A DNA stretch of 64,000 nt, from assembly GCA_015068225.1 (NCBI GenBank), contig SVKX01000002.1:62001-126000 (forward strand). Reading direction: 5' to 3'. A program made the position numbers and the translations under genes. Position 1 is the first letter of the stretch. Every line of letters begins with the position of its first letter. This document shows positions 1 to 64,000 of the stretch, one piece after another. Under the pieces are notes generated by a model, which ran no database searches, was not told the origin of the DNA, and saw nothing but the letters and a program-made list of their open reading frames with translations. The DNA is from Oscillospiraceae bacterium. Its GTDB lineage: Bacteria; Bacillota; Clostridia; Oscillospirales; Oscillospiraceae.

Positions 1-386
1 TGGCAAACCCCTATGTGCCCTTTCAGCTGGAGGATCCACCAAAATACGAAGGGCGAAAGGCACTGATCCGCGGAACACTGTTTCCCGGTCTGGATCTGCC
101 TTTTATGGGTATGGTAAACCAAAAAGAGAAGCCGATAACCCCAAAAACAGAGCTGCAGGTCATGGCATTTGCGCTTCAGGAACTGGCCCTGTATCTGGAC
201 ACTCATCCCGATGATAAGGAAGCATTGGAGCTTTACAGAACTTATCAGCGCATGCTTTACAAAGGTAAAATGGAATACTCCGAAAAGTGCGGTCCGCTGA
301 CCCACATCATACCGGTTGACGATAAAACCTACACCTGGCTGGATGATCCGTGGCCATGGGAATACTGTGCCAATAAGGAGGGCTGA
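1..386 (+). CDS. cotJB: Spore coat protein, CotJA-like segment fused to CotJB (5' end outside window)
   Basis: Frame is open upstream of the listed GTG (reads ANPYVPFQ). N-terminal ALIRGTLFPGLDLPF is CotJA-like; LQELALYLDTHPDDKEALELYRTYQ...YGPLT-like...W-DDPWPWE is CotJB-like. Confidence 0.85.
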   Translation, partial: ANPYVPFQLEDPPKYEGRKALIRGTLFPGLDLPFMGMVNQKEKPITPKTELQVMAFALQELALYLDTHPDDKEALELYRTYQRMLYKGKMEYSEKCGPLTHIIPVDDKTYTWLDDPWPWEYCANKEG

Positions 387-388
387 TT

Positions 389-985
389 ATGTTTGATTAT
401 AGTAAAAAGCTGCAATACCCCGTAAAAATCGACAAGCCCAACCCCCGCCTTGCTGCCATCATTATCAGCCAGTATGGCGGCCCTGACGGAGAACTGGCTG
501 CATCTTTGCGGTATTTATCCCAACGTTTTTCCATGCCCTTTGACGATCAGAAAGGCCTCTTGACGGACATTGGCGTGGAAGAATTGAATCACCTGGAAAT
601 GGTTGGCGCCATCGTCCATCAGCTCACAAGAAAGCTCACAGACAAGCAGATTGAAGACAGCGCTTTTGCACCCTACTTTGTAGACCATGGTGCCGGTGTC
701 TATCCGGTTGCAGCAGCAGGAAATCCCTTTACCGCGGCCTATATTGGCGTGAAAGGCGATCCCATTGCGGATCTGACGGAAGATCTGGCAGCAGAACAAA
801 AGGCGAGAGTTACCTACGACAACATCCTGCGCCTTTCTGACGATCCGGATGTTAACGATGTGATCAAGTTCCTCCGACAGCGAGAAATCGTGCACTTCCA
901 GCGGTTTGGAGAATCCATCCAGCAGCTGAGAGAAAAATTGAATCAGAAAAATGTATATTATATGAACCCTGCAATCGATATGTGA
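389..985 (+). CDS. cotJC: CotJC, manganese-catalase family spore coat protein
   Basis: MFDYSKKLQYPVKI...NPRLAAIIISQYGGPDGELAASLRYLSQRF...EELNHLEMV, directly after cotJB. Confidence 0.95.
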   Translation: MFDYSKKLQYPVKIDKPNPRLAAIIISQYGGPDGELAASLRYLSQRFSMPFDDQKGLLTDIGVEELNHLEMVGAIVHQLTRKLTDKQIEDSAFAPYFVDHGAGVYPVAAAGNPFTAAYIGVKGDPIADLTEDLAAEQKARVTYDNILRLSDDPDVNDVIKFLRQREIVHFQRFGESIQQLREKLNQKNVYYMNPAIDM

Positions 986-993
986 GTGAAAAA

Positions 994-1029
994 GCAGCGC
1001 CGATTTTCGGCGCTGCATAAATATTTTTA
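994..1029 (+). terminator. Intrinsic terminator after cotJC
   Basis: GCAGCGCCGA-TTT-TCGGCGCTGC stem followed by A/T-rich tail. Confidence 0.75.
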
Positions 1030-1113
1030 AAAGAGATTCCCATCCTAAGTGCCTTTTCAATGGCAATAATGCCTCTCTTTGTGTGTTAATAGCAGACGGA
1101 CATCATCTTCCTA

Positions 1114-1142
1114 TTTACAACATTTATTTACTCTGATATAAT
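1114..1142 (+). promoter_or_regulatory. Sigma-A-type promoter for M13 peptidase
   Basis: TTTACA - 17 nt - TATAAT with TG extended -10. Confidence 0.7.
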
Positions 1143-1189
1143 TATGAAAGATGTTTGACCCATATACTTTTCATATAAAGGAGACAATC

Positions 1190-3082
1190 ATGGAAAAAGT
1201 AAGAATTCAAGATGACCTGTATACCTGCGTAAACCAAGCAAAGCTGGAAGAATTGGTGATTCCTGACGACATGCCCGTTGCAGGCGGTTTTGCTGCCCTC
1301 AACACCGATGTGGAAAAGCTCATGATCGGCGAGTTTAATGCCATGTGCAAGGATGCCTCCTATCCCAACGAGCATCTGGAAAGAGCCTGCACTCTGTTCA
1401 CCCTGGCAAAGGATGTGAAGCGGAAGAAAAAACACGGCATCAAACCCGCGCTGAAGAATCTGGCGATCCTCAAGAAGCTGGGCACCATGCGCAGCTACAA
1501 TCTCCACACCAAGGAGCTGATCCTGAAAAATGTTGCTATGCCCCTGAACATCATGGTAGAGCCCAACATGAAAGACACTACCCATCACTGCGTGATGATC
1601 CAGGGTGCAACTGTGATTCTGCCCGATGTTTCTTATTACAAGAATGAACAGCAGCGGGATATGATGCTGGGTATGTGGAGCGGCTTTGCAAAGCAAGTAT
1701 TGGCCATCGCAGGTCACAGTGAGGAAGAAATCGATGCACTGATCAAGGACACTCTGGCCTTTGATGCGCTCATCGCAAAGTATGCCAAGAGCCAGGAAGA
1801 GTGGTCTGAGTACACCAAGATGTACAACCCCATGAAGACCGGCAGAGTGGCAGGTATGGTCAAACCCCTTAATCTGAAGAAGCTGTTGAGCGATCTGTTT
1901 GGCTTTGTTCCTGAGGAAATTATCGTGGCAGAGCCGAGATACTTCAAGAACTTCAAAGAAGTATTCAATCAGGACAACTTTGAGATGTACAAGAAGTGGG
2001 CCTACGTGGTCACACTGATGGACAGCTGTGGTTTGCTGTCCGAGGAGCTGCGTGATTTAGGCGGCGCTTTCCGCAGAGCCCTCTCCGGTATTGCCGCTGT
2101 TTCTTCCCCTGAGAAGTTTGCCTATCAGCTGGCATCCTCCATGTACAGTGAGCCCGTAGGTCTGTACTACGGTGAAAAATACTTCGGCGAAGAAGCCAAG
2201 AAGGACATTACTGAGATTGTTCAGCAGATTGTGGCCACCTATCAGAAGCGAATTGCAAGCAACGACATTCTTGAGCCGGCCACCAAGGAGAAAGCTATCC
2301 TGAAGCTCAGCAAGATGGGCCTTAAGCTGGCCTATCCCGATCGGGTGGAGGAAATCTACAACAAGCTGGTGTTCGATAAGAGCAAGTCTCTGTTTGACAT
2401 TGTAACTACCTTGAGAAAAATCCGCATGGAGGAAAACTTTGCAAAGCTTAATAAGGAGGTAGACCGTACCCATTGGGCAATGCCCGGACACATGGTCAAC
2501 GCCTGCTACGATCCCTTTGTCAACGACATCACCTTCCCTGCCGCCATTCTGCAGTCCCCCTTCTACTCCATCCATCAGACCAGAAGCGAAAACCTGGGCG
2601 GCATTGGCGCAGTGATTGGCCACGAGATCTCTCACGCTTTTGACTCCAACGGTGCCAAGTGCGACGAGCTGGGCAACCTCAACAACTGGTGGACCAAGGC
2701 AGACGAGCGGAAGTTTAACAAAAAGGTCAATGCCATGATCAAGCAGTTTGACGGCATCGAATTGCCTTGGGGCACCGTTAATGGCAAGTTTACTGTCAGC
2801 GAGAACATTGCAGACAATGGTGGTATGGCTGTGACCCTGGACATCATGTCCAATACCGAAGGTGCTTCCTTCGAGGAATACTTCTCCAACTGGGCAAGAG
2901 TCTGGTGCCAAAAGGCCAAGCCCGAATATCAGGCACTGCTTCTGCAGGTGGATGTCCACGGTCCTTGCTACCTACGCGCCAATATGCCCCCCAGAAACTT
3001 CCCTGAATGGTATGCCGCCTTCAATGTGAAGAAGACTGACGGCATGTATCTGGCACCCTCCAAGAGAGTGGTTATTTGGTGA
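1190..3082 (+). CDS. M13 family metallopeptidase (PepO/neprilysin-like)
   Basis: VIGHEISHAFDSNG (HExxH), ENIADNGG (ExxxD), NACYDPFVNDITFPAAILQ; ATG at 1190 with aaggag SD. Confidence 0.93.
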   Translation: MEKVRIQDDLYTCVNQAKLEELVIPDDMPVAGGFAALNTDVEKLMIGEFNAMCKDASYPNEHLERACTLFTLAKDVKRKKKHGIKPALKNLAILKKLGTMRSYNLHTKELILKNVAMPLNIMVEPNMKDTTHHCVMIQGATVILPDVSYYKNEQQRDMMLGMWSGFAKQVLAIAGHSEEEIDALIKDTLAFDALIAKYAKSQEEWSEYTKMYNPMKTGRVAGMVKPLNLKKLLSDLFGFVPEEIIVAEPRYFKNFKEVFNQDNFEMYKKWAYVVTLMDSCGLLSEELRDLGGAFRRALSGIAAVSSPEKFAYQLASSMYSEPVGLYYGEKYFGEEAKKDITEIVQQIVATYQKRIASNDILEPATKEKAILKLSKMGLKLAYPDRVEEIYNKLVFDKSKSLFDIVTTLRKIRMEENFAKLNKEVDRTHWAMPGHMVNACYDPFVNDITFPAAILQSPFYSIHQTRSENLGGIGAVIGHEISHAFDSNGAKCDELGNLNNWWTKADERKFNKKVNAMIKQFDGIELPWGTVNGKFTVSENIADNGGMAVTLDIMSNTEGASFEEYFSNWARVWCQKAKPEYQALLLQVDVHGPCYLRANMPPRNFPEWYAAFNVKKTDGMYLAPSKRVVIW

Positions 3083-3106
3083 TTTTAAAAGCCTTAATGT
3101 ATAAAT

Positions 3107-3142
3107 GCAGCGCCGATAATTTCGGCGCTGCAAAAAAATTTT
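3107..3142 (+). terminator. Intrinsic terminator after M13 peptidase
   Basis: GCAGCGCCGA-TAAT-TTCGGCGCTGC followed by AAAAAAATTTT; near-copy of the 994 terminator. Confidence 0.75.
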
Positions 3143-3196
3143 CAAATGAGATTCCGATTTCGTATTTTCGTGATATAATATAAAAAAAGTGTAACT

Positions 3197-4207
3197 ATGG
3201 GGGCAGATCTTTTCACTATGATTTGGTTTTTCTTATCGCTGATCGTTATCATTCTTGCCGTTTTATTGATTGCTTTCTTCACCTACCGGATCTGCTTCTA
3301 TTCTCCGGAAGATCGACGGGAAGATCCCTACTCCGTTATGGATGGCGAACAATATGAGGCTGTTTGCGACAGTATTACAGCCTGCACAAGACTCATGGAC
3401 AAAGCTCCCTGCCAGTGGGTCACAACCCGGTCTTTTGACGGGCTGACTCTCTCCGCTCGATATTATCATACAGCCGATGGCGCACCGCTTCAGATCCTGT
3501 TTCATGGCTATCGCTCCATGGCGCTTCGGGACTGTGCAGGAGGATTTTACCTTGCGAAAAAACTGGGATGCAATATTCTTGCCGTTGATCAGCGTGCCCA
3601 CGCCAGAAGCAGCGGACATGTCATTACCTTTGGCATTAAAGAAAGAATGGACTGTCTTTCCTGGGTACAATATGCGAACGAAAGATTTTCTTCCGATACG
3701 CCAATAATCTTGTCCGGTTTATCTATGGGTGCATCCACCGTTTTGATGGCATCCGCTCTTCCCCTTCCCGAAAATGTTGTTGCCATTATGGCGGATTGCC
3801 CATACTCCTCCCCTGCGGATATTATCCGCAAGGTAAGCCGCGACCGTCATATGCCGGATACTCTTGCGTATCCATTTATCTGGCTGGGTGCTAAGTTATT
3901 TGGAAAATTTTCACTAAATGAAACAACCTCCGTAGAATCGGTCCGGCAGGCTAAGATCCCGATACTGCTGCTCCACGGAGAAGATGATCGATTCGTCCCC
4001 TGCCGGATGAGCCGAGAAATCTATGCTGCCTGCGCTTCGAGAGCCGAGCTTCACACATTTCCCTATGCAGGTCATGGCCTGTGCTATATTATGGATCCGG
4101 TTCGTTACGAAAGAATATCCACAAACTTTTTATGGTCTATCCCTGCATTAAAGCCATTTTTGAAAGACAATCCATTTGTACAAAAGGAGTTGGAAATCCA
4201 TGACTGA
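3197..4207 (+). CDS. Membrane-anchored alpha/beta hydrolase
   Basis: N-terminal TM; GLSMGAS nucleophile elbow; LLHGEDDRFVP and GHG near C-terminus. Confidence 0.85.
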   Translation: MGADLFTMIWFFLSLIVIILAVLLIAFFTYRICFYSPEDRREDPYSVMDGEQYEAVCDSITACTRLMDKAPCQWVTTRSFDGLTLSARYYHTADGAPLQILFHGYRSMALRDCAGGFYLAKKLGCNILAVDQRAHARSSGHVITFGIKERMDCLSWVQYANERFSSDTPIILSGLSMGASTVLMASALPLPENVVAIMADCPYSSPADIIRKVSRDRHMPDTLAYPFIWLGAKLFGKFSLNETTSVESVRQAKIPILLLHGEDDRFVPCRMSREIYAACASRAELHTFPYAGHGLCYIMDPVRYERISTNFLWSIPALKPFLKDNPFVQKELEIHD

Positions 4208-4613
4208 AGTTGCAGCTGCCCTGATCTGGAATGAAGCCGGACAGTTTCTGATCTGTCAGCGTCCTGCTCATAAGGCCCGGGGTCTGCTGTGGGAATTTGT
4301 GGGCGGCAAAGCAGAAGAAGGCGAGAGCCTCAAGAATGCTTTGATTCGGGAATGTCAGGAAGAATTGGGTGTAACGGTAGAACCCGGATCCATATTTATT
4401 CAGCTTATCCACGAGTATCCTGACATTAAAATCCGTTTGACCCTCTTCAACAGCACCATTATAAGCGGTAAACCCAAGCTTCTGGAGCATAACGATATGC
4501 GGTGGATCTATCCGTCAGAAATCCCCAATTATGACTTCTGCCCGGCTGATGAGGACATCCTTAAGATGCTGATGAAGTCTTCCTCTACTTCCCCTTTGAC
4601 AATTGCGCGATAA
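4200..4613 (+). CDS. NUDIX hydrolase (MutT/8-oxo-dGTPase-like)
   Basis: GGKAEEGESLKNALIRECQEELG Nudix box; start overlaps end of upstream gene. Confidence 0.88.
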   Translation: MTEVAAALIWNEAGQFLICQRPAHKARGLLWEFVGGKAEEGESLKNALIRECQEELGVTVEPGSIFIQLIHEYPDIKIRLTLFNSTIISGKPKLLEHNDMRWIYPSEIPNYDFCPADEDILKMLMKSSSTSPLTIAR

Positions 4614-4656
4614 AATGATACAATAATAATATAATTACCATAAAGGAGGCATTCCC

Positions 4657-5268
4657 ATGAAAAAGAACATTATTACCATCAGCCGGCAATTCGGCAGCGG
4701 CGGACGCACAGTAGGCCATTTGATCGCAGAAAAGCTGGGAATTCCTTTTTATGATAAGGAACTTGTGGACCATATTGCTCTGGAATCCGGCTTTGCCCCT
4801 AAATTTGTAGAGGAGCACGGCGAGCACTCCCCGGGAAAAAGTGTTTTTTCTTATGCCTTTGCACCCCAGGGTGTTCCGGGGGTTATGAACGGTCTTTCCA
4901 CCGCTGATTTCCTTTGGAATATTCAGTGCGGCGCGATTATGCAGCTTGCAGAAAAAGGGCCTTGCGTAATCGTTGGTAGAAACGCGGATTACATACTGAA
5001 GGACCGGAAAGATTGCTTTCATGCCTTTATTTATGCAGATAAGGAATTCCGGGCAGAGCGTATTGTCCGTCTTTACGGCGAATCTGACAAGAGTCCCCTC
5101 GCCAGATTGCAGGATAAGGACAAGCGCCGCAGCGTAAACTACCAGCACTATACCGGTCGTGTCTGGGGCGCATCGGAAAATTATGATATTTGCCTGAATA
5201 CCGGCACCATTGGCGTGGAAACAGCCGCGGATATTATTGTATCCCTGATTAAAAACTCTGACGAATAA
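4657..5268 (+). CDS. Cytidylate kinase-like family protein
   Basis: MKKNIITISRQFGSGGRTVGHLIAEKLGIPFYDKEL P-loop and family signature. Confidence 0.88.
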   Translation: MKKNIITISRQFGSGGRTVGHLIAEKLGIPFYDKELVDHIALESGFAPKFVEEHGEHSPGKSVFSYAFAPQGVPGVMNGLSTADFLWNIQCGAIMQLAEKGPCVIVGRNADYILKDRKDCFHAFIYADKEFRAERIVRLYGESDKSPLARLQDKDKRRSVNYQHYTGRVWGASENYDICLNTGTIGVETAADIIVSLIKNSDE

Positions 5269-5273
5269 AAAGG

Positions 5274-5305
5274 AACCGTCCTGCTTAAACGCAGGACGGT
5301 TTTTT
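5274..5305. terminator. Bidirectional intrinsic terminator between convergent genes
   Basis: AACCGTCCTGC-TTAAAC-GCAGGACGGTT plus T run. Confidence 0.85.
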
Positions 5306-5876
5306 ATGCATCAGTTTTTGATCTATTCTTGACCTCTTTCATGCAGCGGGTCAGGCAGAATAAGGAAGCAGGGATACAAAGCACAGAAAGCTCCAAAATA
5401 AACTGACCAATGTGTCTAAACGATGGTGCATACATCAAGTACCGGAATACGAGCAAGGCCAGAAAGAGTCCGCTGGACAGGAGTCTGCCGGGAAGATAGC
5501 CCCCCGCCGTTGCCAGAAGCACCAAACCGGAAAGCAGGTAGAATACAACCGACAGCAAAATTCTCAAAATATCTCCCGTGGAAAAATTCCAGATCATGAC
5601 CATCAGGCAAAATGCTGCGCCCAGAATTGCAAAAATACCGGGAGCATTCAGCTTAACTGCACGCAAAAGCACGATATATCCTGCGCACAAGGATAGCGGC
5701 AGAATGATCTGCATAATAATCGTGCCTGTATTATAGGTAAAAATATTGGTAAGGCCAAAATAATACACAACTCGAAGGAAAAAGGAAAGTCCCATAAAGA
5801 TCGCCCCGGGCAATATCCATTTTCCTTGAAAATCTATTTGGTATCGGGTATATTGCTTCAGTTTCACAGCTATCAC
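5304..5876 (-). CDS. Polytopic membrane protein of unknown function
   Basis: ORF with several hydrophobic segments; no recognised motif. Confidence 0.65.
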   Translation of the reverse strand: MIAVKLKQYTRYQIDFQGKWILPGAIFMGLSFFLRVVYYFGLTNIFTYNTGTIIMQIILPLSLCAGYIVLLRAVKLNAPGIFAILGAAFCLMVMIWNFSTGDILRILLSVVFYLLSGLVLLATAGGYLPGRLLSSGLFLALLVFRYLMYAPSFRHIGQFILELSVLCIPASLFCLTRCMKEVKNRSKTDA

Positions 5877-5941
5877 CTCTTATTGGGTATATTATACAAA
5901 AGATCCAAGGAAATAGCAAGTCCCGAACAAATAGATTCCGG

Positions 5942-7093
5942 TTAAACCGCTGCAGTTTCCTTCTCGTGAATTTGAATGTTTACGCCATTGACTTCCACAT
6001 CCCCGTCTGCACAGATAAGAATATACTTCACACCGCCAATGATCCGGGTCTCGATCAGATCAGTACGGTCCGGCGCAACCTTAATAGATACATCAGGAGT
6101 TTTGATCTCAAAGCTACGGTCATTGATGATATTCTTAGGATGAAGATCCGCTTCAAAGCCAAATGCTTCATCATAATCGATCCCAAACTTAGCGATATGA
6201 GGCTCTGAGACGCCGCAGGAAGACAAAACACTCTTCACATCGTCCTTGCTCACCAGCAAGGGCTCCGGCGTTCTGCTTTCCTTGTGCAAGGCGATACGCT
6301 GGCAGATCTCATCATGGACAGATTGCATCACATCCATACTGCACTCTTCATCCAGTGAGCGCTGCAGAAGCGCCTCAAAAGACTTCTTTTGCTCCGCTGC
6401 CGGCTTGGGAATATCTGCATGAAATACCGCATTTACAAATGCTGTATGACTTTCCTTCGCGCTGTGGGTATAGTAAAGCGCGTTATAAATATTTGTAGAC
6501 CGGTCGTCAAACGCCGGGAAAAGAAAGCCAATCTCCGGTGCGCTGACCGCATTGGTAATGCCGCCGTCATGAAACTCTCTGCTTTCCGGCTGATACTGAA
6601 GCGTGGATTTCGTCTGCTTTACTGGACATATGGCACATAAGATATATGTATATGTGTCCTCTGCCCTGCCGGAGTCTTCCTGACCGTCCTTACCTTTGAA
6701 AGGAACATCATAGCTGTCGCAGCCCATAAGGATCAGATATCCGGAATCCAGACTGACTGATTCTATCACTTTTTTATAGAAAGTCATGCGCAACGCTTCG
6801 TCCTTCAGCCCTGTCTTGCGCAGGTCCATCAAGAGTGTGTGCTCCTCACTTTTGGCAACCTGAGATGTGGAGAAACGAATATCGATCAAATTCTTCCCGA
6901 TGGAACCGGAAAGTGTCCGCTTTAATAAGGAAAAATACTTCTCCGCCTCATTTTCTGACATCATCCCTGTGCTTTGACTAAACTCAGATACGACTTCCTT
7001 GCTTTCATTAACATAGCAGCCAAAGACCGCTGTCATATTACTCCGATCCCGACGGATGCGCCGCCGGATCTCTCCGATTTCTTTTATATTCAT
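5942..7093 (-). CDS. DUF4317 family protein
   Basis: MNIKEIGEIRRRIRRDRSNMTAVFGCYVNESKEVVSEFSQS signature. Confidence 0.85.
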   Translation of the reverse strand: MNIKEIGEIRRRIRRDRSNMTAVFGCYVNESKEVVSEFSQSTGMMSENEAEKYFSLLKRTLSGSIGKNLIDIRFSTSQVAKSEEHTLLMDLRKTGLKDEALRMTFYKKVIESVSLDSGYLILMGCDSYDVPFKGKDGQEDSGRAEDTYTYILCAICPVKQTKSTLQYQPESREFHDGGITNAVSAPEIGFLFPAFDDRSTNIYNALYYTHSAKESHTAFVNAVFHADIPKPAAEQKKSFEALLQRSLDEECSMDVMQSVHDEICQRIALHKESRTPEPLLVSKDDVKSVLSSCGVSEPHIAKFGIDYDEAFGFEADLHPKNIINDRSFEIKTPDVSIKVAPDRTDLIETRIIGGVKYILICADGDVEVNGVNIQIHEKETAAV

Positions 7094-7128
7094 AGTAACC
7101 TCACATATCCAATTTTACCGCGCAATAA

Positions 7129-7154
7129 GGCCTTCGGTTTTTTTACCGAAGGCC
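7129..7154 (-). terminator. Hairpin/terminator after pgsA
   Basis: GGCCTTCGGT-TTTTTT-ACCGAAGGCC. Confidence 0.6.
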
Positions 7155-7160
7155 GGTTTC

Positions 7161-7691
7161 TTACTGCCAGAGACATTTTCTGTTCTGTATAAAATACTCA
7201 ATACCGGAATAGACCGTTGTGACAATGATCACGCCGATTGCGATCCAGCCGATCAGCTGAGAGGTGGGGAACGCCATCCAGACGCAAAGGCTGATCATTG
7301 TGCTTGCGGTTTTCACCTTTCCGCTCCAGCCTGCAGCGATTACTGTACCCTTTCCCACAGCGACCAGACGAAGTCCAGTTACTGCAAATTCCCGTGTCAA
7401 AACGATCATAAGCGCCCATGCAGGGAATAATCCCCATTGGCAGAATATGGTCATCGCACCGATCACCATAAGCTTATCTGCCAAGGGATCCAGGAATTTG
7501 CCAAAATCCGTGACCTGATTATATTTTCTGGCAACAGTGCCATCCACATAATCCGTAACACCCGCAAGAATGAATACTGCCAGCGCAAGCCACAGCCAAA
7601 TGCCGGGCACGCCGCCGCTGATGTACATCAGAGTCATATATACGGGAATAAACGCAACACGAACCAGCGTGATTTTACTTGCAGTTGTCAT
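7161..7691 (-). CDS. pgsA: CDP-diacylglycerol--glycerol-3-phosphate 3-phosphatidyltransferase
   Basis: DYVDGTVARKYNQVTDFGKFLDPLADK, the CDP-alcohol phosphotransferase motif. Confidence 0.95.
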   Translation of the reverse strand: MTTASKITLVRVAFIPVYMTLMYISGGVPGIWLWLALAVFILAGVTDYVDGTVARKYNQVTDFGKFLDPLADKLMVIGAMTIFCQWGLFPAWALMIVLTREFAVTGLRLVAVGKGTVIAAGWSGKVKTASTMISLCVWMAFPTSQLIGWIAIGVIIVTTVYSGIEYFIQNRKCLWQ

Positions 7692-9022
7692 AATGATTCC
7701 TCCAAAACATAGCCGGAAAGGTCCCCATCGATCACAGAATCGATCTGTACCATAACAAAGGACCCTTCAGCCAGATCCTCCTCCGAGGCTAACCAGACCC
7801 TACCGTCAATATCCGGAGAATCTGCCCAGCTACGGCCAAAATACTGGCCGAATTCCTCGTCATATCCGTCAACTAACACCTCAATCGTGCTGCCGAGCAT
7901 AGCCTGTGCATAATCGTCCATGATTCGGGACTGAATGGATTCCACCATTTCAGCACGGGCCTGCGCAACAGAAGCATCGGGATATTCCATTTCTGCCGCA
8001 GGCGTTCCCTCCTCCGGAGAAAACGGGAATGCGCCTACCCGCTCCAATCGCTGCTCCTTCAGGAAACAGCAAAGCTCTTCAAACTCTGTTTCCGATTCAC
8101 CGGGAAGGCCTGTAATGACACTGGTTCTCAAAACAAGGCCCGGGATCCGATCCCTAAGTTTTGCAAACAAAGTCCGCAGGAAATCACCATCCCCACGGCG
8201 GTTCATCTTTTTAAGAATGTTGCTGTTGCAGTGCTGAATGGGAATGTCCAGATATTTTACGATCTTAGGCTCAGACGCGATTACATCGATGAGTGCGTCG
8301 TCGATCTCGTCAGGATATACATAGTGAAGCCTGATCCAGTGCAGACTCTCGATCTGACACAAATTCCGCAAAAGCTCAGGAAGCAGGCGCTTATGACCGG
8401 GAAGATCCGTTCCATACCGGCTGGTATCCTGGGCAACAACGATCAGCTCTTTCACACCGGAATCTGCCAGAAGCCTTGCTTCATACAGAACATCATCCAT
8501 CTGCCGGCTGCGGAATTTTCCCCGAAGATAGGGAATGATACAGTAGGAGCAGCGGTTATCGCAGCCCTCGGCGATTTTTAAGTAAGCATAATGCTCCGGC
8601 GTGGTCAAGATGCGTCCGGTCTCCAGCTCCGGCTCGTCAATGGATGCAAAATCAGAAACTGACTCTTCAGCAAGAAGCGCATCGATGGCTTCCACCACTT
8701 TATGATAGCTTCCGGTACCAAGAATGCCATCCACCTCGGGAAGCTGTTCCAGAATTTGCTGCTGGTAACGCTGGGAAAGGCAACCGGTCACAAGGATCTT
8801 ACCTACCTGTCCCTCTGCCTTCAGTGCGGCCGTCTGCAAGATAAAGTCAATGGCTTCAGACTTTGCTGAGTCAATAAAACCACAGGTATTGATCACCACA
8901 ACATCACAGCCGACAATGCCGGCACAGACCGTATGTCCTGCTTCCTGCACACGGTACATCATCCGTTCGCAGTCTACCTGATTTTTGGCGCATCCTAAAG
9001 AGATAAAACCAATATTTGCCAT
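7688..9022 (-). CDS. rimO: Ribosomal protein S12 methylthiotransferase RimO
   Basis: MANIGFISLGCAKNQVDCERM; CDNRCSYCIIPYLRGKFRSR radical SAM motif. Confidence 0.95.
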   Translation of the reverse strand: MANIGFISLGCAKNQVDCERMMYRVQEAGHTVCAGIVGCDVVVINTCGFIDSAKSEAIDFILQTAALKAEGQVGKILVTGCLSQRYQQQILEQLPEVDGILGTGSYHKVVEAIDALLAEESVSDFASIDEPELETGRILTTPEHYAYLKIAEGCDNRCSYCIIPYLRGKFRSRQMDDVLYEARLLADSGVKELIVVAQDTSRYGTDLPGHKRLLPELLRNLCQIESLHWIRLHYVYPDEIDDALIDVIASEPKIVKYLDIPIQHCNSNILKKMNRRGDGDFLRTLFAKLRDRIPGLVLRTSVITGLPGESETEFEELCCFLKEQRLERVGAFPFSPEEGTPAAEMEYPDASVAQARAEMVESIQSRIMDDYAQAMLGSTIEVLVDGYDEEFGQYFGRSWADSPDIDGRVWLASEEDLAEGSFVMVQIDSVIDGDLSGYVLEESL

Positions 9023-9023
9023 G

Positions 9024-9656
9024 TTACGCCTCCGGTAAATCTTCTGTGTCAAAGGAGAGCTTATTCAGAGCCTTACGAATGCTGGAATAGCTGTGACCCC
9101 GTCTAAGCAGTGCATCTATGACACGCCTGATCTCTTTTTCCTGAGAATCCGCAGTCAGCTTGCTCTGAAGAAAGTCCATAATCTTCTCAAGCTGGTCCGG
9201 ATAGTTTTCCAATGCGTCCTCCCAAAGCTCCTTGGGAATCCGCTTTTCATATAACGCCTGCTTTGCCCGGGAAATACCATAGCCCTTGGAAATGCAGCAG
9301 GAGACGATCTGCTCTGCCGTTTTTCGGTCATCGATCAACGAGAGCTCCGACATCCACTCCACAGCAGCTTTCGCCTGATCCGGGTCCTCCCCTTTTTGAA
9401 CTAAACGATGCTCCAATTCCCGTTTGGAAACGCCGGAAGCGGAAACGATGCGAACTGCCCGCATTTTTGCAGACATCTCCCCTGCCGACGTTTCAAGCGC
9501 ATGAAACTCCTCTGATGTAAACTCTTTGCCGGAATAAAGGCCAAAATCCTCAACTGTCTGGCGGTAAAGACGCATAACGGTACCGTCTTCCAGCTCCACA
9601 CGGTATCTTCCAGCCCTGTCCGGCGCGGAAGAAAGCTGATTAATCCTCATCATCAA
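9024..9656 (-). CDS. recX: Regulatory protein RecX
   Basis: RecX-like repeats ([16 protein letters not shown]...), adjacent to recA. Confidence 0.88.
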
Positions 9657-10746
9657 AGTCGTCAGCGCTTACCTTTACAGGCCGCTCTGCGGCTCTGGCA
9701 GCGGCTTTGGGCTGGGACGCAGATGCCGACATAAGGTTCTCCCGAACCTTTGCTTCCACCTGCTCTGCAATGTCAGGATTTGCCATCAGATACTCCTTAA
9801 CGCTGTTAACACCCTGGCCGATCCGCTCATCGCCCATGGAGAACCAGCTGCCGCTCTTCTGGACAATGTCCATCTGAACCGCAAGATCCACCAGTTCACC
9901 CCATTTGCTGATGCCCTGGCCGTACATAATATCAAAATGAGCTTCCCGGAAAGGAGGTGCCACCTTATTCTTGACTACCTTGACCCGGGTCTTATTGCCG
10001 ATGACATTGCCGCCCTCTTTCAGGCTTTCCACTCTGCGCACATCCAGACGCACGGAAGAGTAGAACTTCAGCGCGTTACCACCGGTGGTCGTTTCCGGAT
10101 TGCCGTACATCACACCGATCTTCATGCGAAGCTGATTGATAAAAATGACTACACAGTTGGTCTTGGCAATGGTACCAGCAAGCTTACGAAGCGCCTGACT
10201 CATAAGTCTTGCCTGCAGGCCTACAAAGGTGTCACCCATTTCGCCCTCGATCTCCTGCTTGGGAACCAGAGCGGCAACAGAGTCAACAACAACCGCATCC
10301 ACTGCACCGGAACGGACCAGTGCATCGGTGATTTCCAAAGCCTGCTCGCCGGTATCCGGCTGGGAAACCAGCATATTATCTGTGTCCACGCCCAATGCTG
10401 CTGCGTAGACAGGATCCAGCGCATGCTCCGCATCTACAAAAGCGACCTCGCCGCCCATTTTCTGAGCCTGTGCAAGAATATGCAGAGCAAGGGTAGTCTT
10501 ACCGGAAGATTCCGGTCCATAGATTTCAATAATACGGCCCTTGGGAACACCGCCGATTCCCAGCGCAGCATCCAGTGCCAGAGAACCGGTGGGGATCGCC
10601 TCTACATTCATCTCGGGGCGGTCACCAAGACGCATGACAGTGCCTTTGCCAAAGTTCTTTTCGATCTGGGCAAGGGCTGTCTGCAGGGCCTTTTTCTTAT
10701 CCGATGCGGGAGTGGGGGCTTCATAAGCTGTCTTTTTGGTAGCCAT
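9640..10746 (-). CDS. recA: Recombinase RecA
   Basis: [45 protein letters not shown]. Confidence 0.99.
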
Positions 10747-10748
10747 AT

Positions 10749-11624
10749 CTAATCTTCCTTCCTGCCAATTTGGGCAATCACTGCCCTTTCTATATCGTTA
10801 TAATCTCTGGATCGCTCCAGAATGGTATACCCTTTTTCCAGAAGAAGCTGGCAAACAGCATCTCCCTGACCCATGCCAAATTCAAAGCACAGGCATCCCC
10901 CGGGCTTAAGCGCCTGGGTAAAATTTTCAATGATCGAACGATAGAAAACAAGCCCGTCATCACCGCCGTACAGTGCCAGATGGGGTTCAAATTCGCTGAC
11001 ACTTTTGGGAAGCTCGCGCATCTCTGCAGTGGTAATATACGGAGGGTTGGAAACGATCATATCGAATTTTCCCAGAAATGCTGACGGTGGCGTTAGCGCA
11101 TCTGCCTGTACACAGGACACCCGTGCAGACAAATGATTTCTGGTTACATTTCGCTTTGCAACCGCCAGTGCATCCTTGGAAATATCTGCCAGTGTAACTC
11201 TTGCATCCTTTACTCGGCTGGCGATGGCAAGTCCGATACATCCGGAACCAGTACACAGATCCAGAATCCGGGGTGCCTCCTGCAGATACAGCCCCTGATT
11301 AATGGCCAAAGTAGTAACAGCACAAGTGTCATCTCTTGGGATCAACACATGAGGATCCACATACAGCTTCAGTCCGTAAAACTCCCATTCGCCGAGGATA
11401 TACGCAAGAGGCTCTCCTTGCAAATACCGCTGGGTAAGTGCTGCCATCGTGCCGCACACTTCCTCTGAGGCATACATTTCACGCTGAGCAAGCACCTGCT
11501 CATGGGACTTTCCGGATGCAAAACACAGAAGATTTCTGGCAACCATGCCGGCCGTCTGGGGATCTTCTTCCGCCATCAGCGCCCTTCTGGCATCCAGATA
11601 AAGCTCTGAGATCTTTTTTACCAA
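10749..11624 (-). CDS. prmC: Peptide chain release factor N5-glutamine methyltransferase
   Basis: [20 protein letters not shown] motifs. Confidence 0.95.
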
Positions 11625-12625
11625 CGGTCTGCTCCCTCCTGCGCAGGAATCACAGCTTCCACCGCCGCGATACCAACTTCGATCATAGAATCATCCGGTT
11701 CATTTGTAGTAAACTTCTGCATCCACATTCCGGGAGCAGTCAAGATCCTTGTAAAAGAATTATCATGCCGGCCTGCCCAGCGGTTGATCTCATAGGTGAT
11801 GCTAACCACCAAGGGAAGCAGCAGCAGCTTAAAGGCAATCATGATCAGCCGGTACAGGAAACTGCCGGACATTGCCTTAAGAGCGGGGATTAGTGCCAGA
11901 ATACCCGTAGAAGCAACAGAAAATACCAGAATAGAAATGACCATAACCACAAGCAAAAAGCTTGTACCGCACCGCGGATGCAGGCGAGTCTGCGTTCTGA
12001 CATTTTCCACAGTTAGAGGAAGACCTGCCTCATAGCAGCGAATGGTCTTATGCTCTGCACCGTGATAAGCAAATACCCGCTTCATTTCTTTCATGCGGGA
12101 AACCAGCAGCATATAACCAAGGAAAATGGTCATACGGACCAGACCTTCCACAAGGTTCAAAACCAAAGTGTTAGGGATCCACTGATCCAAAAAGCTGCTT
12201 ACCAGCATGGGAAGCAGGAAAAACAGCAAAATGGAAAGACCAAGTCCCATAAACACAGCTGTTCCTGTAACAACCTTCTGAAACTTTTCATTTCCCAGCT
12301 TCTTTTCCAGCCAGAGATCGAATTTAGAAGGCTCAGCCAAAGAATCCCCCTCTTCAGGAGAAAGATCTGCCGAATGCATAATTGCCTTAACGCCGGCTAC
12401 CTGAGAATCAAAGAAATTCACAGTGCCCCGAATCAAGGGCCACTTGACAATGGATTTCGCCGGCCGGACCTTTCTATCTATAAGCTCCAGCTTGATGCCA
12501 TCTGCTGTTCTGACAGCAATTGCGTCCTTTTCCGGACCGCGCATCATGATGCCCTCGATCAGAGCCTGACCACCAATGCTGGTTTTGAATTTTTCGAAGC
12601 ATGGCTGCGTCTTATCCTTCTTCAT
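11618..12625 (-). CDS. DUF1385 membrane protein
   Basis: GGQALIEGIMMRGPEK, YHGAEHKTIRCYEAG, HPRCGTSFLL; adjacent to prmC; ATG at 12625. Confidence 0.92.
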   Translation of the reverse strand: MKKDKTQPCFEKFKTSIGGQALIEGIMMRGPEKDAIAVRTADGIKLELIDRKVRPAKSIVKWPLIRGTVNFFDSQVAGVKAIMHSADLSPEEGDSLAEPSKFDLWLEKKLGNEKFQKVVTGTAVFMGLGLSILLFFLLPMLVSSFLDQWIPNTLVLNLVEGLVRMTIFLGYMLLVSRMKEMKRVFAYHGAEHKTIRCYEAGLPLTVENVRTQTRLHPRCGTSFLLVVMVISILVFSVASTGILALIPALKAMSGSFLYRLIMIAFKLLLLPLVVSITYEINRWAGRHDNSFTRILTAPGMWMQKFTTNEPDDSMIEVGIAAVEAVIPAQEGADRW

Positions 12626-12638
12626 ACTAATTCCTTTC

Positions 12639-14054
12639 TTACTGGTAGGCAGGGATCCGCACCGTGACCAGCGTACCTCCCCCCGGAGCATTTTCCAAAG
12701 TCAGTTCGCCATTATGCATGGAAACGATCTCATCACACACAGCAAGGCCAATGCCGGTTCCGCGAGCTTTGGAGCTGCCCTTGTAGAATTTTTTCTTGAC
12801 CAGAGGAATCTCATCCTCCGGAATGCCCGGGCCAAAGTCTCGAATGCAAACAACCACCCAATCTCCGTCCAGATGAATGGAAGCCTCGATCCGCTTTCCC
12901 TCACCGCCATGTTTGGCAGCGTTGTCAAGTATGTTTAAGAACACCTGACGAAGTCGCTCCGGATCGCACAATATTTCGGGGATCTCTTCATCGTTATCCA
13001 GATATTCCAGCTGAATTTCGTCCTGAGACAATCGGTTGGAATACATGAAAACGGTGTCTTCAAATTCACTTCGGATATCTGCTGACTGCATATTCAGAGT
13101 CATGCGGTCATCCTGAATCCTTGTAAAGTCCAGCAGCTCCACCACCATTTCGGTCAATCTGCGGGTCTCTTTATGGATGATATTCATTCCCCTGCGAGTT
13201 TCCTTGTCCAGATTGTTGCCAGCAAGCAATGTCTCACTCCAGCCGGTAATGACGGTCAGGGGCGTACGCAACTCATGAGAAAGGGAGGATATGAAATCCC
13301 GCTGGATCACTTCGTTCTGATTGATCTGCACAGACATCTCGTTGATGGTCTGTGCCAACTCGCCGATCTCGTCATCGTAGTGGGTCTGAATCTGGATACC
13401 ATAGCTTCCGCTGGTGATGCGCTTGGCTTTTTCCGTGATCTCATTAACAGGGATCAGGATCGAGCGGATATAGTAGCTGCTGCTGAAGATCACTACCAGC
13501 ATTGCAATGGCAAGGATGGTCAGTGAAAACAGGAAGATCTTTAAAATCTGATAATCCAGGATCCTGGTTGAGGTTACATAGCGAAGAACGCCGATCACCT
13601 CACCGCTGCTGTATATCATGGGACTGGAGACCGCGACGATCCGCTCTCCGGTATGGGGATCGGTTCCTGTATAGGAGCTTATAATCCGGTTGTTCAGAGC
13701 GTCGGAAACATCCTGTGTCACCGGCGACAATCCGGCCCAGTTGCCGTAGGAGGATACGACCAGATGTCCGCTGGCATTAATAAACTGCAATTCTATGGTG
13801 TTGCGTTCTTCAAAGCTGTTGGCATAATTGATACAGGACTGGTAGTATTCATTATAGCTCTGGTTAATATATTCCGCAAAAAAATCTGTGGTCGTTTTTG
13901 CGCGGTAGCGCATGTCCGATTCCATATTGGAGTAATAGTAGGCCGAAAAAACCAATGTCACGACCAGAACGCAGACCATGCCCAAGGCAAAGACAACACC
14001 GGCAGTATTCAAAAGCCAACGCTTACGCAGACCGCCAAGCTTTTTCATGTGCAT
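12639..14054 (-). CDS. Sensor histidine kinase (extracellular sensor, HAMP, HisKA, HATPase)
   Basis: ISSLSHELRTPLTVITGWSE; NILDNAAKHGG; GTGIGLAVCDEI; two TM segments. Confidence 0.95.
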   Translation of the reverse strand: MHMKKLGGLRKRWLLNTAGVVFALGMVCVLVVTLVFSAYYYSNMESDMRYRAKTTTDFFAEYINQSYNEYYQSCINYANSFEERNTIELQFINASGHLVVSSYGNWAGLSPVTQDVSDALNNRIISSYTGTDPHTGERIVAVSSPMIYSSGEVIGVLRYVTSTRILDYQILKIFLFSLTILAIAMLVVIFSSSYYIRSILIPVNEITEKAKRITSGSYGIQIQTHYDDEIGELAQTINEMSVQINQNEVIQRDFISSLSHELRTPLTVITGWSETLLAGNNLDKETRRGMNIIHKETRRLTEMVVELLDFTRIQDDRMTLNMQSADIRSEFEDTVFMYSNRLSQDEIQLEYLDNDEEIPEILCDPERLRQVFLNILDNAAKHGGEGKRIEASIHLDGDWVVVCIRDFGPGIPEDEIPLVKKKFYKGSSKARGTGIGLAVCDEIVSMHNGELTLENAPGGGTLVTVRIPAYQ

Positions 14055-14089
14055 TTCCTCTTTTCTGATCTGATCCGGCTCAAGCCGCC

Positions 14090-14776
14090 TTAATTACCCC
14101 ATTTATAGCCAAAGCCCCAAACGGTCGTGATATAGGTGGGAGTTGTGGCATCATCCTCGATTTTAATACGAAGTCTACGGATGTTGACATCCACAATTTT
14201 CAGCTCTCCCTCGTATTCCCTGCCCCACACACTGGAAAGAATATCCTCCCGGGACAAGGCCCTGCCGGGATTCTGCATAAAGAGCTTAAGGATCGCATAT
14301 TCCACCTGTGTCAAACGGATACGGCTTCCGTTCTTTTCCAATGTATGATTGCGGGTGTTCATAATAAAGGGGCCTGACTTTAGAAGCTCGCTGCCTGCAT
14401 TGGGATCGCCACCCATGCGGCGAAACAGCGCATCGATTCTGGCAGTCAGCTCGGCAGGAGAAAAGGGCTTTGTTACATAATCATCCGCACCGGTCATAAG
14501 GCCGGTCACCTTATCCATTTCCTGTGTACGGGCAGTAAGCATTATCACACCAATCTGCTTATTTGAAGCACGAATACGGCGGCAAACTTCAAATCCATCA
14601 ATATCCGGAAGCATGATATCCAGAATTGCCACACCAATATCCGGTATCATACGGAGTTTTTCCAGTGCCTCCTCACCCGTTCCGGCCTCAATGACATCAT
14701 AGCCAGCCCGTTTCAGATTGATCACGACAAAGCTGCGGATATTGACTTCATCTTCTAAAATCAGTACCTTTTTCAT
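14090..14776 (-). CDS. OmpR/PhoB-family response regulator
   Basis: VLILEDEVNIR, DIMLPDIDGFEVCR; winged-helix C-terminus. Confidence 0.95.
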   Translation of the reverse strand: MKKVLILEDEVNIRSFVVINLKRAGYDVIEAGTGEEALEKLRMIPDIGVAILDIMLPDIDGFEVCRRIRASNKQIGVIMLTARTQEMDKVTGLMTGADDYVTKPFSPAELTARIDALFRRMGGDPNAGSELLKSGPFIMNTRNHTLEKNGSRIRLTQVEYAILKLFMQNPGRALSREDILSSVWGREYEGELKIVDVNIRRLRIKIEDDATTPTYITTVWGFGYKWGN

Positions 14777-14790
14777 ATCTTACTTCCCCT

Positions 14791-16122
14791 TTATGTTTCA
14801 CCGGTTTTCCAATCTTCCAGGATCAATTGGAAGCTGGAAATCAGTGTTTCCTTTGTGATCCCGTAGGTCGCTGATATAACTTCAATGTCCGCCGCGTAAA
14901 CCGTGGATTCTGTACGGTATATGGCGAATCGGTTGTTAATATTTGCCTGTTCCTCCCGCTTTTGACCGGTCAGAACATAGATTGTCATAAGTTTTTCGGT
15001 ATTTGTATATGTTTCATCCCAAATACTGAACTCATAGCTATTACCCTGCTGCACCACCAACATACGGGACGCCAGCTCTGTCTCAAGCTTCACATACCAG
15101 CCACCCACAAAGTTATGGTAGGTATGCATTTTATCCACTTCTGTGCCATCTGAGGTCATGGCATACCAACGGATAAGGTAATGATTCTTAGAAGACTGGA
15201 AATCCGGCGGCATGGTCATGGTGATCAAACTGGGAAGCTCCAGAACCCCGTCGTTATCAATATCATCTGCATAAACATAATAGTTTCGCAGAGTCTGTAC
15301 ACTGGTGCCGGACTCATTGGAGAAACTGACATTGGTAAAATGGCCCTTCACCGACGCATAGACGTCTGTAATAATGGCACTTCCGTCTACATCGCTGGCA
15401 ACATAAACAGCCGGTCTTCCGTCGTTGAGTTTGCTCACCATAATGCGCTTAATCTTATCGGCAGGCTCGGACATATTGACCTCGGCAGACCGTTCCATGG
15501 TTTCGTTTTTTATGCTGTAAAGCTCTGCTACACCATTGTCAGAATCAACTGCGCCGGGTCGAAGAAGCAAAAGCTCCGTCCGGCTGTCGCTATTGAGATC
15601 ACAGCATACAAATTTGGAATAATTGGCGGTCATCAGCTGTTCCATCTGTCCATCATTCATGGTGTATACACTGAGAGAACGAAGAACCTGATCGCTGACC
15701 TGGCGGCCTACCACGATCTCCACGCCCTGCCTTTTATCCATTTGCACATACTCAATCTGTTCAAATGCAGTGCCGGTGCTTTCGATCACATCTACAAGCC
15801 GGTAGGAATCTCCTTCGCCGGAGAAAATATAGATCTGGAGCGGCCTGTCCGAACCGGTTTTGGTAAACAGCAGGTATTCTGCATTCCCGTCACCATCCAG
15901 ATCGGCCATCTGGACAGCCTGTCTGTTCTCTCCGGACAGCGGTGCATTGTACTCCGCGCCGGCCATGACCTTATCAATCTCAGACTGCAGATTCATATAA
16001 AGCTGAGAACGCTTTGGCAGGCAGTACATTTCATCTACCGTGCGCATATTGCATCCGGAAAAGAGCAGGACCGTCAATGCGATCATACCGGCAAATATCC
16101 ACTTTTTCACAGCAGTCCTCAC
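14791..16122 (-). CDS. Lipoprotein with FG-GAP/VCBS-like repeat region
   Basis: LLFSGC lipobox; QMADLDGDGNAEYLL, DDIDNDGVLELP repeats. Confidence 0.8.
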   Translation of the reverse strand: MRTAVKKWIFAGMIALTVLLFSGCNMRTVDEMYCLPKRSQLYMNLQSEIDKVMAGAEYNAPLSGENRQAVQMADLDGDGNAEYLLFTKTGSDRPLQIYIFSGEGDSYRLVDVIESTGTAFEQIEYVQMDKRQGVEIVVGRQVSDQVLRSLSVYTMNDGQMEQLMTANYSKFVCCDLNSDSRTELLLLRPGAVDSDNGVAELYSIKNETMERSAEVNMSEPADKIKRIMVSKLNDGRPAVYVASDVDGSAIITDVYASVKGHFTNVSFSNESGTSVQTLRNYYVYADDIDNDGVLELPSLITMTMPPDFQSSKNHYLIRWYAMTSDGTEVDKMHTYHNFVGGWYVKLETELASRMLVVQQGNSYEFSIWDETYTNTEKLMTIYVLTGQKREEQANINNRFAIYRTESTVYAADIEVISATYGITKETLISSFQLILEDWKTGET

Positions 16123-16167
16123 TCCTTTCGATAGATTATTATAGCACAGACTTTCGGAAAAGAAAAG

Positions 16168-19100
16168 CTATTTCAGCACAACATTCTCATTTCCGAGAAC
16201 ATTTTCCAATTCCCGGATCATACTTTCGTCCAGCAGACACTGGGTGCCCCTGCGCAGGCGGGTATCCGCAAAGAACAATACCACCTTGCCGCTTCCCGGG
16301 AACATGTTTAGGATCGCCTTGACCTTCCGGTACCGTGGGTCCTCTTCCCCGGAAAGCTTCAGATAAAGGGTTTGATTCTCCGCTACTACTGTCTTTGGCT
16401 TCGTATCCACTGCCGGTCTTTCTGAAAAGTCGGAAATAGGGCGAGCGCGGTTGATAACGATCTGGGGCTCTTTATCGTCCCGAAGAGAGAGCCTACCTGT
16501 AATCACAACCGGGCTGTTTTCCCGCAGGTATCCGCCGTACTGGCTCAAAACATTGGAAAAAGCCAGCATTTCTATGGAAGCAGAGTCATCCTCCACCGTA
16601 ACATAGGCCATCATGGAATTGTTTCGGGTGGTCTTCATCTTGACGCCCTGTACAATACCTGCGACACTGACGATTGCATCATCCTGAAAACGGGATTCCT
16701 CCCCCATCAATTCTCCAATTGATACTACATGGGTGCCCTTCAGATACTGGCGGTAATCATCCATAGGATGGCCGGAGATATAAATGCCTGTGGTCTCCTT
16801 TTCCATGGCCATCAGATCCGCTTTTTTCAGCTCCGGCAGACTTGGAATCGGCATAGATGCCGCTTTATCCGTTTCCTCCAGCATGGAAAACAGGCCCATC
16901 TGGCCATCAATGTTCCGCTTTCGGGAACTGGAAACACTGTCCATCATGCTGTCGTAAACTGCAAGAAGCTCACTTCTGTGATGTCCAAAACAGTCAAGCG
17001 CGCCACATTTGATAAAGTTTTCCACAGCGCGCTTATTCAGCTCGCCATCGGCCATTCTCTGCAAAAGATCTTCCAGAGACTTAAATGGACCATCCTCGCT
17101 GCGCCTGGAAACCATGCTGCGGATTAGTCCCCGGCCCACATTCTTTACAGCGCCCAAGCCAAAACGGATGCATTCCCCTTCCACAGTAAAAGGATCGTCT
17201 GAATGGTTAATGTCCGGCGGCAGAACAGGAATCCCAAGCTCTTTACACTCGGCGATATATCCGGATACCTTGTCCGCAGAATCCAGAACAGAGGTCATCA
17301 AAGCCGCCATATACTGCCGTGGATAATGGCACTTCAAATAGGCCGTTTGGTAGGATACTACCGCATAGCACACCGCATGAGCCTTGTTGAATGCATAGTT
17401 GGCAAAATCAACGATCTCATCATAGATGGACTGGGCTGCGGATTCCGCAACGCCGTTGGCAATCGCACCGGGGATTCCCTGTGTTGCATCACCGTAGACA
17501 AAGACCTTTCGCTCCGCCTCAATGACTTTCATCTTCTTTTTAGAGATGGCGCGGCGAATGTTATCTGCCTGACCCATGGTATAGCCGCCCAGACTGCGGA
17601 AGATCTCAATAACCTGTTCCTGATAGACGATGCAGCCGTAGGTAACCTTCAAAATCGGCTCCAACAAAGGTGTTTTGTAGGTAATCTTACGATGATCCAG
17701 CTTGTTCGCAATAAAAGTGGGGATCGAGTCCATAGGGCCGGGACGGTACAGCGCAACAATAGCCGTCATGTCCTCGATAGAGGCAGGCTTCATGTTGACG
17801 CATACACCGGTAATACCCGCAGATTCCAGCTGAAAAACGCCCTGTGTTTTTCCCTCTGCAAGCATAGCAAAGGTGTCAGGATCATTATCCGGCACAAGAT
17901 CGATATCAAAATCCGGCTCCAGCTTGCGGATCTCAGTCTGGGCATCCTCAATAACCGTCAGGTTGCGAAGACCCAGAAAATCCATTTTCAAAAGACCCAG
18001 TTCCTCAATGGTGGTCATGGTGTACTGGGTGACGATGGTATCATCGTTCTTTGAAAGAGGGACATAGGTGTACACAGGATCGGCTGTAATTACCACGCCG
18101 GCTGCATGGGTGGAAGTATTGCGGGGCATTCCCTCCATACTCATGGCAGTGTCGATGAGCAGTTTTACCCGTTCATCGGTATCGTACATTTCTTTAAGCT
18201 TGGGAGAAACCTCCAGTGCTTCCTTCAGCGTGATATGAAGAGTCGTGGGCACCAGCTTGGCAACCACATCTGTCTCCGCATAGGTAAAGTTCAGAGCCCG
18301 ACCAACATCCCGGATAGCACCCCGTGCGGCCATCGTGCCAAAGGTGGCGATCTGCGCCACATGATCCGCGCCATACTTTCGCATGACATAGTCAATGACC
18401 TCACCTCTTCGCTCCTGGCAGAAATCCGTATCAAAGTCAGGCATACTGACACGCTCCGGATTCAGGAAGCGCTCAAAAATCAGCGCATATTTCATGGGAT
18501 CGACTTCTGTAATATGCATACAGTACGCGACTATAGAAGCCGCGCCTGATCCACGGCCCGGTCCAACAGGAATACCGGATTCCTTGGCATAGCGGATAAA
18601 GTCCCAGACGATAAGGTAGTAGTTCACATACCCCATCCGGCTAATAACATCGATCTCATACTCCAGCCGCTGAATGTAGCTTTCCGGCGGATCATCATAT
18701 CGCTGCTCAAAGCCTTCATAGCACAGCTTGCGGAAATACTGCTCGTTGGTATACCCCTGCGGAACAGGAAAAGACGGCAGATGATACTCATGAAAAGTGA
18801 ACTCCAGATTGCACATATCCGCAATCTTGACCGTATTTTCAAATGCCGCATCACAGTTGGGGAAAAGCTGCCGAAGCTCCTCTTCACTTTTCAGGTAAAA
18901 CTCCTCCGTCTGGAACTTCATGCGGTTTTCATCGTCCACTGTTTTACCGGTCTGGATACACAGCAGCACATCCTGCATAGTTGCATCCTCTTTGCGCAGG
19001 TAGTGGGCGTCGTTGGTAACCACAAGAGGCAATCCTGTTTCTCTTGCAAGACGCATGACCCCTTGGTTGACAGAGCGCTGCTCTTCAATGCCATGGTCCT

Positions 19101-19623
19101 GAAGCTCCAAATAAAAATGCTCTGGTCCGAAAATATTCGCCAGTTTCAGGGCATATTCCTTGGCGGAGGCATAGTCCTCATCCATCAGATACTGAGGGAT
19201 CGCGCCGGCAAGACACGCGGATAATGCGATCAGGCCCTCGTGATGCGCCTCCAACAGGGCAAGGTCCACCCTGGGCTTGCCATAAAAACCTCTTGTGAAA
19301 GCTTCGGAAACCAAATAGCACAGATTCTCATAGCCGGTACGGTTTTCGCAAAGAAGCACAAGATGGTATGGATCGTTGTCGATTCCGTGGACACGGTCCT
19401 CCATTCCCCGACGGGAAACATACACCTCGCAGCCAATGATGGGCTTGACATCTGCCGCCTTGGCTGCCTTGTAAAAATCGATGCAGCCATACATGACACC
19501 ATGGTCCGTAATGGCAATGGCAGACTGCCCCAGCTCCTTGACACGATCCATCATGCTGCCGATCCGGCAGGCACCGTCCAGAAGGCTGTATTCTGTATGA
19601 ACATGAAGATGCACAAAACTCAT
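16168..19623 (-). CDS. dnaE: DNA polymerase III subunit alpha (DnaE)
   Basis: FVHLHVHTEYSLLDGACRI PHP domain; PDFDTDFCQERR; VGPGRGSGAAS. Confidence 0.97.
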   Translation of the reverse strand: MSFVHLHVHTEYSLLDGACRIGSMMDRVKELGQSAIAITDHGVMYGCIDFYKAAKAADVKPIIGCEVYVSRRGMEDRVHGIDNDPYHLVLLCENRTGYENLCYLVSEAFTRGFYGKPRVDLALLEAHHEGLIALSACLAGAIPQYLMDEDYASAKEYALKLANIFGPEHFYLELQDHGIEEQRSVNQGVMRLARETGLPLVVTNDAHYLRKEDATMQDVLLCIQTGKTVDDENRMKFQTEEFYLKSEEELRQLFPNCDAAFENTVKIADMCNLEFTFHEYHLPSFPVPQGYTNEQYFRKLCYEGFEQRYDDPPESYIQRLEYEIDVISRMGYVNYYLIVWDFIRYAKESGIPVGPGRGSGAASIVAYCMHITEVDPMKYALIFERFLNPERVSMPDFDTDFCQERRGEVIDYVMRKYGADHVAQIATFGTMAARGAIRDVGRALNFTYAETDVVAKLVPTTLHITLKEALEVSPKLKEMYDTDERVKLLIDTAMSMEGMPRNTSTHAAGVVITADPVYTYVPLSKNDDTIVTQYTMTTIEELGLLKMDFLGLRNLTVIEDAQTEIRKLEPDFDIDLVPDNDPDTFAMLAEGKTQGVFQLESAGITGVCVNMKPASIEDMTAIVALYRPGPMDSIPTFIANKLDHRKITYKTPLLEPILKVTYGCIVYQEQVIEIFRSLGGYTMGQADNIRRAISKKKMKVIEAERKVFVYGDATQGIPGAIANGVAESAAQSIYDEIVDFANYAFNKAHAVCYAVVSYQTAYLKCHYPRQYMAALMTSVLDSADKVSGYIAECKELGIPVLPPDINHSDDPFTVEGECIRFGLGAVKNVGRGLIRSMVSRRSEDGPFKSLEDLLQRMADGELNKRAVENFIKCGALDCFGHHRSELLAVYDSMMDSVSSSRKRNIDGQMGLFSMLEETDKAASMPIPSLPELKKADLMAMEKETTGIYISGHPMDDYRQYLKGTHVVSIGELMGEESRFQDDAIVSVAGIVQGVKMKTTRNNSMMAYVTVEDDSASIEMLAFSNVLSQYGGYLRENSPVVITGRLSLRDDKEPQIVINRARPISDFSERPAVDTKPKTVVAENQTLYLKLSGEEDPRYRKVKAILNMFPGSGKVVLFFADTRLRRGTQCLLDESMIRELENVLGNENVVLK

Positions 19624-20534
19624 AATACGGCCTCCTTTGCCATTTCTATCAGCTTTTTTAAACGATGGTTCATGGCAGGCTTGGAAATCGGCGGCTCCAT
19701 CAAGGCTGCAAGCTCTGTCAGAGATGCCTCCGGATGGTCAAGCCTTGCAGCAGCAGCCTGGGAAAGCTTTTTGGGAAGATTCCCAAGAATACCCTGCTCC
19801 TTCAAAATACGGATGGCAGAAAGCTGCTCCTGCGCAGCCTCCACCACCTTTGAAGTATTTGCATCATCACAGTTACAACGCCGGTTGACTTTATTATTCA
19901 GCTCTTTCTCCAGACGCGCTTCCATTATGCCCATAGCAGCAACCGGCGCCCCAAGAAAGGTTAGAAAATCCGAGATAAGCTCGCTGTTCTTTATGTACAG
20001 TACTTGTCCCCCGCCCCGCACAGCGGTTTTGGGATAGAATCCCAGTGTTTCCTCCATCAGCGTATAGGTTTCCCTTGCCACACTGTGATGGGTGGTAGTA
20101 AGCTCCATATGATAACCCTTGGCAGGATCGGTCACAGACCCGCCGGCAAGAAAAACTCCCCGCAGAAAAGATACCTTGCAGCAGGATTCTTCCACCACCG
20201 GAAGGTTGACATGAAGAGAAACTGTACTTTCCGCATCAAATCCAAATGCATTCATTATGGTCTTGATTTTCTCAGAACATGTGATCTGGAAGATATGTTT
20301 CCCCTGCGCGTCTGTCTCCGGCATCAGGTCAAAACTAATGTTAAATGCTTTCCGGAACAGCTTTGGAAGCAGACTGGAAAACTCCCGACTTTCCGTAATA
20401 ATGCGGATGCCGTTGGAACTAAAACTGTTGCAAAACAGCAAAATACCAAAGCAGGCCGCCAGCGCACAGCAGCGTTTTTGAGGAAGGGCCTTGCAGACTT
20501 CTGCCTTTGCCCCGCCGGAAAATGAAACTGCCAT
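19620..20534 (-). CDS. whiA: DNA-binding protein WhiA
   Basis: FLRGVFLAGGSVTDP, YIKNSELISDFL, NRRCNCDDANTSKVV; ATG at 20534 with SD. Confidence 0.95.
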   Translation of the reverse strand: MAVSFSGGAKAEVCKALPQKRCCALAACFGILLFCNSFSSNGIRIITESREFSSLLPKLFRKAFNISFDLMPETDAQGKHIFQITCSEKIKTIMNAFGFDAESTVSLHVNLPVVEESCCKVSFLRGVFLAGGSVTDPAKGYHMELTTTHHSVARETYTLMEETLGFYPKTAVRGGGQVLYIKNSELISDFLTFLGAPVAAMGIMEARLEKELNNKVNRRCNCDDANTSKVVEAAQEQLSAIRILKEQGILGNLPKKLSQAAAARLDHPEASLTELAALMEPPISKPAMNHRLKKLIEMAKEAVL

Positions 20535-20556
20535 TTTGGCCCCTCCTTTCACGAAA

Positions 20557-21468
20557 TTACCAAATACGAACTTCCGGCTCCAGACGAATGCCGGTTTTTT
20601 CAAATACAATGTCAGAGACCTGCTGCAAAAGCATACGCACATCCTCTGCACTTGCGTTTCCAAGATTCACTGCAAATCCTGCATGCTTTGTAGAGATTGC
20701 TGCGCCGCCGATCTGAAAACCCTTCAGCCCGGCTTCATCAATTAAAGCTGCAGCATAGCCCTTAGCAGGGCGTTTGAATGCGGAACCCGCGGAGGGAAGA
20801 TCCAGCGGCTGAGAGGCAGAACGCTTTTCCATAAGCTCTTTCATTCTGGCTCTGATCTGCGCAACAGGCTGGGGAGTAAGCTTAAATATAGCGCTGATGA
20901 CAATATCTCCAGTTTCTTCCAAAATACTGTGGCGGTAAGAAAATGCCATCTGTGCCGCGCTAAGCTGTCGCAGATTCCCCTGCCGGTCCAAAATCTCAAC
21001 ACTCTCACAGACCTGACAGATCTCCCCGCCATAGGCGCCGGCATTCATATACACGCCACCGCCCACAGTTCCAGGGATGCCATGGGCAAATTCCAAGCCG
21101 GAAAGGCCTTTGTTGGCTGCAAAAACAGCGGCTCTTGTCATAGTCACACCGGCCATGACACGAATACGGTCATTTTCCAGCATTTCCATTCCGTCCATGC
21201 AGTCTTTCAAGCAAATGACAATACCCGATACACCTTCATCCGGTGCCAAAACATTGGTTCCTGCTCCTAAGATCGCACAATTACAGTCCAATACCTTGGA
21301 CAATTTCAAAATTTCTGCAAGCTGATCTTTGGTCTTGGGAAAAGCCATAACCTCCGCACTGCCACCAATCCGAAAAGAAGTGTGCATAGACAAAGGTTCA
21401 TTATATTTTAATTCACACTCAGGGCTTTTCTGCCTGAGATTCTGTTGTAAAAGTGTCAAATCGAACAT
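20557..21468 (-). CDS. murB: UDP-N-acetylmuramate dehydrogenase
   Basis: TSFRIGGSAEVMAFP, LGAGTNVLAPD, GIPGTVGGGVYMNAGAYG. Confidence 0.95.
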   Translation of the reverse strand: MFDLTLLQQNLRQKSPECELKYNEPLSMHTSFRIGGSAEVMAFPKTKDQLAEILKLSKVLDCNCAILGAGTNVLAPDEGVSGIVICLKDCMDGMEMLENDRIRVMAGVTMTRAAVFAANKGLSGLEFAHGIPGTVGGGVYMNAGAYGGEICQVCESVEILDRQGNLRQLSAAQMAFSYRHSILEETGDIVISAIFKLTPQPVAQIRARMKELMEKRSASQPLDLPSAGSAFKRPAKGYAAALIDEAGLKGFQIGGAAISTKHAGFAVNLGNASAEDVRMLLQQVSDIVFEKTGIRLEPEVRIW

Positions 21469-21586
21469 AAACGCCTCCGGGTGTATAATGTCTTTTATAC
21501 TATACCATACCTATGCCCAATATGCAAATGAAACAACAGGAAATTTCATTGTCAAAATAAATTTCACATACCGTTTTCCCTATAAA

Positions 21587-21620
21587 AAAATGGGCAATCG
21601 ATCACTCGATTGCCCATTTT
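21587..21620. terminator. Intrinsic terminator (14-bp stem)
   Basis: AAAATGGGCAATCG-ATCACT-CGATTGCCCATTTT. Confidence 0.85.
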
Positions 21621-21628
21621 AAAATATA

Positions 21629-22015
21629 TTATTTTTCAACAATTTCCAGAAGCTCCATGGGACATGCCTTTACACAGATACCGCAGGCAATGCACTTGGA
21701 TACAGGGTTTCCTTCCTTATGTACCATAACCTTCATAGGACAAACTTCCACGCACTTTCCGCAGCCAACACAGTTCTTCTTGTTGATCATGTAAATGCCG
21801 GTCTTGGGATTCTGGGTAATAGCATCATGCTCACAGACCTTCATGCACTTTCCGCACTGAATGCAGGTCATAGGCTTGGCACCGCTGCCCTTTGCCACGA
21901 TCTGAATGCAGGAAAGATCTGGATCAAACTCCTTGTAAAAAGCCTGAGAGCAAGCGCGGACACATTCCAGACAAGCCATGCATTCGATATTCTTCTTTAC
22001 TGCCAGTTTTTTCAT
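21629..22015 (-). CDS. 4Fe-4S ferredoxin-type iron-sulfur protein (four Cys clusters)
   Basis: Repeated CxxCxxCxxxC motifs (CMACLECVRAC, CIQCGKCMKVC, CVGCGKCVEVC, CIACGICVKAC). Confidence 0.92.
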   Translation of the reverse strand: MKKLAVKKNIECMACLECVRACSQAFYKEFDPDLSCIQIVAKGSGAKPMTCIQCGKCMKVCEHDAITQNPKTGIYMINKKNCVGCGKCVEVCPMKVMVHKEGNPVSKCIACGICVKACPMELLEIVEK

Positions 22016-22197
22016 AACAAAGGATTCTCCTTTTATGTATTTATCTTACGACATTATAATATATAACAGAAAAAAAGGCAATGCCTAAATTATATTTTTT
22101 AACGAGGAATCGTCCTGCTGATTTTCAATTTTTTCCAGTCTATTTTCAAAAAAAGAGGCAATACTAGCTCTGAAACCCGAACTTTAGGAGGATAACA

Positions 22198-22500
22198 ATG
22201 AGAAAGACAGCAATTCTTGGACTTATTTTTGTGCTCTGCACCTGTCTTCTGACCGGTTGCCGCAGAGGCCCCACATCTGAAACTTCCATGCCCACAGATA
22301 CTATGCCCTCGATCACCATGCCAACACAGGGTTCCACTCAAACGACACCCAGCATCAGCACCCGTCCCAGCACGCAGACGACAATGCCCTCTACCATGGA
22401 TACCACTTCCGGAACAGAAGGCAGCATGCCTGGCAGTTCTGGTAGTGGAGCTATAGATGGGACCGGCAGAAGCCGTTACAGCAACAACTCCATGCGCTGA
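22198..22500 (+). CDS. Small Ser/Thr-rich lipoprotein
   Basis: LLTGC lipobox and low-complexity STP-rich tail; good SD (aggagg). Confidence 0.7.
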   Translation: MRKTAILGLIFVLCTCLLTGCRRGPTSETSMPTDTMPSITMPTQGSTQTTPSISTRPSTQTTMPSTMDTTSGTEGSMPGSSGSGAIDGTGRSRYSNNSMR

Positions 22501-22503
22501 AAG

Positions 22504-22764
22504 TCAGGATTTATCCTGACTTACATATTCCTCCCAGTCAAGCATAACCCTGCCATCGTCAGAAACGATGCAGGGAATACCGATTTTCCCGTTGTTTTTG
22601 ATTTCCGAAAACACCTCTTCTGTGTCCCGCAGAGATAAAAATTCCTTTAAATTCCGAAGGTCATCCCCAAATTCCAGAAAAACATATGGGATTCGCGCCT
22701 TTTCAAGAACATTACAGCATTCCACGCAGTCAGGGCAAAGCATAGATCCATAAATCTTAAGCAT
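22504..22764 (-). CDS. Glutaredoxin/thioredoxin-like small protein
   Basis: MLKIYGSMLCPDCVECCNVLEKARIPYVFLEF, CxxC; GIPCIV cis-Pro-like motif; ATG at 22764. Confidence 0.75.
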   Translation of the reverse strand: MLKIYGSMLCPDCVECCNVLEKARIPYVFLEFGDDLRNLKEFLSLRDTEEVFSEIKNNGKIGIPCIVSDDGRVMLDWEEYVSQDKS

Positions 22765-22772
22765 AATAAACC

Positions 22773-23648
22773 TCACAGAATTGTGACATAGCGGCAGAGC
22801 TTCCGCTTCATTCGCTCCGCGGACTGCACCGCCTGTTCGATATAATTCGTACCATCGGACTCCGCATCCTTCCATGCCGCAGTCACAGAGGGTCCGGCAC
22901 ACACCGCTGCGCCATAACCGAATCTATCAAAGGCATAGGAACAATTTTTCGCATTGCCGCTGGGATAATCCAAGCCGTCCACCAGCAGGAACATCCGGTC
23001 ATGTTTGCTTCGAAGGATCCGAATGCTCTCCGGAGAACCTGCGCTGACCACACCGCAAAGCCGCGAATAGCTGCACTTTCCCAAAATGGACTCGCCGAAG
23101 CGATTAACCATCTCAGCCACAGCCGAATAAACATGACGGGAGCCTGTGAGCAGGTCCTGAATTTCCGATGCGGATTTGTTGGCAGATCGCACTACCGTAA
23201 ACAGATCCTTTCCATCCTCCTTGCAATGCTTCAAGAAGGGCTTCAGACCGTCACTACCAATAAAAGAGCTGATCAGCAAACCGTCGCAGGGGTAGAGAGA
23301 ATCTCCAAAGATACTGTCAGCAGCCCTGTCTGCTGACCAGGGCGAAAGGATCTGCGGCCCGTCCAGCAAAACATAGTAGCCCAGTTCTTTTGCTCTGGAC
23401 AAAAGCGTCTGCAGTTTTGTCAGACCATCCGGTCCAAGAAGGGCAAATGCATCAAAAGAAAGCCGCACGCCGGCCACCGTATCTTTTAGTGCATCCATCA
23501 ATTCCCCACAAAAACGGGTATAAGCATTGAGAAAATCTCCCTCTTCCTGCATAAGATGCTGAGGGATCATGTCCTTTTGAATGCCAAAGTCTATAAAAGA
23601 TGGATTTTTCAGTTTGCGAATACGGTCGTGAAGCAGATCAATGGACAT
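22773..23648 (-). CDS. OMP decarboxylase (PyrF)-like protein lacking catalytic motifs
   Basis: Scaffold resembles long-type PyrF (SFDAFALLGPDGLTKLQ; GLLISSFIGSDGLKPFLKHC; FTVVRSANKSASEIQDL) but DxKxxD, GLDP and PGxGAQGG positions are not conserved; ATG at 23648. Confidence 0.7.
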   Translation of the reverse strand: MSIDLLHDRIRKLKNPSFIDFGIQKDMIPQHLMQEEGDFLNAYTRFCGELMDALKDTVAGVRLSFDAFALLGPDGLTKLQTLLSRAKELGYYVLLDGPQILSPWSADRAADSIFGDSLYPCDGLLISSFIGSDGLKPFLKHCKEDGKDLFTVVRSANKSASEIQDLLTGSRHVYSAVAEMVNRFGESILGKCSYSRLCGVVSAGSPESIRILRSKHDRMFLLVDGLDYPSGNAKNCSYAFDRFGYGAAVCAGPSVTAAWKDAESDGTNYIEQAVQSAERMKRKLCRYVTIL

Positions 23649-23780
23649 AAACTCGCCTCCTACTTTTTTCTTGATTATAACACACAATTGCAAAAAAACA
23701 CAACCGGAAATTACGAAAAAGCTTTCCAGATGTGAAACGTGCTCTGCGGGATATACTAATATCGAAGGGAGGGAGAAAAT

Positions 23781-23957
23781 ATGCAAATGAAAGGTTGGGC
23801 GATCACTTTGGGCGTTGGAGCTGCTGCGGGCGCTGTGGCGGCTATGATGCTTCCCCGCCAGAGTGCTGCCAGACGGCTTGTGAATAAGGCCGCCTGTGCC
23901 GTAGAAGATGCCGCAGTAAAAATCGGCGACAAGATCTCTGACAAAATGGATATGTAA
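23781..23957 (+). CDS. 58-aa YtxH-like small protein (absent from the ORF track)
   Basis: SD gggaggg then ATG: MQMKGWAITLGVGAAAGAVAAMMLPRQSAARRLVNKAACAVEDAAVKIGDKISDKMDM*; terminator hairpin follows. Confidence 0.75.
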   Translation: MQMKGWAITLGVGAAAGAVAAMMLPRQSAARRLVNKAACAVEDAAVKIGDKISDKMDM

Positions 23958-23960
23958 CAA

Positions 23961-23990
23961 AACAGGGAGGCAAACGCCTCCCTGTTTTCC
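23961..23990 (+). terminator. Intrinsic terminator
   Basis: AACAGGGAGGC-AAAC-GCCTCCCTGTT then TTCC. Confidence 0.75.
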
Positions 23991-24000
23991 ATTTTCTGAA

Positions 24001-25341
24001 TTACTTTAGCTTGTCCAACACCTTTTTATAGGGTGCGATCATACCCTCGTTCATGGCATTTCCCATTTTCGCCTTGATCTTCGGATTGGAGATCAAAGCG
24101 CCAACAAAGTACATTTTTACCATGGTAGGCCACTTTTTCTGAGGGAAGTCATATTGTTTGTGCTTTTTATAGAACCTGTGATCCGCCTTCATCATACCCT
24201 GCATCTGCCAGATAAGGTCGCGGAAGATCTTCATACCGCCGATCCCATAAAAATTCTGGGGCGGTACATAGCCAGCATTCAGCGCATATGTCAAATTGGC
24301 AGCCATATTGTCGATCTGTCTGTCAGGATCCTGTTCATCGGTAGCCACACCCGCAAGAAAATTGGTGCCCACCTGCGCTCTGCCTTCGACGATCATCTGC
24401 AGATTGAATTCCCTGCTGTAATTACCGCTGATCAGATATCCGATAGGCATGCCCATGGTAACAGTGCGGTGGCCGTTACAAAACTGACGGTCATCATAGA
24501 GCTTAAATGCCGCGCCCATGGAATGATCCCTGACCGTAAAAGCATAGACGATGGCTTCTGCTGTCTGGATCTCATTGCGCAGATATTCGTCAAACCCATC
24601 GGCATAAATGCATTTTCCTTTCGTTGCGCAATTAAAACAACCGAGACAACCGCCCCGGAACGGGTATTCCAGAAGATTCAACACTCGTGTCTTCCGGATG
24701 CAAACTGCCTGAAAACGGCGGATCATAGTCTGAAGCTGCGCGTCATCCGGTGCGCAGGTGGTCAGGATCACCACGTCACCGGGTTTCTCCTGACCCATGG
24801 TTTCGGGCACCGTCACAGGGACAGGCTTCGTCTCAGGCTGAGGCTCCGGCAAAGGCTCATACCGGTCATCTGCCATGCAGCAGCATACATAGGCAAAGAA
24901 ATTCTTTGCTTCCTGTTGGCCCTTCTTATGTAACAGATCATCCATGTCCGCAGAAAGTCCACGGATAAACTTCATACCAAGATCCTGACAATTATCCTGA
25001 ATGTAGCGGTGGGCGGTCACATCATAAAAATGCTTGGAAGTCGTGATCTGGGTAGCAAACTTTTCAGACAGATCGATTCCTGATGCCTTTACCAACTCAA
25101 TGAACCTGTGTAACTGGTACGGCGCAATGAAGGTGTAGACAGGATAAGAAAACAGAATAAGTTCTGCAGAATTCAGCGCATCAATGGCTTTTGTAAAATC
25201 CTTTTCCAGACTCTTGATCTGTCTGCCTACATTCAGCACTTCAAAAGAATGCTCGGGATGGAGCTTTTCCAGGTAACGAACCGTCTGCAGTGTGATACTG
25301 TACTCCCCTTTGGGGCTGCCGTTCAAAACAAGAATTTTCAT
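24001..25341 (-). CDS. NAD(P)H-dependent flavin oxidoreductase, iron-sulfur flavoprotein-like
   Basis: MKILVLNGSPKGEYSITLQTVRYLE; FRGGCLGCFNCATKGKCIY; ATG at 25341. Confidence 0.8.
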   Translation of the reverse strand: MKILVLNGSPKGEYSITLQTVRYLEKLHPEHSFEVLNVGRQIKSLEKDFTKAIDALNSAELILFSYPVYTFIAPYQLHRFIELVKASGIDLSEKFATQITTSKHFYDVTAHRYIQDNCQDLGMKFIRGLSADMDDLLHKKGQQEAKNFFAYVCCCMADDRYEPLPEPQPETKPVPVTVPETMGQEKPGDVVILTTCAPDDAQLQTMIRRFQAVCIRKTRVLNLLEYPFRGGCLGCFNCATKGKCIYADGFDEYLRNEIQTAEAIVYAFTVRDHSMGAAFKLYDDRQFCNGHRTVTMGMPIGYLISGNYSREFNLQMIVEGRAQVGTNFLAGVATDEQDPDRQIDNMAANLTYALNAGYVPPQNFYGIGGMKIFRDLIWQMQGMMKADHRFYKKHKQYDFPQKKWPTMVKMYFVGALISNPKIKAKMGNAMNEGMIAPYKKVLDKLK

Positions 25342-25432
25342 GAGATTTCCCCCTTTTGACCTATTATAGCAGAGATTTTCCAATGGTCAAATAGTTTCAA
25401 AGCCGGAAAGCAAAAGCTTTCCGGCTTTTTGA

Positions 25433-27736
25433 TCATTTGGCATCCAGCTGGATCTGATCCTCCAATACTCGGATGCAAACCTCGGAAACGGGCGTTTCAA
25501 AGGACTGGATGATGACCTCAGAAATGGGATCTTCCAAATCTCTTTGGATGGTTCTGCGAAGGTTTCTGGCGCCATAAGTGACGGAATACGCCTTTTTCAC
25601 CAGATACTGCCGCAGATCCTCCTCCCAGGACAGTTTCAGTCCCCTATCCGCAAGATTCTGCTTCAGCTCTTGCAGCATAATATCTGCAATATTCAGGAAA
25701 TCCTCTTCAGAAAGGTGATTAAAGGTTATGATCTCATCCACACGGTTGAGAAATTCCGGTCTAAGGAACTCAGACAGGGCCTTCATGGTCTTTTCCTTCA
25801 CCATCTGCTGGTCGGTACGGCCGAAGCCCATACCGCCTACCCTGCCCTCAGAGCCTGCATTAGAGGTCATGACGATGATGGTATTTTCAAAATTTACCTG
25901 CCGTCCCTGGGCATCGGTGATACGACCGTCATCCAAAACCTGAAGTAAGACATTCAGTACATCCGGATGGGCCTTTTCGATCTCGTCGAACAAGACCACA
26001 GAGTAGGGCTTGCGGCGAATCTTTTCGGTAAGCTGTCCGGCTTCATCATAGCCAACATACCCGGGAGGAGAACCGATCAGCTTGGAAACGGTATGCTTCT
26101 CCATATATTCCGACATATCCAGCCGGATCAGGCTGTCCACACTGTCAAACAAGTCATCTGCCAGCCGCTTGACAAGCTCCGTCTTACCAACGCCGGTAGG
26201 ACCTACAAAGATAAAGGACGCGGGTCGCTTTTTGGGAGAAATACCCACACGATGCCGGCGAATTGCACGGGAAACAGCATCTACAGCCTCATCCTGCCCC
26301 ACAATATGTGCCTTCAAGCGATCCTTTAGGCCGTTGATCTGCTGATATTCCTGGGCCTTGATCTTAGAAGCAGGGATCTTTGTCCAAAGTTCAATGATCC
26401 GGGCAAGATTTTCAATGGTCACCGCCGGCGGAGGCACCTGCTCCAGCTCCTCGATCCTTGCAGCCACCTGACACAGCTTGCTGCGAATGTGGGCAAGGCG
26501 CTCGTAATGCTCATTTTCGGTGTCTTCCGTGAGCATCTGCAGCTCCAGCTCATAGTCATCCCGCTCCTTGCGCAGCATGGCAAGCTCAGAGATCTCCTTA
26601 CAGCGCAGGTTCACATCGGAGCAGGCCTCATCCATCAGGTCAATAGCCTTATCCGGCAGGAAACGGTCAGTAATATATCGCTCGGAAAGAATCACGCATT
26701 GCCGGGCAATCTCCGGAGAAATGGTCACACCGTGGAAGTCGGCATAGCTCTTTGCAATGCCCTGCATGATCTGGCATGCTTCCTCAAGAGTCGGTTCTGC
26801 AACACTCACCGGCTGAAAACGGCGCTCCAAGGCGGCATCCTTTTCGATGTGCTTGCGGTACTCGTTATATGTGGTTGCGCCAATGACCTGGATCTCACCT
26901 CTGGAAAGGGCAGGTTTCAGAATGTTGGCAGCATTCATAGAGCCTTCCGCGTCTCCGGCGCCCACCAGATTGTGAACTTCGTCGATCACAAGAATAATAT
27001 TGCCGCATTCCTTGATTTCACCGATCAAGCTTTTCATCCGGCTTTCAAACTGACCGCGGAATTGCGTTCCGGCGACCAGAGCCGTCAGATCCAGCAAAAA
27101 GACTTCCTTATCCCGAAGCTTATAGGGCACATCTCCTGCAGCGATCCGCTGCGCCAGGCCCTCCGCAATGGCAGTCTTACCTACACCCGGTTCACCAATC
27201 AGGCAAGGATTGTTTTTTTGGCGACGGTTCAGGATCTGAATGACCCGCTCCGTCTCCACATCCCGTCCAATTACTTTATCCAATTTTCCTTCCCTGGCCC
27301 TTCCGGTCAGGTCCATGCAGTAATTGTCCAGAAACTTATGTTTTTTATTCTTGCGCTTGGGCTGGTCACCCTCATTATTTTCCGTGCCTTTTTCTTCCTT
27401 ACGGTGTGCAGGGTGGTTTTGCTGAGGCATCATGGGACCACCAGGGCCGAAAAGCTGGTTCAGCATGGGAAATGTTGCCGTCTGTGAATCCATTTCATCC
27501 TCATCCAGATCTTCTTTGTCCATCTGGCCGAACATACTGCTCATTTCATCTGTCAGATTATCCAGATCTTCCTCAGAAAAGCCCATCTGTTTTACTGCCT
27601 GATCGATCTGAGGGATTCCAAGACTTCTGGCGCACTTCAGGCAGAAGCCTTCATTCATGGTTACGCCATTTTCAACCTTGGTGATGAAAACGACGGCTAT
27701 ATTCTTCTTACATTTGGTACACAGCTTTGGCTGCAT
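25433..27736 (-). CDS. clpE: ATP-dependent Clp protease ATP-binding subunit, ClpE-type (N-terminal zinc finger)
   Basis: N-terminal CTKC...[20 protein letters not shown] and [10 protein letters not shown] Walker A motifs; no ClpN repeats. Confidence 0.9.
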
Positions 27737-27823
27737 AGTATCACTCCAATCCATGGGGAAAGTATTTCTTCCGGTCAAGTCTATCATACCCGACCGGAAA
27801 AATAACAAATAATTTTTAAACTT

Positions 27824-28594
27824 TTACAAAGGAGCACATTCAAATTTTTCCACACCGTCATCATACCACAGGTGTGTCATATAAAGGCCGCCGGCAGGAA
27901 CAGTAGGACCTGCGGCTGTACGGTTTCCGGAATCAAGAATCGTACCAATTTCTGCTGGCAAGATCTTCCCTTCTGCCGCATATACCACTGTTCCGGCCAT
28001 GGCACGGGCCATATTATACAAAAAGCCGTTGGCGCAGACACGGAGCCGGAGCAGATCGCCCTCGCGCTCTACATTGTAATAATATACTGTACGTACTGTG
28101 GATTTGACATCGGTTCCAACAGAACGCACCGCGGCAAAATCGTGGGTGCCCACAAAAGCCGATGCCGCCTCCTGCATGATCCGCTCATCCAAATGTTTGG
28201 GATAAAACCAAGCCCGATTCACATAAAAGGGATCTTTTAGGCGGGAATTATAGATCAGGTAGGTGTACTCTTTCCGCTGGCAGGAGCAAATGGCATTAAA
28301 GTTTTCATGCACATCAAATGCCTTTGTGACCACAATATCCGGCGGCAAATGGGTATTCAGCGCATAGGGAAGCCGATCGCAGGGAATGGTGGATCTGGTT
28401 CTGAAATTTGCCACATAGCATTTGGCATGAACACCGGCATCCGTTCTGCCACAGCCGGTTACATGCACACTGTGTCCCACCACTTTTGCTATGGCTTTTT
28501 CCATAGTCTCCTGAACCGTAGGCAGATTCTTCTGCATCTGCCAGCCATGATAGGCTGTGCCCAAATAGGTCAAAAACAAAGCAATATTGCGCAT
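27824..28594 (-). CDS. truA: tRNA pseudouridine(38-40) synthase TruA
   Basis: YLGTAYHGWQMQ, GCGRTDAGVHAKCYVANF. Confidence 0.95.
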   Translation of the reverse strand: MRNIALFLTYLGTAYHGWQMQKNLPTVQETMEKAIAKVVGHSVHVTGCGRTDAGVHAKCYVANFRTRSTIPCDRLPYALNTHLPPDIVVTKAFDVHENFNAICSCQRKEYTYLIYNSRLKDPFYVNRAWFYPKHLDERIMQEAASAFVGTHDFAAVRSVGTDVKSTVRTVYYYNVEREGDLLRLRVCANGFLYNMARAMAGTVVYAAEGKILPAEIGTILDSGNRTAAGPTVPAGGLYMTHLWYDDGVEKFECAPL

Positions 28595-28601
28595 AATTAC
28601 C

Positions 28602-29408
28602 TCACAGGCCAAAGTTCCGCAGTACAATGATTGCAGCCAGCAGCAAAGCCGCTGCACTAAATGCCTTAAAATCCCGAAGTTTGTAACGGAGCAGTTTCAT
28701 TTTGGTACGCCCGTCGCCGCCCTGATAGCATCTGCACTCCATGGCGGTCGCCAACTCATCTGCTCTGCGGAATGCACTGATAAACAGAGGAACCAGAATG
28801 GGCACCAATGCCTTTACCCGCTCCATCAGCTTTCCACTTTCAAAATCTGCGCCTCTGGCCTTCTGGGCAGCCATGATCTTATCCGTTTCCTCGATCAAAG
28901 TGGGAATAAAACGCAAAGCAATGCACATCATCATGGAAAGCTCATGAACAGGAACTTTGATTTTCTTCAGTGGCCCAAGCAGCGATTCCAGACCATCTGT
29001 CAGTGAAATAGGCGAAGTTGTGTAGGTCAGTAGAAATGTGGATGCGATCAGCATCAGAATGCGGACCAGCATAAAGACCGCTCGGATCACACCCTCCAGT
29101 GTAATGGTAATCCCCCAAAAAGATACCAGCACCGTCTCTCCCTGAGTAAAGAACAGATTCAATATGGCAGTAAATGCAAGGATCATTATCAGCGGCTTCA
29201 TACCACGAATAAACGACTTTGCCGGAATCCGGGATATACAGATGCAGGCCAAAAGAAACACCAGCATCAGCCCATAAGAGATCCAGTTTACAGCCAGAAA
29301 TAGGGCAACAATAAATACAACAAGGAAAATCAGCTTTGTTCTGGGATCCAAACGGTGGATAAAAGAATTTCCGGGGAAATACTGACCCAAAGTAATATCT
29401 TTAAGCAT
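28602..29408 (-). CDS. ecfT: ECF transporter transmembrane protein EcfT
   Basis: GQYFPGNSFIHRLDPRTKL; C-terminal AQKARGADF. Confidence 0.95.
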   Translation of the reverse strand: MLKDITLGQYFPGNSFIHRLDPRTKLIFLVVFIVALFLAVNWISYGLMLVFLLACICISRIPAKSFIRGMKPLIMILAFTAILNLFFTQGETVLVSFWGITITLEGVIRAVFMLVRILMLIASTFLLTYTTSPISLTDGLESLLGPLKKIKVPVHELSMMMCIALRFIPTLIEETDKIMAAQKARGADFESGKLMERVKALVPILVPLFISAFRRADELATAMECRCYQGGDGRTKMKLLRYKLRDFKAFSAAALLLAAIIVLRNFGL

Positions 29409-30264
29409 GGCGCATCCCCCCTGGCATTTTTCTCAGGGCATCTACTGCCTGATCAATGGTATACACACTGGGGACATCCGCACCCATCTGCTTCAAGCGC
29501 AGGAAGACCCTTGTGATCTCCGGAATGTCCAGTCCCATGGCAAGCAATTCCTCTGCTCTGTCAAATACCTTGGCAGGCACATCGTCCATAACAAGTCTGG
29601 AATCATTCATCACGATCAGCCGGTCTGTCAGTCTTGCCACATCGTTCATGGAATGGCTGACCATCATGATCGTAGCATTTTTGGCGGCACGATACCGCTG
29701 CAGATTGGAAAGGATCTCCTCCCTGCCGGCAGGATCCAGCCCTGCAGTAGGCTCGTCAAGGATCAGAATCTCCGGCTCCATGGCAATTACGCCTGCAATG
29801 GCCACTCGACGCTTCTGTCCGCCGGACAGATCAAAGGGAGAAACCTGAAGCAGATCTTCAGGAATACCCACAAAATCCGCAGCTTCCCGCACGCGCTTAT
29901 CAATTTCCTCATGGGAAAGCTTCTGATTCCTAGGGCCAAACGCGATATCTTTGTATACTGTCTCCTCAAAAAGCTGGTACTCCGGGTACTGAAACACCAG
30001 ACCCACGCGGAAACGGGCCTGACGGGTCAATGCCTTGTCAGACCAGATATCCTGTCCATCCAGCAAAATTTCACCGGAGGACGGCTTCAGCAGGCCGTTC
30101 AGATGCTGGATCAAAGTGGATTTACCGGAACCGGTGTGTCCGATAATGCCGATAAACTCCCCACGTTCTACACAAAAACTCACAGAATCCAACGCTTTAT
30201 GCTCAAAAGGCGTTCCGGCGCTGTATACATGTGTCAGATTTTTTACCTGTAAAAAAGATGCCAA
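29401..30264 (-). CDS. ecfA2: ECF transporter ATPase EcfA2
   Basis: GHTGSGKSTL, LSGGQKRRVAIAGVIAMEPEILILDEPTAGLDP. Confidence 0.95.
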   Translation of the reverse strand: MASFLQVKNLTHVYSAGTPFEHKALDSVSFCVERGEFIGIIGHTGSGKSTLIQHLNGLLKPSSGEILLDGQDIWSDKALTRQARFRVGLVFQYPEYQLFEETVYKDIAFGPRNQKLSHEEIDKRVREAADFVGIPEDLLQVSPFDLSGGQKRRVAIAGVIAMEPEILILDEPTAGLDPAGREEILSNLQRYRAAKNATIMMVSHSMNDVARLTDRLIVMNDSRLVMDDVPAKVFDRAEELLAMGLDIPEITRVFLRLKQMGADVPSVYTIDQAVDALRKMPGGMRHA

Positions 30265-30283
30265 TTTATTTCCCTCCCGCGGG

Positions 30284-31132
30284 TCAGACCTTTACCTTTT
30301 CATAAAGTATCTGCGCGCATTCCTCTGCACTGAGTCTGTCTAGTGGCATATCATAACCTAGTTTATTCAGCGTATAGCAAAGCTCTACGGTTTCCGGAGC
30401 GGCAAGTCCGATGCTGTGAAGCAACTCCACCTGAGAAAACACCTGCTTCGGCGTGCCATCTGCGGCAACCTGCCCTTGATGCAGCACGATCACCCGGTCT
30501 GCCTGAGCCGCTTCGTCCATATGGTGGGTGATCAGGATCACCGTAATGCCTTTTTCCTGATTCAATCTGGAGATCGTTTGCATGACCTCTCTACGTCCTC
30601 TGGGATCCAGCATCGCAGTCGGTTCATCCAAAACAATGCAACTGGGCTCCATAGCGATGATACCGGCAATGGCAACCCGCTGCTTCTGGCCGCCGGAAAG
30701 CAGATGGGGCGCATGCTCCCGGTACTCGTACATTCCCACCTGCTTCAGGGCCTGGTCCACTCTCTTGCGGATCTCAGGGCTGGAAATACTCAGATTCTCA
30801 GGGCCGAAGGCAACGTCCTCTTCCACCACATTGGCAACGATCTGGTTATCCGGATTCTGAAAAACCATTCCCACGGTACGGCGAATGGCAATCAGCTTTT
30901 CCGGATCTGAAGTATCCATTCCAAAGGCATATATCTTGCCGCCGCAGGGCAGCAGAATGGAATTAAAGTGCTTGGCAAGTGTGGATTTTCCACAGCCGTT
31001 GCCGCCCAAAACTGCAACAAAGCTGCCTTTCTCCACAGAAAGATTCAAGTCTTTAAATACGGCAACGCCGGGCGTGTCATCCACGCCCGGATACGTATAG
31101 GCCAAATGTTCAACGCAAATTGCTGTGCTCAA
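30284..31132 (-). CDS. ecfA1: ECF transporter ATPase EcfA1
   Basis: GGNGCGKSTL, LSGGQKQRVAIAGIIAMEPSCIVLDEPTAMLDP; TTG start at 31132 chosen because AAGGGAGG SD precedes it. Confidence 0.93.
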   Translation of the reverse strand: MSTAICVEHLAYTYPGVDDTPGVAVFKDLNLSVEKGSFVAVLGGNGCGKSTLAKHFNSILLPCGGKIYAFGMDTSDPEKLIAIRRTVGMVFQNPDNQIVANVVEEDVAFGPENLSISSPEIRKRVDQALKQVGMYEYREHAPHLLSGGQKQRVAIAGIIAMEPSCIVLDEPTAMLDPRGRREVMQTISRLNQEKGITVILITHHMDEAAQADRVIVLHQGQVAADGTPKQVFSQVELLHSIGLAAPETVELCYTLNKLGYDMPLDRLSAEECAQILYEKVKV

Positions 31133-31149
31133 TGAAAAAGCCTCCCTTA

Positions 31150-32016
31150 TCAGGGTGTCCACCTTCCGGTAGCGCCGCAGGGCAGCATAATGCCGGTGGA
31201 GCTTACAGGAAGACCCAACTCCCCTACCTGCGTACTTCCGCCATGGCGCGCACCAAATACAACATCGGATGCATAGCCGACGGCAGAGGGTGCAAGACCG
31301 GTGGTATAAGAATTGATAATTACAAAAAGCGGATTGTCTGTCAGCAGTTTCGCTGTTTCCAGAAGAAACGGATAAAAACTGGTCTCCATCTTCCAGATCT
31401 CACCGCTGGGACCTCTTCCATAGCTGGGAGGGTCCATAATGATGCCATCATACCGGCGTCCTCTGCGGATCTCCCGCTGAATAAACTTACCGCAGTCATC
31501 CACGATCCAGTGGATCGGCTTGTCCGCAAGCCCTGATGCAACCGCATTTTCCTTCGCCCATGCCACCATTCCCTTGGAAGCATCCACATGGTATACCTCT
31601 GCGCCTCCCGCTGCCGCTGCCAGAGTGGCACCGCCGGAATAGGCAAAAAGATTCAGCACGCGAACCGGCCGCTTGGCACCGGCAACCTTCTCCCGGATAA
31701 AGTCCCAGTTGGCCGCCTGCTCCGGAAATACACCGGTGTGCTTAAAATTCATAGGTTTTACATTGAAGGTCAGATAGTCCTTATACCGGATCTGCCAGCG
31801 CTCCGGCAGGCGATGGTCAGACCAGTGACCACCGCCGGTATTGGAACGAACATAGCGGGCATCGAACTTTTTCCAGCCCGGGTGCTCTTTGGGTGTATTC
31901 CAGATCACCTGAGGATCCGGACGGACAAGCAGATACTTGCCCCATCGTTCCAGACGTTCACCATCTGATGTGTCCAGAACCTCATAATCTTTCCATTCAT
32001 CGGATAACCAGATCAT
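31150..32016 (-). CDS. Class I SAM-dependent methyltransferase (RlmI/RsmD-like)
   Basis: VLNLFAYSGGATLAAAAGGAEVYHVDASKGMVAWAKEN; DGIIMDPPSYGRG. Confidence 0.88.
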   Translation of the reverse strand: MIWLSDEWKDYEVLDTSDGERLERWGKYLLVRPDPQVIWNTPKEHPGWKKFDARYVRSNTGGGHWSDHRLPERWQIRYKDYLTFNVKPMNFKHTGVFPEQAANWDFIREKVAGAKRPVRVLNLFAYSGGATLAAAAGGAEVYHVDASKGMVAWAKENAVASGLADKPIHWIVDDCGKFIQREIRRGRRYDGIIMDPPSYGRGPSGEIWKMETSFYPFLLETAKLLTDNPLFVIINSYTTGLAPSAVGYASDVVFGARHGGSTQVGELGLPVSSTGIMLPCGATGRWTP

Positions 32017-34820
32017 GGCTCCTCCTCATTTGATCCGTTTAAGCTGCCTTGTGTTGGCTGGGTTGGTGTAGAGCTCTGGGTATCATCGTCTTCAGGCTGT
32101 TGCGTCTGTTCATGCTCCTTCTGATACTCCAGCCAATCTGCCTTTGTATGCTCGGTGCATACCAAATACGGCGCATTGATGCCGATGTTCAAATCACCGT
32201 CAATGCCCTTATAATTTCCGGGTTTTCCGCTGGAATCTACCAGATAAATATAATTATCGGCGCAGTGCATCTCCCAGAGGCCCTTGGTGCTGGCCTTGGC
32301 AATATCATTGACCTCTTTTTGCGTCATCTTCACCAGAGATTTCTTAACCAGCTTAGCCTCTCCAACCTCTGCCAGCTTCTTGCAGTATTCATTTGCTACC
32401 GCATTACAGCTCTCGCAGAAATCAATGGTCACATGGCACTCGCACTCATCCAGCGGCTCGTCCTCTTCATAGACCTTGACCTTTTCCACTCGGGATCCTC
32501 GAACCTCGTTGTAGCAGGCCTCTGTTGCAACCTTACCGCAGTCCAGACAAACAAATACATCAATCATATCCTTTGTATCATACAGGGATCTGGATGTCTT
32601 GCCGGTGTGCAGCGGTGTCATGACCTTTTTCCAAAGCTGTCCGGCAGGGTTGCCACCGTGAACCATTGTAATAACCTCGGGGTTGTCATAGCCGCACCAT
32701 GCAGCAGCAGTATAATAGTTGGTATAACCGCAGAACCAACGGTCCTTGTAACTGGCGGTACTACCGGTCTTACCGGCAACATCGATATATGTGCCGTTAG
32801 CACCGATCTGGCCCAGATCAGCGCCTGTACCGGTACCGCCTGCCACTGCCTGATCCAGGCAGTAGCTGATATAGTTGGCGGTCTTTTCGCTGATGATCTG
32901 CTCAGAATCCTGGGTATTGTCCAGAACCAGTTCACCCTTACTGTTGTAGACCTTGGTATAGGTCCGTGCCTCCCGGTAAAGACCGCCGTTGGCAAGGGCC
33001 GCATAGGCAGCGCTCATCTCCCGCAGGTTGACACCATGGGTAGGCGCACCCAAAGCAAGGGGCGAATAGTTTTCGTCAGAGAATACCGTTCCCTGATTAT
33101 TCACGAAATAATTGGTCAGTGTGGACAAACCAAACTTATACTTGGCAAAGTTGTAGCTGTAGCCCAGACCGATGGAATCCAGTGTGTTTACCGCAGCACC
33201 GTTGACAGAATGCTTGATCGCGGAAAGAATGGTACGGGTGTAGGAATAATCCCGGCCGTCATTATACGGGAAGGGTCTTCCGTCTGTATAATACAGGGGC
33301 ATATCCTTCACAACGGATGCAGGCGTGATGACGCCAAGCTCAAACGCAGGGGCATAAACTGTCAGCGGTTTCAACGAGGAACCGGGCTGCAGCTCAGCAT
33401 CTGTAACACGGTTGTAGGCGTCATGGACTACCTTTTCTCCAACACCGCCTGCCATAGCCACAATATCGCCTGTGCGGTTATCAATGAGGCAAATGCCGGA
33501 CTGAAGCTGCTGCAGGCTGACATCCTCAGGAATCTGGGAAAGGTCTGTGTAGATCTTGTCCACAGCCTCCTGGGCCTTCATATCAAATGTTGTATAGATA
33601 TGGAAGCCGCCCCGACCGATAATGTCCTTGTAAGACTGCTTTGTCTCTTTGGATGCACTGTTCCAGTCTACACCGTTCTTTGCTGCTAAATCCTTGGCAA
33701 CATCCTCCAGAACCGTATCCATAAACCAGGAATAGACTTCCTGAGAAGCATTCAAGCCGATCTCCGTAGCTCCGCCGCACTGGGGGCAGTAATAAATTCC
33801 GTCATCATGCTTATCAAAAGCGCTTACCTTGCCATGGAAACCGCAGAGCTCATTGGGGCAGTCTGCCACCTTATCCTGCTCGTCGATTCCGCGCTTCAGA
33901 ACGATCTCTTCCGCAATCGCAGCTTCGTATTCCTCTTCAGTCAGGAAACCCTGCTCATGCATTTGCTTAAGGGTCAGATCCCGGCGGTACTTGTTTTGCT
34001 CCATGCCGGTTTTTCCATATTTATCCAAACTGGTACGGTACGGGTCATACCGGGTAGGATTATTGGTAATGCTGATCAAGGATGCACATTCGGCCGCTGT
34101 CAAATGTTCCAGCTCTTTGCCGTAATATGTTGCAGCGGCCGCTTTAACGCCGTCACACCGCTGGCCAAGGTAAATGATATTCAGATAATACTCCAGAATG
34201 ATTTCCTTGTCATACCGGCGCTCCAGCTCTGTGGCGCGAAAAATTTCCATTAACTTTCGCTGGACAGTAACATCATCCGCCGCATCATTGCCGTCCTTCA
34301 ACAATATGTTTTTGATCAACTGCTGGGTAATTGTAGAACCGCCGGCATCCGCACTATTCATAAAAATACCAACGCAAGCCTGAACAGTAGTTACCCAGTC
34401 AACGCCTTGATGTTCAAAGAATCGCTTATCCTCAATAGAAACCGCCGCATGGATCAGATCCTCAGGGATGTCTTCATAGTCCACCCACTCCTGCTTAATA
34501 TCGGCATAAATCTGCTGCAGCTTCTGAATGTTGCCGCTTTCGTCCAGATAATAGGCATTAGAGGTCTGATCCAGCACCACATCATCCAGAACGGTACCTG
34601 CATTGGGCATAATATCCGTCTCCAGATAGTTTGCCAGCGTTACAACAAACACAACCATACATATGCCCGCGATCAACAGCACAGTTGCCAGCGCTGCTGC
34701 CACGATCTTAAATACGGAATAACAGGCGATCCACAGACTGCGTGCAGCCGCAAGAATCACATTCGGCTTCCAAGCCTGCCGGGATACCCGTCTTTTCCGT
34801 CCATTATTCTCTTTCGCCAT
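32013..34820 (-). CDS. Class A penicillin-binding protein (transglycosylase/transpeptidase)
   Basis: EDKRFFEHQGVDW, GGSTITQQLIKN; transpeptidase PGSSLKP, KTGST. Confidence 0.95.
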   Translation of the reverse strand: MAKENNGRKRRVSRQAWKPNVILAAARSLWIACYSVFKIVAAALATVLLIAGICMVVFVVTLANYLETDIMPNAGTVLDDVVLDQTSNAYYLDESGNIQKLQQIYADIKQEWVDYEDIPEDLIHAAVSIEDKRFFEHQGVDWVTTVQACVGIFMNSADAGGSTITQQLIKNILLKDGNDAADDVTVQRKLMEIFRATELERRYDKEIILEYYLNIIYLGQRCDGVKAAAATYYGKELEHLTAAECASLISITNNPTRYDPYRTSLDKYGKTGMEQNKYRRDLTLKQMHEQGFLTEEEYEAAIAEEIVLKRGIDEQDKVADCPNELCGFHGKVSAFDKHDDGIYYCPQCGGATEIGLNASQEVYSWFMDTVLEDVAKDLAAKNGVDWNSASKETKQSYKDIIGRGGFHIYTTFDMKAQEAVDKIYTDLSQIPEDVSLQQLQSGICLIDNRTGDIVAMAGGVGEKVVHDAYNRVTDAELQPGSSLKPLTVYAPAFELGVITPASVVKDMPLYYTDGRPFPYNDGRDYSYTRTILSAIKHSVNGAAVNTLDSIGLGYSYNFAKYKFGLSTLTNYFVNNQGTVFSDENYSPLALGAPTHGVNLREMSAAYAALANGGLYREARTYTKVYNSKGELVLDNTQDSEQIISEKTANYISYCLDQAVAGGTGTGADLGQIGANGTYIDVAGKTGSTASYKDRWFCGYTNYYTAAAWCGYDNPEVITMVHGGNPAGQLWKKVMTPLHTGKTSRSLYDTKDMIDVFVCLDCGKVATEACYNEVRGSRVEKVKVYEEDEPLDECECHVTIDFCESCNAVANEYCKKLAEVGEAKLVKKSLVKMTQKEVNDIAKASTKGLWEMHCADNYIYLVDSSGKPGNYKGIDGDLNIGINAPYLVCTEHTKADWLEYQKEHEQTQQPEDDDTQSSTPTQPTQGSLNGSNEEEP

Positions 34821-35042
34821 GCTTTACCTCCAAAATAGCAGCCCATAAGGGCTCGCGCGGTTTAAATTCTTTGCTACCGGCATAATCGCATACGACCAGT
34901 CATATAATTATAGCATACCCAAAAGCAAAACGAAAGCCCTATTTTTCATTTTTAATTTTAATTCACATTTCATATTAAATTCGAAGTTTTTCTCATAATC
35001 TTCTTCGCCTCAGGCATACTATTTCCAAGGAGGCGCACATCT

Positions 35043-35270
35043 ATGAGAAAACGCAATAGAATATTATATAGTATCATTCTTTTTGGTTTTCTGATCGGCA
35101 TTCATAACGGTCAGATCGCACTGTGGCGGGATAACGATCCCACGCCCATCAAGGTATTCCCCTATCGGGCGGAGATATTGCCGGAGACAGACCAATTCGC
35201 CCTTAGGAAGGGCATCCGCATAAATAGTATGGCAGATCTTCAGCGGCTGCTGCAGGACTATCTTTCCTGA
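35043..35270 (+). CDS. Small membrane protein, BofC C-terminal-domain-like
   Basis: Single TM; HNGQIALWRDNDPTPIKVFPYRAEILPETDQFALRKGIRINSMADLQRLLQDYLS resembles BofC_C-type sequences from memory. Confidence 0.55.
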   Translation: MRKRNRILYSIILFGFLIGIHNGQIALWRDNDPTPIKVFPYRAEILPETDQFALRKGIRINSMADLQRLLQDYLS

Positions 35271-35288
35271 TTAGACAATATTGGACTC

Positions 35289-35317
35289 TTGATTTTATTC
35301 TTCTTATGGGTTAGAAT
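35289..35317 (+). promoter_or_regulatory. Sigma-A-type promoter for the DUF1292 gene
   Basis: TTGATT - 17 nt - TAGAAT. Confidence 0.65.
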
Positions 35318-35348
35318 AAGGATGCAACTACCATGAAGGAGAATTAGC

Positions 35349-35630
35349 ATGGACGATATGTTTGGATCTGATTTTATGACCATCGTGGATGAAGACGGCA
35401 CAGAATATGAGCTGGAGGTCCTGACCACCATCGAATATAACGGATGCAGCTACCTTGCCGTGATCCCGGCAGACGGTGAGGAAAATGATCCGGAGGATCT
35501 GGAAGTCAGTATACTCAAATCCGTTGAGGAAGATGGAGAAAGCATTCTGTGCGCCATTGAGGATGAAACGGAACTTGAGACAGTATATTCTCTGATCATG
35601 GATCAGCTTTACGCGCAGGAAGAAGATTGA
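35349..35630 (+). CDS. DUF1292 (YrzB-like) protein
   Basis: Acidic MTIVDEDGTEYELEVLTTIEYNGCSYLAVIPADGE. Confidence 0.92.
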   Translation: MDDMFGSDFMTIVDEDGTEYELEVLTTIEYNGCSYLAVIPADGEENDPEDLEVSILKSVEEDGESILCAIEDETELETVYSLIMDQLYAQEED

Positions 35631-35639
35631 TCTTTCCTG

Positions 35640-35861
35640 CTTGGTGCGTGATGTGTCCTTTTGGACCCACATTTTTTAATAGGGATGCTTGACTTCCTGT
35701 TCGTTTTGCAGACCTCCCGCCTGCGCTTTGACGTATGGTGGACGTTGGGAGCAGTTTAGACCCGGAGCGGCAACCCACCTGCCGTTTGGTGCAGGTCATA
35801 ATTGGATGCACACGGCCAAAGCGGGAATTTGCATGAGGAGCAGTCTGCTCCTCATGTTTTT
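35640..35861 (+). ncRNA. Structured small RNA, possibly 6S RNA (SsrS)
   Basis: About 220 nt with no credible CDS, several potential helices and a strong intrinsic terminator at 35832-35861 not attached to an ORF; location after DUF1292. Confidence 0.5.
35832..35861 (+). terminator. Intrinsic terminator of the structured RNA
   Basis: CATGAGGAGC-AGTCT-GCTCCTCATG followed by TTTTT. Confidence 0.88.
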
Positions 35862-35936
35862 CGTATTTTTTGCCCTTATTTTAATTGCCGGATTGTAAAC
35901 TTTTTTCCTTTTTTATCAAAATGATACATAAAACAC

Positions 35937-35965
35937 TTGCAACTAGAGGAAATTTAGGTTATAAT
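35937..35965 (+). promoter_or_regulatory. Sigma-A-type promoter for PPIase
   Basis: TTGCAA - 17 nt - TATAAT. Confidence 0.75.
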
Positions 35966-36032
35966 ATCCCGGTCTATGCACCGGTAATCCCTGTGCACCG
36001 CAACCAAAAGGACAATGAGAGGAATTGATTAC

Positions 36033-37673
36033 ATGAGCGCATCCAGCAAGAAGAAGCTCCGCAAGGAGCAAAATGCTGCCGCAATGACACAGAAGCAGCA
36101 GAAAGAAATGAAGGACGCAAAGGCATTGAAGAACTATACCCTTACCTTCGTCGTGGTTATGGTTCTTGTTGTTGCCATCGTTCTCGGCGTAACCATCAGC
36201 AACCCCATTAATGTTGCATTGGATCAGAGCACCACAGCCATCACCATCGGTGATCATGTGCTTACCATCCCGGATCTGACCTTTTTCTATGTAGATGCTA
36301 TCCAGAACTACAAAAATGAGGTTAAAAACCTCTATTACAACCAGTATCCCAGCTATTGGCAGCTTTTCCTTGGCTATGATACCTATTCTCCTCTGGACGA
36401 GCAGATCTTCGATGAGAAAGAGGGAACTACCTGGGCTCATTATTTTATGGATGAAGCCATCAAGGAAGCTACCGCTACCTATGCTTTGATAGATTTGGCA
36501 GCCAAGGAAAACTATACCTTGTCTGACGAAGAGAAGAAAGACCTGGACACGTACTTTAATAGTCTGGAACTGTTCAATGATCTGGATACTTATGCGAAGG
36601 GCATTTATTCCAACAGTGTTACCGGAGAAGGTTTCAAGGCATACTATTCCGCAAGAACTCTGGCTGACTCTTTCTACGCTAACTATGTGTCAAAGCTGGA
36701 ATATGAAGATAAGGACTACCGGGAATTCGAAAAGGGTAACTACAATGTGTACTCCTCCTTTAATTTCGCAATTTACGGTGTGTCTGCCAATAAGTATCTG
36801 ACCGGCGGCACCAAGAGCGAAGACGGCAAGACCACAATTTACTCCGATAAGGAAAAGGATGAGGCTGTCCAGAAGGCTCTGAAGGATGCTCAGGCATTGA
36901 TGAACAAGGAGTCTGTCGAGAAATTTGACGAGGCAATCAAGGCTCTGGAAGTCAATAAAGACAATAAAACTGCTGCCAGCACCAAGAACAAGAATACATT
37001 CTATAACAATATCAGCAATAAGGATGTTCAGACTTGGGTCGGCAATGCAAGCCGTAAGGAAGGCGACATGACCTGCATTACAGTCAATGAGACTGTCACT
37101 TTGGAGGACGGCACCACCACCCTGCGTCCCGCAGGCTACTATGTTGTTTTCTTCCAGGGTCGTGAGGATCATAAGTATCAGTCTGTAGATGTCCGTCACA
37201 TTCTGGTGAAGTTTGCTAAGGCAAATAAAGATGACAAGAGCACTACCTACACCCTGGCCGAAAAGGAAACCGCAAAGAAGAAGGCCGAAGAACTGCTGGA
37301 GCAGTGGAAGAAGGGTGAAAAGGTCGACGAGGACAGCTTTGCAGCTCTGGCCAAGGAGAAAACCGAGGATACCGGCTCCAAGAGCAATGGCGGCCTGTAT
37401 GAGGATATCTACAAGGGCCAGATGGTAGAGGCTTTTGAAAACTGGTGCTTCGATAAGGACCGTAAGGCCGGCGATACCGGACTTGTAGAGACCGAGTACG
37501 GCTACCATATCATGTACTTCGTTGAGACCAACGAAATGACCTATCGCGATCATATGATCAAGAGTGACTTGGTCAATGAGGATGCCGCCGAATGGCGTGA
37601 CGAACTTGTTGAAAAAGCAACTGTAGTCGAAGGCGACCTGTCCCGCATGGAGTGGGATATGATAACTGGCTAA
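36033..37673 (+). CDS. Membrane-anchored peptidyl-prolyl isomerase / foldase (PrsA/SurA-like)
   Basis: N-terminal TM; parvulin DVRHILVKF...SKSNGGLYEDIYKGQMVEAFENWCF...TEYGYHIMYF. Confidence 0.88.
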   Translation: MSASSKKKLRKEQNAAAMTQKQQKEMKDAKALKNYTLTFVVVMVLVVAIVLGVTISNPINVALDQSTTAITIGDHVLTIPDLTFFYVDAIQNYKNEVKNLYYNQYPSYWQLFLGYDTYSPLDEQIFDEKEGTTWAHYFMDEAIKEATATYALIDLAAKENYTLSDEEKKDLDTYFNSLELFNDLDTYAKGIYSNSVTGEGFKAYYSARTLADSFYANYVSKLEYEDKDYREFEKGNYNVYSSFNFAIYGVSANKYLTGGTKSEDGKTTIYSDKEKDEAVQKALKDAQALMNKESVEKFDEAIKALEVNKDNKTAASTKNKNTFYNNISNKDVQTWVGNASRKEGDMTCITVNETVTLEDGTTTLRPAGYYVVFFQGREDHKYQSVDVRHILVKFAKANKDDKSTTYTLAEKETAKKKAEELLEQWKKGEKVDEDSFAALAKEKTEDTGSKSNGGLYEDIYKGQMVEAFENWCFDKDRKAGDTGLVETEYGYHIMYFVETNEMTYRDHMIKSDLVNEDAAEWRDELVEKATVVEGDLSRMEWDMITG

Positions 37674-37680
37674 TTTTTAC

Positions 37681-37716
37681 AACATGTCGGATCTTTTGAT
37701 CCGACATGTTCTTTTA
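37681..37716 (+). terminator. Intrinsic terminator
   Basis: AACATGTCGGATC-TTTT-GATCCGACATGTT then CTTTT. Confidence 0.85.
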
Positions 37717-37731
37717 AGCAAGAATAATTTA

Positions 37732-37770
37732 CGCCCCCCGTGAGAAAATCATCACAGGGGGCGATTTTTT
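37732..37770 (+). promoter_or_regulatory. Terminator-like hairpin covering SD of the TauE/SafE half gene
   Basis: CGCCCCC-C-GTGA-GAAAATCA-TCAC-A-GGGGGCG followed by ATTTTTTG; GGGGG is the only SD for TTG at 37769. Confidence 0.55.
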
Positions 37771-38128
37771 GAAAATAAAAAAGCATCTTGCTATGGGTCT
37801 GGCAGGAGCTGCCGCTGGGGCAGCAAACGGACTGTTTGGCGCAGGAGGCGGTATGCTGCTGGTACCTCTGCTAACAAGTCAGTCCGTCCTGGAGGAGGAT
37901 CAGGTCTTCCCTGCCTCTGTATCTATTATCCTTCCGATCTGCATCGTTTCTTTGACTGCCAGTGCAGGAAGCACCGGCATCCCATTGCAACAGGCATGGC
38001 CCTACCTGGCGGGCAGCATTATCGGTGGTTTGCTTGCCGGATGGACAGGTAAACGGATCCCGGCAAAATGGCTTCACCGTGGATTGGGGTTACTGATTCT
38101 GTATGGCGGGGTGCGGTATTTATGTTAG
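37769..38128 (+). CDS. TauE/SafE family permease, N-terminal half-size protein
   Basis: GAAAGAANGLFGAGGGMLLVPLL; TTG start; 119 aa. Confidence 0.85.
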   Translation: MKIKKHLAMGLAGAAAGAANGLFGAGGGMLLVPLLTSQSVLEEDQVFPASVSIILPICIVSLTASAGSTGIPLQQAWPYLAGSIIGGLLAGWTGKRIPAKWLHRGLGLLILYGGVRYLC

Positions 38129-38496
38129 AATCCATTCCAGTTGCCATTATTGTCGGCGTCCTTCTGGGTTTTCTCGCAGGCCTTGGGGTTGGAGGAGGTT
38201 CGCTTTTGATCCTGTGGCTGACACTGGTCCTTGAAATGGATGCTGGCACCGCAAGGGCAATCAACTTAATGTTCTTTATTACAGCCGCAGGAAGCGTATC
38301 CTTTTTCCGCTGGCGTCAGGGTATATTGCAGATCCGGGTCATTATTCCGGCTGTGATCGCCGGCTGCATAGCTGCGGCAGCATTTTCTGTCTTGAGCCAT
38401 TGGATTGATCAAACCCTTGCAAAGCGATTATTTGGTGGTCTTTTGCTGTTTACAGGCCTGCGGGAGCTTTTTTACCGACTACGAAAGGCAAGATAG
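38122..38496 (+). CDS. TauE/SafE family permease, second half-size protein
   Basis: GVLLGFLAGLGVGGGSLLILWLTLVLEMDAGTARAINLMFF; ATG overlaps upstream stop (ATGTTAG). Confidence 0.85.
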   Translation: MLESIPVAIIVGVLLGFLAGLGVGGGSLLILWLTLVLEMDAGTARAINLMFFITAAGSVSFFRWRQGILQIRVIIPAVIAGCIAAAAFSVLSHWIDQTLAKRLFGGLLLFTGLRELFYRLRKAR

Positions 38497-38888
38497 CCCT
38501 CCAGAATTAGCGCTGCTGCAACGGCATCCACTGTATTCTTCCGCTTTTTTCCGTGGTAATTATGTTGTGAAAGAATATTATGCGCCTCCACCGTTGTCCG
38601 CCGTTCGTCCCACATGACGATCTCCAGGCCGGTAGCTTCCCTCAGTTTTTCAGCAAATTCCCGGCACAGCTGCGCTCTTGGGCCTTCTGTTCCGTCCATG
38701 TTTTTTGGCAGCCCCACTACGATCTGTGAAACATTATTTTCCCGGGCAAGACGAACAATGTCCATAATTGCCTTTTCTGTATTGTGGCTGTTGATAACCG
38801 CGGTAGAACCAACAATGGAACAAAGCAGATCCGATATGGCAACACCGGTTCTGGCATCGCCGTAGTCGATCCCCATGATCTTTGTCAT
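38472..38888 (-). CDS. ruvX: Holliday junction resolvase RuvX (YqgF family)
   Basis: MGIDYGDARTGVAISD; VVGLPKNMDGTEGP; WDERRTTVEA. Confidence 0.95.
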   Translation of the reverse strand: MTKIMGIDYGDARTGVAISDLLCSIVGSTAVINSHNTEKAIMDIVRLARENNVSQIVVGLPKNMDGTEGPRAQLCREFAEKLREATGLEIVMWDERRTTVEAHNILSQHNYHGKKRKNTVDAVAAALILEGYLAFRSR

Positions 38889-38938
38889 AAATCTCACATC
38901 CTCTGTTTTTTCCACAATTATACACCATATTATAAAAA

Positions 38939-38966
38939 AAGGAAAGGTGATATTCCACCTTTCCTT
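38939..38966 (-). terminator. Intrinsic terminator
   Basis: AAGGAAAGGTG-ATATTC-CACCTTTCCTT. Confidence 0.75.
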
Positions 38967-38970
38967 CTTC

Positions 38971-39444
38971 TTAGTTTAAAATGTAAACACCGGCATTGAG
39001 ATACACAGCAAATGTAAGCCACGCAAGATAAGGTATCAACAACCATGCTGCAGTTTTATCTATCTTCCAGAAAATGAGGATTACAACAAGTACCAGCACC
39101 CAAAGCAAGATCAACCAAATCAACGCAAAGCCAAAGGCCTGTGCATTGAAAAACAGTAATGGCCAGAAAAAATTCACAATCAGCTGCGCGGTAAAAAGGT
39201 TCAATCCCCTGTTTCTCTCCTTTGATGGCGGCGTTAGACTGATCCTTGCGGCACTGACGCCCATTAGCGCATACAAAATAGACCAAACCACCGGAAATAC
39301 CCATTGTGGAGGTGTCAGCGGCGGTTTATTTGCAAGCGCACTGTATACTTCAATACCTCCTGCACTGATCCAGCCTGCCAATGCCCCTACCGCTTCGCAC
39401 AGAATGATCCAGAAAGCATAGGTTTTCCAATCGCTGTTTTTCAT
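38971..39444 (-). CDS. TspO/MBR family protein
   Basis: KPPLTPPQWVFPVVWSILYALMGVSA; LNLFTAQLIVNFFWPLLFF. Confidence 0.95.
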   Translation of the reverse strand: MKNSDWKTYAFWIILCEAVGALAGWISAGGIEVYSALANKPPLTPPQWVFPVVWSILYALMGVSAARISLTPPSKERNRGLNLFTAQLIVNFFWPLLFFNAQAFGFALIWLILLWVLVLVVILIFWKIDKTAAWLLIPYLAWLTFAVYLNAGVYILN

Positions 39445-39545
39445 ATCATCACCTCTGAAAAAGCCTATGCACTCACCGGAACGGTATATGCCTGTCTAAT
39501 CACATTTTTTTCGTGAGAAATACCTAAAATTTGTTAAAAAAGTTG

Positions 39546-39574
39546 TTGACTATGCTTTAAATATGTGGTAGAAT
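39546..39574 (+). promoter_or_regulatory. Sigma-A-type promoter for rpmG-secE-nusG
   Basis: TTGACT - 17 nt - TAGAAT. Confidence 0.8.
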
Positions 39575-39704
39575 GGCTCTACCTGTGAAAAAAGGGCTGT
39601 ATCTGTGCGCCTTTTTTCAGCCCCGGGCGGTGATTGTAGTAACCGCTTCCTAAATTTTTCTAGCCGGGGTGATACAGGGAGGCAATTTTTAAGGAGGTGC
39701 CGTT

Positions 39705-39854
39705 ATGCGCGTTAAAGTCACTTTGAGATGTTCTGAGTGCAAGCAGAGAAACTACAACACCATGAAAAACAAGAAGAATGACCCCGATCGTCTCGAGATG
39801 AAGAAGTACTGCAGATTCTGCAGAAAACACACCACTCACAACGAGACCAAGTAA
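39705..39854 (+). CDS. rpmG: 50S ribosomal protein L33
   Basis: [49 protein letters not shown] (49 aa; below ORF-track cutoff); SD aaggagg. Confidence 0.97.
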
Positions 39855-39867
39855 GGAGGCCCCGAAC

Positions 39868-40098
39868 ATGGCAGAAGTCAAAAAGGTTAACTGGTTCGCT
39901 AGAACCTGGGGCAAGATCTGCAAATACTTCCGCGAGCTGAAGAGCGAGCTGAAGAAGGTCGTGTGGTCTACCCCGCAGCAGGTGCTGAAAAATGCTCTGA
40001 TCGTCGTGGCCTGTGTTCTGGTCGTCGGCGTATTTATCTGGCTGTTCGACTTCGTTGCTCAGACCTTGATCACTACACTGATCAACCTGTTCAATTAA
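39868..40098 (+). CDS. secE: Preprotein translocase subunit SecE
   Basis: YFRELKSELKKVVWSTPQQVLKN and TM; between rpmG and nusG. Confidence 0.97.
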   Translation: MAEVKKVNWFARTWGKICKYFRELKSELKKVVWSTPQQVLKNALIVVACVLVVGVFIWLFDFVAQTLITTLINLFN

Positions 40099-40109
40099 GG
40101 TAACGAGCT

Positions 40110-40640
40110 ATGGCAGAGGCTGCAAAATGGTATGTCGTCCATACCTACTCCGGTTATGAAAACACAGTAAAGGCGACCATCGAAAAAACGGTTGAAAGCC
40201 GTCAGCTGCACGAGCAGATCCTGGCTGTTTCCATTCCTTTGGAAACTGTTACTGAGATCACTGAGTCCGGTGTCAGCAAGACCTACGACCGTAAAGTCTT
40301 CCCCGGCTATGTGCTGGTCAAGATGGTCTACAGCGATGACACATGGCATGTCATCCGCAACATCCGCGGTGTTACCGGCTTTGTCGGCACATCCAGCAAC
40401 GACCCCACTCCTCTGACGGAGGAAGAAGTTTACGCAATGGGCGTTGAAAAGAAGGAAATCATCGTTAACTATGCTGTTGGCGATACTGTCCGGATTCTCG
40501 ACGGTCCTTTGAGCTCCTTCACTGGCACAGTGGATTCCATTGAGGTCGAAAACAACTCGGTCACTGTGATCGTATCCATGTTTGGCCGTGAGACCCCCGT
40601 CGAGTTTGAGCTCGATCAGGTAGAGGTCATTTCCCAGTAA
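40110..40640 (+). CDS. nusG: Transcription termination/antitermination protein NusG
   Basis: WYVVHTYSGYENTVKATIEK; FPGYVLVKMVYSDDTWHVIRN. Confidence 0.97.
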   Translation: MAEAAKWYVVHTYSGYENTVKATIEKTVESRQLHEQILAVSIPLETVTEITESGVSKTYDRKVFPGYVLVKMVYSDDTWHVIRNIRGVTGFVGTSSNDPTPLTEEEVYAMGVEKKEIIVNYAVGDTVRILDGPLSSFTGTVDSIEVENNSVTVIVSMFGRETPVEFELDQVEVISQ

Positions 40641-40645
40641 ACGCA

Positions 40646-40724
40646 TCGTGCCGGATATTCCGGCCGGAACGGTGGGAGGGGTTTTTACCCCGCAAGAAAT
40701 GCGCAAAGCGCATATTACCACATT
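40646..40724 (+). promoter_or_regulatory. Structured intergenic element upstream of rplK
   Basis: Hairpins plus GTGGGAGG (40672-40679) and CCAC (40718-40721), ATGCGC-AAA-GCGCAT. Confidence 0.5.
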
Positions 40725-40745
40725 TTATTCAGGAGGTGCTTTATA

Positions 40746-41171
40746 ATGGCACAGAAAGTCACCGGTATTATCAAGCTTCAAATCAACGCCGCTAAGGCTA
40801 CCGCTTCTCCCCCTGTCGGCCCTGCTCTGGGTCAGCACGGCGTTAACATCGCCGCTTTCATCAAGGAATTCAACGCCCGCACCAAGGATCAGGAGGGCTA
40901 CAAGATTCCTGTCGTCATCACTGTTTACGCAGACCGCAGCTTCACCTTTATCACCAAGACGCCCCCCACTCCCCTGCTGGTCCTGAAGGCTGCAGGTCTG
41001 GAGAGCGGCTCCGGTGTTCCCAACAAGACTAAGGTTGGCAAGCTCACTGCTGCTCAGGTCACTGAGATCGCAAAGACCAAGCTGCCCGATCTGAACGTTA
41101 ACTCCCTGGAAGCCGCTGAGAGCCAGGTTCGTGGCACTTGCCGCTCCATGGGCATCACTGTTGTTGACTGA
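40746..41171 (+). CDS. rplK: 50S ribosomal protein L11
   Basis: [26 protein letters not shown]. Confidence 0.98.
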
Positions 41172-41179
41172 TATTTGCT

Positions 41180-41235
41180 GACCGGGGTTGATGAACCTCG
41201 GAAATGTGGGAGGATTTTTCCGCATCACCACTATA
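41180..41235 (+). promoter_or_regulatory. Structured intergenic element upstream of rplA
   Basis: CCGGGGTT-GATG-AACCTCGG hairpin, GTGGGAGG (41206-41213) and CCAC (41228-41231). Confidence 0.5.
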
Positions 41236-41250
41236 AGGAGGATAATTACA

Positions 41251-41943
41251 TTGTTTAGAGGTAAAAAGTACAAGGAGAGCGCGAAGCTGATCGACCGCTC
41301 TGTTCAGTATGATCCCACGGAGGCTCTGGACCTGGTGGTCAAGAGCGCTTCCGCCAAGTTCGACGAGACTGTCGAACTGCACATTAAGTTGGGTGTTGAC
41401 TCCCGTCACGCTGACCAGCAGGTCCGCGGCGCAGTTGTTCTGCCCAACGGTACCGGCAAGACCCGCCGGGTTCTGGTTTTCGCTAAGGACGCCAAGGTTG
41501 AGGAAGCTCAGGCAGCCGGCGCTGACTATGTCGGCGGCATGGAGCTGGTTGAGAAGATCACCAAGGAGAACTGGTTCGAGTTCGACGTTGTCGTTGCTTC
41601 TCCCGATATGATGGGCCTGGTTGGCCGTCTGGGTAAGGTTCTGGGCCCCAAGGGCCTGATGCCCTCCCCCAAGGCCGGCACCGTGACTCCCAATGTCGGC
41701 GCTGCCGTCAAGGAGATCAAGGCCGGTAAGGTTGAGTACCGTCTGGACAAGACCAACATCATCCACTGCCCCATCGGCAAGGTTTCTTTCGGCGCTGAGA
41801 AGCTGCTGGAGAACATGGATACTCTGGTCAAGGCTGTTGTCAAGGCTAAGCCCGCAGCTGCCAAGGGTCAGTATATCCGTTCCTGCACCGTGGTTTCCAC
41901 TATGGGCCCCGGCGTAAAGGTCTCCACTGCCAAGTATCTGTAA
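41251..41943 (+). CDS. rplA: 50S ribosomal protein L1 (TTG start)
   Basis: [36 protein letters not shown] with aaggagg SD. Confidence 0.97.
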
Positions 41944-41958
41944 TCTATAAGATTAAAA

Positions 41959-41984
41959 CTCCCGCAAGCTTTCGCTTGCGGGAG
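41959..41984. terminator. Intrinsic terminator between rplA and the convergent lipoprotein gene
   Basis: CTCCCGCAAGC-TTTC-GCTTGCGGGAG. Confidence 0.85.
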
Positions 41985-41991
41985 AATTTAT

Positions 41992-42816
41992 TTATTTAAC
42001 TTTTACATTGGACAGGATGAGGTAACTATCGCCGTTGGGCTTCAAAGTAATAACGAACATGTCATCACCCATACATTCGTAGGTCAGTGAAACGGTTCCG
42101 TCATCGTTGTGTTTCAAATCAAGGAAGGAGCCCATCTTAGGGTTCGATGTCATTCCGCCCGACAGGAAGCAATAGGAATTAGAGCATTCCAAGTAAAACA
42201 CTCCACTAAACGCGCTGTCCACCAGATCCGCCACAGAAATGCCAAAGAGGGCTTGAAGCTCATCATTGATCTTAGCTACGGGAAGACGGAAGAAGTCGGT
42301 ATATGGTCCATCACCATCGGTCGGGCCGAGAATCTGTTTTTTGAGCTCTTCCCATTCTTCGTCAGTTATTTCGTGCTCTCCCTCAAAGCCGCCGTCATAA
42401 AAGTAATACAAATTCAATTCCTCGGGAGAAGCATATTCAAAGCCGAGAGCATAGGCATAGGGGTTTCGCTCACCCCCCCAGCGAAACAGTTCTTCAAATG
42501 CTTCCAGTTCGGCAGCTATCTGCGGATCAACGGAGGGTGAAGTTGGCGCAGCGGTCTGTGTGGGTGTAGTTGTTTCCGTTGGTGCAGCGGTCTGTGTGGG
42601 TGCAGTCGTTTCCGTAGGTGCAGTGGTTACTGTGGGAGAAGTTGTTACTGTGGGAGAAGTTGTTACTGTGGGAGAGGTGGTTACCGTGGGAGATGTGGTC
42701 ACGGTAGGTACGGTTGTTCCATCCCCGTCGGTTGGATTCGTTGAAGTAGGGTTGCAGGCGGCAAGAAGCAGCCCGAGGGACAAAAGCGCAACGACAAAAT
42801 ATGCAATCTTTTTCAT
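41992..42816 (-). CDS. Lipoprotein with PTVTTS/PTxTTA repeat linker
   Basis: MKKIAYFVVALLSLGLLLAACNPTSTN lipobox; ATG at 42816 with SD; repeat linker then about 180-aa domain. Confidence 0.8.
   Translation of the reverse strand: MKKIAYFVVALLSLGLLLAACNPTSTNPTDGDGTTVPTVTTSPTVTTSPTVTTSPTVTTSPTVTTAPTETTAPTQTAAPTETTTPTQTAAPTSPSVDPQIAAELEAFEELFRWGGERNPYAYALGFEYASPEELNLYYFYDGGFEGEHEITDEEWEELKKQILGPTDGDGPYTDFFRLPVAKINDELQALFGISVADLVDSAFSGVFYLECSNSYCFLSGGMTSNPKMGSFLDLKHNDDGTVSLTYECMGDDMFVITLKPNGDSYLILSNVKVK
42545..42710 (-). repeat. In-frame tandem repeats (18-bp and 36-bp units)
   Basis: gttactgtgggagaagtt-type 18-bp units and ggtgcagcggtctgtgtgggtgcagtcgtttccgta-type 36-bp units. Confidence 0.85.
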
Positions 42817-42865
42817 AATGACTCTCCTTTCCAGTTTTATCAGTAACAGCCAGCAAGCTGACAAA

Positions 42866-42909
42866 TAAAAACGCATAGGCTGATTCGAACTTACGATACA
42901 GCCTATGCG
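42866..42909 (-). terminator. Intrinsic terminator/attenuator upstream of the lipoprotein gene
   Basis: Minus strand CGCATAGGCTG-16 nt loop-CAGCCTATGCG followed by TTTTTATTT; stem contains the uORF stop. Confidence 0.75.
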
Positions 42910-42989
42910 CGGAATATATCACCTTTCTTGAAAGGAAAAGAGCAGAAAGGCGGACTCCACAGGCTGCGGCAAAGCGTATTGTGAGCCAT
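42903..42989 (-). CDS. Putative 28-codon upstream ORF / leader peptide
   Basis: AGGGGAG SD then ATG: MAHNTLCRSLWSPPFCSFPFKKGDIFRA*; own promoter upstream. Confidence 0.45.
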   Translation of the reverse strand: MAHNTLCRSLWSPPFCSFPFKKGDIFRA

Positions 42990-43026
42990 GGTGGATCTCC
43001 CCTTCCCTGTTTTTATTTCCATCTTC

Positions 43027-43055
43027 AGTATATATTACTTAAATCATCATGTCAA
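43027..43055 (-). promoter_or_regulatory. Sigma-A-type promoter reading toward the uORF and lipoprotein gene
   Basis: Minus strand TTGACA - 17 nt - TATACT. Confidence 0.75.
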
Positions 43056-43146
43056 TAAACAAATTATTACAATATGGATATAAAATATTACATTTGAAAT
43101 ATTCGTAAATAACGTTTACTTTTTCGGGATTTTTCTTAAAATAATG

Positions 43147-43311
43147 CTTGACAATTACATATATCTATGGTATTATTCTCCTGTTGCCAAAGACAGCAGG
43201 TGCCGCAAGGCGTAAGTCCTGCCGAGGTGCGTCTAACATTTCTTTGATTGTTTGCGTGTCTTTCTGTCTTCTGGCAGGAAGACACTTTTTTATTTTCGGA
43301 GGTGAAATCAA
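43147..43311 (+). promoter_or_regulatory. rplJL promoter and L10-type leader with attenuator
   Basis: TTGACA-17 nt-TATTAT; caggtgccgcaaggcgtaagtcctgccgaggtgc leader; GTGTCTTTCTG...CAGGAAGACAC-TTTTTT attenuator hairpin. Confidence 0.85.
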
Positions 43312-43839
43312 ATGCCCAACGCAAAGGTTCTTGAGAGCAAGAAGGCAGTTGTCGAAGCCCTGTCCGGCAAGATCAAGGAAGCTACTTCCGTGGTTTTCGT
43401 CGACTACAAGGGTATTACTGTCGCTCAGGATACCGAGCTGCGTAAGCAGTTCCGTGAAGCAGGTGTTGAGTACACTGTCGTCAAGAACACTCTGACCAAT
43501 TTCGCAACCAAGAATGTTGGTTACGACTTCTCTGAAGTTCTGAACGGTACCACCGCCATGGCTTCCACCACCGGCGACCCCATCGCCCCTGCTCGCATTG
43601 TCTGCGAGTTCGCCAAGAAGAACAAGCTGAAGACCCTGTCCATTAAGGGTGGCGTTGTTGAAGGCTCCGTGCTGTCTGCTGATGAGCTGAACGGCTTCGG
43701 TGAGCTGCCCAGCAAGAATGCTCTGGTCGCTTCTGTCCTTGGTACCTTCCTGGCACCTATTTCCAGCCTGGCCTTCGTTCTGGATCAGATCCGGATGCAG
43801 AAGGACGGCTCCGCTCCTGCTGCAGAAGCAGAAGCCTAA
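43312..43839 (+). CDS. rplJ: 50S ribosomal protein L10
   Basis: EATSVVFVDYKGITVAQDTELRKQFREAGVEYTVVKNTL. Confidence 0.98.
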   Translation: MPNAKVLESKKAVVEALSGKIKEATSVVFVDYKGITVAQDTELRKQFREAGVEYTVVKNTLTNFATKNVGYDFSEVLNGTTAMASTTGDPIAPARIVCEFAKKNKLKTLSIKGGVVEGSVLSADELNGFGELPSKNALVASVLGTFLAPISSLAFVLDQIRMQKDGSAPAAEAEA

Positions 43840-43894
43840 TCGCATAACCCTACAAACCATCAACTAACACACATATTTTAGGAGGATTATTAAA

Positions 43895-44272
43895 ATGGCT
43901 AGTGAAAAGATCACTGCTCTGGTTGAGCAGGTTAAGGAACTGACCGTCCTGGAGCTGTCCGAACTGGTCCACACTCTGGAAGAGGTTTTCGGTGTTTCTG
44001 CCGCTGCTGCTGCTGTTGCTGCTCCCGCTGCCGGCGCTGCTGCTGCTGAGGTCGAGGAGAAGACCGAGTTCGACGTTATCCTGAAGTCCGCTGGCGCTTC
44101 CAAGCTGAACGTCATCAAGGTTGTCCGCGCTGCTACCGGCCTGGGCCTGAAGGAAGCTAAGGACATCGTTGACAACGCTCCCAAGACCCTGAAGGAAGCT
44201 ATCAGCAAGGAAGATGCTGAGAAGCTGGTCGCCGAGCTGAAGGAAGCTGGCGCTGAGGCTGAGCTGAAGTAA
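43895..44272 (+). CDS. rplL: 50S ribosomal protein L7/L12
   Basis: [40 protein letters not shown]. Confidence 0.99.
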
Positions 44273-44292
44273 TTTCGCTTTTCCAAAACTTT

Positions 44293-44320
44293 AACAGCCG
44301 CCAGTAAATGGCGGCTGTTT
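44293..44320 (+). terminator. Hairpin terminator after rplL
   Basis: AACAGCCGCCA-GTAAA-TGGCGGCTGTT. Confidence 0.7.
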
Positions 44321-44342
44321 CCCTATCATAAGGAGGTACGAA

Positions 44343-45158
44343 ATGGAAGCTATCTTGAATATGCTGCAGTCCCTTGTTCCAGAAAATTTCGATATGCCTA
44401 CCTTTTTAAAGGCAGCTGCCATTCTATGCATCGGATCTCTGGTGCTTGGTTTCTTGGGCAGAACTGTTTTCGGCAAGAAATCTGTCTTGAATCAAAGCGT
44501 TTCCTCTGCCATTGGCATTCTGTTTATTTACGCTACAACCATCGTAATCTACAGCTATGGAATCGATCTGAACTTTCTTGTGTCTCCCCTGCCCTTTGTC
44601 TCCCTGTCCGAGGAATACTTGCGTATCTTTTCCTTCGCAGGAGCTGACTATGTTGCCATATGCGGTCAGCTTCTGGATATGGTAATTCTGGCATTTCTTG
44701 TCAACCTTGTTAACGGCTGGCTGCCCACAGGCAAAAAACTTTTGGGCTGGATGTTCTTCCGCTGTGTGTCCGTAGTCGGTGCTATGCTGTTCTATGCCGT
44801 TGTCAATCACCTCTTGGCCGCATTCCTGCCGGAAGGACTGTTGACATGGGCCCCTGTGATATTGTTGGGACTTCTTGTTCTTATGCTTCTGACAGGTGCC
44901 TTGAAGATCCTGGTCGGTGCTGTTCTGTCCACTGTCAATCCTGTTGTAGGTCTGCTGTATACATTCTTTTTCTCCACTGTGGTTGGCAAGCAGCTTTCCA
45001 AGGCTGTGCTTACCACACTGCTGATCTCCGGAATGGTTATTGGACTTAACTATATTGGCTGCAGCATGATCTATATAGGCGCGGCCGCTCTGGCGGCATA
45101 TCTGCCCCTGCTGATCATTCTGCTGGTTCTTTGGTATGTGATCGGTCGAATTCTGTGA
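44343..45158 (+). CDS. Polytopic membrane protein, function unknown
   Basis: Many hydrophobic segments; SD aaggagg. Confidence 0.75.
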   Translation: MEAILNMLQSLVPENFDMPTFLKAAAILCIGSLVLGFLGRTVFGKKSVLNQSVSSAIGILFIYATTIVIYSYGIDLNFLVSPLPFVSLSEEYLRIFSFAGADYVAICGQLLDMVILAFLVNLVNGWLPTGKKLLGWMFFRCVSVVGAMLFYAVVNHLLAAFLPEGLLTWAPVILLGLLVLMLLTGALKILVGAVLSTVNPVVGLLYTFFFSTVVGKQLSKAVLTTLLISGMVIGLNYIGCSMIYIGAAALAAYLPLLIILLVLWYVIGRIL

Positions 45159-45163
45159 TATGT

Positions 45164-45200
45164 AACACCCATTTGCAAGTAAGCAAATGGGTGTTTTATT
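45164..45200 (+). terminator. Intrinsic terminator
   Basis: AACACCCATTTGC-AAGTAA-GCAAATGGGTGTT then TTATTTTTT. Confidence 0.85.
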
Positions 45201-45240
45201 TTTTCCAAGATTATGTTATGATTAATGGGAGGTGATCCTA

Positions 45241-46431
45241 ATGAAGAGAATTCTGGCAGCGCTCCTTTTGCCATTGATACTATGCGGATGCACGCCGCAG
45301 TTATCCGATCCCACAACTTCTGCTACATCCACGCAGATGACTACACAGCCCTCTGTCACCTCTACAATCACAGCGCCAACAGTTCAAACTACGATTTCCA
45401 GTATTCCCCCAGAAACAACCGTCCCGTCTGATCCACTGGTGCTCCTGCTTGAGAGTTTAACAACAGAAGAAAAGGTCGGACAGCTGTTCCTCGCCCGCTG
45501 TCCAGATAGCAATGCAGTAGCTGATATTGGGCAGTATCATTTGGGCGGATACATTCTGTTCGCCCGTGACTTTGAAAACGAAACCCCCGAGTCTGTTCAA
45601 GCTACCCTGCAAAACTATCAGAACGCTTCCTCTATCCCCATGCTTATTGCAGTAGATGAGGAGGGCGGCATTGTAAACCGAGTCAGTAAATTCCCTGCAT
45701 TTCGGGAATCCCCATTCCCCTCTTCACAGTATTTATTCAATCAGGGTGGACTTGATAAAATCGGGGAAAACGAGGCTGAGAAATGTGCTTTACTAGGCTC
45801 TCTCGGGATCAATGTTAATGTCGGCCCTGTTTGCGATGTGACAACTGATTCCTCTGCCTTTATGTACCGTCGATCTCTGGGGCAGGATGCGAATACAACT
45901 GCACAATTTGTCAGGACCGTGGTAGAAATTATGCAGGAGAACAAGATCGGTGGAATCCTGAAGCATTTTCCCGGCTACGGTAATAATGCAGACACCCACA
46001 CCGGTATCGCCATCGACGACAGACCCCTTGAGCAGTTGGAAAGTGTGGATCTTGTTCCCTTCGCCGCCGGAATTGAGGCCGGATGTGATGCAATCATGAT
46101 CAGCCACACCTTTGTCAACGCATTAGATGCAGAGGCACCTGCTTCCCTTTCCCACAAAGTTCATGATTATCTGCGTGATACCATGGGATTTGAAGGCGTG
46201 ATCGTAACAGATGATCTGGTCATGCAGGCCATTACAGATGTTTATGGTATCGGCGAGTCCGCTGTTCTGGCTGTGCAATGCGGAAACGACCTGCTGTGTG
46301 TGACGGATTATAAGCAGCAATACACCGCGGTACTGGAAGCAGTCAATGACGGCCGAATTACGCAAGAAACTCTCAATACCGCAGTTCTGCGGATCTTACG
46401 CTGGAAGGCTGATCTTGGCTTAATCGGATAA
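45241..46431 (+). CDS. Glycoside hydrolase family 3 lipoprotein (NagZ-like beta-N-acetylhexosaminidase)
   Basis: LILCGC lipobox; KHFPGYGNNADTHTG; VIVTDDLVMQAI. Confidence 0.92.
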   Translation: MKRILAALLLPLILCGCTPQLSDPTTSATSTQMTTQPSVTSTITAPTVQTTISSIPPETTVPSDPLVLLLESLTTEEKVGQLFLARCPDSNAVADIGQYHLGGYILFARDFENETPESVQATLQNYQNASSIPMLIAVDEEGGIVNRVSKFPAFRESPFPSSQYLFNQGGLDKIGENEAEKCALLGSLGINVNVGPVCDVTTDSSAFMYRRSLGQDANTTAQFVRTVVEIMQENKIGGILKHFPGYGNNADTHTGIAIDDRPLEQLESVDLVPFAAGIEAGCDAIMISHTFVNALDAEAPASLSHKVHDYLRDTMGFEGVIVTDDLVMQAITDVYGIGESAVLAVQCGNDLLCVTDYKQQYTAVLEAVNDGRITQETLNTAVLRILRWKADLGLIG

Positions 46432-46434
46432 AGA

Positions 46435-46466
46435 ACACCCACAGGAAAAAACCTGTGGGTGTATTA
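46435..46466. terminator. Bidirectional terminator
   Basis: ACACCCACAGG-AAAAAA-CCTGTGGGTGT. Confidence 0.8.
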
Positions 46467-46469
46467 TTC

Positions 46470-47294
46470 TTATGCCTTTTCAACGGCGGTGATCACATCC
46501 GCCATGACATCTGTGCTGACAGTTTCCATCAAGCCGTTGTCGTAAGCCTGCGCAACATAGGGATCGATGGGCAGCCGTGCCAAAACGGGAAGGTCAAACT
46601 CTTTGGCAACCTCATCCAGATGGCTTTTGCCAAACACTTCGATCTTCTTTCCGCAATCCGGGCACTGAAGGAAGCTATAATTCTCCACGAAGCCCAAAAC
46701 GGGAATGTGCATCATATTTGCCATCTTTACGGCCTTGCTGACGATCATGCTCACAAGATCCTGGGGGCTGGTAACGATCACGATGCCGTCTACCGGCAGG
46801 CTTTGAAACACAGTCAGCGGCACATCGCCGGTTCCGGGAGGCATATCCACAAACAAGTAGTCTACATCTTCCCATATTACATCGGTCCAGAACTGCTTCA
46901 CCGCACCGGCGATTACCGGTCCGCGCCAAACCACAGGATCGGCGGGATTATCCAGCAGTAGGTTGATGGACATAATCTGAATACCACCGCGGCTCAGCGC
47001 CGGATACAAGCCATCTTCGTTAGCTCCCTGACACTCAGTAACGCCAAAAGCTGTCGGTGTAGAAGGGCCGGTAATATCCGCATCCAGAACGCCCACGCGC
47101 TTGCCCTTGCGGGCCATAGCCACAGCGAGCATGGAAGTAACTGTAGATTTACCAACACCGCCCTTGCCGGAGACAACGGCAATCACTTTTTTAACGCTTG
47201 CCTTCGGATTCAAAGCCGCCAGCAGACTCTCCTTCTTGCGGTCACCGCAATCTGCACTGCTGCAGCTGGAACAATTTCCGTTACATGAACTCAT
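46470..47294 (-). CDS. Mrp/NBP35 family Fe-S carrier P-loop ATPase
   Basis: VVSGKGGVGKSTVTSMLAVAMARKG; DMPPGTGDVPLTVFQ; N-terminal CNGNCSSCSSADC. Confidence 0.95.
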   Translation of the reverse strand: MSSCNGNCSSCSSADCGDRKKESLLAALNPKASVKKVIAVVSGKGGVGKSTVTSMLAVAMARKGKRVGVLDADITGPSTPTAFGVTECQGANEDGLYPALSRGGIQIMSINLLLDNPADPVVWRGPVIAGAVKQFWTDVIWEDVDYLFVDMPPGTGDVPLTVFQSLPVDGIVIVTSPQDLVSMIVSKAVKMANMMHIPVLGFVENYSFLQCPDCGKKIEVFGKSHLDEVAKEFDLPVLARLPIDPYVAQAYDNGLMETVSTDVMADVITAVEKA

Positions 47295-47351
47295 AAAAAA
47301 CGCTCCTCATCGAATGATTATTGAATATTATAGGACTATCAAACAAAACTG

Positions 47352-47843
47352 TCAACCTTCAAATTCCAACATAGGGACAAATGTGGTGCCAGTTCCTTCT
47401 GTAATGCCGGCATAGAGAGTGTCATCAAACCGCCCTGCACTACAATAATGAAGGATCATATGCTTGGCAGAGACCGGCATATTTAGCTCTGCTATCTGAT
47501 CATAGGGTATCCATTGCAAAACACCTTCACTGCTTGTCAGCTGCCGGTCTTCTTTTAATCGGGCGAAAAAATAATAGTTCTGCCGGATCTCCCCGTCCTT
47601 TAATCGATGGGTAATGTAGCGAAGACGAAGTCCTGTCAGATCTGTTTCTTCCAGCCCAAGCTCCTCCTGCATTTCACGAAGGACACATCTTCTGGCATCA
47701 TTGAGCTCGTCTGCTTCAAAATGGCCACCGGCGGTTCCAATATATTTGTTATTTGCCACACGGGAGCCGATCCGGTACAAGCATAGTATCCCCTTTTCGT
47801 TCGTCAGATACAAGGAGGTCATATTCCGTAATTTACCATCCAT
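47352..47843 (-). CDS. NUDIX hydrolase
   Basis: GGHFEADELNDARRCVLREMQEELG Nudix box. Confidence 0.9.
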   Translation of the reverse strand: MDGKLRNMTSLYLTNEKGILCLYRIGSRVANNKYIGTAGGHFEADELNDARRCVLREMQEELGLEETDLTGLRLRYITHRLKDGEIRQNYYFFARLKEDRQLTSSEGVLQWIPYDQIAELNMPVSAKHMILHYCSAGRFDDTLYAGITEGTGTTFVPMLEFEG

Positions 47844-47844
47844 A

Positions 47845-49716
47845 TTATCCCTCCTGGGCAGACTCCCACTGCTCCATCAGATCCATAAGCACCAATTCTT
47901 CTGCTTCTTTTTCTCCCAGCAGACGAGTCAACTCCTGATAATCGGCAGCAGATGCCTCGATCTGCGCATCCAGCGCAGCGATGACCTGCTCCTGTTTTTC
48001 GATCTCCCGCTCCAGCTTGCGAATCAACTTATCCAGCTCTTTTGTGCCGCCTTTAGGCTTTTCCTTTTTGGGTTTGGTCTGCAGCTGAGGCTGCACTCTA
48101 GATGCAGCTTCATGCTCCATAATGGAGCGATACTTGGCATAACCACAGGGAAAATCCCGGATCTTCCCGTCCTCCAGAAGCCAGATCCGCTCTGCAAATT
48201 TTTCAATAAAATAGCGGTCATGGGATACGAAGAGCAAAACACCCTCAAATTCTTCAATCGCCGCTTCGATCCATTCCCGAGAGGCTATATCCAAATGGTT
48301 GGTGGGCTCGTCCAGGATCAACAAATTTATCTTTTCATCCATCAGCATGCAAAGCCGCAGACGGCTCTGCTCTCCGCCGGATAGGTTTCCAACTGTCTTG
48401 AACACATCCTCACCCTGAAACAGAAATGCGCCTAGACGGTCACGAGCGACCTGAGGCGTGCAGCTCTTTTCATAGAGCATTGTGTCGTAAAGTGTGCGCT
48501 CCGGATGGGAAAAATGAATGATCTGGGGAAGATATCCCCATTTTACTGTCGGGCCAAACTGGATCTTGCCGCCGCAGGTTTCCTCTCCCAAAAGGCATTT
48601 GATAAAGGTTGATTTTCCGGTTCCGTTGTCACCCAGAATGGCGATCCGCTCGCCGCCTTCCACATGCAAATCCACATCGGAAAAGAGTGTTCTGCTGTCA
48701 AAAGCCTTGCTGACATTTTTCAGTTTGAATACCACATCGCCGGAAAAGTCCTTCTCTCCAAAGGTGGCCTTCATGGTCTTTTCCGTCTTTGGTTTTTCCG
48801 TTTTTTTGATGCGCTCCATGCGGTGCTGGATAGACATAGCCCGGCGGTAGAGTGTCCGGTTATTGATACCCCAGCCCTTCATGCGCTCCACGGTGTAGCC
48901 CAGCTGCTTTAGCTTTGCCTGCTCCTGTTCATATTGCTTCAACTGCAGGTCAAAGCGGGCCTGCTTCTCCTCCATGTAGAAGGAATAATTTCCGGAGTAA
49001 AAAGAGGCATGTCCCTCAGATATCTCAATCACGCGGTCAGCCACCTGATCCAAAAAATACCGGTCATGGGAAATGGCAAGCACCGTCCCCTTGAAGCTGT
49101 TGATATAACCCTCCAGCCACTCTACACTGCGAAGATCCAGATGGTTCGTAGGCTCATCCAAAAGAAGAATATCCGTCTTCTCCAGAAGCAGGCGTGCAAG
49201 ATTGACCCTCGTCTTTTCGCCGCCGGAAAGGCTGTCAAACAGCTGACAGCGCTGCTGCGATGTAATTCCAAGGCCGTTACAGATCTTATCAACCGAGATA
49301 TCCATTTCATAGCCGCCGCCGGATTGAAACCGGTTGGAAAGGATGTCATATTCCCGAAGCTGCTCTGGAGTAGCATCCCGTACCATGGCAATTTCCAGCG
49401 CTTCCATCTTTTCCTTTACAGACAGCACATCCTTATATGCAGAGCGAAGTACATCCTCCACTGTAAAGCCTGCAGGAAAACGGGGAATCTGGGAAATAAG
49501 GCCCAGCTTTTTATAAGGATTCACATAGACTTCGCCGTCATCATAATCCATTTGGCCGGTCAGAATGTTAAAAAGTGTTGTTTTTCCGCAGCCGTTCCTG
49601 CCGAGGATCGCAACACACTCCCCCTCCTGGATTTCAAAGCTGAGACCGTCCAGAAGGTTTTCCCCGATCACAAAAAACTTTGTTAAGTTTTTAACCTGAA
49701 TATCAATCATTTTCAT
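47845..49716 (-). CDS. ABC-F family ATP-binding protein
   Basis: Two ABC domains (GRNGCGKTTL, GDNGTGKSTF; LSGGEKTRVNLARLLL, LSGGEQSRLRLCMLM), no TM. Confidence 0.93.
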   Translation of the reverse strand: MKMIDIQVKNLTKFFVIGENLLDGLSFEIQEGECVAILGRNGCGKTTLFNILTGQMDYDDGEVYVNPYKKLGLISQIPRFPAGFTVEDVLRSAYKDVLSVKEKMEALEIAMVRDATPEQLREYDILSNRFQSGGGYEMDISVDKICNGLGITSQQRCQLFDSLSGGEKTRVNLARLLLEKTDILLLDEPTNHLDLRSVEWLEGYINSFKGTVLAISHDRYFLDQVADRVIEISEGHASFYSGNYSFYMEEKQARFDLQLKQYEQEQAKLKQLGYTVERMKGWGINNRTLYRRAMSIQHRMERIKKTEKPKTEKTMKATFGEKDFSGDVVFKLKNVSKAFDSRTLFSDVDLHVEGGERIAILGDNGTGKSTFIKCLLGEETCGGKIQFGPTVKWGYLPQIIHFSHPERTLYDTMLYEKSCTPQVARDRLGAFLFQGEDVFKTVGNLSGGEQSRLRLCMLMDEKINLLILDEPTNHLDIASREWIEAAIEEFEGVLLFVSHDRYFIEKFAERIWLLEDGKIRDFPCGYAKYRSIMEHEAASRVQPQLQTKPKKEKPKGGTKELDKLIRKLEREIEKQEQVIAALDAQIEASAADYQELTRLLGEKEAEELVLMDLMEQWESAQEG

Positions 49717-50302
49717 TCTCCAGACTTTGCACCAACCCGGAAAGCTCCTCATAGGTGCAAAGCATATTTAATGCCTGTAAAAGGGCATTGGCGCTTAAAT
49801 GGGCCGGAAGATTCAGCCGCTTCATTAGCTGAATACGGCGAAGACTACTTCCCTGACCGCCAGACAGCCCCAGCTCCATCATATCCTGCTTTGTAATACC
49901 GGATGGGGATTTATCTTCCTCGCCCTCAATGGTGGCACCGGCGCTTCTGAGCGATTCCAGAATAATTTCCCGGGACATACCCTCTACCCCAAGCTTGCCT
50001 TCTTTGCCGGCAGTGCGCTTTCTGCGCTCTTTCCCATAGATGTCGGGAATATACGCATGTTTCAGATAACAGGGGTCAATGGCACTTTTAATGTGATTGC
50101 GAATCACAAATCCTGCTCCGTCCGGATCTGTAAATACGATCAGTCCTCTGCGCTCTGCCACAGTCCGCAAAAGCGAAAGCTGCTGCGGATCCTTAAATAG
50201 TGAGAACCCGCCGGTTTCAAAAATCGGCGCATCCACGATTTGAGAAAGTGTGTTCTTGTCGTAGCGGCCTTCCACAACGATTGCTTCCCGAATTTTTATC
50301 AC
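49703..50302 (-). CDS. rnmV: Ribonuclease M5 / toprim-DUF4093 protein
   Basis: IVVEGRYDKNTL toprim, FTDPDGAGFVIRNHI, C-terminal DUF4093-like. Confidence 0.85.
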   Translation of the reverse strand: MIKIREAIVVEGRYDKNTLSQIVDAPIFETGGFSLFKDPQQLSLLRTVAERRGLIVFTDPDGAGFVIRNHIKSAIDPCYLKHAYIPDIYGKERRKRTAGKEGKLGVEGMSREIILESLRSAGATIEGEEDKSPSGITKQDMMELGLSGGQGSSLRRIQLMKRLNLPAHLSANALLQALNMLCTYEELSGLVQSLENEND

Positions 50303-51342
50303 ACGCGTGCCTCCTGTGCAAGCTGAAGCACAAGAAGCTCCAGAAGTCTTTCAGGCTCATCAAAGGATGTTTTCATCCGGAAATCGGTTTCCAATATCAG
50401 TTCCGACGCCTTTTTATAAAACTCAGGTTTAAATCTGCGGGCTGCCTCCATGGCCTTACGGGCAGGATAATCTTTCATGCCGGTAAGTTTCATCAAATCG
50501 GCAGTACCTTTGCCGTTGTCCAGCAAAACCCTGGCAGCGGACAACCGGCGGAAGTGGCCGCCTATTACACCTAGAATGGAAATCGGGTCATTTTGCATTT
50601 TCAGAAGCTGCTGTAATTTTTGAAGTGCGGCAGTAAAATCCTGCCGTCCCAGCAGATCCGACATTTGATAAACAACAGCATCCATAACAGGCTCGGTTAC
50701 GGCATCGATATCCGACTTAACGATCATATCCGCACCGGAATATGCGCATATTTTACCAATCTCCCCTGCCAGCGTTGTCATCGTTCCGCCGGTGATATCA
50801 ATCAGATAGGCACACAGATCATTGGAGATCCGCTTTCCCCGCGCGCCAAAGTGACGGGCCACCCATGCCATCAGATCCTTCATCTCCTGTTTTGGAAATT
50901 CAACGATCTGCGCGTTGGAAGATATAGCATCCCAAATGCTTTTCATCCGCTTATCCGGATTCCACGAAACGGTCTCATAGGTAAATACAACCGTACAATA
51001 TTCCGGAACATCCATCAAAGTCTCAGCAATTTTGTTTCTATCCGCTTCCGGGAGCTTGAATAAGTCAATATCATCCACCTGCACCATGGTATTTTCTGCC
51101 ATCATGGGCAAGTTTTCCACCGCATCCACAAAGTCCTGCACGGAGAAAGTTTCACCGGTCATGCGATGGAAATTAAAGGATTCCGTCAAATCCTCGATGA
51201 GGATCTTTTTCAACTGTCCGAGGTAATGATTCAGGAGAAAGATTTCTTCACCATGAAAAATGTACAGCCTGTCCGGTGTTTTCGCCTTTAGCGCAGCCTT
51301 CAGCTGCTGCAAGCCAGTATCTGTTTCTTTATACTGCGCCAT
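50299..51342 (-). CDS. holA: DNA polymerase III subunit delta
   Basis: LYIFHGEEIFLLNHYLGQLKK; C-terminal DNApol3-delta pattern; ATG at 51342. Confidence 0.92.
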   Translation of the reverse strand: MAQYKETDTGLQQLKAALKAKTPDRLYIFHGEEIFLLNHYLGQLKKILIEDLTESFNFHRMTGETFSVQDFVDAVENLPMMAENTMVQVDDIDLFKLPEADRNKIAETLMDVPEYCTVVFTYETVSWNPDKRMKSIWDAISSNAQIVEFPKQEMKDLMAWVARHFGARGKRISNDLCAYLIDITGGTMTTLAGEIGKICAYSGADMIVKSDIDAVTEPVMDAVVYQMSDLLGRQDFTAALQKLQQLLKMQNDPISILGVIGGHFRRLSAARVLLDNGKGTADLMKLTGMKDYPARKAMEAARRFKPEFYKKASELILETDFRMKTSFDEPERLLELLVLQLAQEARV

Positions 51343-51346
51343 GGTG

Positions 51347-53599
51347 TCACCTCCTGAAAATAATTGTCCCATTTTGATCTGTTCGGTAAATATGGGCACC
51401 GTATTTTTGGACCCTGTCCAGCAGAGAATCCGCTGGATGACCGTACCTGTTGTTACGACCAACAGAGATCAGCACATATTCCGGCATCGTCTCCGTGAGC
51501 AGCTTGTCTCCTGTGGAGCTTGCCGAGCCATGATGCCCTGCAATCAAAACCTCAAGCTTTGGGAGCTGCGCCTTGTGCAAAAGCAGCATTTCACCCAATG
51601 TGCCTCTGTCACCTGTTATCAGTATATCACAGTTTTCTGTTTGGAACAAGACACACATACTGCTTTCATTGCCCATATTTCTGCTATCTGGTGCATATAA
51701 GGTCAATTTCGACTGTCCAAATGCGAGGAGCAGATCTTCCTTAACATATACAGGCTTGGAGCTGCTGTGTGATTCAATCTCTAAACCGACAGCATTTTCA
51801 TCAAGAATGTCCGGCAGAAAAACAGTATCTGCCTGAATTCTCGTCAAAAGATAGGATATGCCACCGGCATGATCCGCATCGAAATGCGTCACAATTATGC
51901 CATCCAGCCTGCTTATCCCCTGACTCAGAAGTGTTTCTGTAGCCAGATCTGCCGATTTAGTGGCACTGTCACCGCCGCAATCTACCAGAAAGCTCCGGCC
52001 CTCACTTTGCAGCAAAACACACTGGCCCTGCCCCACGTCCAGAACCGTTACCCTGCACTCGTCCAGAAGTGGCTCGGCCCATGCTGCCACCAGAGAAGCG
52101 CATAAAGTAATTGCTGTACAGCAGAACATAAGTAGAACCGGTTTCTTTTTTATGCATAAGAAGACCGCCAGCATAAGGTATGTAAAAACAAGCCAAATGA
52201 CAATATATTGGCTCTGGGTATACACCGCTGCAAAGGGAAGTTTGGATATCATCTTTGCAGTAACCAGCACAAAATAGATCAGATATGTGACGACCGCTGC
52301 AGCAACAGCAGAAAGTTGCATAAATACCAGACTCAAGAGAATGCAGAAAACAATTCCATAGAAAACATATGTCACAAGCCACACGACCAAAAGATTCGTC
52401 ACCAGACTCACAAGGCTCACAGTTCCAAAGTATATCGCTACCAAGGGTATTGTGATGACTGACGCACTTAAGCTAATGGATATAGAGCCGGCAAACCAAC
52501 GCTTTAATCTTGCAATGACAGACTTTCCTTTGGCGCTGCCCAGTCTCTTGTCATCCAGAAGCCAGCCATGTATCCTGTGGGAAAACAGAAAAATACCGAT
52601 CATACAGCCAACAGAGAGCTGAAAGCTGATGGAAATCACTACCATCGGATTCACCACAACCATGACAAGGGCAGCCGCTCCCAACGCTGTGGGTGGGTCA
52701 TACTCCCGGTTCAAAAGTGTTGCCAAGAGCATCAGGCACTGCATAATACAGGCCCTTGTGACAGAGGGACTAAAACCCGCTACCGCAGCAAACAGGATCA
52801 GCACCGGAATACCCACCAATGTGGATAAGACACGTCTTTTCAGAAAAACAGTGTGCAAAAGAGTAAAAAGAATGGTGACATGAAGTCCGGATACCGCAAT
52901 AATATGGCTGATTCCGCTGACCTTAAATGCCGTGTTCATTTCGTAATCTATACCAGACCGGTCACCGACTAAAAGGGCCTTTGCAAATGCAGCCGCATCC
53001 TCAGGAAATAATTCGTCGATCCGCTGGGTGATCATTCTTCTTAGTACAGCCGGATAACGAAACATGGAGACTTCTTTTTCCTCAGAAAGTACCAGATCAC
53101 CCTGTTGATAGGCAAGCAGATATATGCCCTCGCCTCTGTGGTAGGTAGCCTCTTCTAATCCGCCCTCTGATGTAAAGCGGAAGCGAAAAGTTCCCTCTAT
53201 GACCGTTCCAGGCATAAGCTGCTTTTCTTCATCCAGATACGCGACCACCTGATAGTCTTTGCCGTTAACTGTTATTTTTCCCTCAGCGGTGCAGCCATAG
53301 GAGTTCGCACGGCTAAAATCAGTCAGCTCGATCTGTACATTCTGTGTCTTTCCGTCCAGGGCACGGGCATCCATCAAGTGGACAGAATCATACAGGCAAA
53401 ACCAGCAGATACCAACAGAAAAAGAAAACACAAGCAATGTCACGATTTTTGCCGCCTTGTGGCCGTGGAAAAGAAAGAATCCCACAAGAGAACACGTACC
53501 AATGCACACGGCCAGCCATAAAGGGGTCACCCTATAAAAATATGCATTCAGGATGCAGGCTCCACAAAAACCTGCACTAAACCACATTAACTTTCGCAA
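51347..53599 (-). CDS. comEC: DNA internalization competence protein ComEC/Rec2
   Basis: GISHIIAVSGLHVTILF; VLDVGQGQCVLLQSEGRSFLVDCGG; THFDADHAGG. Confidence 0.95.
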   Translation of the reverse strand: MRKLMWFSAGFCGACILNAYFYRVTPLWLAVCIGTCSLVGFFLFHGHKAAKIVTLLVFSFSVGICWFCLYDSVHLMDARALDGKTQNVQIELTDFSRANSYGCTAEGKITVNGKDYQVVAYLDEEKQLMPGTVIEGTFRFRFTSEGGLEEATYHRGEGIYLLAYQQGDLVLSEEKEVSMFRYPAVLRRMITQRIDELFPEDAAAFAKALLVGDRSGIDYEMNTAFKVSGISHIIAVSGLHVTILFTLLHTVFLKRRVLSTLVGIPVLILFAAVAGFSPSVTRACIMQCLMLLATLLNREYDPPTALGAAALVMVVVNPMVVISISFQLSVGCMIGIFLFSHRIHGWLLDDKRLGSAKGKSVIARLKRWFAGSISISLSASVITIPLVAIYFGTVSLVSLVTNLLVVWLVTYVFYGIVFCILLSLVFMQLSAVAAAVVTYLIYFVLVTAKMISKLPFAAVYTQSQYIVIWLVFTYLMLAVFLCIKKKPVLLMFCCTAITLCASLVAAWAEPLLDECRVTVLDVGQGQCVLLQSEGRSFLVDCGGDSATKSADLATETLLSQGISRLDGIIVTHFDADHAGGISYLLTRIQADTVFLPDILDENAVGLEIESHSSSKPVYVKEDLLLAFGQSKLTLYAPDSRNMGNESSMCVLFQTENCDILITGDRGTLGEMLLLHKAQLPKLEVLIAGHHGSASSTGDKLLTETMPEYVLISVGRNNRYGHPADSLLDRVQKYGAHIYRTDQNGTIIFRR

Positions 53600-53620
53600 A
53601 TTCTATATCTCCTCAAAAAA

Positions 53621-53644
53621 GGGCGCTGCCAAAAGGCAGCGCCC
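53621..53644 (-). terminator. Hairpin downstream of alaS
   Basis: GGGCGCTGCC-AAAA-GGCAGCGCCC; T run on minus strand. Confidence 0.8.
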
Positions 53645-53651
53645 TAAATGA

Positions 53652-56291
53652 TCAGTTCAGCTTGGAAGAGACAAAATCGTCTACCAAAGCCAGTGCATTG
53701 TCCATCTTTGTAACATCCTTGCCACCGCCCATGGCGCTGTCAGGCTTTCCGCCGCCGCTGCCGCCGCAGGCAGTACAAACAAGCTTTACAAGATCACCGG
53801 CCTTAATGCCTCTGGCAACCGCATCCTTACCGCAGACAGCCAGGAATGTGATCTTCTCGCCATTGGTGCTGGCAAGAACTGCAGCAACTGTGCTGTCCTT
53901 GTCCCGAAGCATATCGCCCATCTGGCGGAGCTTATTGGCATCGGCATCTGCAACAGCTACGGTAAGAACCTTCAGATCGCCAATATTGTGGGCACCAAAC
54001 AGGAAACGTTCCACTTCTCCGGATGCTTCCTTAGCCTTGAATGTCTCAATAGCACGCTTCAGGTTCTTGATCTCTTCCACCTGGGTAGCGATCTTATCAT
54101 TCAGCTCTGTGGGCTTTGCCTTCAGCATGGAGGCTGCGGTATACAGACGCTCCCGGTTTTTCATCATCTCTGCCATGCAGGCTTTGCCGGTCACAGCCTC
54201 GATTCGACGCACACCGGATGCAACGCTGCCTTCGCTATCAATCAGGAACGGTCCTACCTTTGCGGTATTGTCCAAATGGGTACCGCCGCAAAGCTCAATG
54301 GAATACCCGCCCATATTGACCACACGGACTGTATCGCCATATTTCTCGCTAAACAAAGCTGTAGCGCCCAGCTTTTTGGCTTCCTCGATGGGCATTTCCC
54401 GGGTATCAATGGAATAACCCTCCAGCACCGCAGACTGCACCAATGCATCTACCTTGGCCAGTTCTTCTGCTGTTAGCGCACTGTAATGGGTAAAGTCAAA
54501 GCGCAGACGGTCGGGCTCTACAAGGGAGCCTGCCTGATGGACATGATCACCCAGAACACTTACAAGTGCCTTCTGCAGCAGATGGGTTGCGGAGTGGGCA
54601 CGCATGATGGCCTTGCGGCGTTCCACATCAATGCTTGCACATACAATATCGTCCACCTTGATGGTGCCGGTATTGAGCTTACCATAGTGCAGATACTTAC
54701 CGCCCTTATCCTTTTGGACATTGGAAACCTCAAAACGGCTGTCGCCAACCAGAATCCAGCCATGGTCGGCTGTTTGACCGCCCATTTCCGCATAGAAAGG
54801 TGTCTTATCCAGCACCAGAATACCGCTCTCACCACCGGCAATGGACCCTGTGACTTCTTCACCAACACAAACAGCCAGAACCTTTGCCTCACAGCTGTTC
54901 ACGCTGTAGCCGACAAAATTCGTGGGAGTATTGTCAAGGCCCAGATCAATACCTGCCCAGCCCAGATCGCCCATCTTCTTGCGATCTTCACGGGCGCGGT
55001 TGCGCTGCTCTTCTCTGCAGGCAATATATCTGTCCATATCTACGGTCATGCCCTCGTCTTCCAGCATTTCAACAGTCAAATCAATGGGGAAGCCATAGGT
55101 ATCAGACAGCAGGAATGCATCCTCGCCGGAGAATACACGCTCCCCTTTTGCCTTATGCTCGGCAAGCTTGTCACTGAAAATGCGCATACCGGTGTCGATG
55201 GTCTTGGCAAAGGACTCCTCTTCTGTCAGAACGGACTTGATGATATAGTCCGCCCGCTCACGAAGATAGCCGTAATGGCTCTCATTCTCCTGCACAACGG
55301 TTTCTACCACCTGATACAGGAAGGGCTTCTTCACACCAAGGAGTCTGCCATGACGGGCAGCCCGACGCAGCAGCCGGCGCAGAACGTAGCCACGGCCCTC
55401 ATTGGTGGGACGGACACCGTCGGCGATCATAAAGGTAGATGCGCGAATATGGTCGGTAATAACACGCAGGGAAACGTCGGTCTTGTCACTCTGGCCATAG
55501 GAAGCACCGGTAATAGATGTCACCTTATTGGTGATATTCATGACGGTGTCTACATCAAACAGGCTGTTTACATCCTGACACACAACTGCCAGACGCTCAA
55601 GACCCATACCGGTATCGATATTCTTCTGTACCAGTTCGGTGTAATTGCCCTGTCCGTCGTTATCAAACTGGGAGAACACATTGTTCCACACTTCCATGAA
55701 ACGGTCGCATTCACAACCGACCTTACAATCGGGACTGCCGCAGCCATACTTTTCGCCACGATCATAATAAACCTCGCTGCAAGGACCGCAGGGACCGGAG
55801 CCATGCTCCCAGAAGTTGTCAGATTTGCCAAAGCGGAAGATCCGTTCAGCAGAAACGCCGATCTCCTTGTTCCAGATCTCAAAGGCCTCTTCGTCATTTT
55901 CGTAGATAGAAGGATACAGACGGTCTTCTTCCAGACCTACTACCTTGGTCAAAAATTCCCAGCACCAGCTAATGGCTTCGTGCTTGAAATAATCGCCAAA
56001 GGAGAAGTTGCCCAGCATTTCAAAATAAGTGCCGTGGCGGGCGGTTTTGCCAATGTTTTCAATGTCACCGGTACGGATGCACTTCTGGCAGGTGCAGACC
56101 CGGCGACGGGGGGGCTCTACCTCACCCTTAAAATAGGGCTTCATGGGGGCCATGCCGGAATTGATCAGAAGCAGGGACTGATCATTCTGGGGGATCAGGG
56201 AAAAGCTGGGAAGGCGAAGATGTCCCTTGCTCTCGAAAAAGCTTAAAAACATCTCCCGAAGTTCGTTTACGCCATAAGGTTTTTTACTCAT
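53652..56291 (-). CDS. alaS: Alanine--tRNA ligase
   Basis: LREMFLSFFESKGHLRLPSFSLIP; AHSATHLLQKAL; ELCGGTHLDNTAKVG. Confidence 0.98.
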   Translation of the reverse strand: MSKKPYGVNELREMFLSFFESKGHLRLPSFSLIPQNDQSLLLINSGMAPMKPYFKGEVEPPRRRVCTCQKCIRTGDIENIGKTARHGTYFEMLGNFSFGDYFKHEAISWCWEFLTKVVGLEEDRLYPSIYENDEEAFEIWNKEIGVSAERIFRFGKSDNFWEHGSGPCGPCSEVYYDRGEKYGCGSPDCKVGCECDRFMEVWNNVFSQFDNDGQGNYTELVQKNIDTGMGLERLAVVCQDVNSLFDVDTVMNITNKVTSITGASYGQSDKTDVSLRVITDHIRASTFMIADGVRPTNEGRGYVLRRLLRRAARHGRLLGVKKPFLYQVVETVVQENESHYGYLRERADYIIKSVLTEEESFAKTIDTGMRIFSDKLAEHKAKGERVFSGEDAFLLSDTYGFPIDLTVEMLEDEGMTVDMDRYIACREEQRNRAREDRKKMGDLGWAGIDLGLDNTPTNFVGYSVNSCEAKVLAVCVGEEVTGSIAGGESGILVLDKTPFYAEMGGQTADHGWILVGDSRFEVSNVQKDKGGKYLHYGKLNTGTIKVDDIVCASIDVERRKAIMRAHSATHLLQKALVSVLGDHVHQAGSLVEPDRLRFDFTHYSALTAEELAKVDALVQSAVLEGYSIDTREMPIEEAKKLGATALFSEKYGDTVRVVNMGGYSIELCGGTHLDNTAKVGPFLIDSEGSVASGVRRIEAVTGKACMAEMMKNRERLYTAASMLKAKPTELNDKIATQVEEIKNLKRAIETFKAKEASGEVERFLFGAHNIGDLKVLTVAVADADANKLRQMGDMLRDKDSTVAAVLASTNGEKITFLAVCGKDAVARGIKAGDLVKLVCTACGGSGGGKPDSAMGGGKDVTKMDNALALVDDFVSSKLN

Positions 56292-56324
56292 ATTCATATA
56301 CCTCCAAAAATTTGCGGGCAAAAA

Positions 56325-56550
56325 TAAACACCCCACCCCAGACATAGGGGCGAGGCTAGTCGCGGTACCACCCTAATTTACCAAAAACGGCATCTTAGCT
56401 GCTCTGTAACGGGAGCACCCGTCCCGGTCATCCCGGGCGACGCAGGAAGTGGCCTGCAGAAAAGATCCTGAGGGGCTCTCACCATTCCCCTTTCGCTGAA
56501 GGAATCCTAACCTGCTTTGTTTCCGCAATGTCTTTGCATATCGAAAATAT
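56325..56550 (-). promoter_or_regulatory. T-box riboswitch leader of alaS
   Basis: Minus strand AGGGTGGTACCGCG (T-box TGGTACCGCG at 56361-56370), following terminator helix, upstream Stem I-like region, next to alaS. Confidence 0.92.
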
Positions 56551-56616
56551 TCTATCACAAAAGACAGAAAAGTCAATGATTATTCAAAGAAAAAACCCAT
56601 TATTTCAATGAAAAAT

Positions 56617-56640
56617 GCGGACCGCATAACCGCGGTCCGC
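56617..56640 (-). terminator. Hairpin terminator
   Basis: GCGGACCGC-ATAACC-GCGGTCCGC; T-rich on minus side. Confidence 0.75.
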
Positions 56641-56647
56641 ATGGGAT

Positions 56648-56914
56648 TCAAATATTGGATTCCAGCCATTTTTTCATGGCCGAGCGTCCCTCTTCCGTCA
56701 TGGGAAAACGGGACTCTCCCTCCATGCTGCTCTTTTCATAGCAGAAAAGTCCATGCCAATACTGGACAAAGATGGTGCTCTTCTCAAAGTCCACTTCCTT
56801 TGCCGTTGCCATTACAACCTCCGGAACTGCGCGGAAACGAAACAGACCGCTCGAACCGGTAAATATATTGTTCATGGCAAAGGTGTGAAGGGTGGGAATA
56901 AACAGGTCCGCCAT
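56648..56914 (-). CDS. Small protein of unknown function
   Basis: 88-aa ORF between pepF and terminator, same strand. Confidence 0.65.
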   Translation of the reverse strand: MADLFIPTLHTFAMNNIFTGSSGLFRFRAVPEVVMATAKEVDFEKSTIFVQYWHGLFCYEKSSMEGESRFPMTEEGRSAMKKWLESNI

Positions 56915-56915
56915 C

Positions 56916-58721
56916 TTACTGCTCCATCAGAGCTTCCATCTCATCCAACAGCTCGCCAAAGAGCTGGAGAGCCTGATTCACAGGCTCGGGACCGGTCATA
57001 TCCACACCGGCGCCCTTGAGAAGGTCAATGGGACTCTTAGAGCAGCCGCCGGACAGGAAGCCAAGGTAGTCCTTCACCGCGCTCTCGCCCTCAGAAAGGA
57101 TTCTGCGGGACAGAGCGATGGCAGCGGAATAGCCGGTAGCATACTGGAAGACATAATAGTTATAGTAGAAATGAGGGATTCTTGCCCATTCCATGGCGAT
57201 TCGGTCATCCACGATCATGTCCGGTCCAAAATACAACTCATTCAAGCGCTTGTACTCAGCGCAAAGAACTTCGGCAGTAAGGGTCTTGCCCTCCTGTACC
57301 ATGCGGCCAATGTTCAGCTCAAACTCGGCAAACATGGTCTGGCGGTACAGCGTGCCCTTGAACTGATCCAGGAAATGATTGATCAGGTATGCCCGCTCCT
57401 TCTTGTCCGTTGTCTTGGCAAGCAGGTGTTCCATCAACAGGGCTTCATTGCAGGTAGAGGCAACCTCTGCCACAAAGATCACATAGCCGCTGTCCACGGG
57501 ATTCTGATGCTTGTTGGAAAGATAGGAATGGAGGGCGTGGCCCATCTCATGGGCGAGAGTGAACTGGCTGTCCAAGGTGCCGGTATAGTTCAGCAGCACA
57601 TAAGGATGCACAGCCGCGCCAGCAGAGTAGGCACCACTGCGCTTGCCCTCATTGGTGTAGACATCGATCCAGCGGTTCTCAAAGCCCTGCTTCAAAATGG
57701 CACGGTAATCCTCACCCAGAGGTGCCAGCGCATCATAAACTGTCTGCTTTGCCTCTGCAAAAGGAATATGCTTATCCACATCGGAAAGCAGGGGCGTATA
57801 TACATCGTAGAAATGCAGCTCATCTACGCCCAACAGCTTCTTACGCAGTCGGACATAGCGGTGCATCTTGTCCATATTCTGATGGACAGCCTCGATCAGA
57901 TTCAGATACACAGAAGTGGGAACATTTGTCCTGTCCAAGGATGCTTCAAAGGCAGAATTATACTTTCTGGCCTCCGCAAAGAACTTCAGCTGCTTATTCT
58001 GGGCATTGAGCAAGGAAGCGGCAGTATTCTTAAAGCCAGCAAAGCTGTCATACAGGTTTTCATATGCGCTCTTGCGAAGCACCCGGTCGGGGCTTTCCTC
58101 CAAAGAAACGAAATTGCCCTGACGCAGAGGATAGCGATTGCCCTCAGCATCCACTGCATCCTGGAAGGAAATGTCCGCATTTGCAAACATGCCGTAAATA
58201 TCGTCAGGAGCAGATGCCATCTCGCCGGCAGCGGCCAGCAGCTTTTCTTCCGCGGCGGAAAGTGTGTGGGCTTTGCGGCGGCGGGTATTCGTCAGGGCGC
58301 GGCGGAACCGCTCCAGAGGAGGATACTCTGCATAGAAGCTATCCAGCTTTTCATCAGAAATCGCCATGATCTCAGGAGTTTCAAAGCTGCAGGCAGCGCG
58401 CAGGGCAACAACAGTTCCCATAAACTTTCCGGACATCGCCTGATAGGTGGCATTACGGGTATCCTCGTCGGCTTTGCGCATGCAGTAGTTAGCAAGTCGG
58501 GAAGCCTTGACGCTCACATCTTCGTCGTATTTCAGGAAATCATACAATGTCTTGCCGCTTTCTGCAAGTCTTCCGGCAAAGCCAACAAGATAAGCTTTAT
58601 CCTGCTCCAATGTGGCAAGCTCAGCCTCCCAGGCCTCATCAGAAATATACAGGTCTTCTGTAGCCCACTTATCTTCCTGCGCGATTTCGCTGCGCTGGGG
58701 AATTCTTTTGTTTTTTCCCAT
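56916..58721 (-). CDS. pepF: Oligoendopeptidase F
   Basis: FTLAHEMGHALHSYLSNK; M3B architecture. Confidence 0.95.
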   Translation of the reverse strand: MGKNKRIPQRSEIAQEDKWATEDLYISDEAWEAELATLEQDKAYLVGFAGRLAESGKTLYDFLKYDEDVSVKASRLANYCMRKADEDTRNATYQAMSGKFMGTVVALRAACSFETPEIMAISDEKLDSFYAEYPPLERFRRALTNTRRRKAHTLSAAEEKLLAAAGEMASAPDDIYGMFANADISFQDAVDAEGNRYPLRQGNFVSLEESPDRVLRKSAYENLYDSFAGFKNTAASLLNAQNKQLKFFAEARKYNSAFEASLDRTNVPTSVYLNLIEAVHQNMDKMHRYVRLRKKLLGVDELHFYDVYTPLLSDVDKHIPFAEAKQTVYDALAPLGEDYRAILKQGFENRWIDVYTNEGKRSGAYSAGAAVHPYVLLNYTGTLDSQFTLAHEMGHALHSYLSNKHQNPVDSGYVIFVAEVASTCNEALLMEHLLAKTTDKKERAYLINHFLDQFKGTLYRQTMFAEFELNIGRMVQEGKTLTAEVLCAEYKRLNELYFGPDMIVDDRIAMEWARIPHFYYNYYVFQYATGYSAAIALSRRILSEGESAVKDYLGFLSGGCSKSPIDLLKGAGVDMTGPEPVNQALQLFGELLDEMEALMEQ

Positions 58722-58819
58722 GATAATCCTCCCTAAAACTGTTTTTATACATTATAGCATTCCGGAAAAGAAAATGCAATCCTTGCAATTATTGGAAAAC
58801 TGTGCTATTTTAATCTGCG

Positions 58820-59722
58820 GTGATTATTATGAAAAACAGGCTTCAGGGTAGTGCATATTTACTGGCTGCCACTTTAATATGGGGAACTTCCTTTGTGTCC
58901 CAGAGCGTGGGTATGGATCATCTTGGACCCTTTTCCTTCCAGTCCATCCGATGCGCAATGGCAGTTATCGCGCTGCTTCCCGTGATCTGGCTGGCAGATC
59001 GCAAAAAAGAAGATGGCAAAACATTTCTTTCCAGGTTTGCCGATAAAAAACTGTGGATTGGCGGAATTCTTTGCGCGATTCCTTTGTTCTTTGCCATTAA
59101 TCTGCAGCAGCTTGGCATAATGTATACGACCGCAGGCAAATCCGCATTCCTGACAGCCATGTACATCGTATTTGTGCCGCTGCTTGGTCTGTTTACCGGC
59201 AAAAAAATATCTCCCATGATCCCTGTCAGTGTAGTGTTGGCTGTGTTGGGACTGTATTTTCTGAGCTGCATGGGGGTTACGCAGATCAGCATTGGCGATC
59301 TCTATCTCATCGGCTGCGCTGTCTGCTTTGCGATTCAAATCATAGTTGTAGCAAAATTCGCGCCGGATGTGGATGCCCTGCGGCTCAACTGCCTGCAGGC
59401 AGGTATCTGCTCCCTCCTCTCCGCACCGGTCATGCTGTTTGCAGAAGCACCCACACTGACGGATGTTACCGCTGCCTTTTTCCCTTTGTGCTTTTCGGGA
59501 ATTATGTCCATGGGCGCAGGCTACTCCCTGCAGATTCTAGGTCAGCAAAAGCTGGAAGCATCTCTGGCTTCTTTGATCATGAGTCTGGAATCTGTTTTTG
59601 CTGTGCTTGCCGGATGGCTGCTGCTTCAGGAGACTTTGACGGTCTGGGAAGGAATTGGTTGTGTGCTTGTTTTTTCCGCCGTGATCCTTTCCCAAATCGA
59701 GATTAAGCAACCCAAAAAGTAA
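58820..59722 (+). CDS. DMT superfamily (EamA) transporter
   Basis: LLAATLIWGTSFVSQ; duplicated EamA hydrophobic pattern. Confidence 0.92.
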   Translation: MIIMKNRLQGSAYLLAATLIWGTSFVSQSVGMDHLGPFSFQSIRCAMAVIALLPVIWLADRKKEDGKTFLSRFADKKLWIGGILCAIPLFFAINLQQLGIMYTTAGKSAFLTAMYIVFVPLLGLFTGKKISPMIPVSVVLAVLGLYFLSCMGVTQISIGDLYLIGCAVCFAIQIIVVAKFAPDVDALRLNCLQAGICSLLSAPVMLFAEAPTLTDVTAAFFPLCFSGIMSMGAGYSLQILGQQKLEASLASLIMSLESVFAVLAGWLLLQETLTVWEGIGCVLVFSAVILSQIEIKQPKK

Positions 59723-59728
59723 AAATAG

Positions 59729-59757
59729 GAGGCACCTGCTAAGCAGGTGCCTCTTTG
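59729..59757. terminator. Bidirectional terminator
   Basis: GAGGCACCTGC-TAA-GCAGGTGCCTC then TTTG. Confidence 0.75.
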
Positions 59758-59763
59758 TTATAA

Positions 59764-60534
59764 TCAAGCCTTCTGCTTATCGGCAGAAATCAGCCGCTTC
59801 ATCGCTTCGATACCAACACGGATCGCGCCGGAAGTATCTTCCGTCATCTGCATAAACATTCCCAGCTTTTCCCGCTCCTGATTCCAGACCGCATGAAAAC
59901 AGCTGCCGCACCGCACACCCAGCGCCGCTGCCACAACAAACAGTGCCGCCGACTCCATTTCGCTGGCTTTCACGCCCAGCCGCTTCCAAGATTCCCATTT
60001 CTGAAGTAATTCATAATGAACAGGCGACTTCTCCGGCGCGTGCTGCCCGTAGAAGGAGTCTTTACACTGGACCACGCCCACATGGGTACGGAAACCCAAG
60101 TCCTCACTTGCAGCCTTCAGCGCCGCGGTGATGTCAAAATCCGCAACGGACGGGAATTCAATAGGCGCATATTCCAGCGAGGTATGCTCAAATCGTACCG
60201 CTCCCGTGGCCACCACCACATCTCCCGGACACACATTCAGATCAATGCCACCGCAGGTTCCCACCCGAATAAACGTGTCCGCACCGATGGCAGCAAGCTC
60301 TTCCATAGCAATGGCCGCAGAGGGGCCGCCAATGCCGGTAGAGCAAACGCTAACCTTTTCTCCAAGGAGTGTACCGGTGTAAATATTGTACTCCCGATTC
60401 ATGCCAATATGGACGGGGTTATCAAAATGCTTGGCAATGCTTTCACACCGTCCAGGGTCACCGGGCAAGAAAACATAACGGCCCACATCTCCGGCAACAC
60501 AGTGGATATGAAACTGTCTTCCTGTATCCTGCAT
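59764..60534 (-). CDS. udp: Uridine/nucleoside phosphorylase
   Basis: [56 protein letters not shown] at 60534. Confidence 0.92.
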
Positions 60535-60551
60535 ATTTATACCTCCATTAT

Positions 60552-63500
60552 TTAGAAAAAGCTGACCTGACTGGTATCCGGTAAGCTGCCGAACGCCCCA
60601 GCTTCCTTCAGCATATGAATATGAGTCTTGGAAGCTTTCGGACATGCGGCCGAAAACTCTTCAATGGACAAAAATTGCTTTCCATCACGGCCGCTCACAA
60701 TATCCCAAGCCGCGCTCTCACCCAATCCGGAAATCGCCACAAAAGGCGGCCGCAGCTTTCCATCCTCAATAAGGAATTTAGTAGCATGGCTTTTATAAAT
60801 ATCGATAGGCAAGAACTCAAACCCACGCAGGTAGTATTCATAGACCACCTCCAGCGTGGTCAGTAGATCCTCATCCTTGCTGGTGGCATCCTCGTTTCCG
60901 TCAATGGCCTCAATGTTCGCCTTTACCGAGTCCATTCCATGGGTCATAAGGACTGCATCAAATCCGCCCTTTTGGCTGCGGCGGTAGAAATATGCCGCAT
61001 AGAACGCCAGTGGATAATTTACCTTAAACCAGGCGATCCGGAATGCCATCATAACATAGGCCACCGCGTGAGCCTTGGGGAACAGGTATTTGATCTTCTT
61101 GCAGGAGCCAATGTACCAATCCGGAACACCCGCAGCCACCATCTCCTGCTCGGCACCCTCCGGCAATCCCCTACCCTTACGGACAGACTCCATGATCTTG
61201 AAGGCTCGTTTTTCCGGAATGCCGCAGGATATCAGATAGATCATAATATCGTCACGACAGCCGATGGTGCCGTCCACCGTAGCCGTCTTGGAAGTGATCA
61301 AATCCCGGGCATTTCCCAGCCACACATCTGTACCATGGGTGTAACCGGAGATCCGCACCAGAAAATCGAACTTTTCCGGCATAGTATCCAGCAGCACCCC
61401 ACGGGTAAAGCGGGTATTGAACTCTGGCACGGCCACCGCACCGGTAGGTCCGAGAAGCGGATCATTTTCATAACCAAGCACTTTACTGGAGGTAAAAATG
61501 GACATGGTCTTCTTATCATCCAGCGGAATGGTCTTGGCATCCACTCCGGTCATATCCTCCATCATACGGATCATGGTGGGATCATCGTGGCCCAACATAT
61601 CCAGCTTCAGAAGGTTTTCTTCCATGGAGTGGTATTCAAAATGGGTTGTGATCTGGTCAGATTTGGGGTCATCTGCCGGATGCTGCACAGGGCAGAAATC
61701 CCAGATCTCATTTTCCTGAGGAATGACCACCAGACCGCCGGGATGCTGGCCGGTAGTACGGCGCACACCCACGCAGCCGGAAGCCAGACGGCTCATTTCT
61801 GCCGCCGGAGCTGCAGTGCCCCGCTCTTCCAGATATTTCTTAACATAGCCAAAGGCCGTCTTATCCGCAACCGTACCAATGGTTCCTGCCCGGAAAACAT
61901 GGGCTTTTCCGAACATTTCTGTACAATAGGCATGGGCTCTAGACTGATATTCGCCGGAGAAATTCAGGTCGATATCCGGCACTTTATCGCCGCCAAAACC
62001 CAAAAACGTTTCAAAGGGAATGTTAAAGCCATCCTTTTCCAGCTTCGTACCGCATTTGGGGCAATTTGCATCCGGAAGATCCGCGCCACAGTTATAGCCC
62101 TTAGGCACATCGAGGATCGTATGTTTGCAGCTTGCATTGGGGCAGCGGTAATGGGGCGGAAAGGAATTGACCTCTGTGATTCCCGACAAATATGCGACAA
62201 TGGAGGACCCCACCGATCCACGGGAGCCCACAAGATAGCCATTCTCCAGTGAATTCTGCACAAGGCGCTGGGCGGACATATAGATCACATCATAATGACA
62301 GTTGATAATATCATTCAGCTCTGTATCCACACGCTTGGAGAAAAGCTCAGGGGGATTTTCGCCATAGAGTCTGTGGAATTTTCCGTAAACAAGGTCCTTA
62401 AGGTCCTCCACGGAATTCTCGATCTTGGGCGCAAACAGATTGTGAGGCACGGGACGCAGGGTTTCGCACATATCTGCGATCAAATTGGTGTTGGTTACCA
62501 CAGCCTCAAACGCCTTTTCTTCTCCAAGGTAGGAAAACTCTTTCAGCATTTCGTCCGTAGACCGGAAATACAAGGGATTATCCCGGTCGCAGTCCTTAAA
62601 GCCCTTGGTAGCCAGCAGGATATGACGAAATATTTCATCCTCCGGATTCAGGAAATGGACATCTCCTGTGGCAACCACAGGCTTTCCAAGCTCGTCCGCA
62701 ATGGCCACGATCTTGCGGTTAAGGTCACGGAGTTCCTCATCATTCTCCACCCGAAGCTTCGGTTCTTCAAGCATAAAGCGGTTGTTGGAGACTGGTTGGA
62801 TCTCCAGATAGTCATAAAAGGACGCCAGCCTCTTGATCTCCGCATCCGGTGCGCCAAATAAAACGCTCTGGAAAACCTCATTATTCTCGCACGCAGAGCC
62901 GATGATCAACCCTTCCCGGTACTTCATAAGCTCAGACTTGAAAATACGGGGATTCTTCTTGTAGAATTTCAGATTGGAGTCAGAGATCAGATGATACAGA
63001 TTCCGCAGGCCAACCTGATTCTTCGCAAAAAGAATGATATGCTGGGAGCGGACATGATTGCTATCCTGACGGAAGCGGATCTTCTGCTCCGTTAGCGCTT
63101 GATTAACAGACTGTAGATTTCTGACCCCCTGCTCTTCCAGCTTCTCGAAAAGTTTCCCAAGAATCTTTCCGCAAATCAGGGCATCATCTGCTGCTCTGTG
63201 GTGGTTAAAATCGCCCAGATCAAAGGCCTTAGCCACAATATTCAGCTTATGCTGATTCAGCTCCGGCATGAGGCACTGGGCAAGGATCAGCGTGTCTACC
63301 GAATTGACCGTATAATCAATTCCCAGACGGCTACACTCTCTGTGAATGAATGTGGTATCAAAGCGGGCGTTATGCGCAGCCAGAACACGGCCACCTACAA
63401 ATTCCAGGAACTTCGGCAGCACCTCTTCAATTTTGGGTGCACCCTGAAGCATCTCATCTGTAATGCCGGTAAGATCCGTTGTCTCCTTGTCCAACCGCTG

Positions 63501-64000
63501 CTGAGGATCCACAAAGGTCTGGAAGCGGTCGATCTCTCTGCCCTGCTTCATCAAAACTGCACCAATCTCGATGATCCGGTCATGCCGGGGTGCAAGTCCA
63601 GTGGTTTCCAGATCAAAGGCTACATACTCATCGTCAAAGCTTAAATCCGCACTGCCACAGACAGCAGGAATATCGTCCACATCGTTGACATAGTAGCCCT
63701 CACAGCCATAGAGGATCTTGATGGTCTCATCAGTTCCGGCAACCTTGGGCGCACCCTTCCAGTCCTCTACCACATGAAGCGCGTCCGTAAAGGACTGCAC
63801 GCAGCCATGATCCGTAATTGCAATAGCTTTATGTCCCCATGCAGCAGCCTGCTTTATGGCTGCCTTTGTATTGGTCAGCGCGTCCATATTGCTCATGACC
63901 GTATGCATATGCAGCTCTACCCGTTTGCCGTTTTTGGCAGTATCCTGCCGTTTTGGCATTGCACCGGGCATAATGGCATTAGGCTTCAAAACCATTTCAT
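60552..64000 (-). CDS. polC: DNA polymerase III PolC-type alpha subunit (5' part outside window)
   Basis: PHP plus exonuclease ([11 protein letters not shown]) plus polymerase; [22 protein letters not shown]-terminal domains missing at edge. Confidence 0.96.

Follow-up and report, generated by a model that had tools for sequence, protein, structure and literature searches.

The promoter, small open reading frame (ORF) and intrinsic terminator located ahead of the lipoprotein gene in the window (the whole 64000 nt stretch of DNA analysed) have as their best single explanation, plausible though tentative, that they make up a young, species-specific leader terminator of that gene, possibly coupled to the ribosome. 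The unit would make up the 5' leader of that gene and function as a leader terminator, with transcription probably starting at ~43020, most polymerases halting at the terminator, whose end is near 42866, and the lipoprotein being expressed by those that continue past it. A ribosome on the last codons or on the stop codon of the small ORF would cover the 5' arm of the terminator and increase read-through, and a ribosome held at the ORF start or at approximately codons 17-20 would favour a competing antiterminator (the 2:3 hairpin) during synthesis of the 3' arm. The features are listed in Table 1.

Table 1. Leader features and lipoprotein gene, in window coordinates
Feature	Position	Strand	Details
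Promoter, sigma-70 type, TTGACA-17-TATACT	43027..43055	minus	11/12 consensus matches; TTGACA 43055-43050, TATACT ends at 43027
Predicted 1:2 hairpin, would-be anti-antiterminator	42944..43007	minus	-25.5 kcal/mol, z -2.0; hides SD of small ORF
Shine-Dalgarno (SD) sequence of small ORF, AGGGGAG	42997..43003	minus	7 nt ahead of ATG
Small ORF, 28 codons	42903..42989	minus	MAHNTLCRSLWSPPFCSFPFKKGDIFRA*; ATG at 42989; TAG 42905-42903, within terminator 5' arm
Predicted region 2, antiterminator strand	42944..42967	minus	GCAGCCTGTGGAGTCCGCCTTTCT; within small ORF; from folding
Predicted region 3	42898..42928	minus	contains terminator 5' arm; pairs with region 2 or terminator 3' arm; from folding
Intrinsic terminator hairpin, 11 bp	42872..42909	minus	arms CGCATAGGCTG (42909-42899) and CAGCCTATGCG (42882-42872); 16 nt loop
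T-rich tail after terminator stem	42871-42863	minus	TTTTTATTT
Weak promoter-like site, TTGTCA-17-GATAAA	42836..42864	minus	9/12 matches, without final T of -10; between terminator and lipoprotein gene
SD sequence of lipoprotein gene	42830-42822	minus	ATG at 42816
Lipoprotein gene, 274 aa	41992..42816	minus	signal peptide with LAAC lipobox, Thr/Pro-rich linker, C-terminal domain

The promoter, SD sequence, 28-codon ORF and 11 bp terminator that had been described in an earlier note on this DNA were all found on the minus strand, and the order promoter, SD-preceded small ORF, intrinsic terminator and structural gene, which is the general order of a ribosome-mediated attenuator, is present on that one strand. 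The reported location of the stop codon of the ORF inside the 5' arm of the terminator was confirmed, and the lipoprotein gene, said to begin about 50 nt past the terminator, starts 55 nt after the stem. The presence of a strong promoter ahead of the whole unit, and of only a weak one after the terminator, argues for a leader terminator. The former has the top promoter score in the 130 nt upstream region and is equalled by 1% of shuffled sequences, and the score of the latter is reached by 8.4% of shuffles. The strength of the terminator (folding energy -23.2 kcal/mol; z -7.7 against shuffles) points the same way. It was not listed by a simple terminator scan because its 16 nt loop exceeds the 8 nt loop limit of that scan.

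In shuffled upstream sequences, P was 0.005 for an SD-ATG ORF with 20 or more codons and its end within the terminator arm, which also favours a leader terminator. When the ORF was allowed to end anywhere in the last 100 nt or in the arm, P was 0.025. The genome sample (~434 kb, the window included) has 27 terminators with a gene after them, so that ~0.7 cases of this looser event would arise by chance, and the ORF cannot by itself count as strong evidence. No coding signal was found in the small ORF (codon log-odds P 0.51, a test with weak power at 28 codons), and its peptide includes no run of control codons for amino-acid attenuation of the trp or phe type.

In the 434 kb sample, an SD-preceded small ORF before the terminator and an SD-preceded gene after it, with no larger gene upstream, were found at only 4 of 126 terminators, which further supports a leader terminator. 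The four loci are the lipoprotein leader, the leader of a DAHP-synthase gene, a ferredoxin-like gene and a 9-codon GTG frame. Counting against it, terminators close to a gene are common here. A same-strand gene is located within 120 nt downstream of 20 of 138 intergenic terminators, many being plain 3' ends of the preceding gene, and terminators with a gene 20-60 nt downstream are frequent in the genome, several of them with promoter-like -10 sites right after the T-tract. A terminator ~50 nt before a gene is therefore by itself no sign of attenuation. At a ferredoxin-like locus (L093, position 8182, minus strand), a gene for 56 aa is followed by a terminator and by the start of the next gene 17 nt further on, a natural stand-alone small-gene layout.

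The DAHP-synthase gene, named from its sequence and not by family search, is preceded by a leader unit (L091, about 7173-7364; G000:C12, about 27173-27364) in which the leader peptide MISITAAQFFFGYYYFFMDKK (L091, about 7173-7238) is followed by the terminator and then the gene. Judged by its sequence, this unit is a textbook Phe/Tyr leader-peptide attenuator. It had no Rfam match at gathering score, and was found in 109 of 136 genomes of the genus by the same kind of DNA search as was used for the lipoprotein leader. All 12 of the loci read encode the peptide core FFFGYYYFF or a near variant of it. The organism therefore very probably uses leader-peptide switches, and the presence of such an attenuator elsewhere in the genome lends support to a leader terminator ahead of the lipoprotein gene. 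As the search was able to find the DAHP-synthase leader in most genomes, a conserved lipoprotein leader would have been detected, and the contrast between the two is informative: the lipoprotein leader is without control codons and conservation, and of the two regulatory elements, the DAHP-synthase Phe/Tyr leader peptide, conserved in most of the genus, has the better support.

At the DNA level, the leader and the lipoprotein gene were absent from the 135 other genomes of the genus and were present only in their own. The earlier note had proposed a search for homologous leader peptides, and had held that lack of conservation of the peptide or stem, together with lack of a transcript starting near 43020, would speak against its reading; the search found no such peptide or stem in these 135 genomes, which is the first half of that pair. 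The absence of relatives of both leader and gene, like the absence of control codons and of a coding signal, counts against a leader terminator, and the two marks of an amino-acid attenuator of the trp or phe type, a control-codon run and a conserved leader, are both missing. DNA searches with 175 nt and 1.1 kb of sequence matched only the window for the leader, and gave weak matches within the lipoprotein gene; a repeated or mobile element was rejected as the leader was returned from the window alone. Phage records gave chance matches only (E 0.2-0.8), and no match to the lipoprotein was found in viral contigs. No Rfam riboswitch, T-box or known small RNA matched the leader at gathering score, and the best match in a permissive Rfam scan was a chance-level one to mir-26 (E 1.5). 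A tRNA-derived origin, considered because GTTCGAATC in the loop resembles a T-arm, was ruled out as ARAGORN detects no tRNA.

Folding of the leader RNA predicted an antiterminator pairing within the ORF, unnoticed in the earlier note, that adds some support for attenuation. In the growing transcript, the 1:2 hairpin is predicted to form first, the MFE structure flips to the 2:3 antiterminator hairpin (23 pairs, 42967-42944 with 42928-42898; -28.2 kcal/mol) once the 5' arm of the terminator has emerged and the 3' arm has not, and the last stage again has the 1:2 hairpin, now together with the terminator. The 1:2, 2:3 and 3:4 layout, as modelled, is the arrangement of trp-like attenuators. This flip favours a leader terminator, as does a duplex of 9 contiguous bp between the terminator 5' arm and the ORF (-15.0 kcal/mol), which is matched by 0.4% of shuffles and 1.6% of window segments. 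The energy of the duplex between arm and upstream sequence is in the top 2.9% among 138 genomic terminators, and the 2:3 hairpin has a z-score of -4.3 with borders chosen after the fact. However, the alternative pairing is unremarkable by broader measures, none of which is significant: MFE arm pairing is as strong in 46% of shuffles, the best unbranched hairpin is reached by 19% of shuffles and 27% of GC-matched genomic stretches, and 20% of terminators reach the energy ratio of antiterminator to terminator. Fold energies of the whole upstream region were uninformative as a test for an antiterminator, as unrelated pairing dominates. The support for the alternative pairing given by these models is modest and suggestive only.

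The geometric claim that a ribosome at the end of the ORF would disrupt the terminator holds in a folding model, in which the ribosome footprint was blocked codon by codon along the ORF and the leader refolded. The complete terminator was prevented only with the P-site from approximately codon 25 to the stop, and partly at codons 23-24; footprints at codons 26 to the stop abolished it, in favour of a leader terminator. In the same model, ribosomes at codons 1-3 and 17-20 favoured the transient antiterminator. At equilibrium the complete terminator wins unless a ribosome is at the ORF end, and this is largely so for the DAHP-synthase attenuator too, which is terminator-dominated at most codons. 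Equilibrium folding of the complete leader was therefore uninformative as a discriminator, and its result does not count against attenuation at the lipoprotein leader. The earlier reading of the unit as a candidate attenuator is partly supported: its geometry holds and the pairing in the ORF adds to it, but conservation, a codon signal and control codons were not found. It is unlikely that the leader is a newly evolved, ribosome-coupled attenuator of a single species, with an ORF that extends over regions 1, 2 and 3 up to a stop in the terminator arm, and that it controls the surface lipoprotein in response to the overall state of translation instead of a single amino acid.

The lipoprotein gene is located between rplA and the L10 leader (RF00557, 43169-43300) with rplJ, on the opposite strand to these; Rfam matches in the window are this L10 leader and a 6S RNA (35631-35831). 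In the genus, the rplA-rplJ interval (window 41944-43150) is a variable slot that differs in gene content between species and carries no gene in some. It is short (190-330 nt) in some species, including the two nearest by rplJ (97% identity), where it is ~232 nt. Elsewhere the slot carries, on either strand, different lipoproteins, a substrate-binding-type protein or a phosphoesterase-like protein. Other minus-strand slot genes that were inspected (L011, L019, L027 and L029) have promoter-like sites directly ahead and no such leader unit. No Pfam family above cut-off was found for the window copy of the lipoprotein. The C-terminal domain of the protein has distant relatives, some of them forming the C-terminal part of BlaR1/M56-like proteins, and no comparable leader was seen ahead of those homologues that were readable. 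In the same genome, the domain also occurs in duplicate at the C-terminal end of a BlaR1/M56-like protein (L064, 878-3403), which adjoins a BlaI-like regulator, and similar proteins carrying it are found in the relatives G058, G126 and G111.

A possible but somewhat unlikely alternative is a stand-alone small gene, in which a small RNA of ~155 nt or an mRNA for a 28-aa peptide has its own terminator, and the lipoprotein gene is transcribed from the weak promoter-like site that overlaps the T-tract. This site could, from its sequence, be the promoter of the lipoprotein gene, and its position in the gap would provide a usable 5' leader, in keeping with the many terminators in this genome that have a gene start 20-60 nt on and with the -10-like sites that follow several of their tails. 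However, its -10 element is incomplete and its score is not rare among shuffles. The ~155 nt transcript is well folded overall (z -4.1), but this score derives mostly from the terminator (z -1.1 without it), and neither RNA nor peptide is conserved or matches an Rfam family. The coding signal and peptide conservation that would mark a stand-alone peptide gene were both absent, with no relatives found by DNA search.

It is quite unlikely that the leader terminator works without ribosome control, either as a constant partial terminator that keeps expression low or governed by an RNA-binding protein, a small RNA or a ligand, the ORF being incidental. An ORF with neither codon-usage signal nor control codons would be consistent with this, as would the ~0.7 such ORFs expected by chance in the 27 terminator-gene pairs sampled and the location of the SD sequence of the ORF within a predicted stable hairpin. 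Against it, the ORF has a good SD sequence, a good spacing and a good ATG, with its stop codon placed precisely in the arm (P 0.005), and no Rfam riboswitch or T-box matched the leader. It is very improbable that the segment is a recent insertion, now drifting and without regulatory meaning: the variability of the rplA-rplJ slot, and its short length in the nearest relatives, agree with it, but the promoter, SD sequence, ORF and terminator are intact and in the correct order, and the lipoprotein frame is open.

If the leader terminator of the lipoprotein gene is a working one, it would exemplify a leader-peptide switch whose origin coincided with the acquisition of a new gene, beside ribosomal protein genes and without a part in amino-acid sensing. 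If it is not, it is a warning that a terminator shortly before a gene, combined with a chance ORF, mimics an attenuator in compact genomes.

Attenuators of the trp and phe type, including the DAHP-synthase leader of the same genome, share with the lipoprotein leader the order SD sequence, ORF, terminator and gene, as well as competing hairpins. The DAHP-synthase leader differs in its Phe/Tyr codon runs, its stop codon ~50 nt before the terminator and its wide presence in the genus, none of which applies to the lipoprotein leader ORF. In the E. coli pyrBI-type attenuator, the leader ORF passes through the hairpin, a close-following ribosome prevents the hairpin from forming, and a U/C-rich stretch precedes the terminator. 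The lipoprotein leader ORF likewise runs into its terminator, which follows a U/C-rich stretch, but there is no link to a pyrimidine gene and the ORF stops within the 5' arm without passing through the hairpin. The transcription attenuators of mef(E)/mel and erm(K), with the leader peptides MTASMRLR and MTHSMRLRFPTLNQ (PMC4335068), also place a leader peptide ahead of an intrinsic terminator with alternative pairing; the ORF described here has no RLR stalling motif and is not followed by a macrolide-resistance gene. In the vmlR leader of Bacillus subtilis, for which induction has been demonstrated, an antibiotic-sensing 3-codon uORF, an anti-antiterminator, an antiterminator and a terminator precede the gene for an ABC-F resistance factor (PMC9226507). 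The predicted layout of the lipoprotein leader is similar, with a uORF in the anti-antiterminator hairpin, a competing antiterminator and an intrinsic terminator before the gene, whereas here the ORF has 28 codons, with its SD sequence in the first hairpin and its end in the terminator, and a lipoprotein is encoded downstream.
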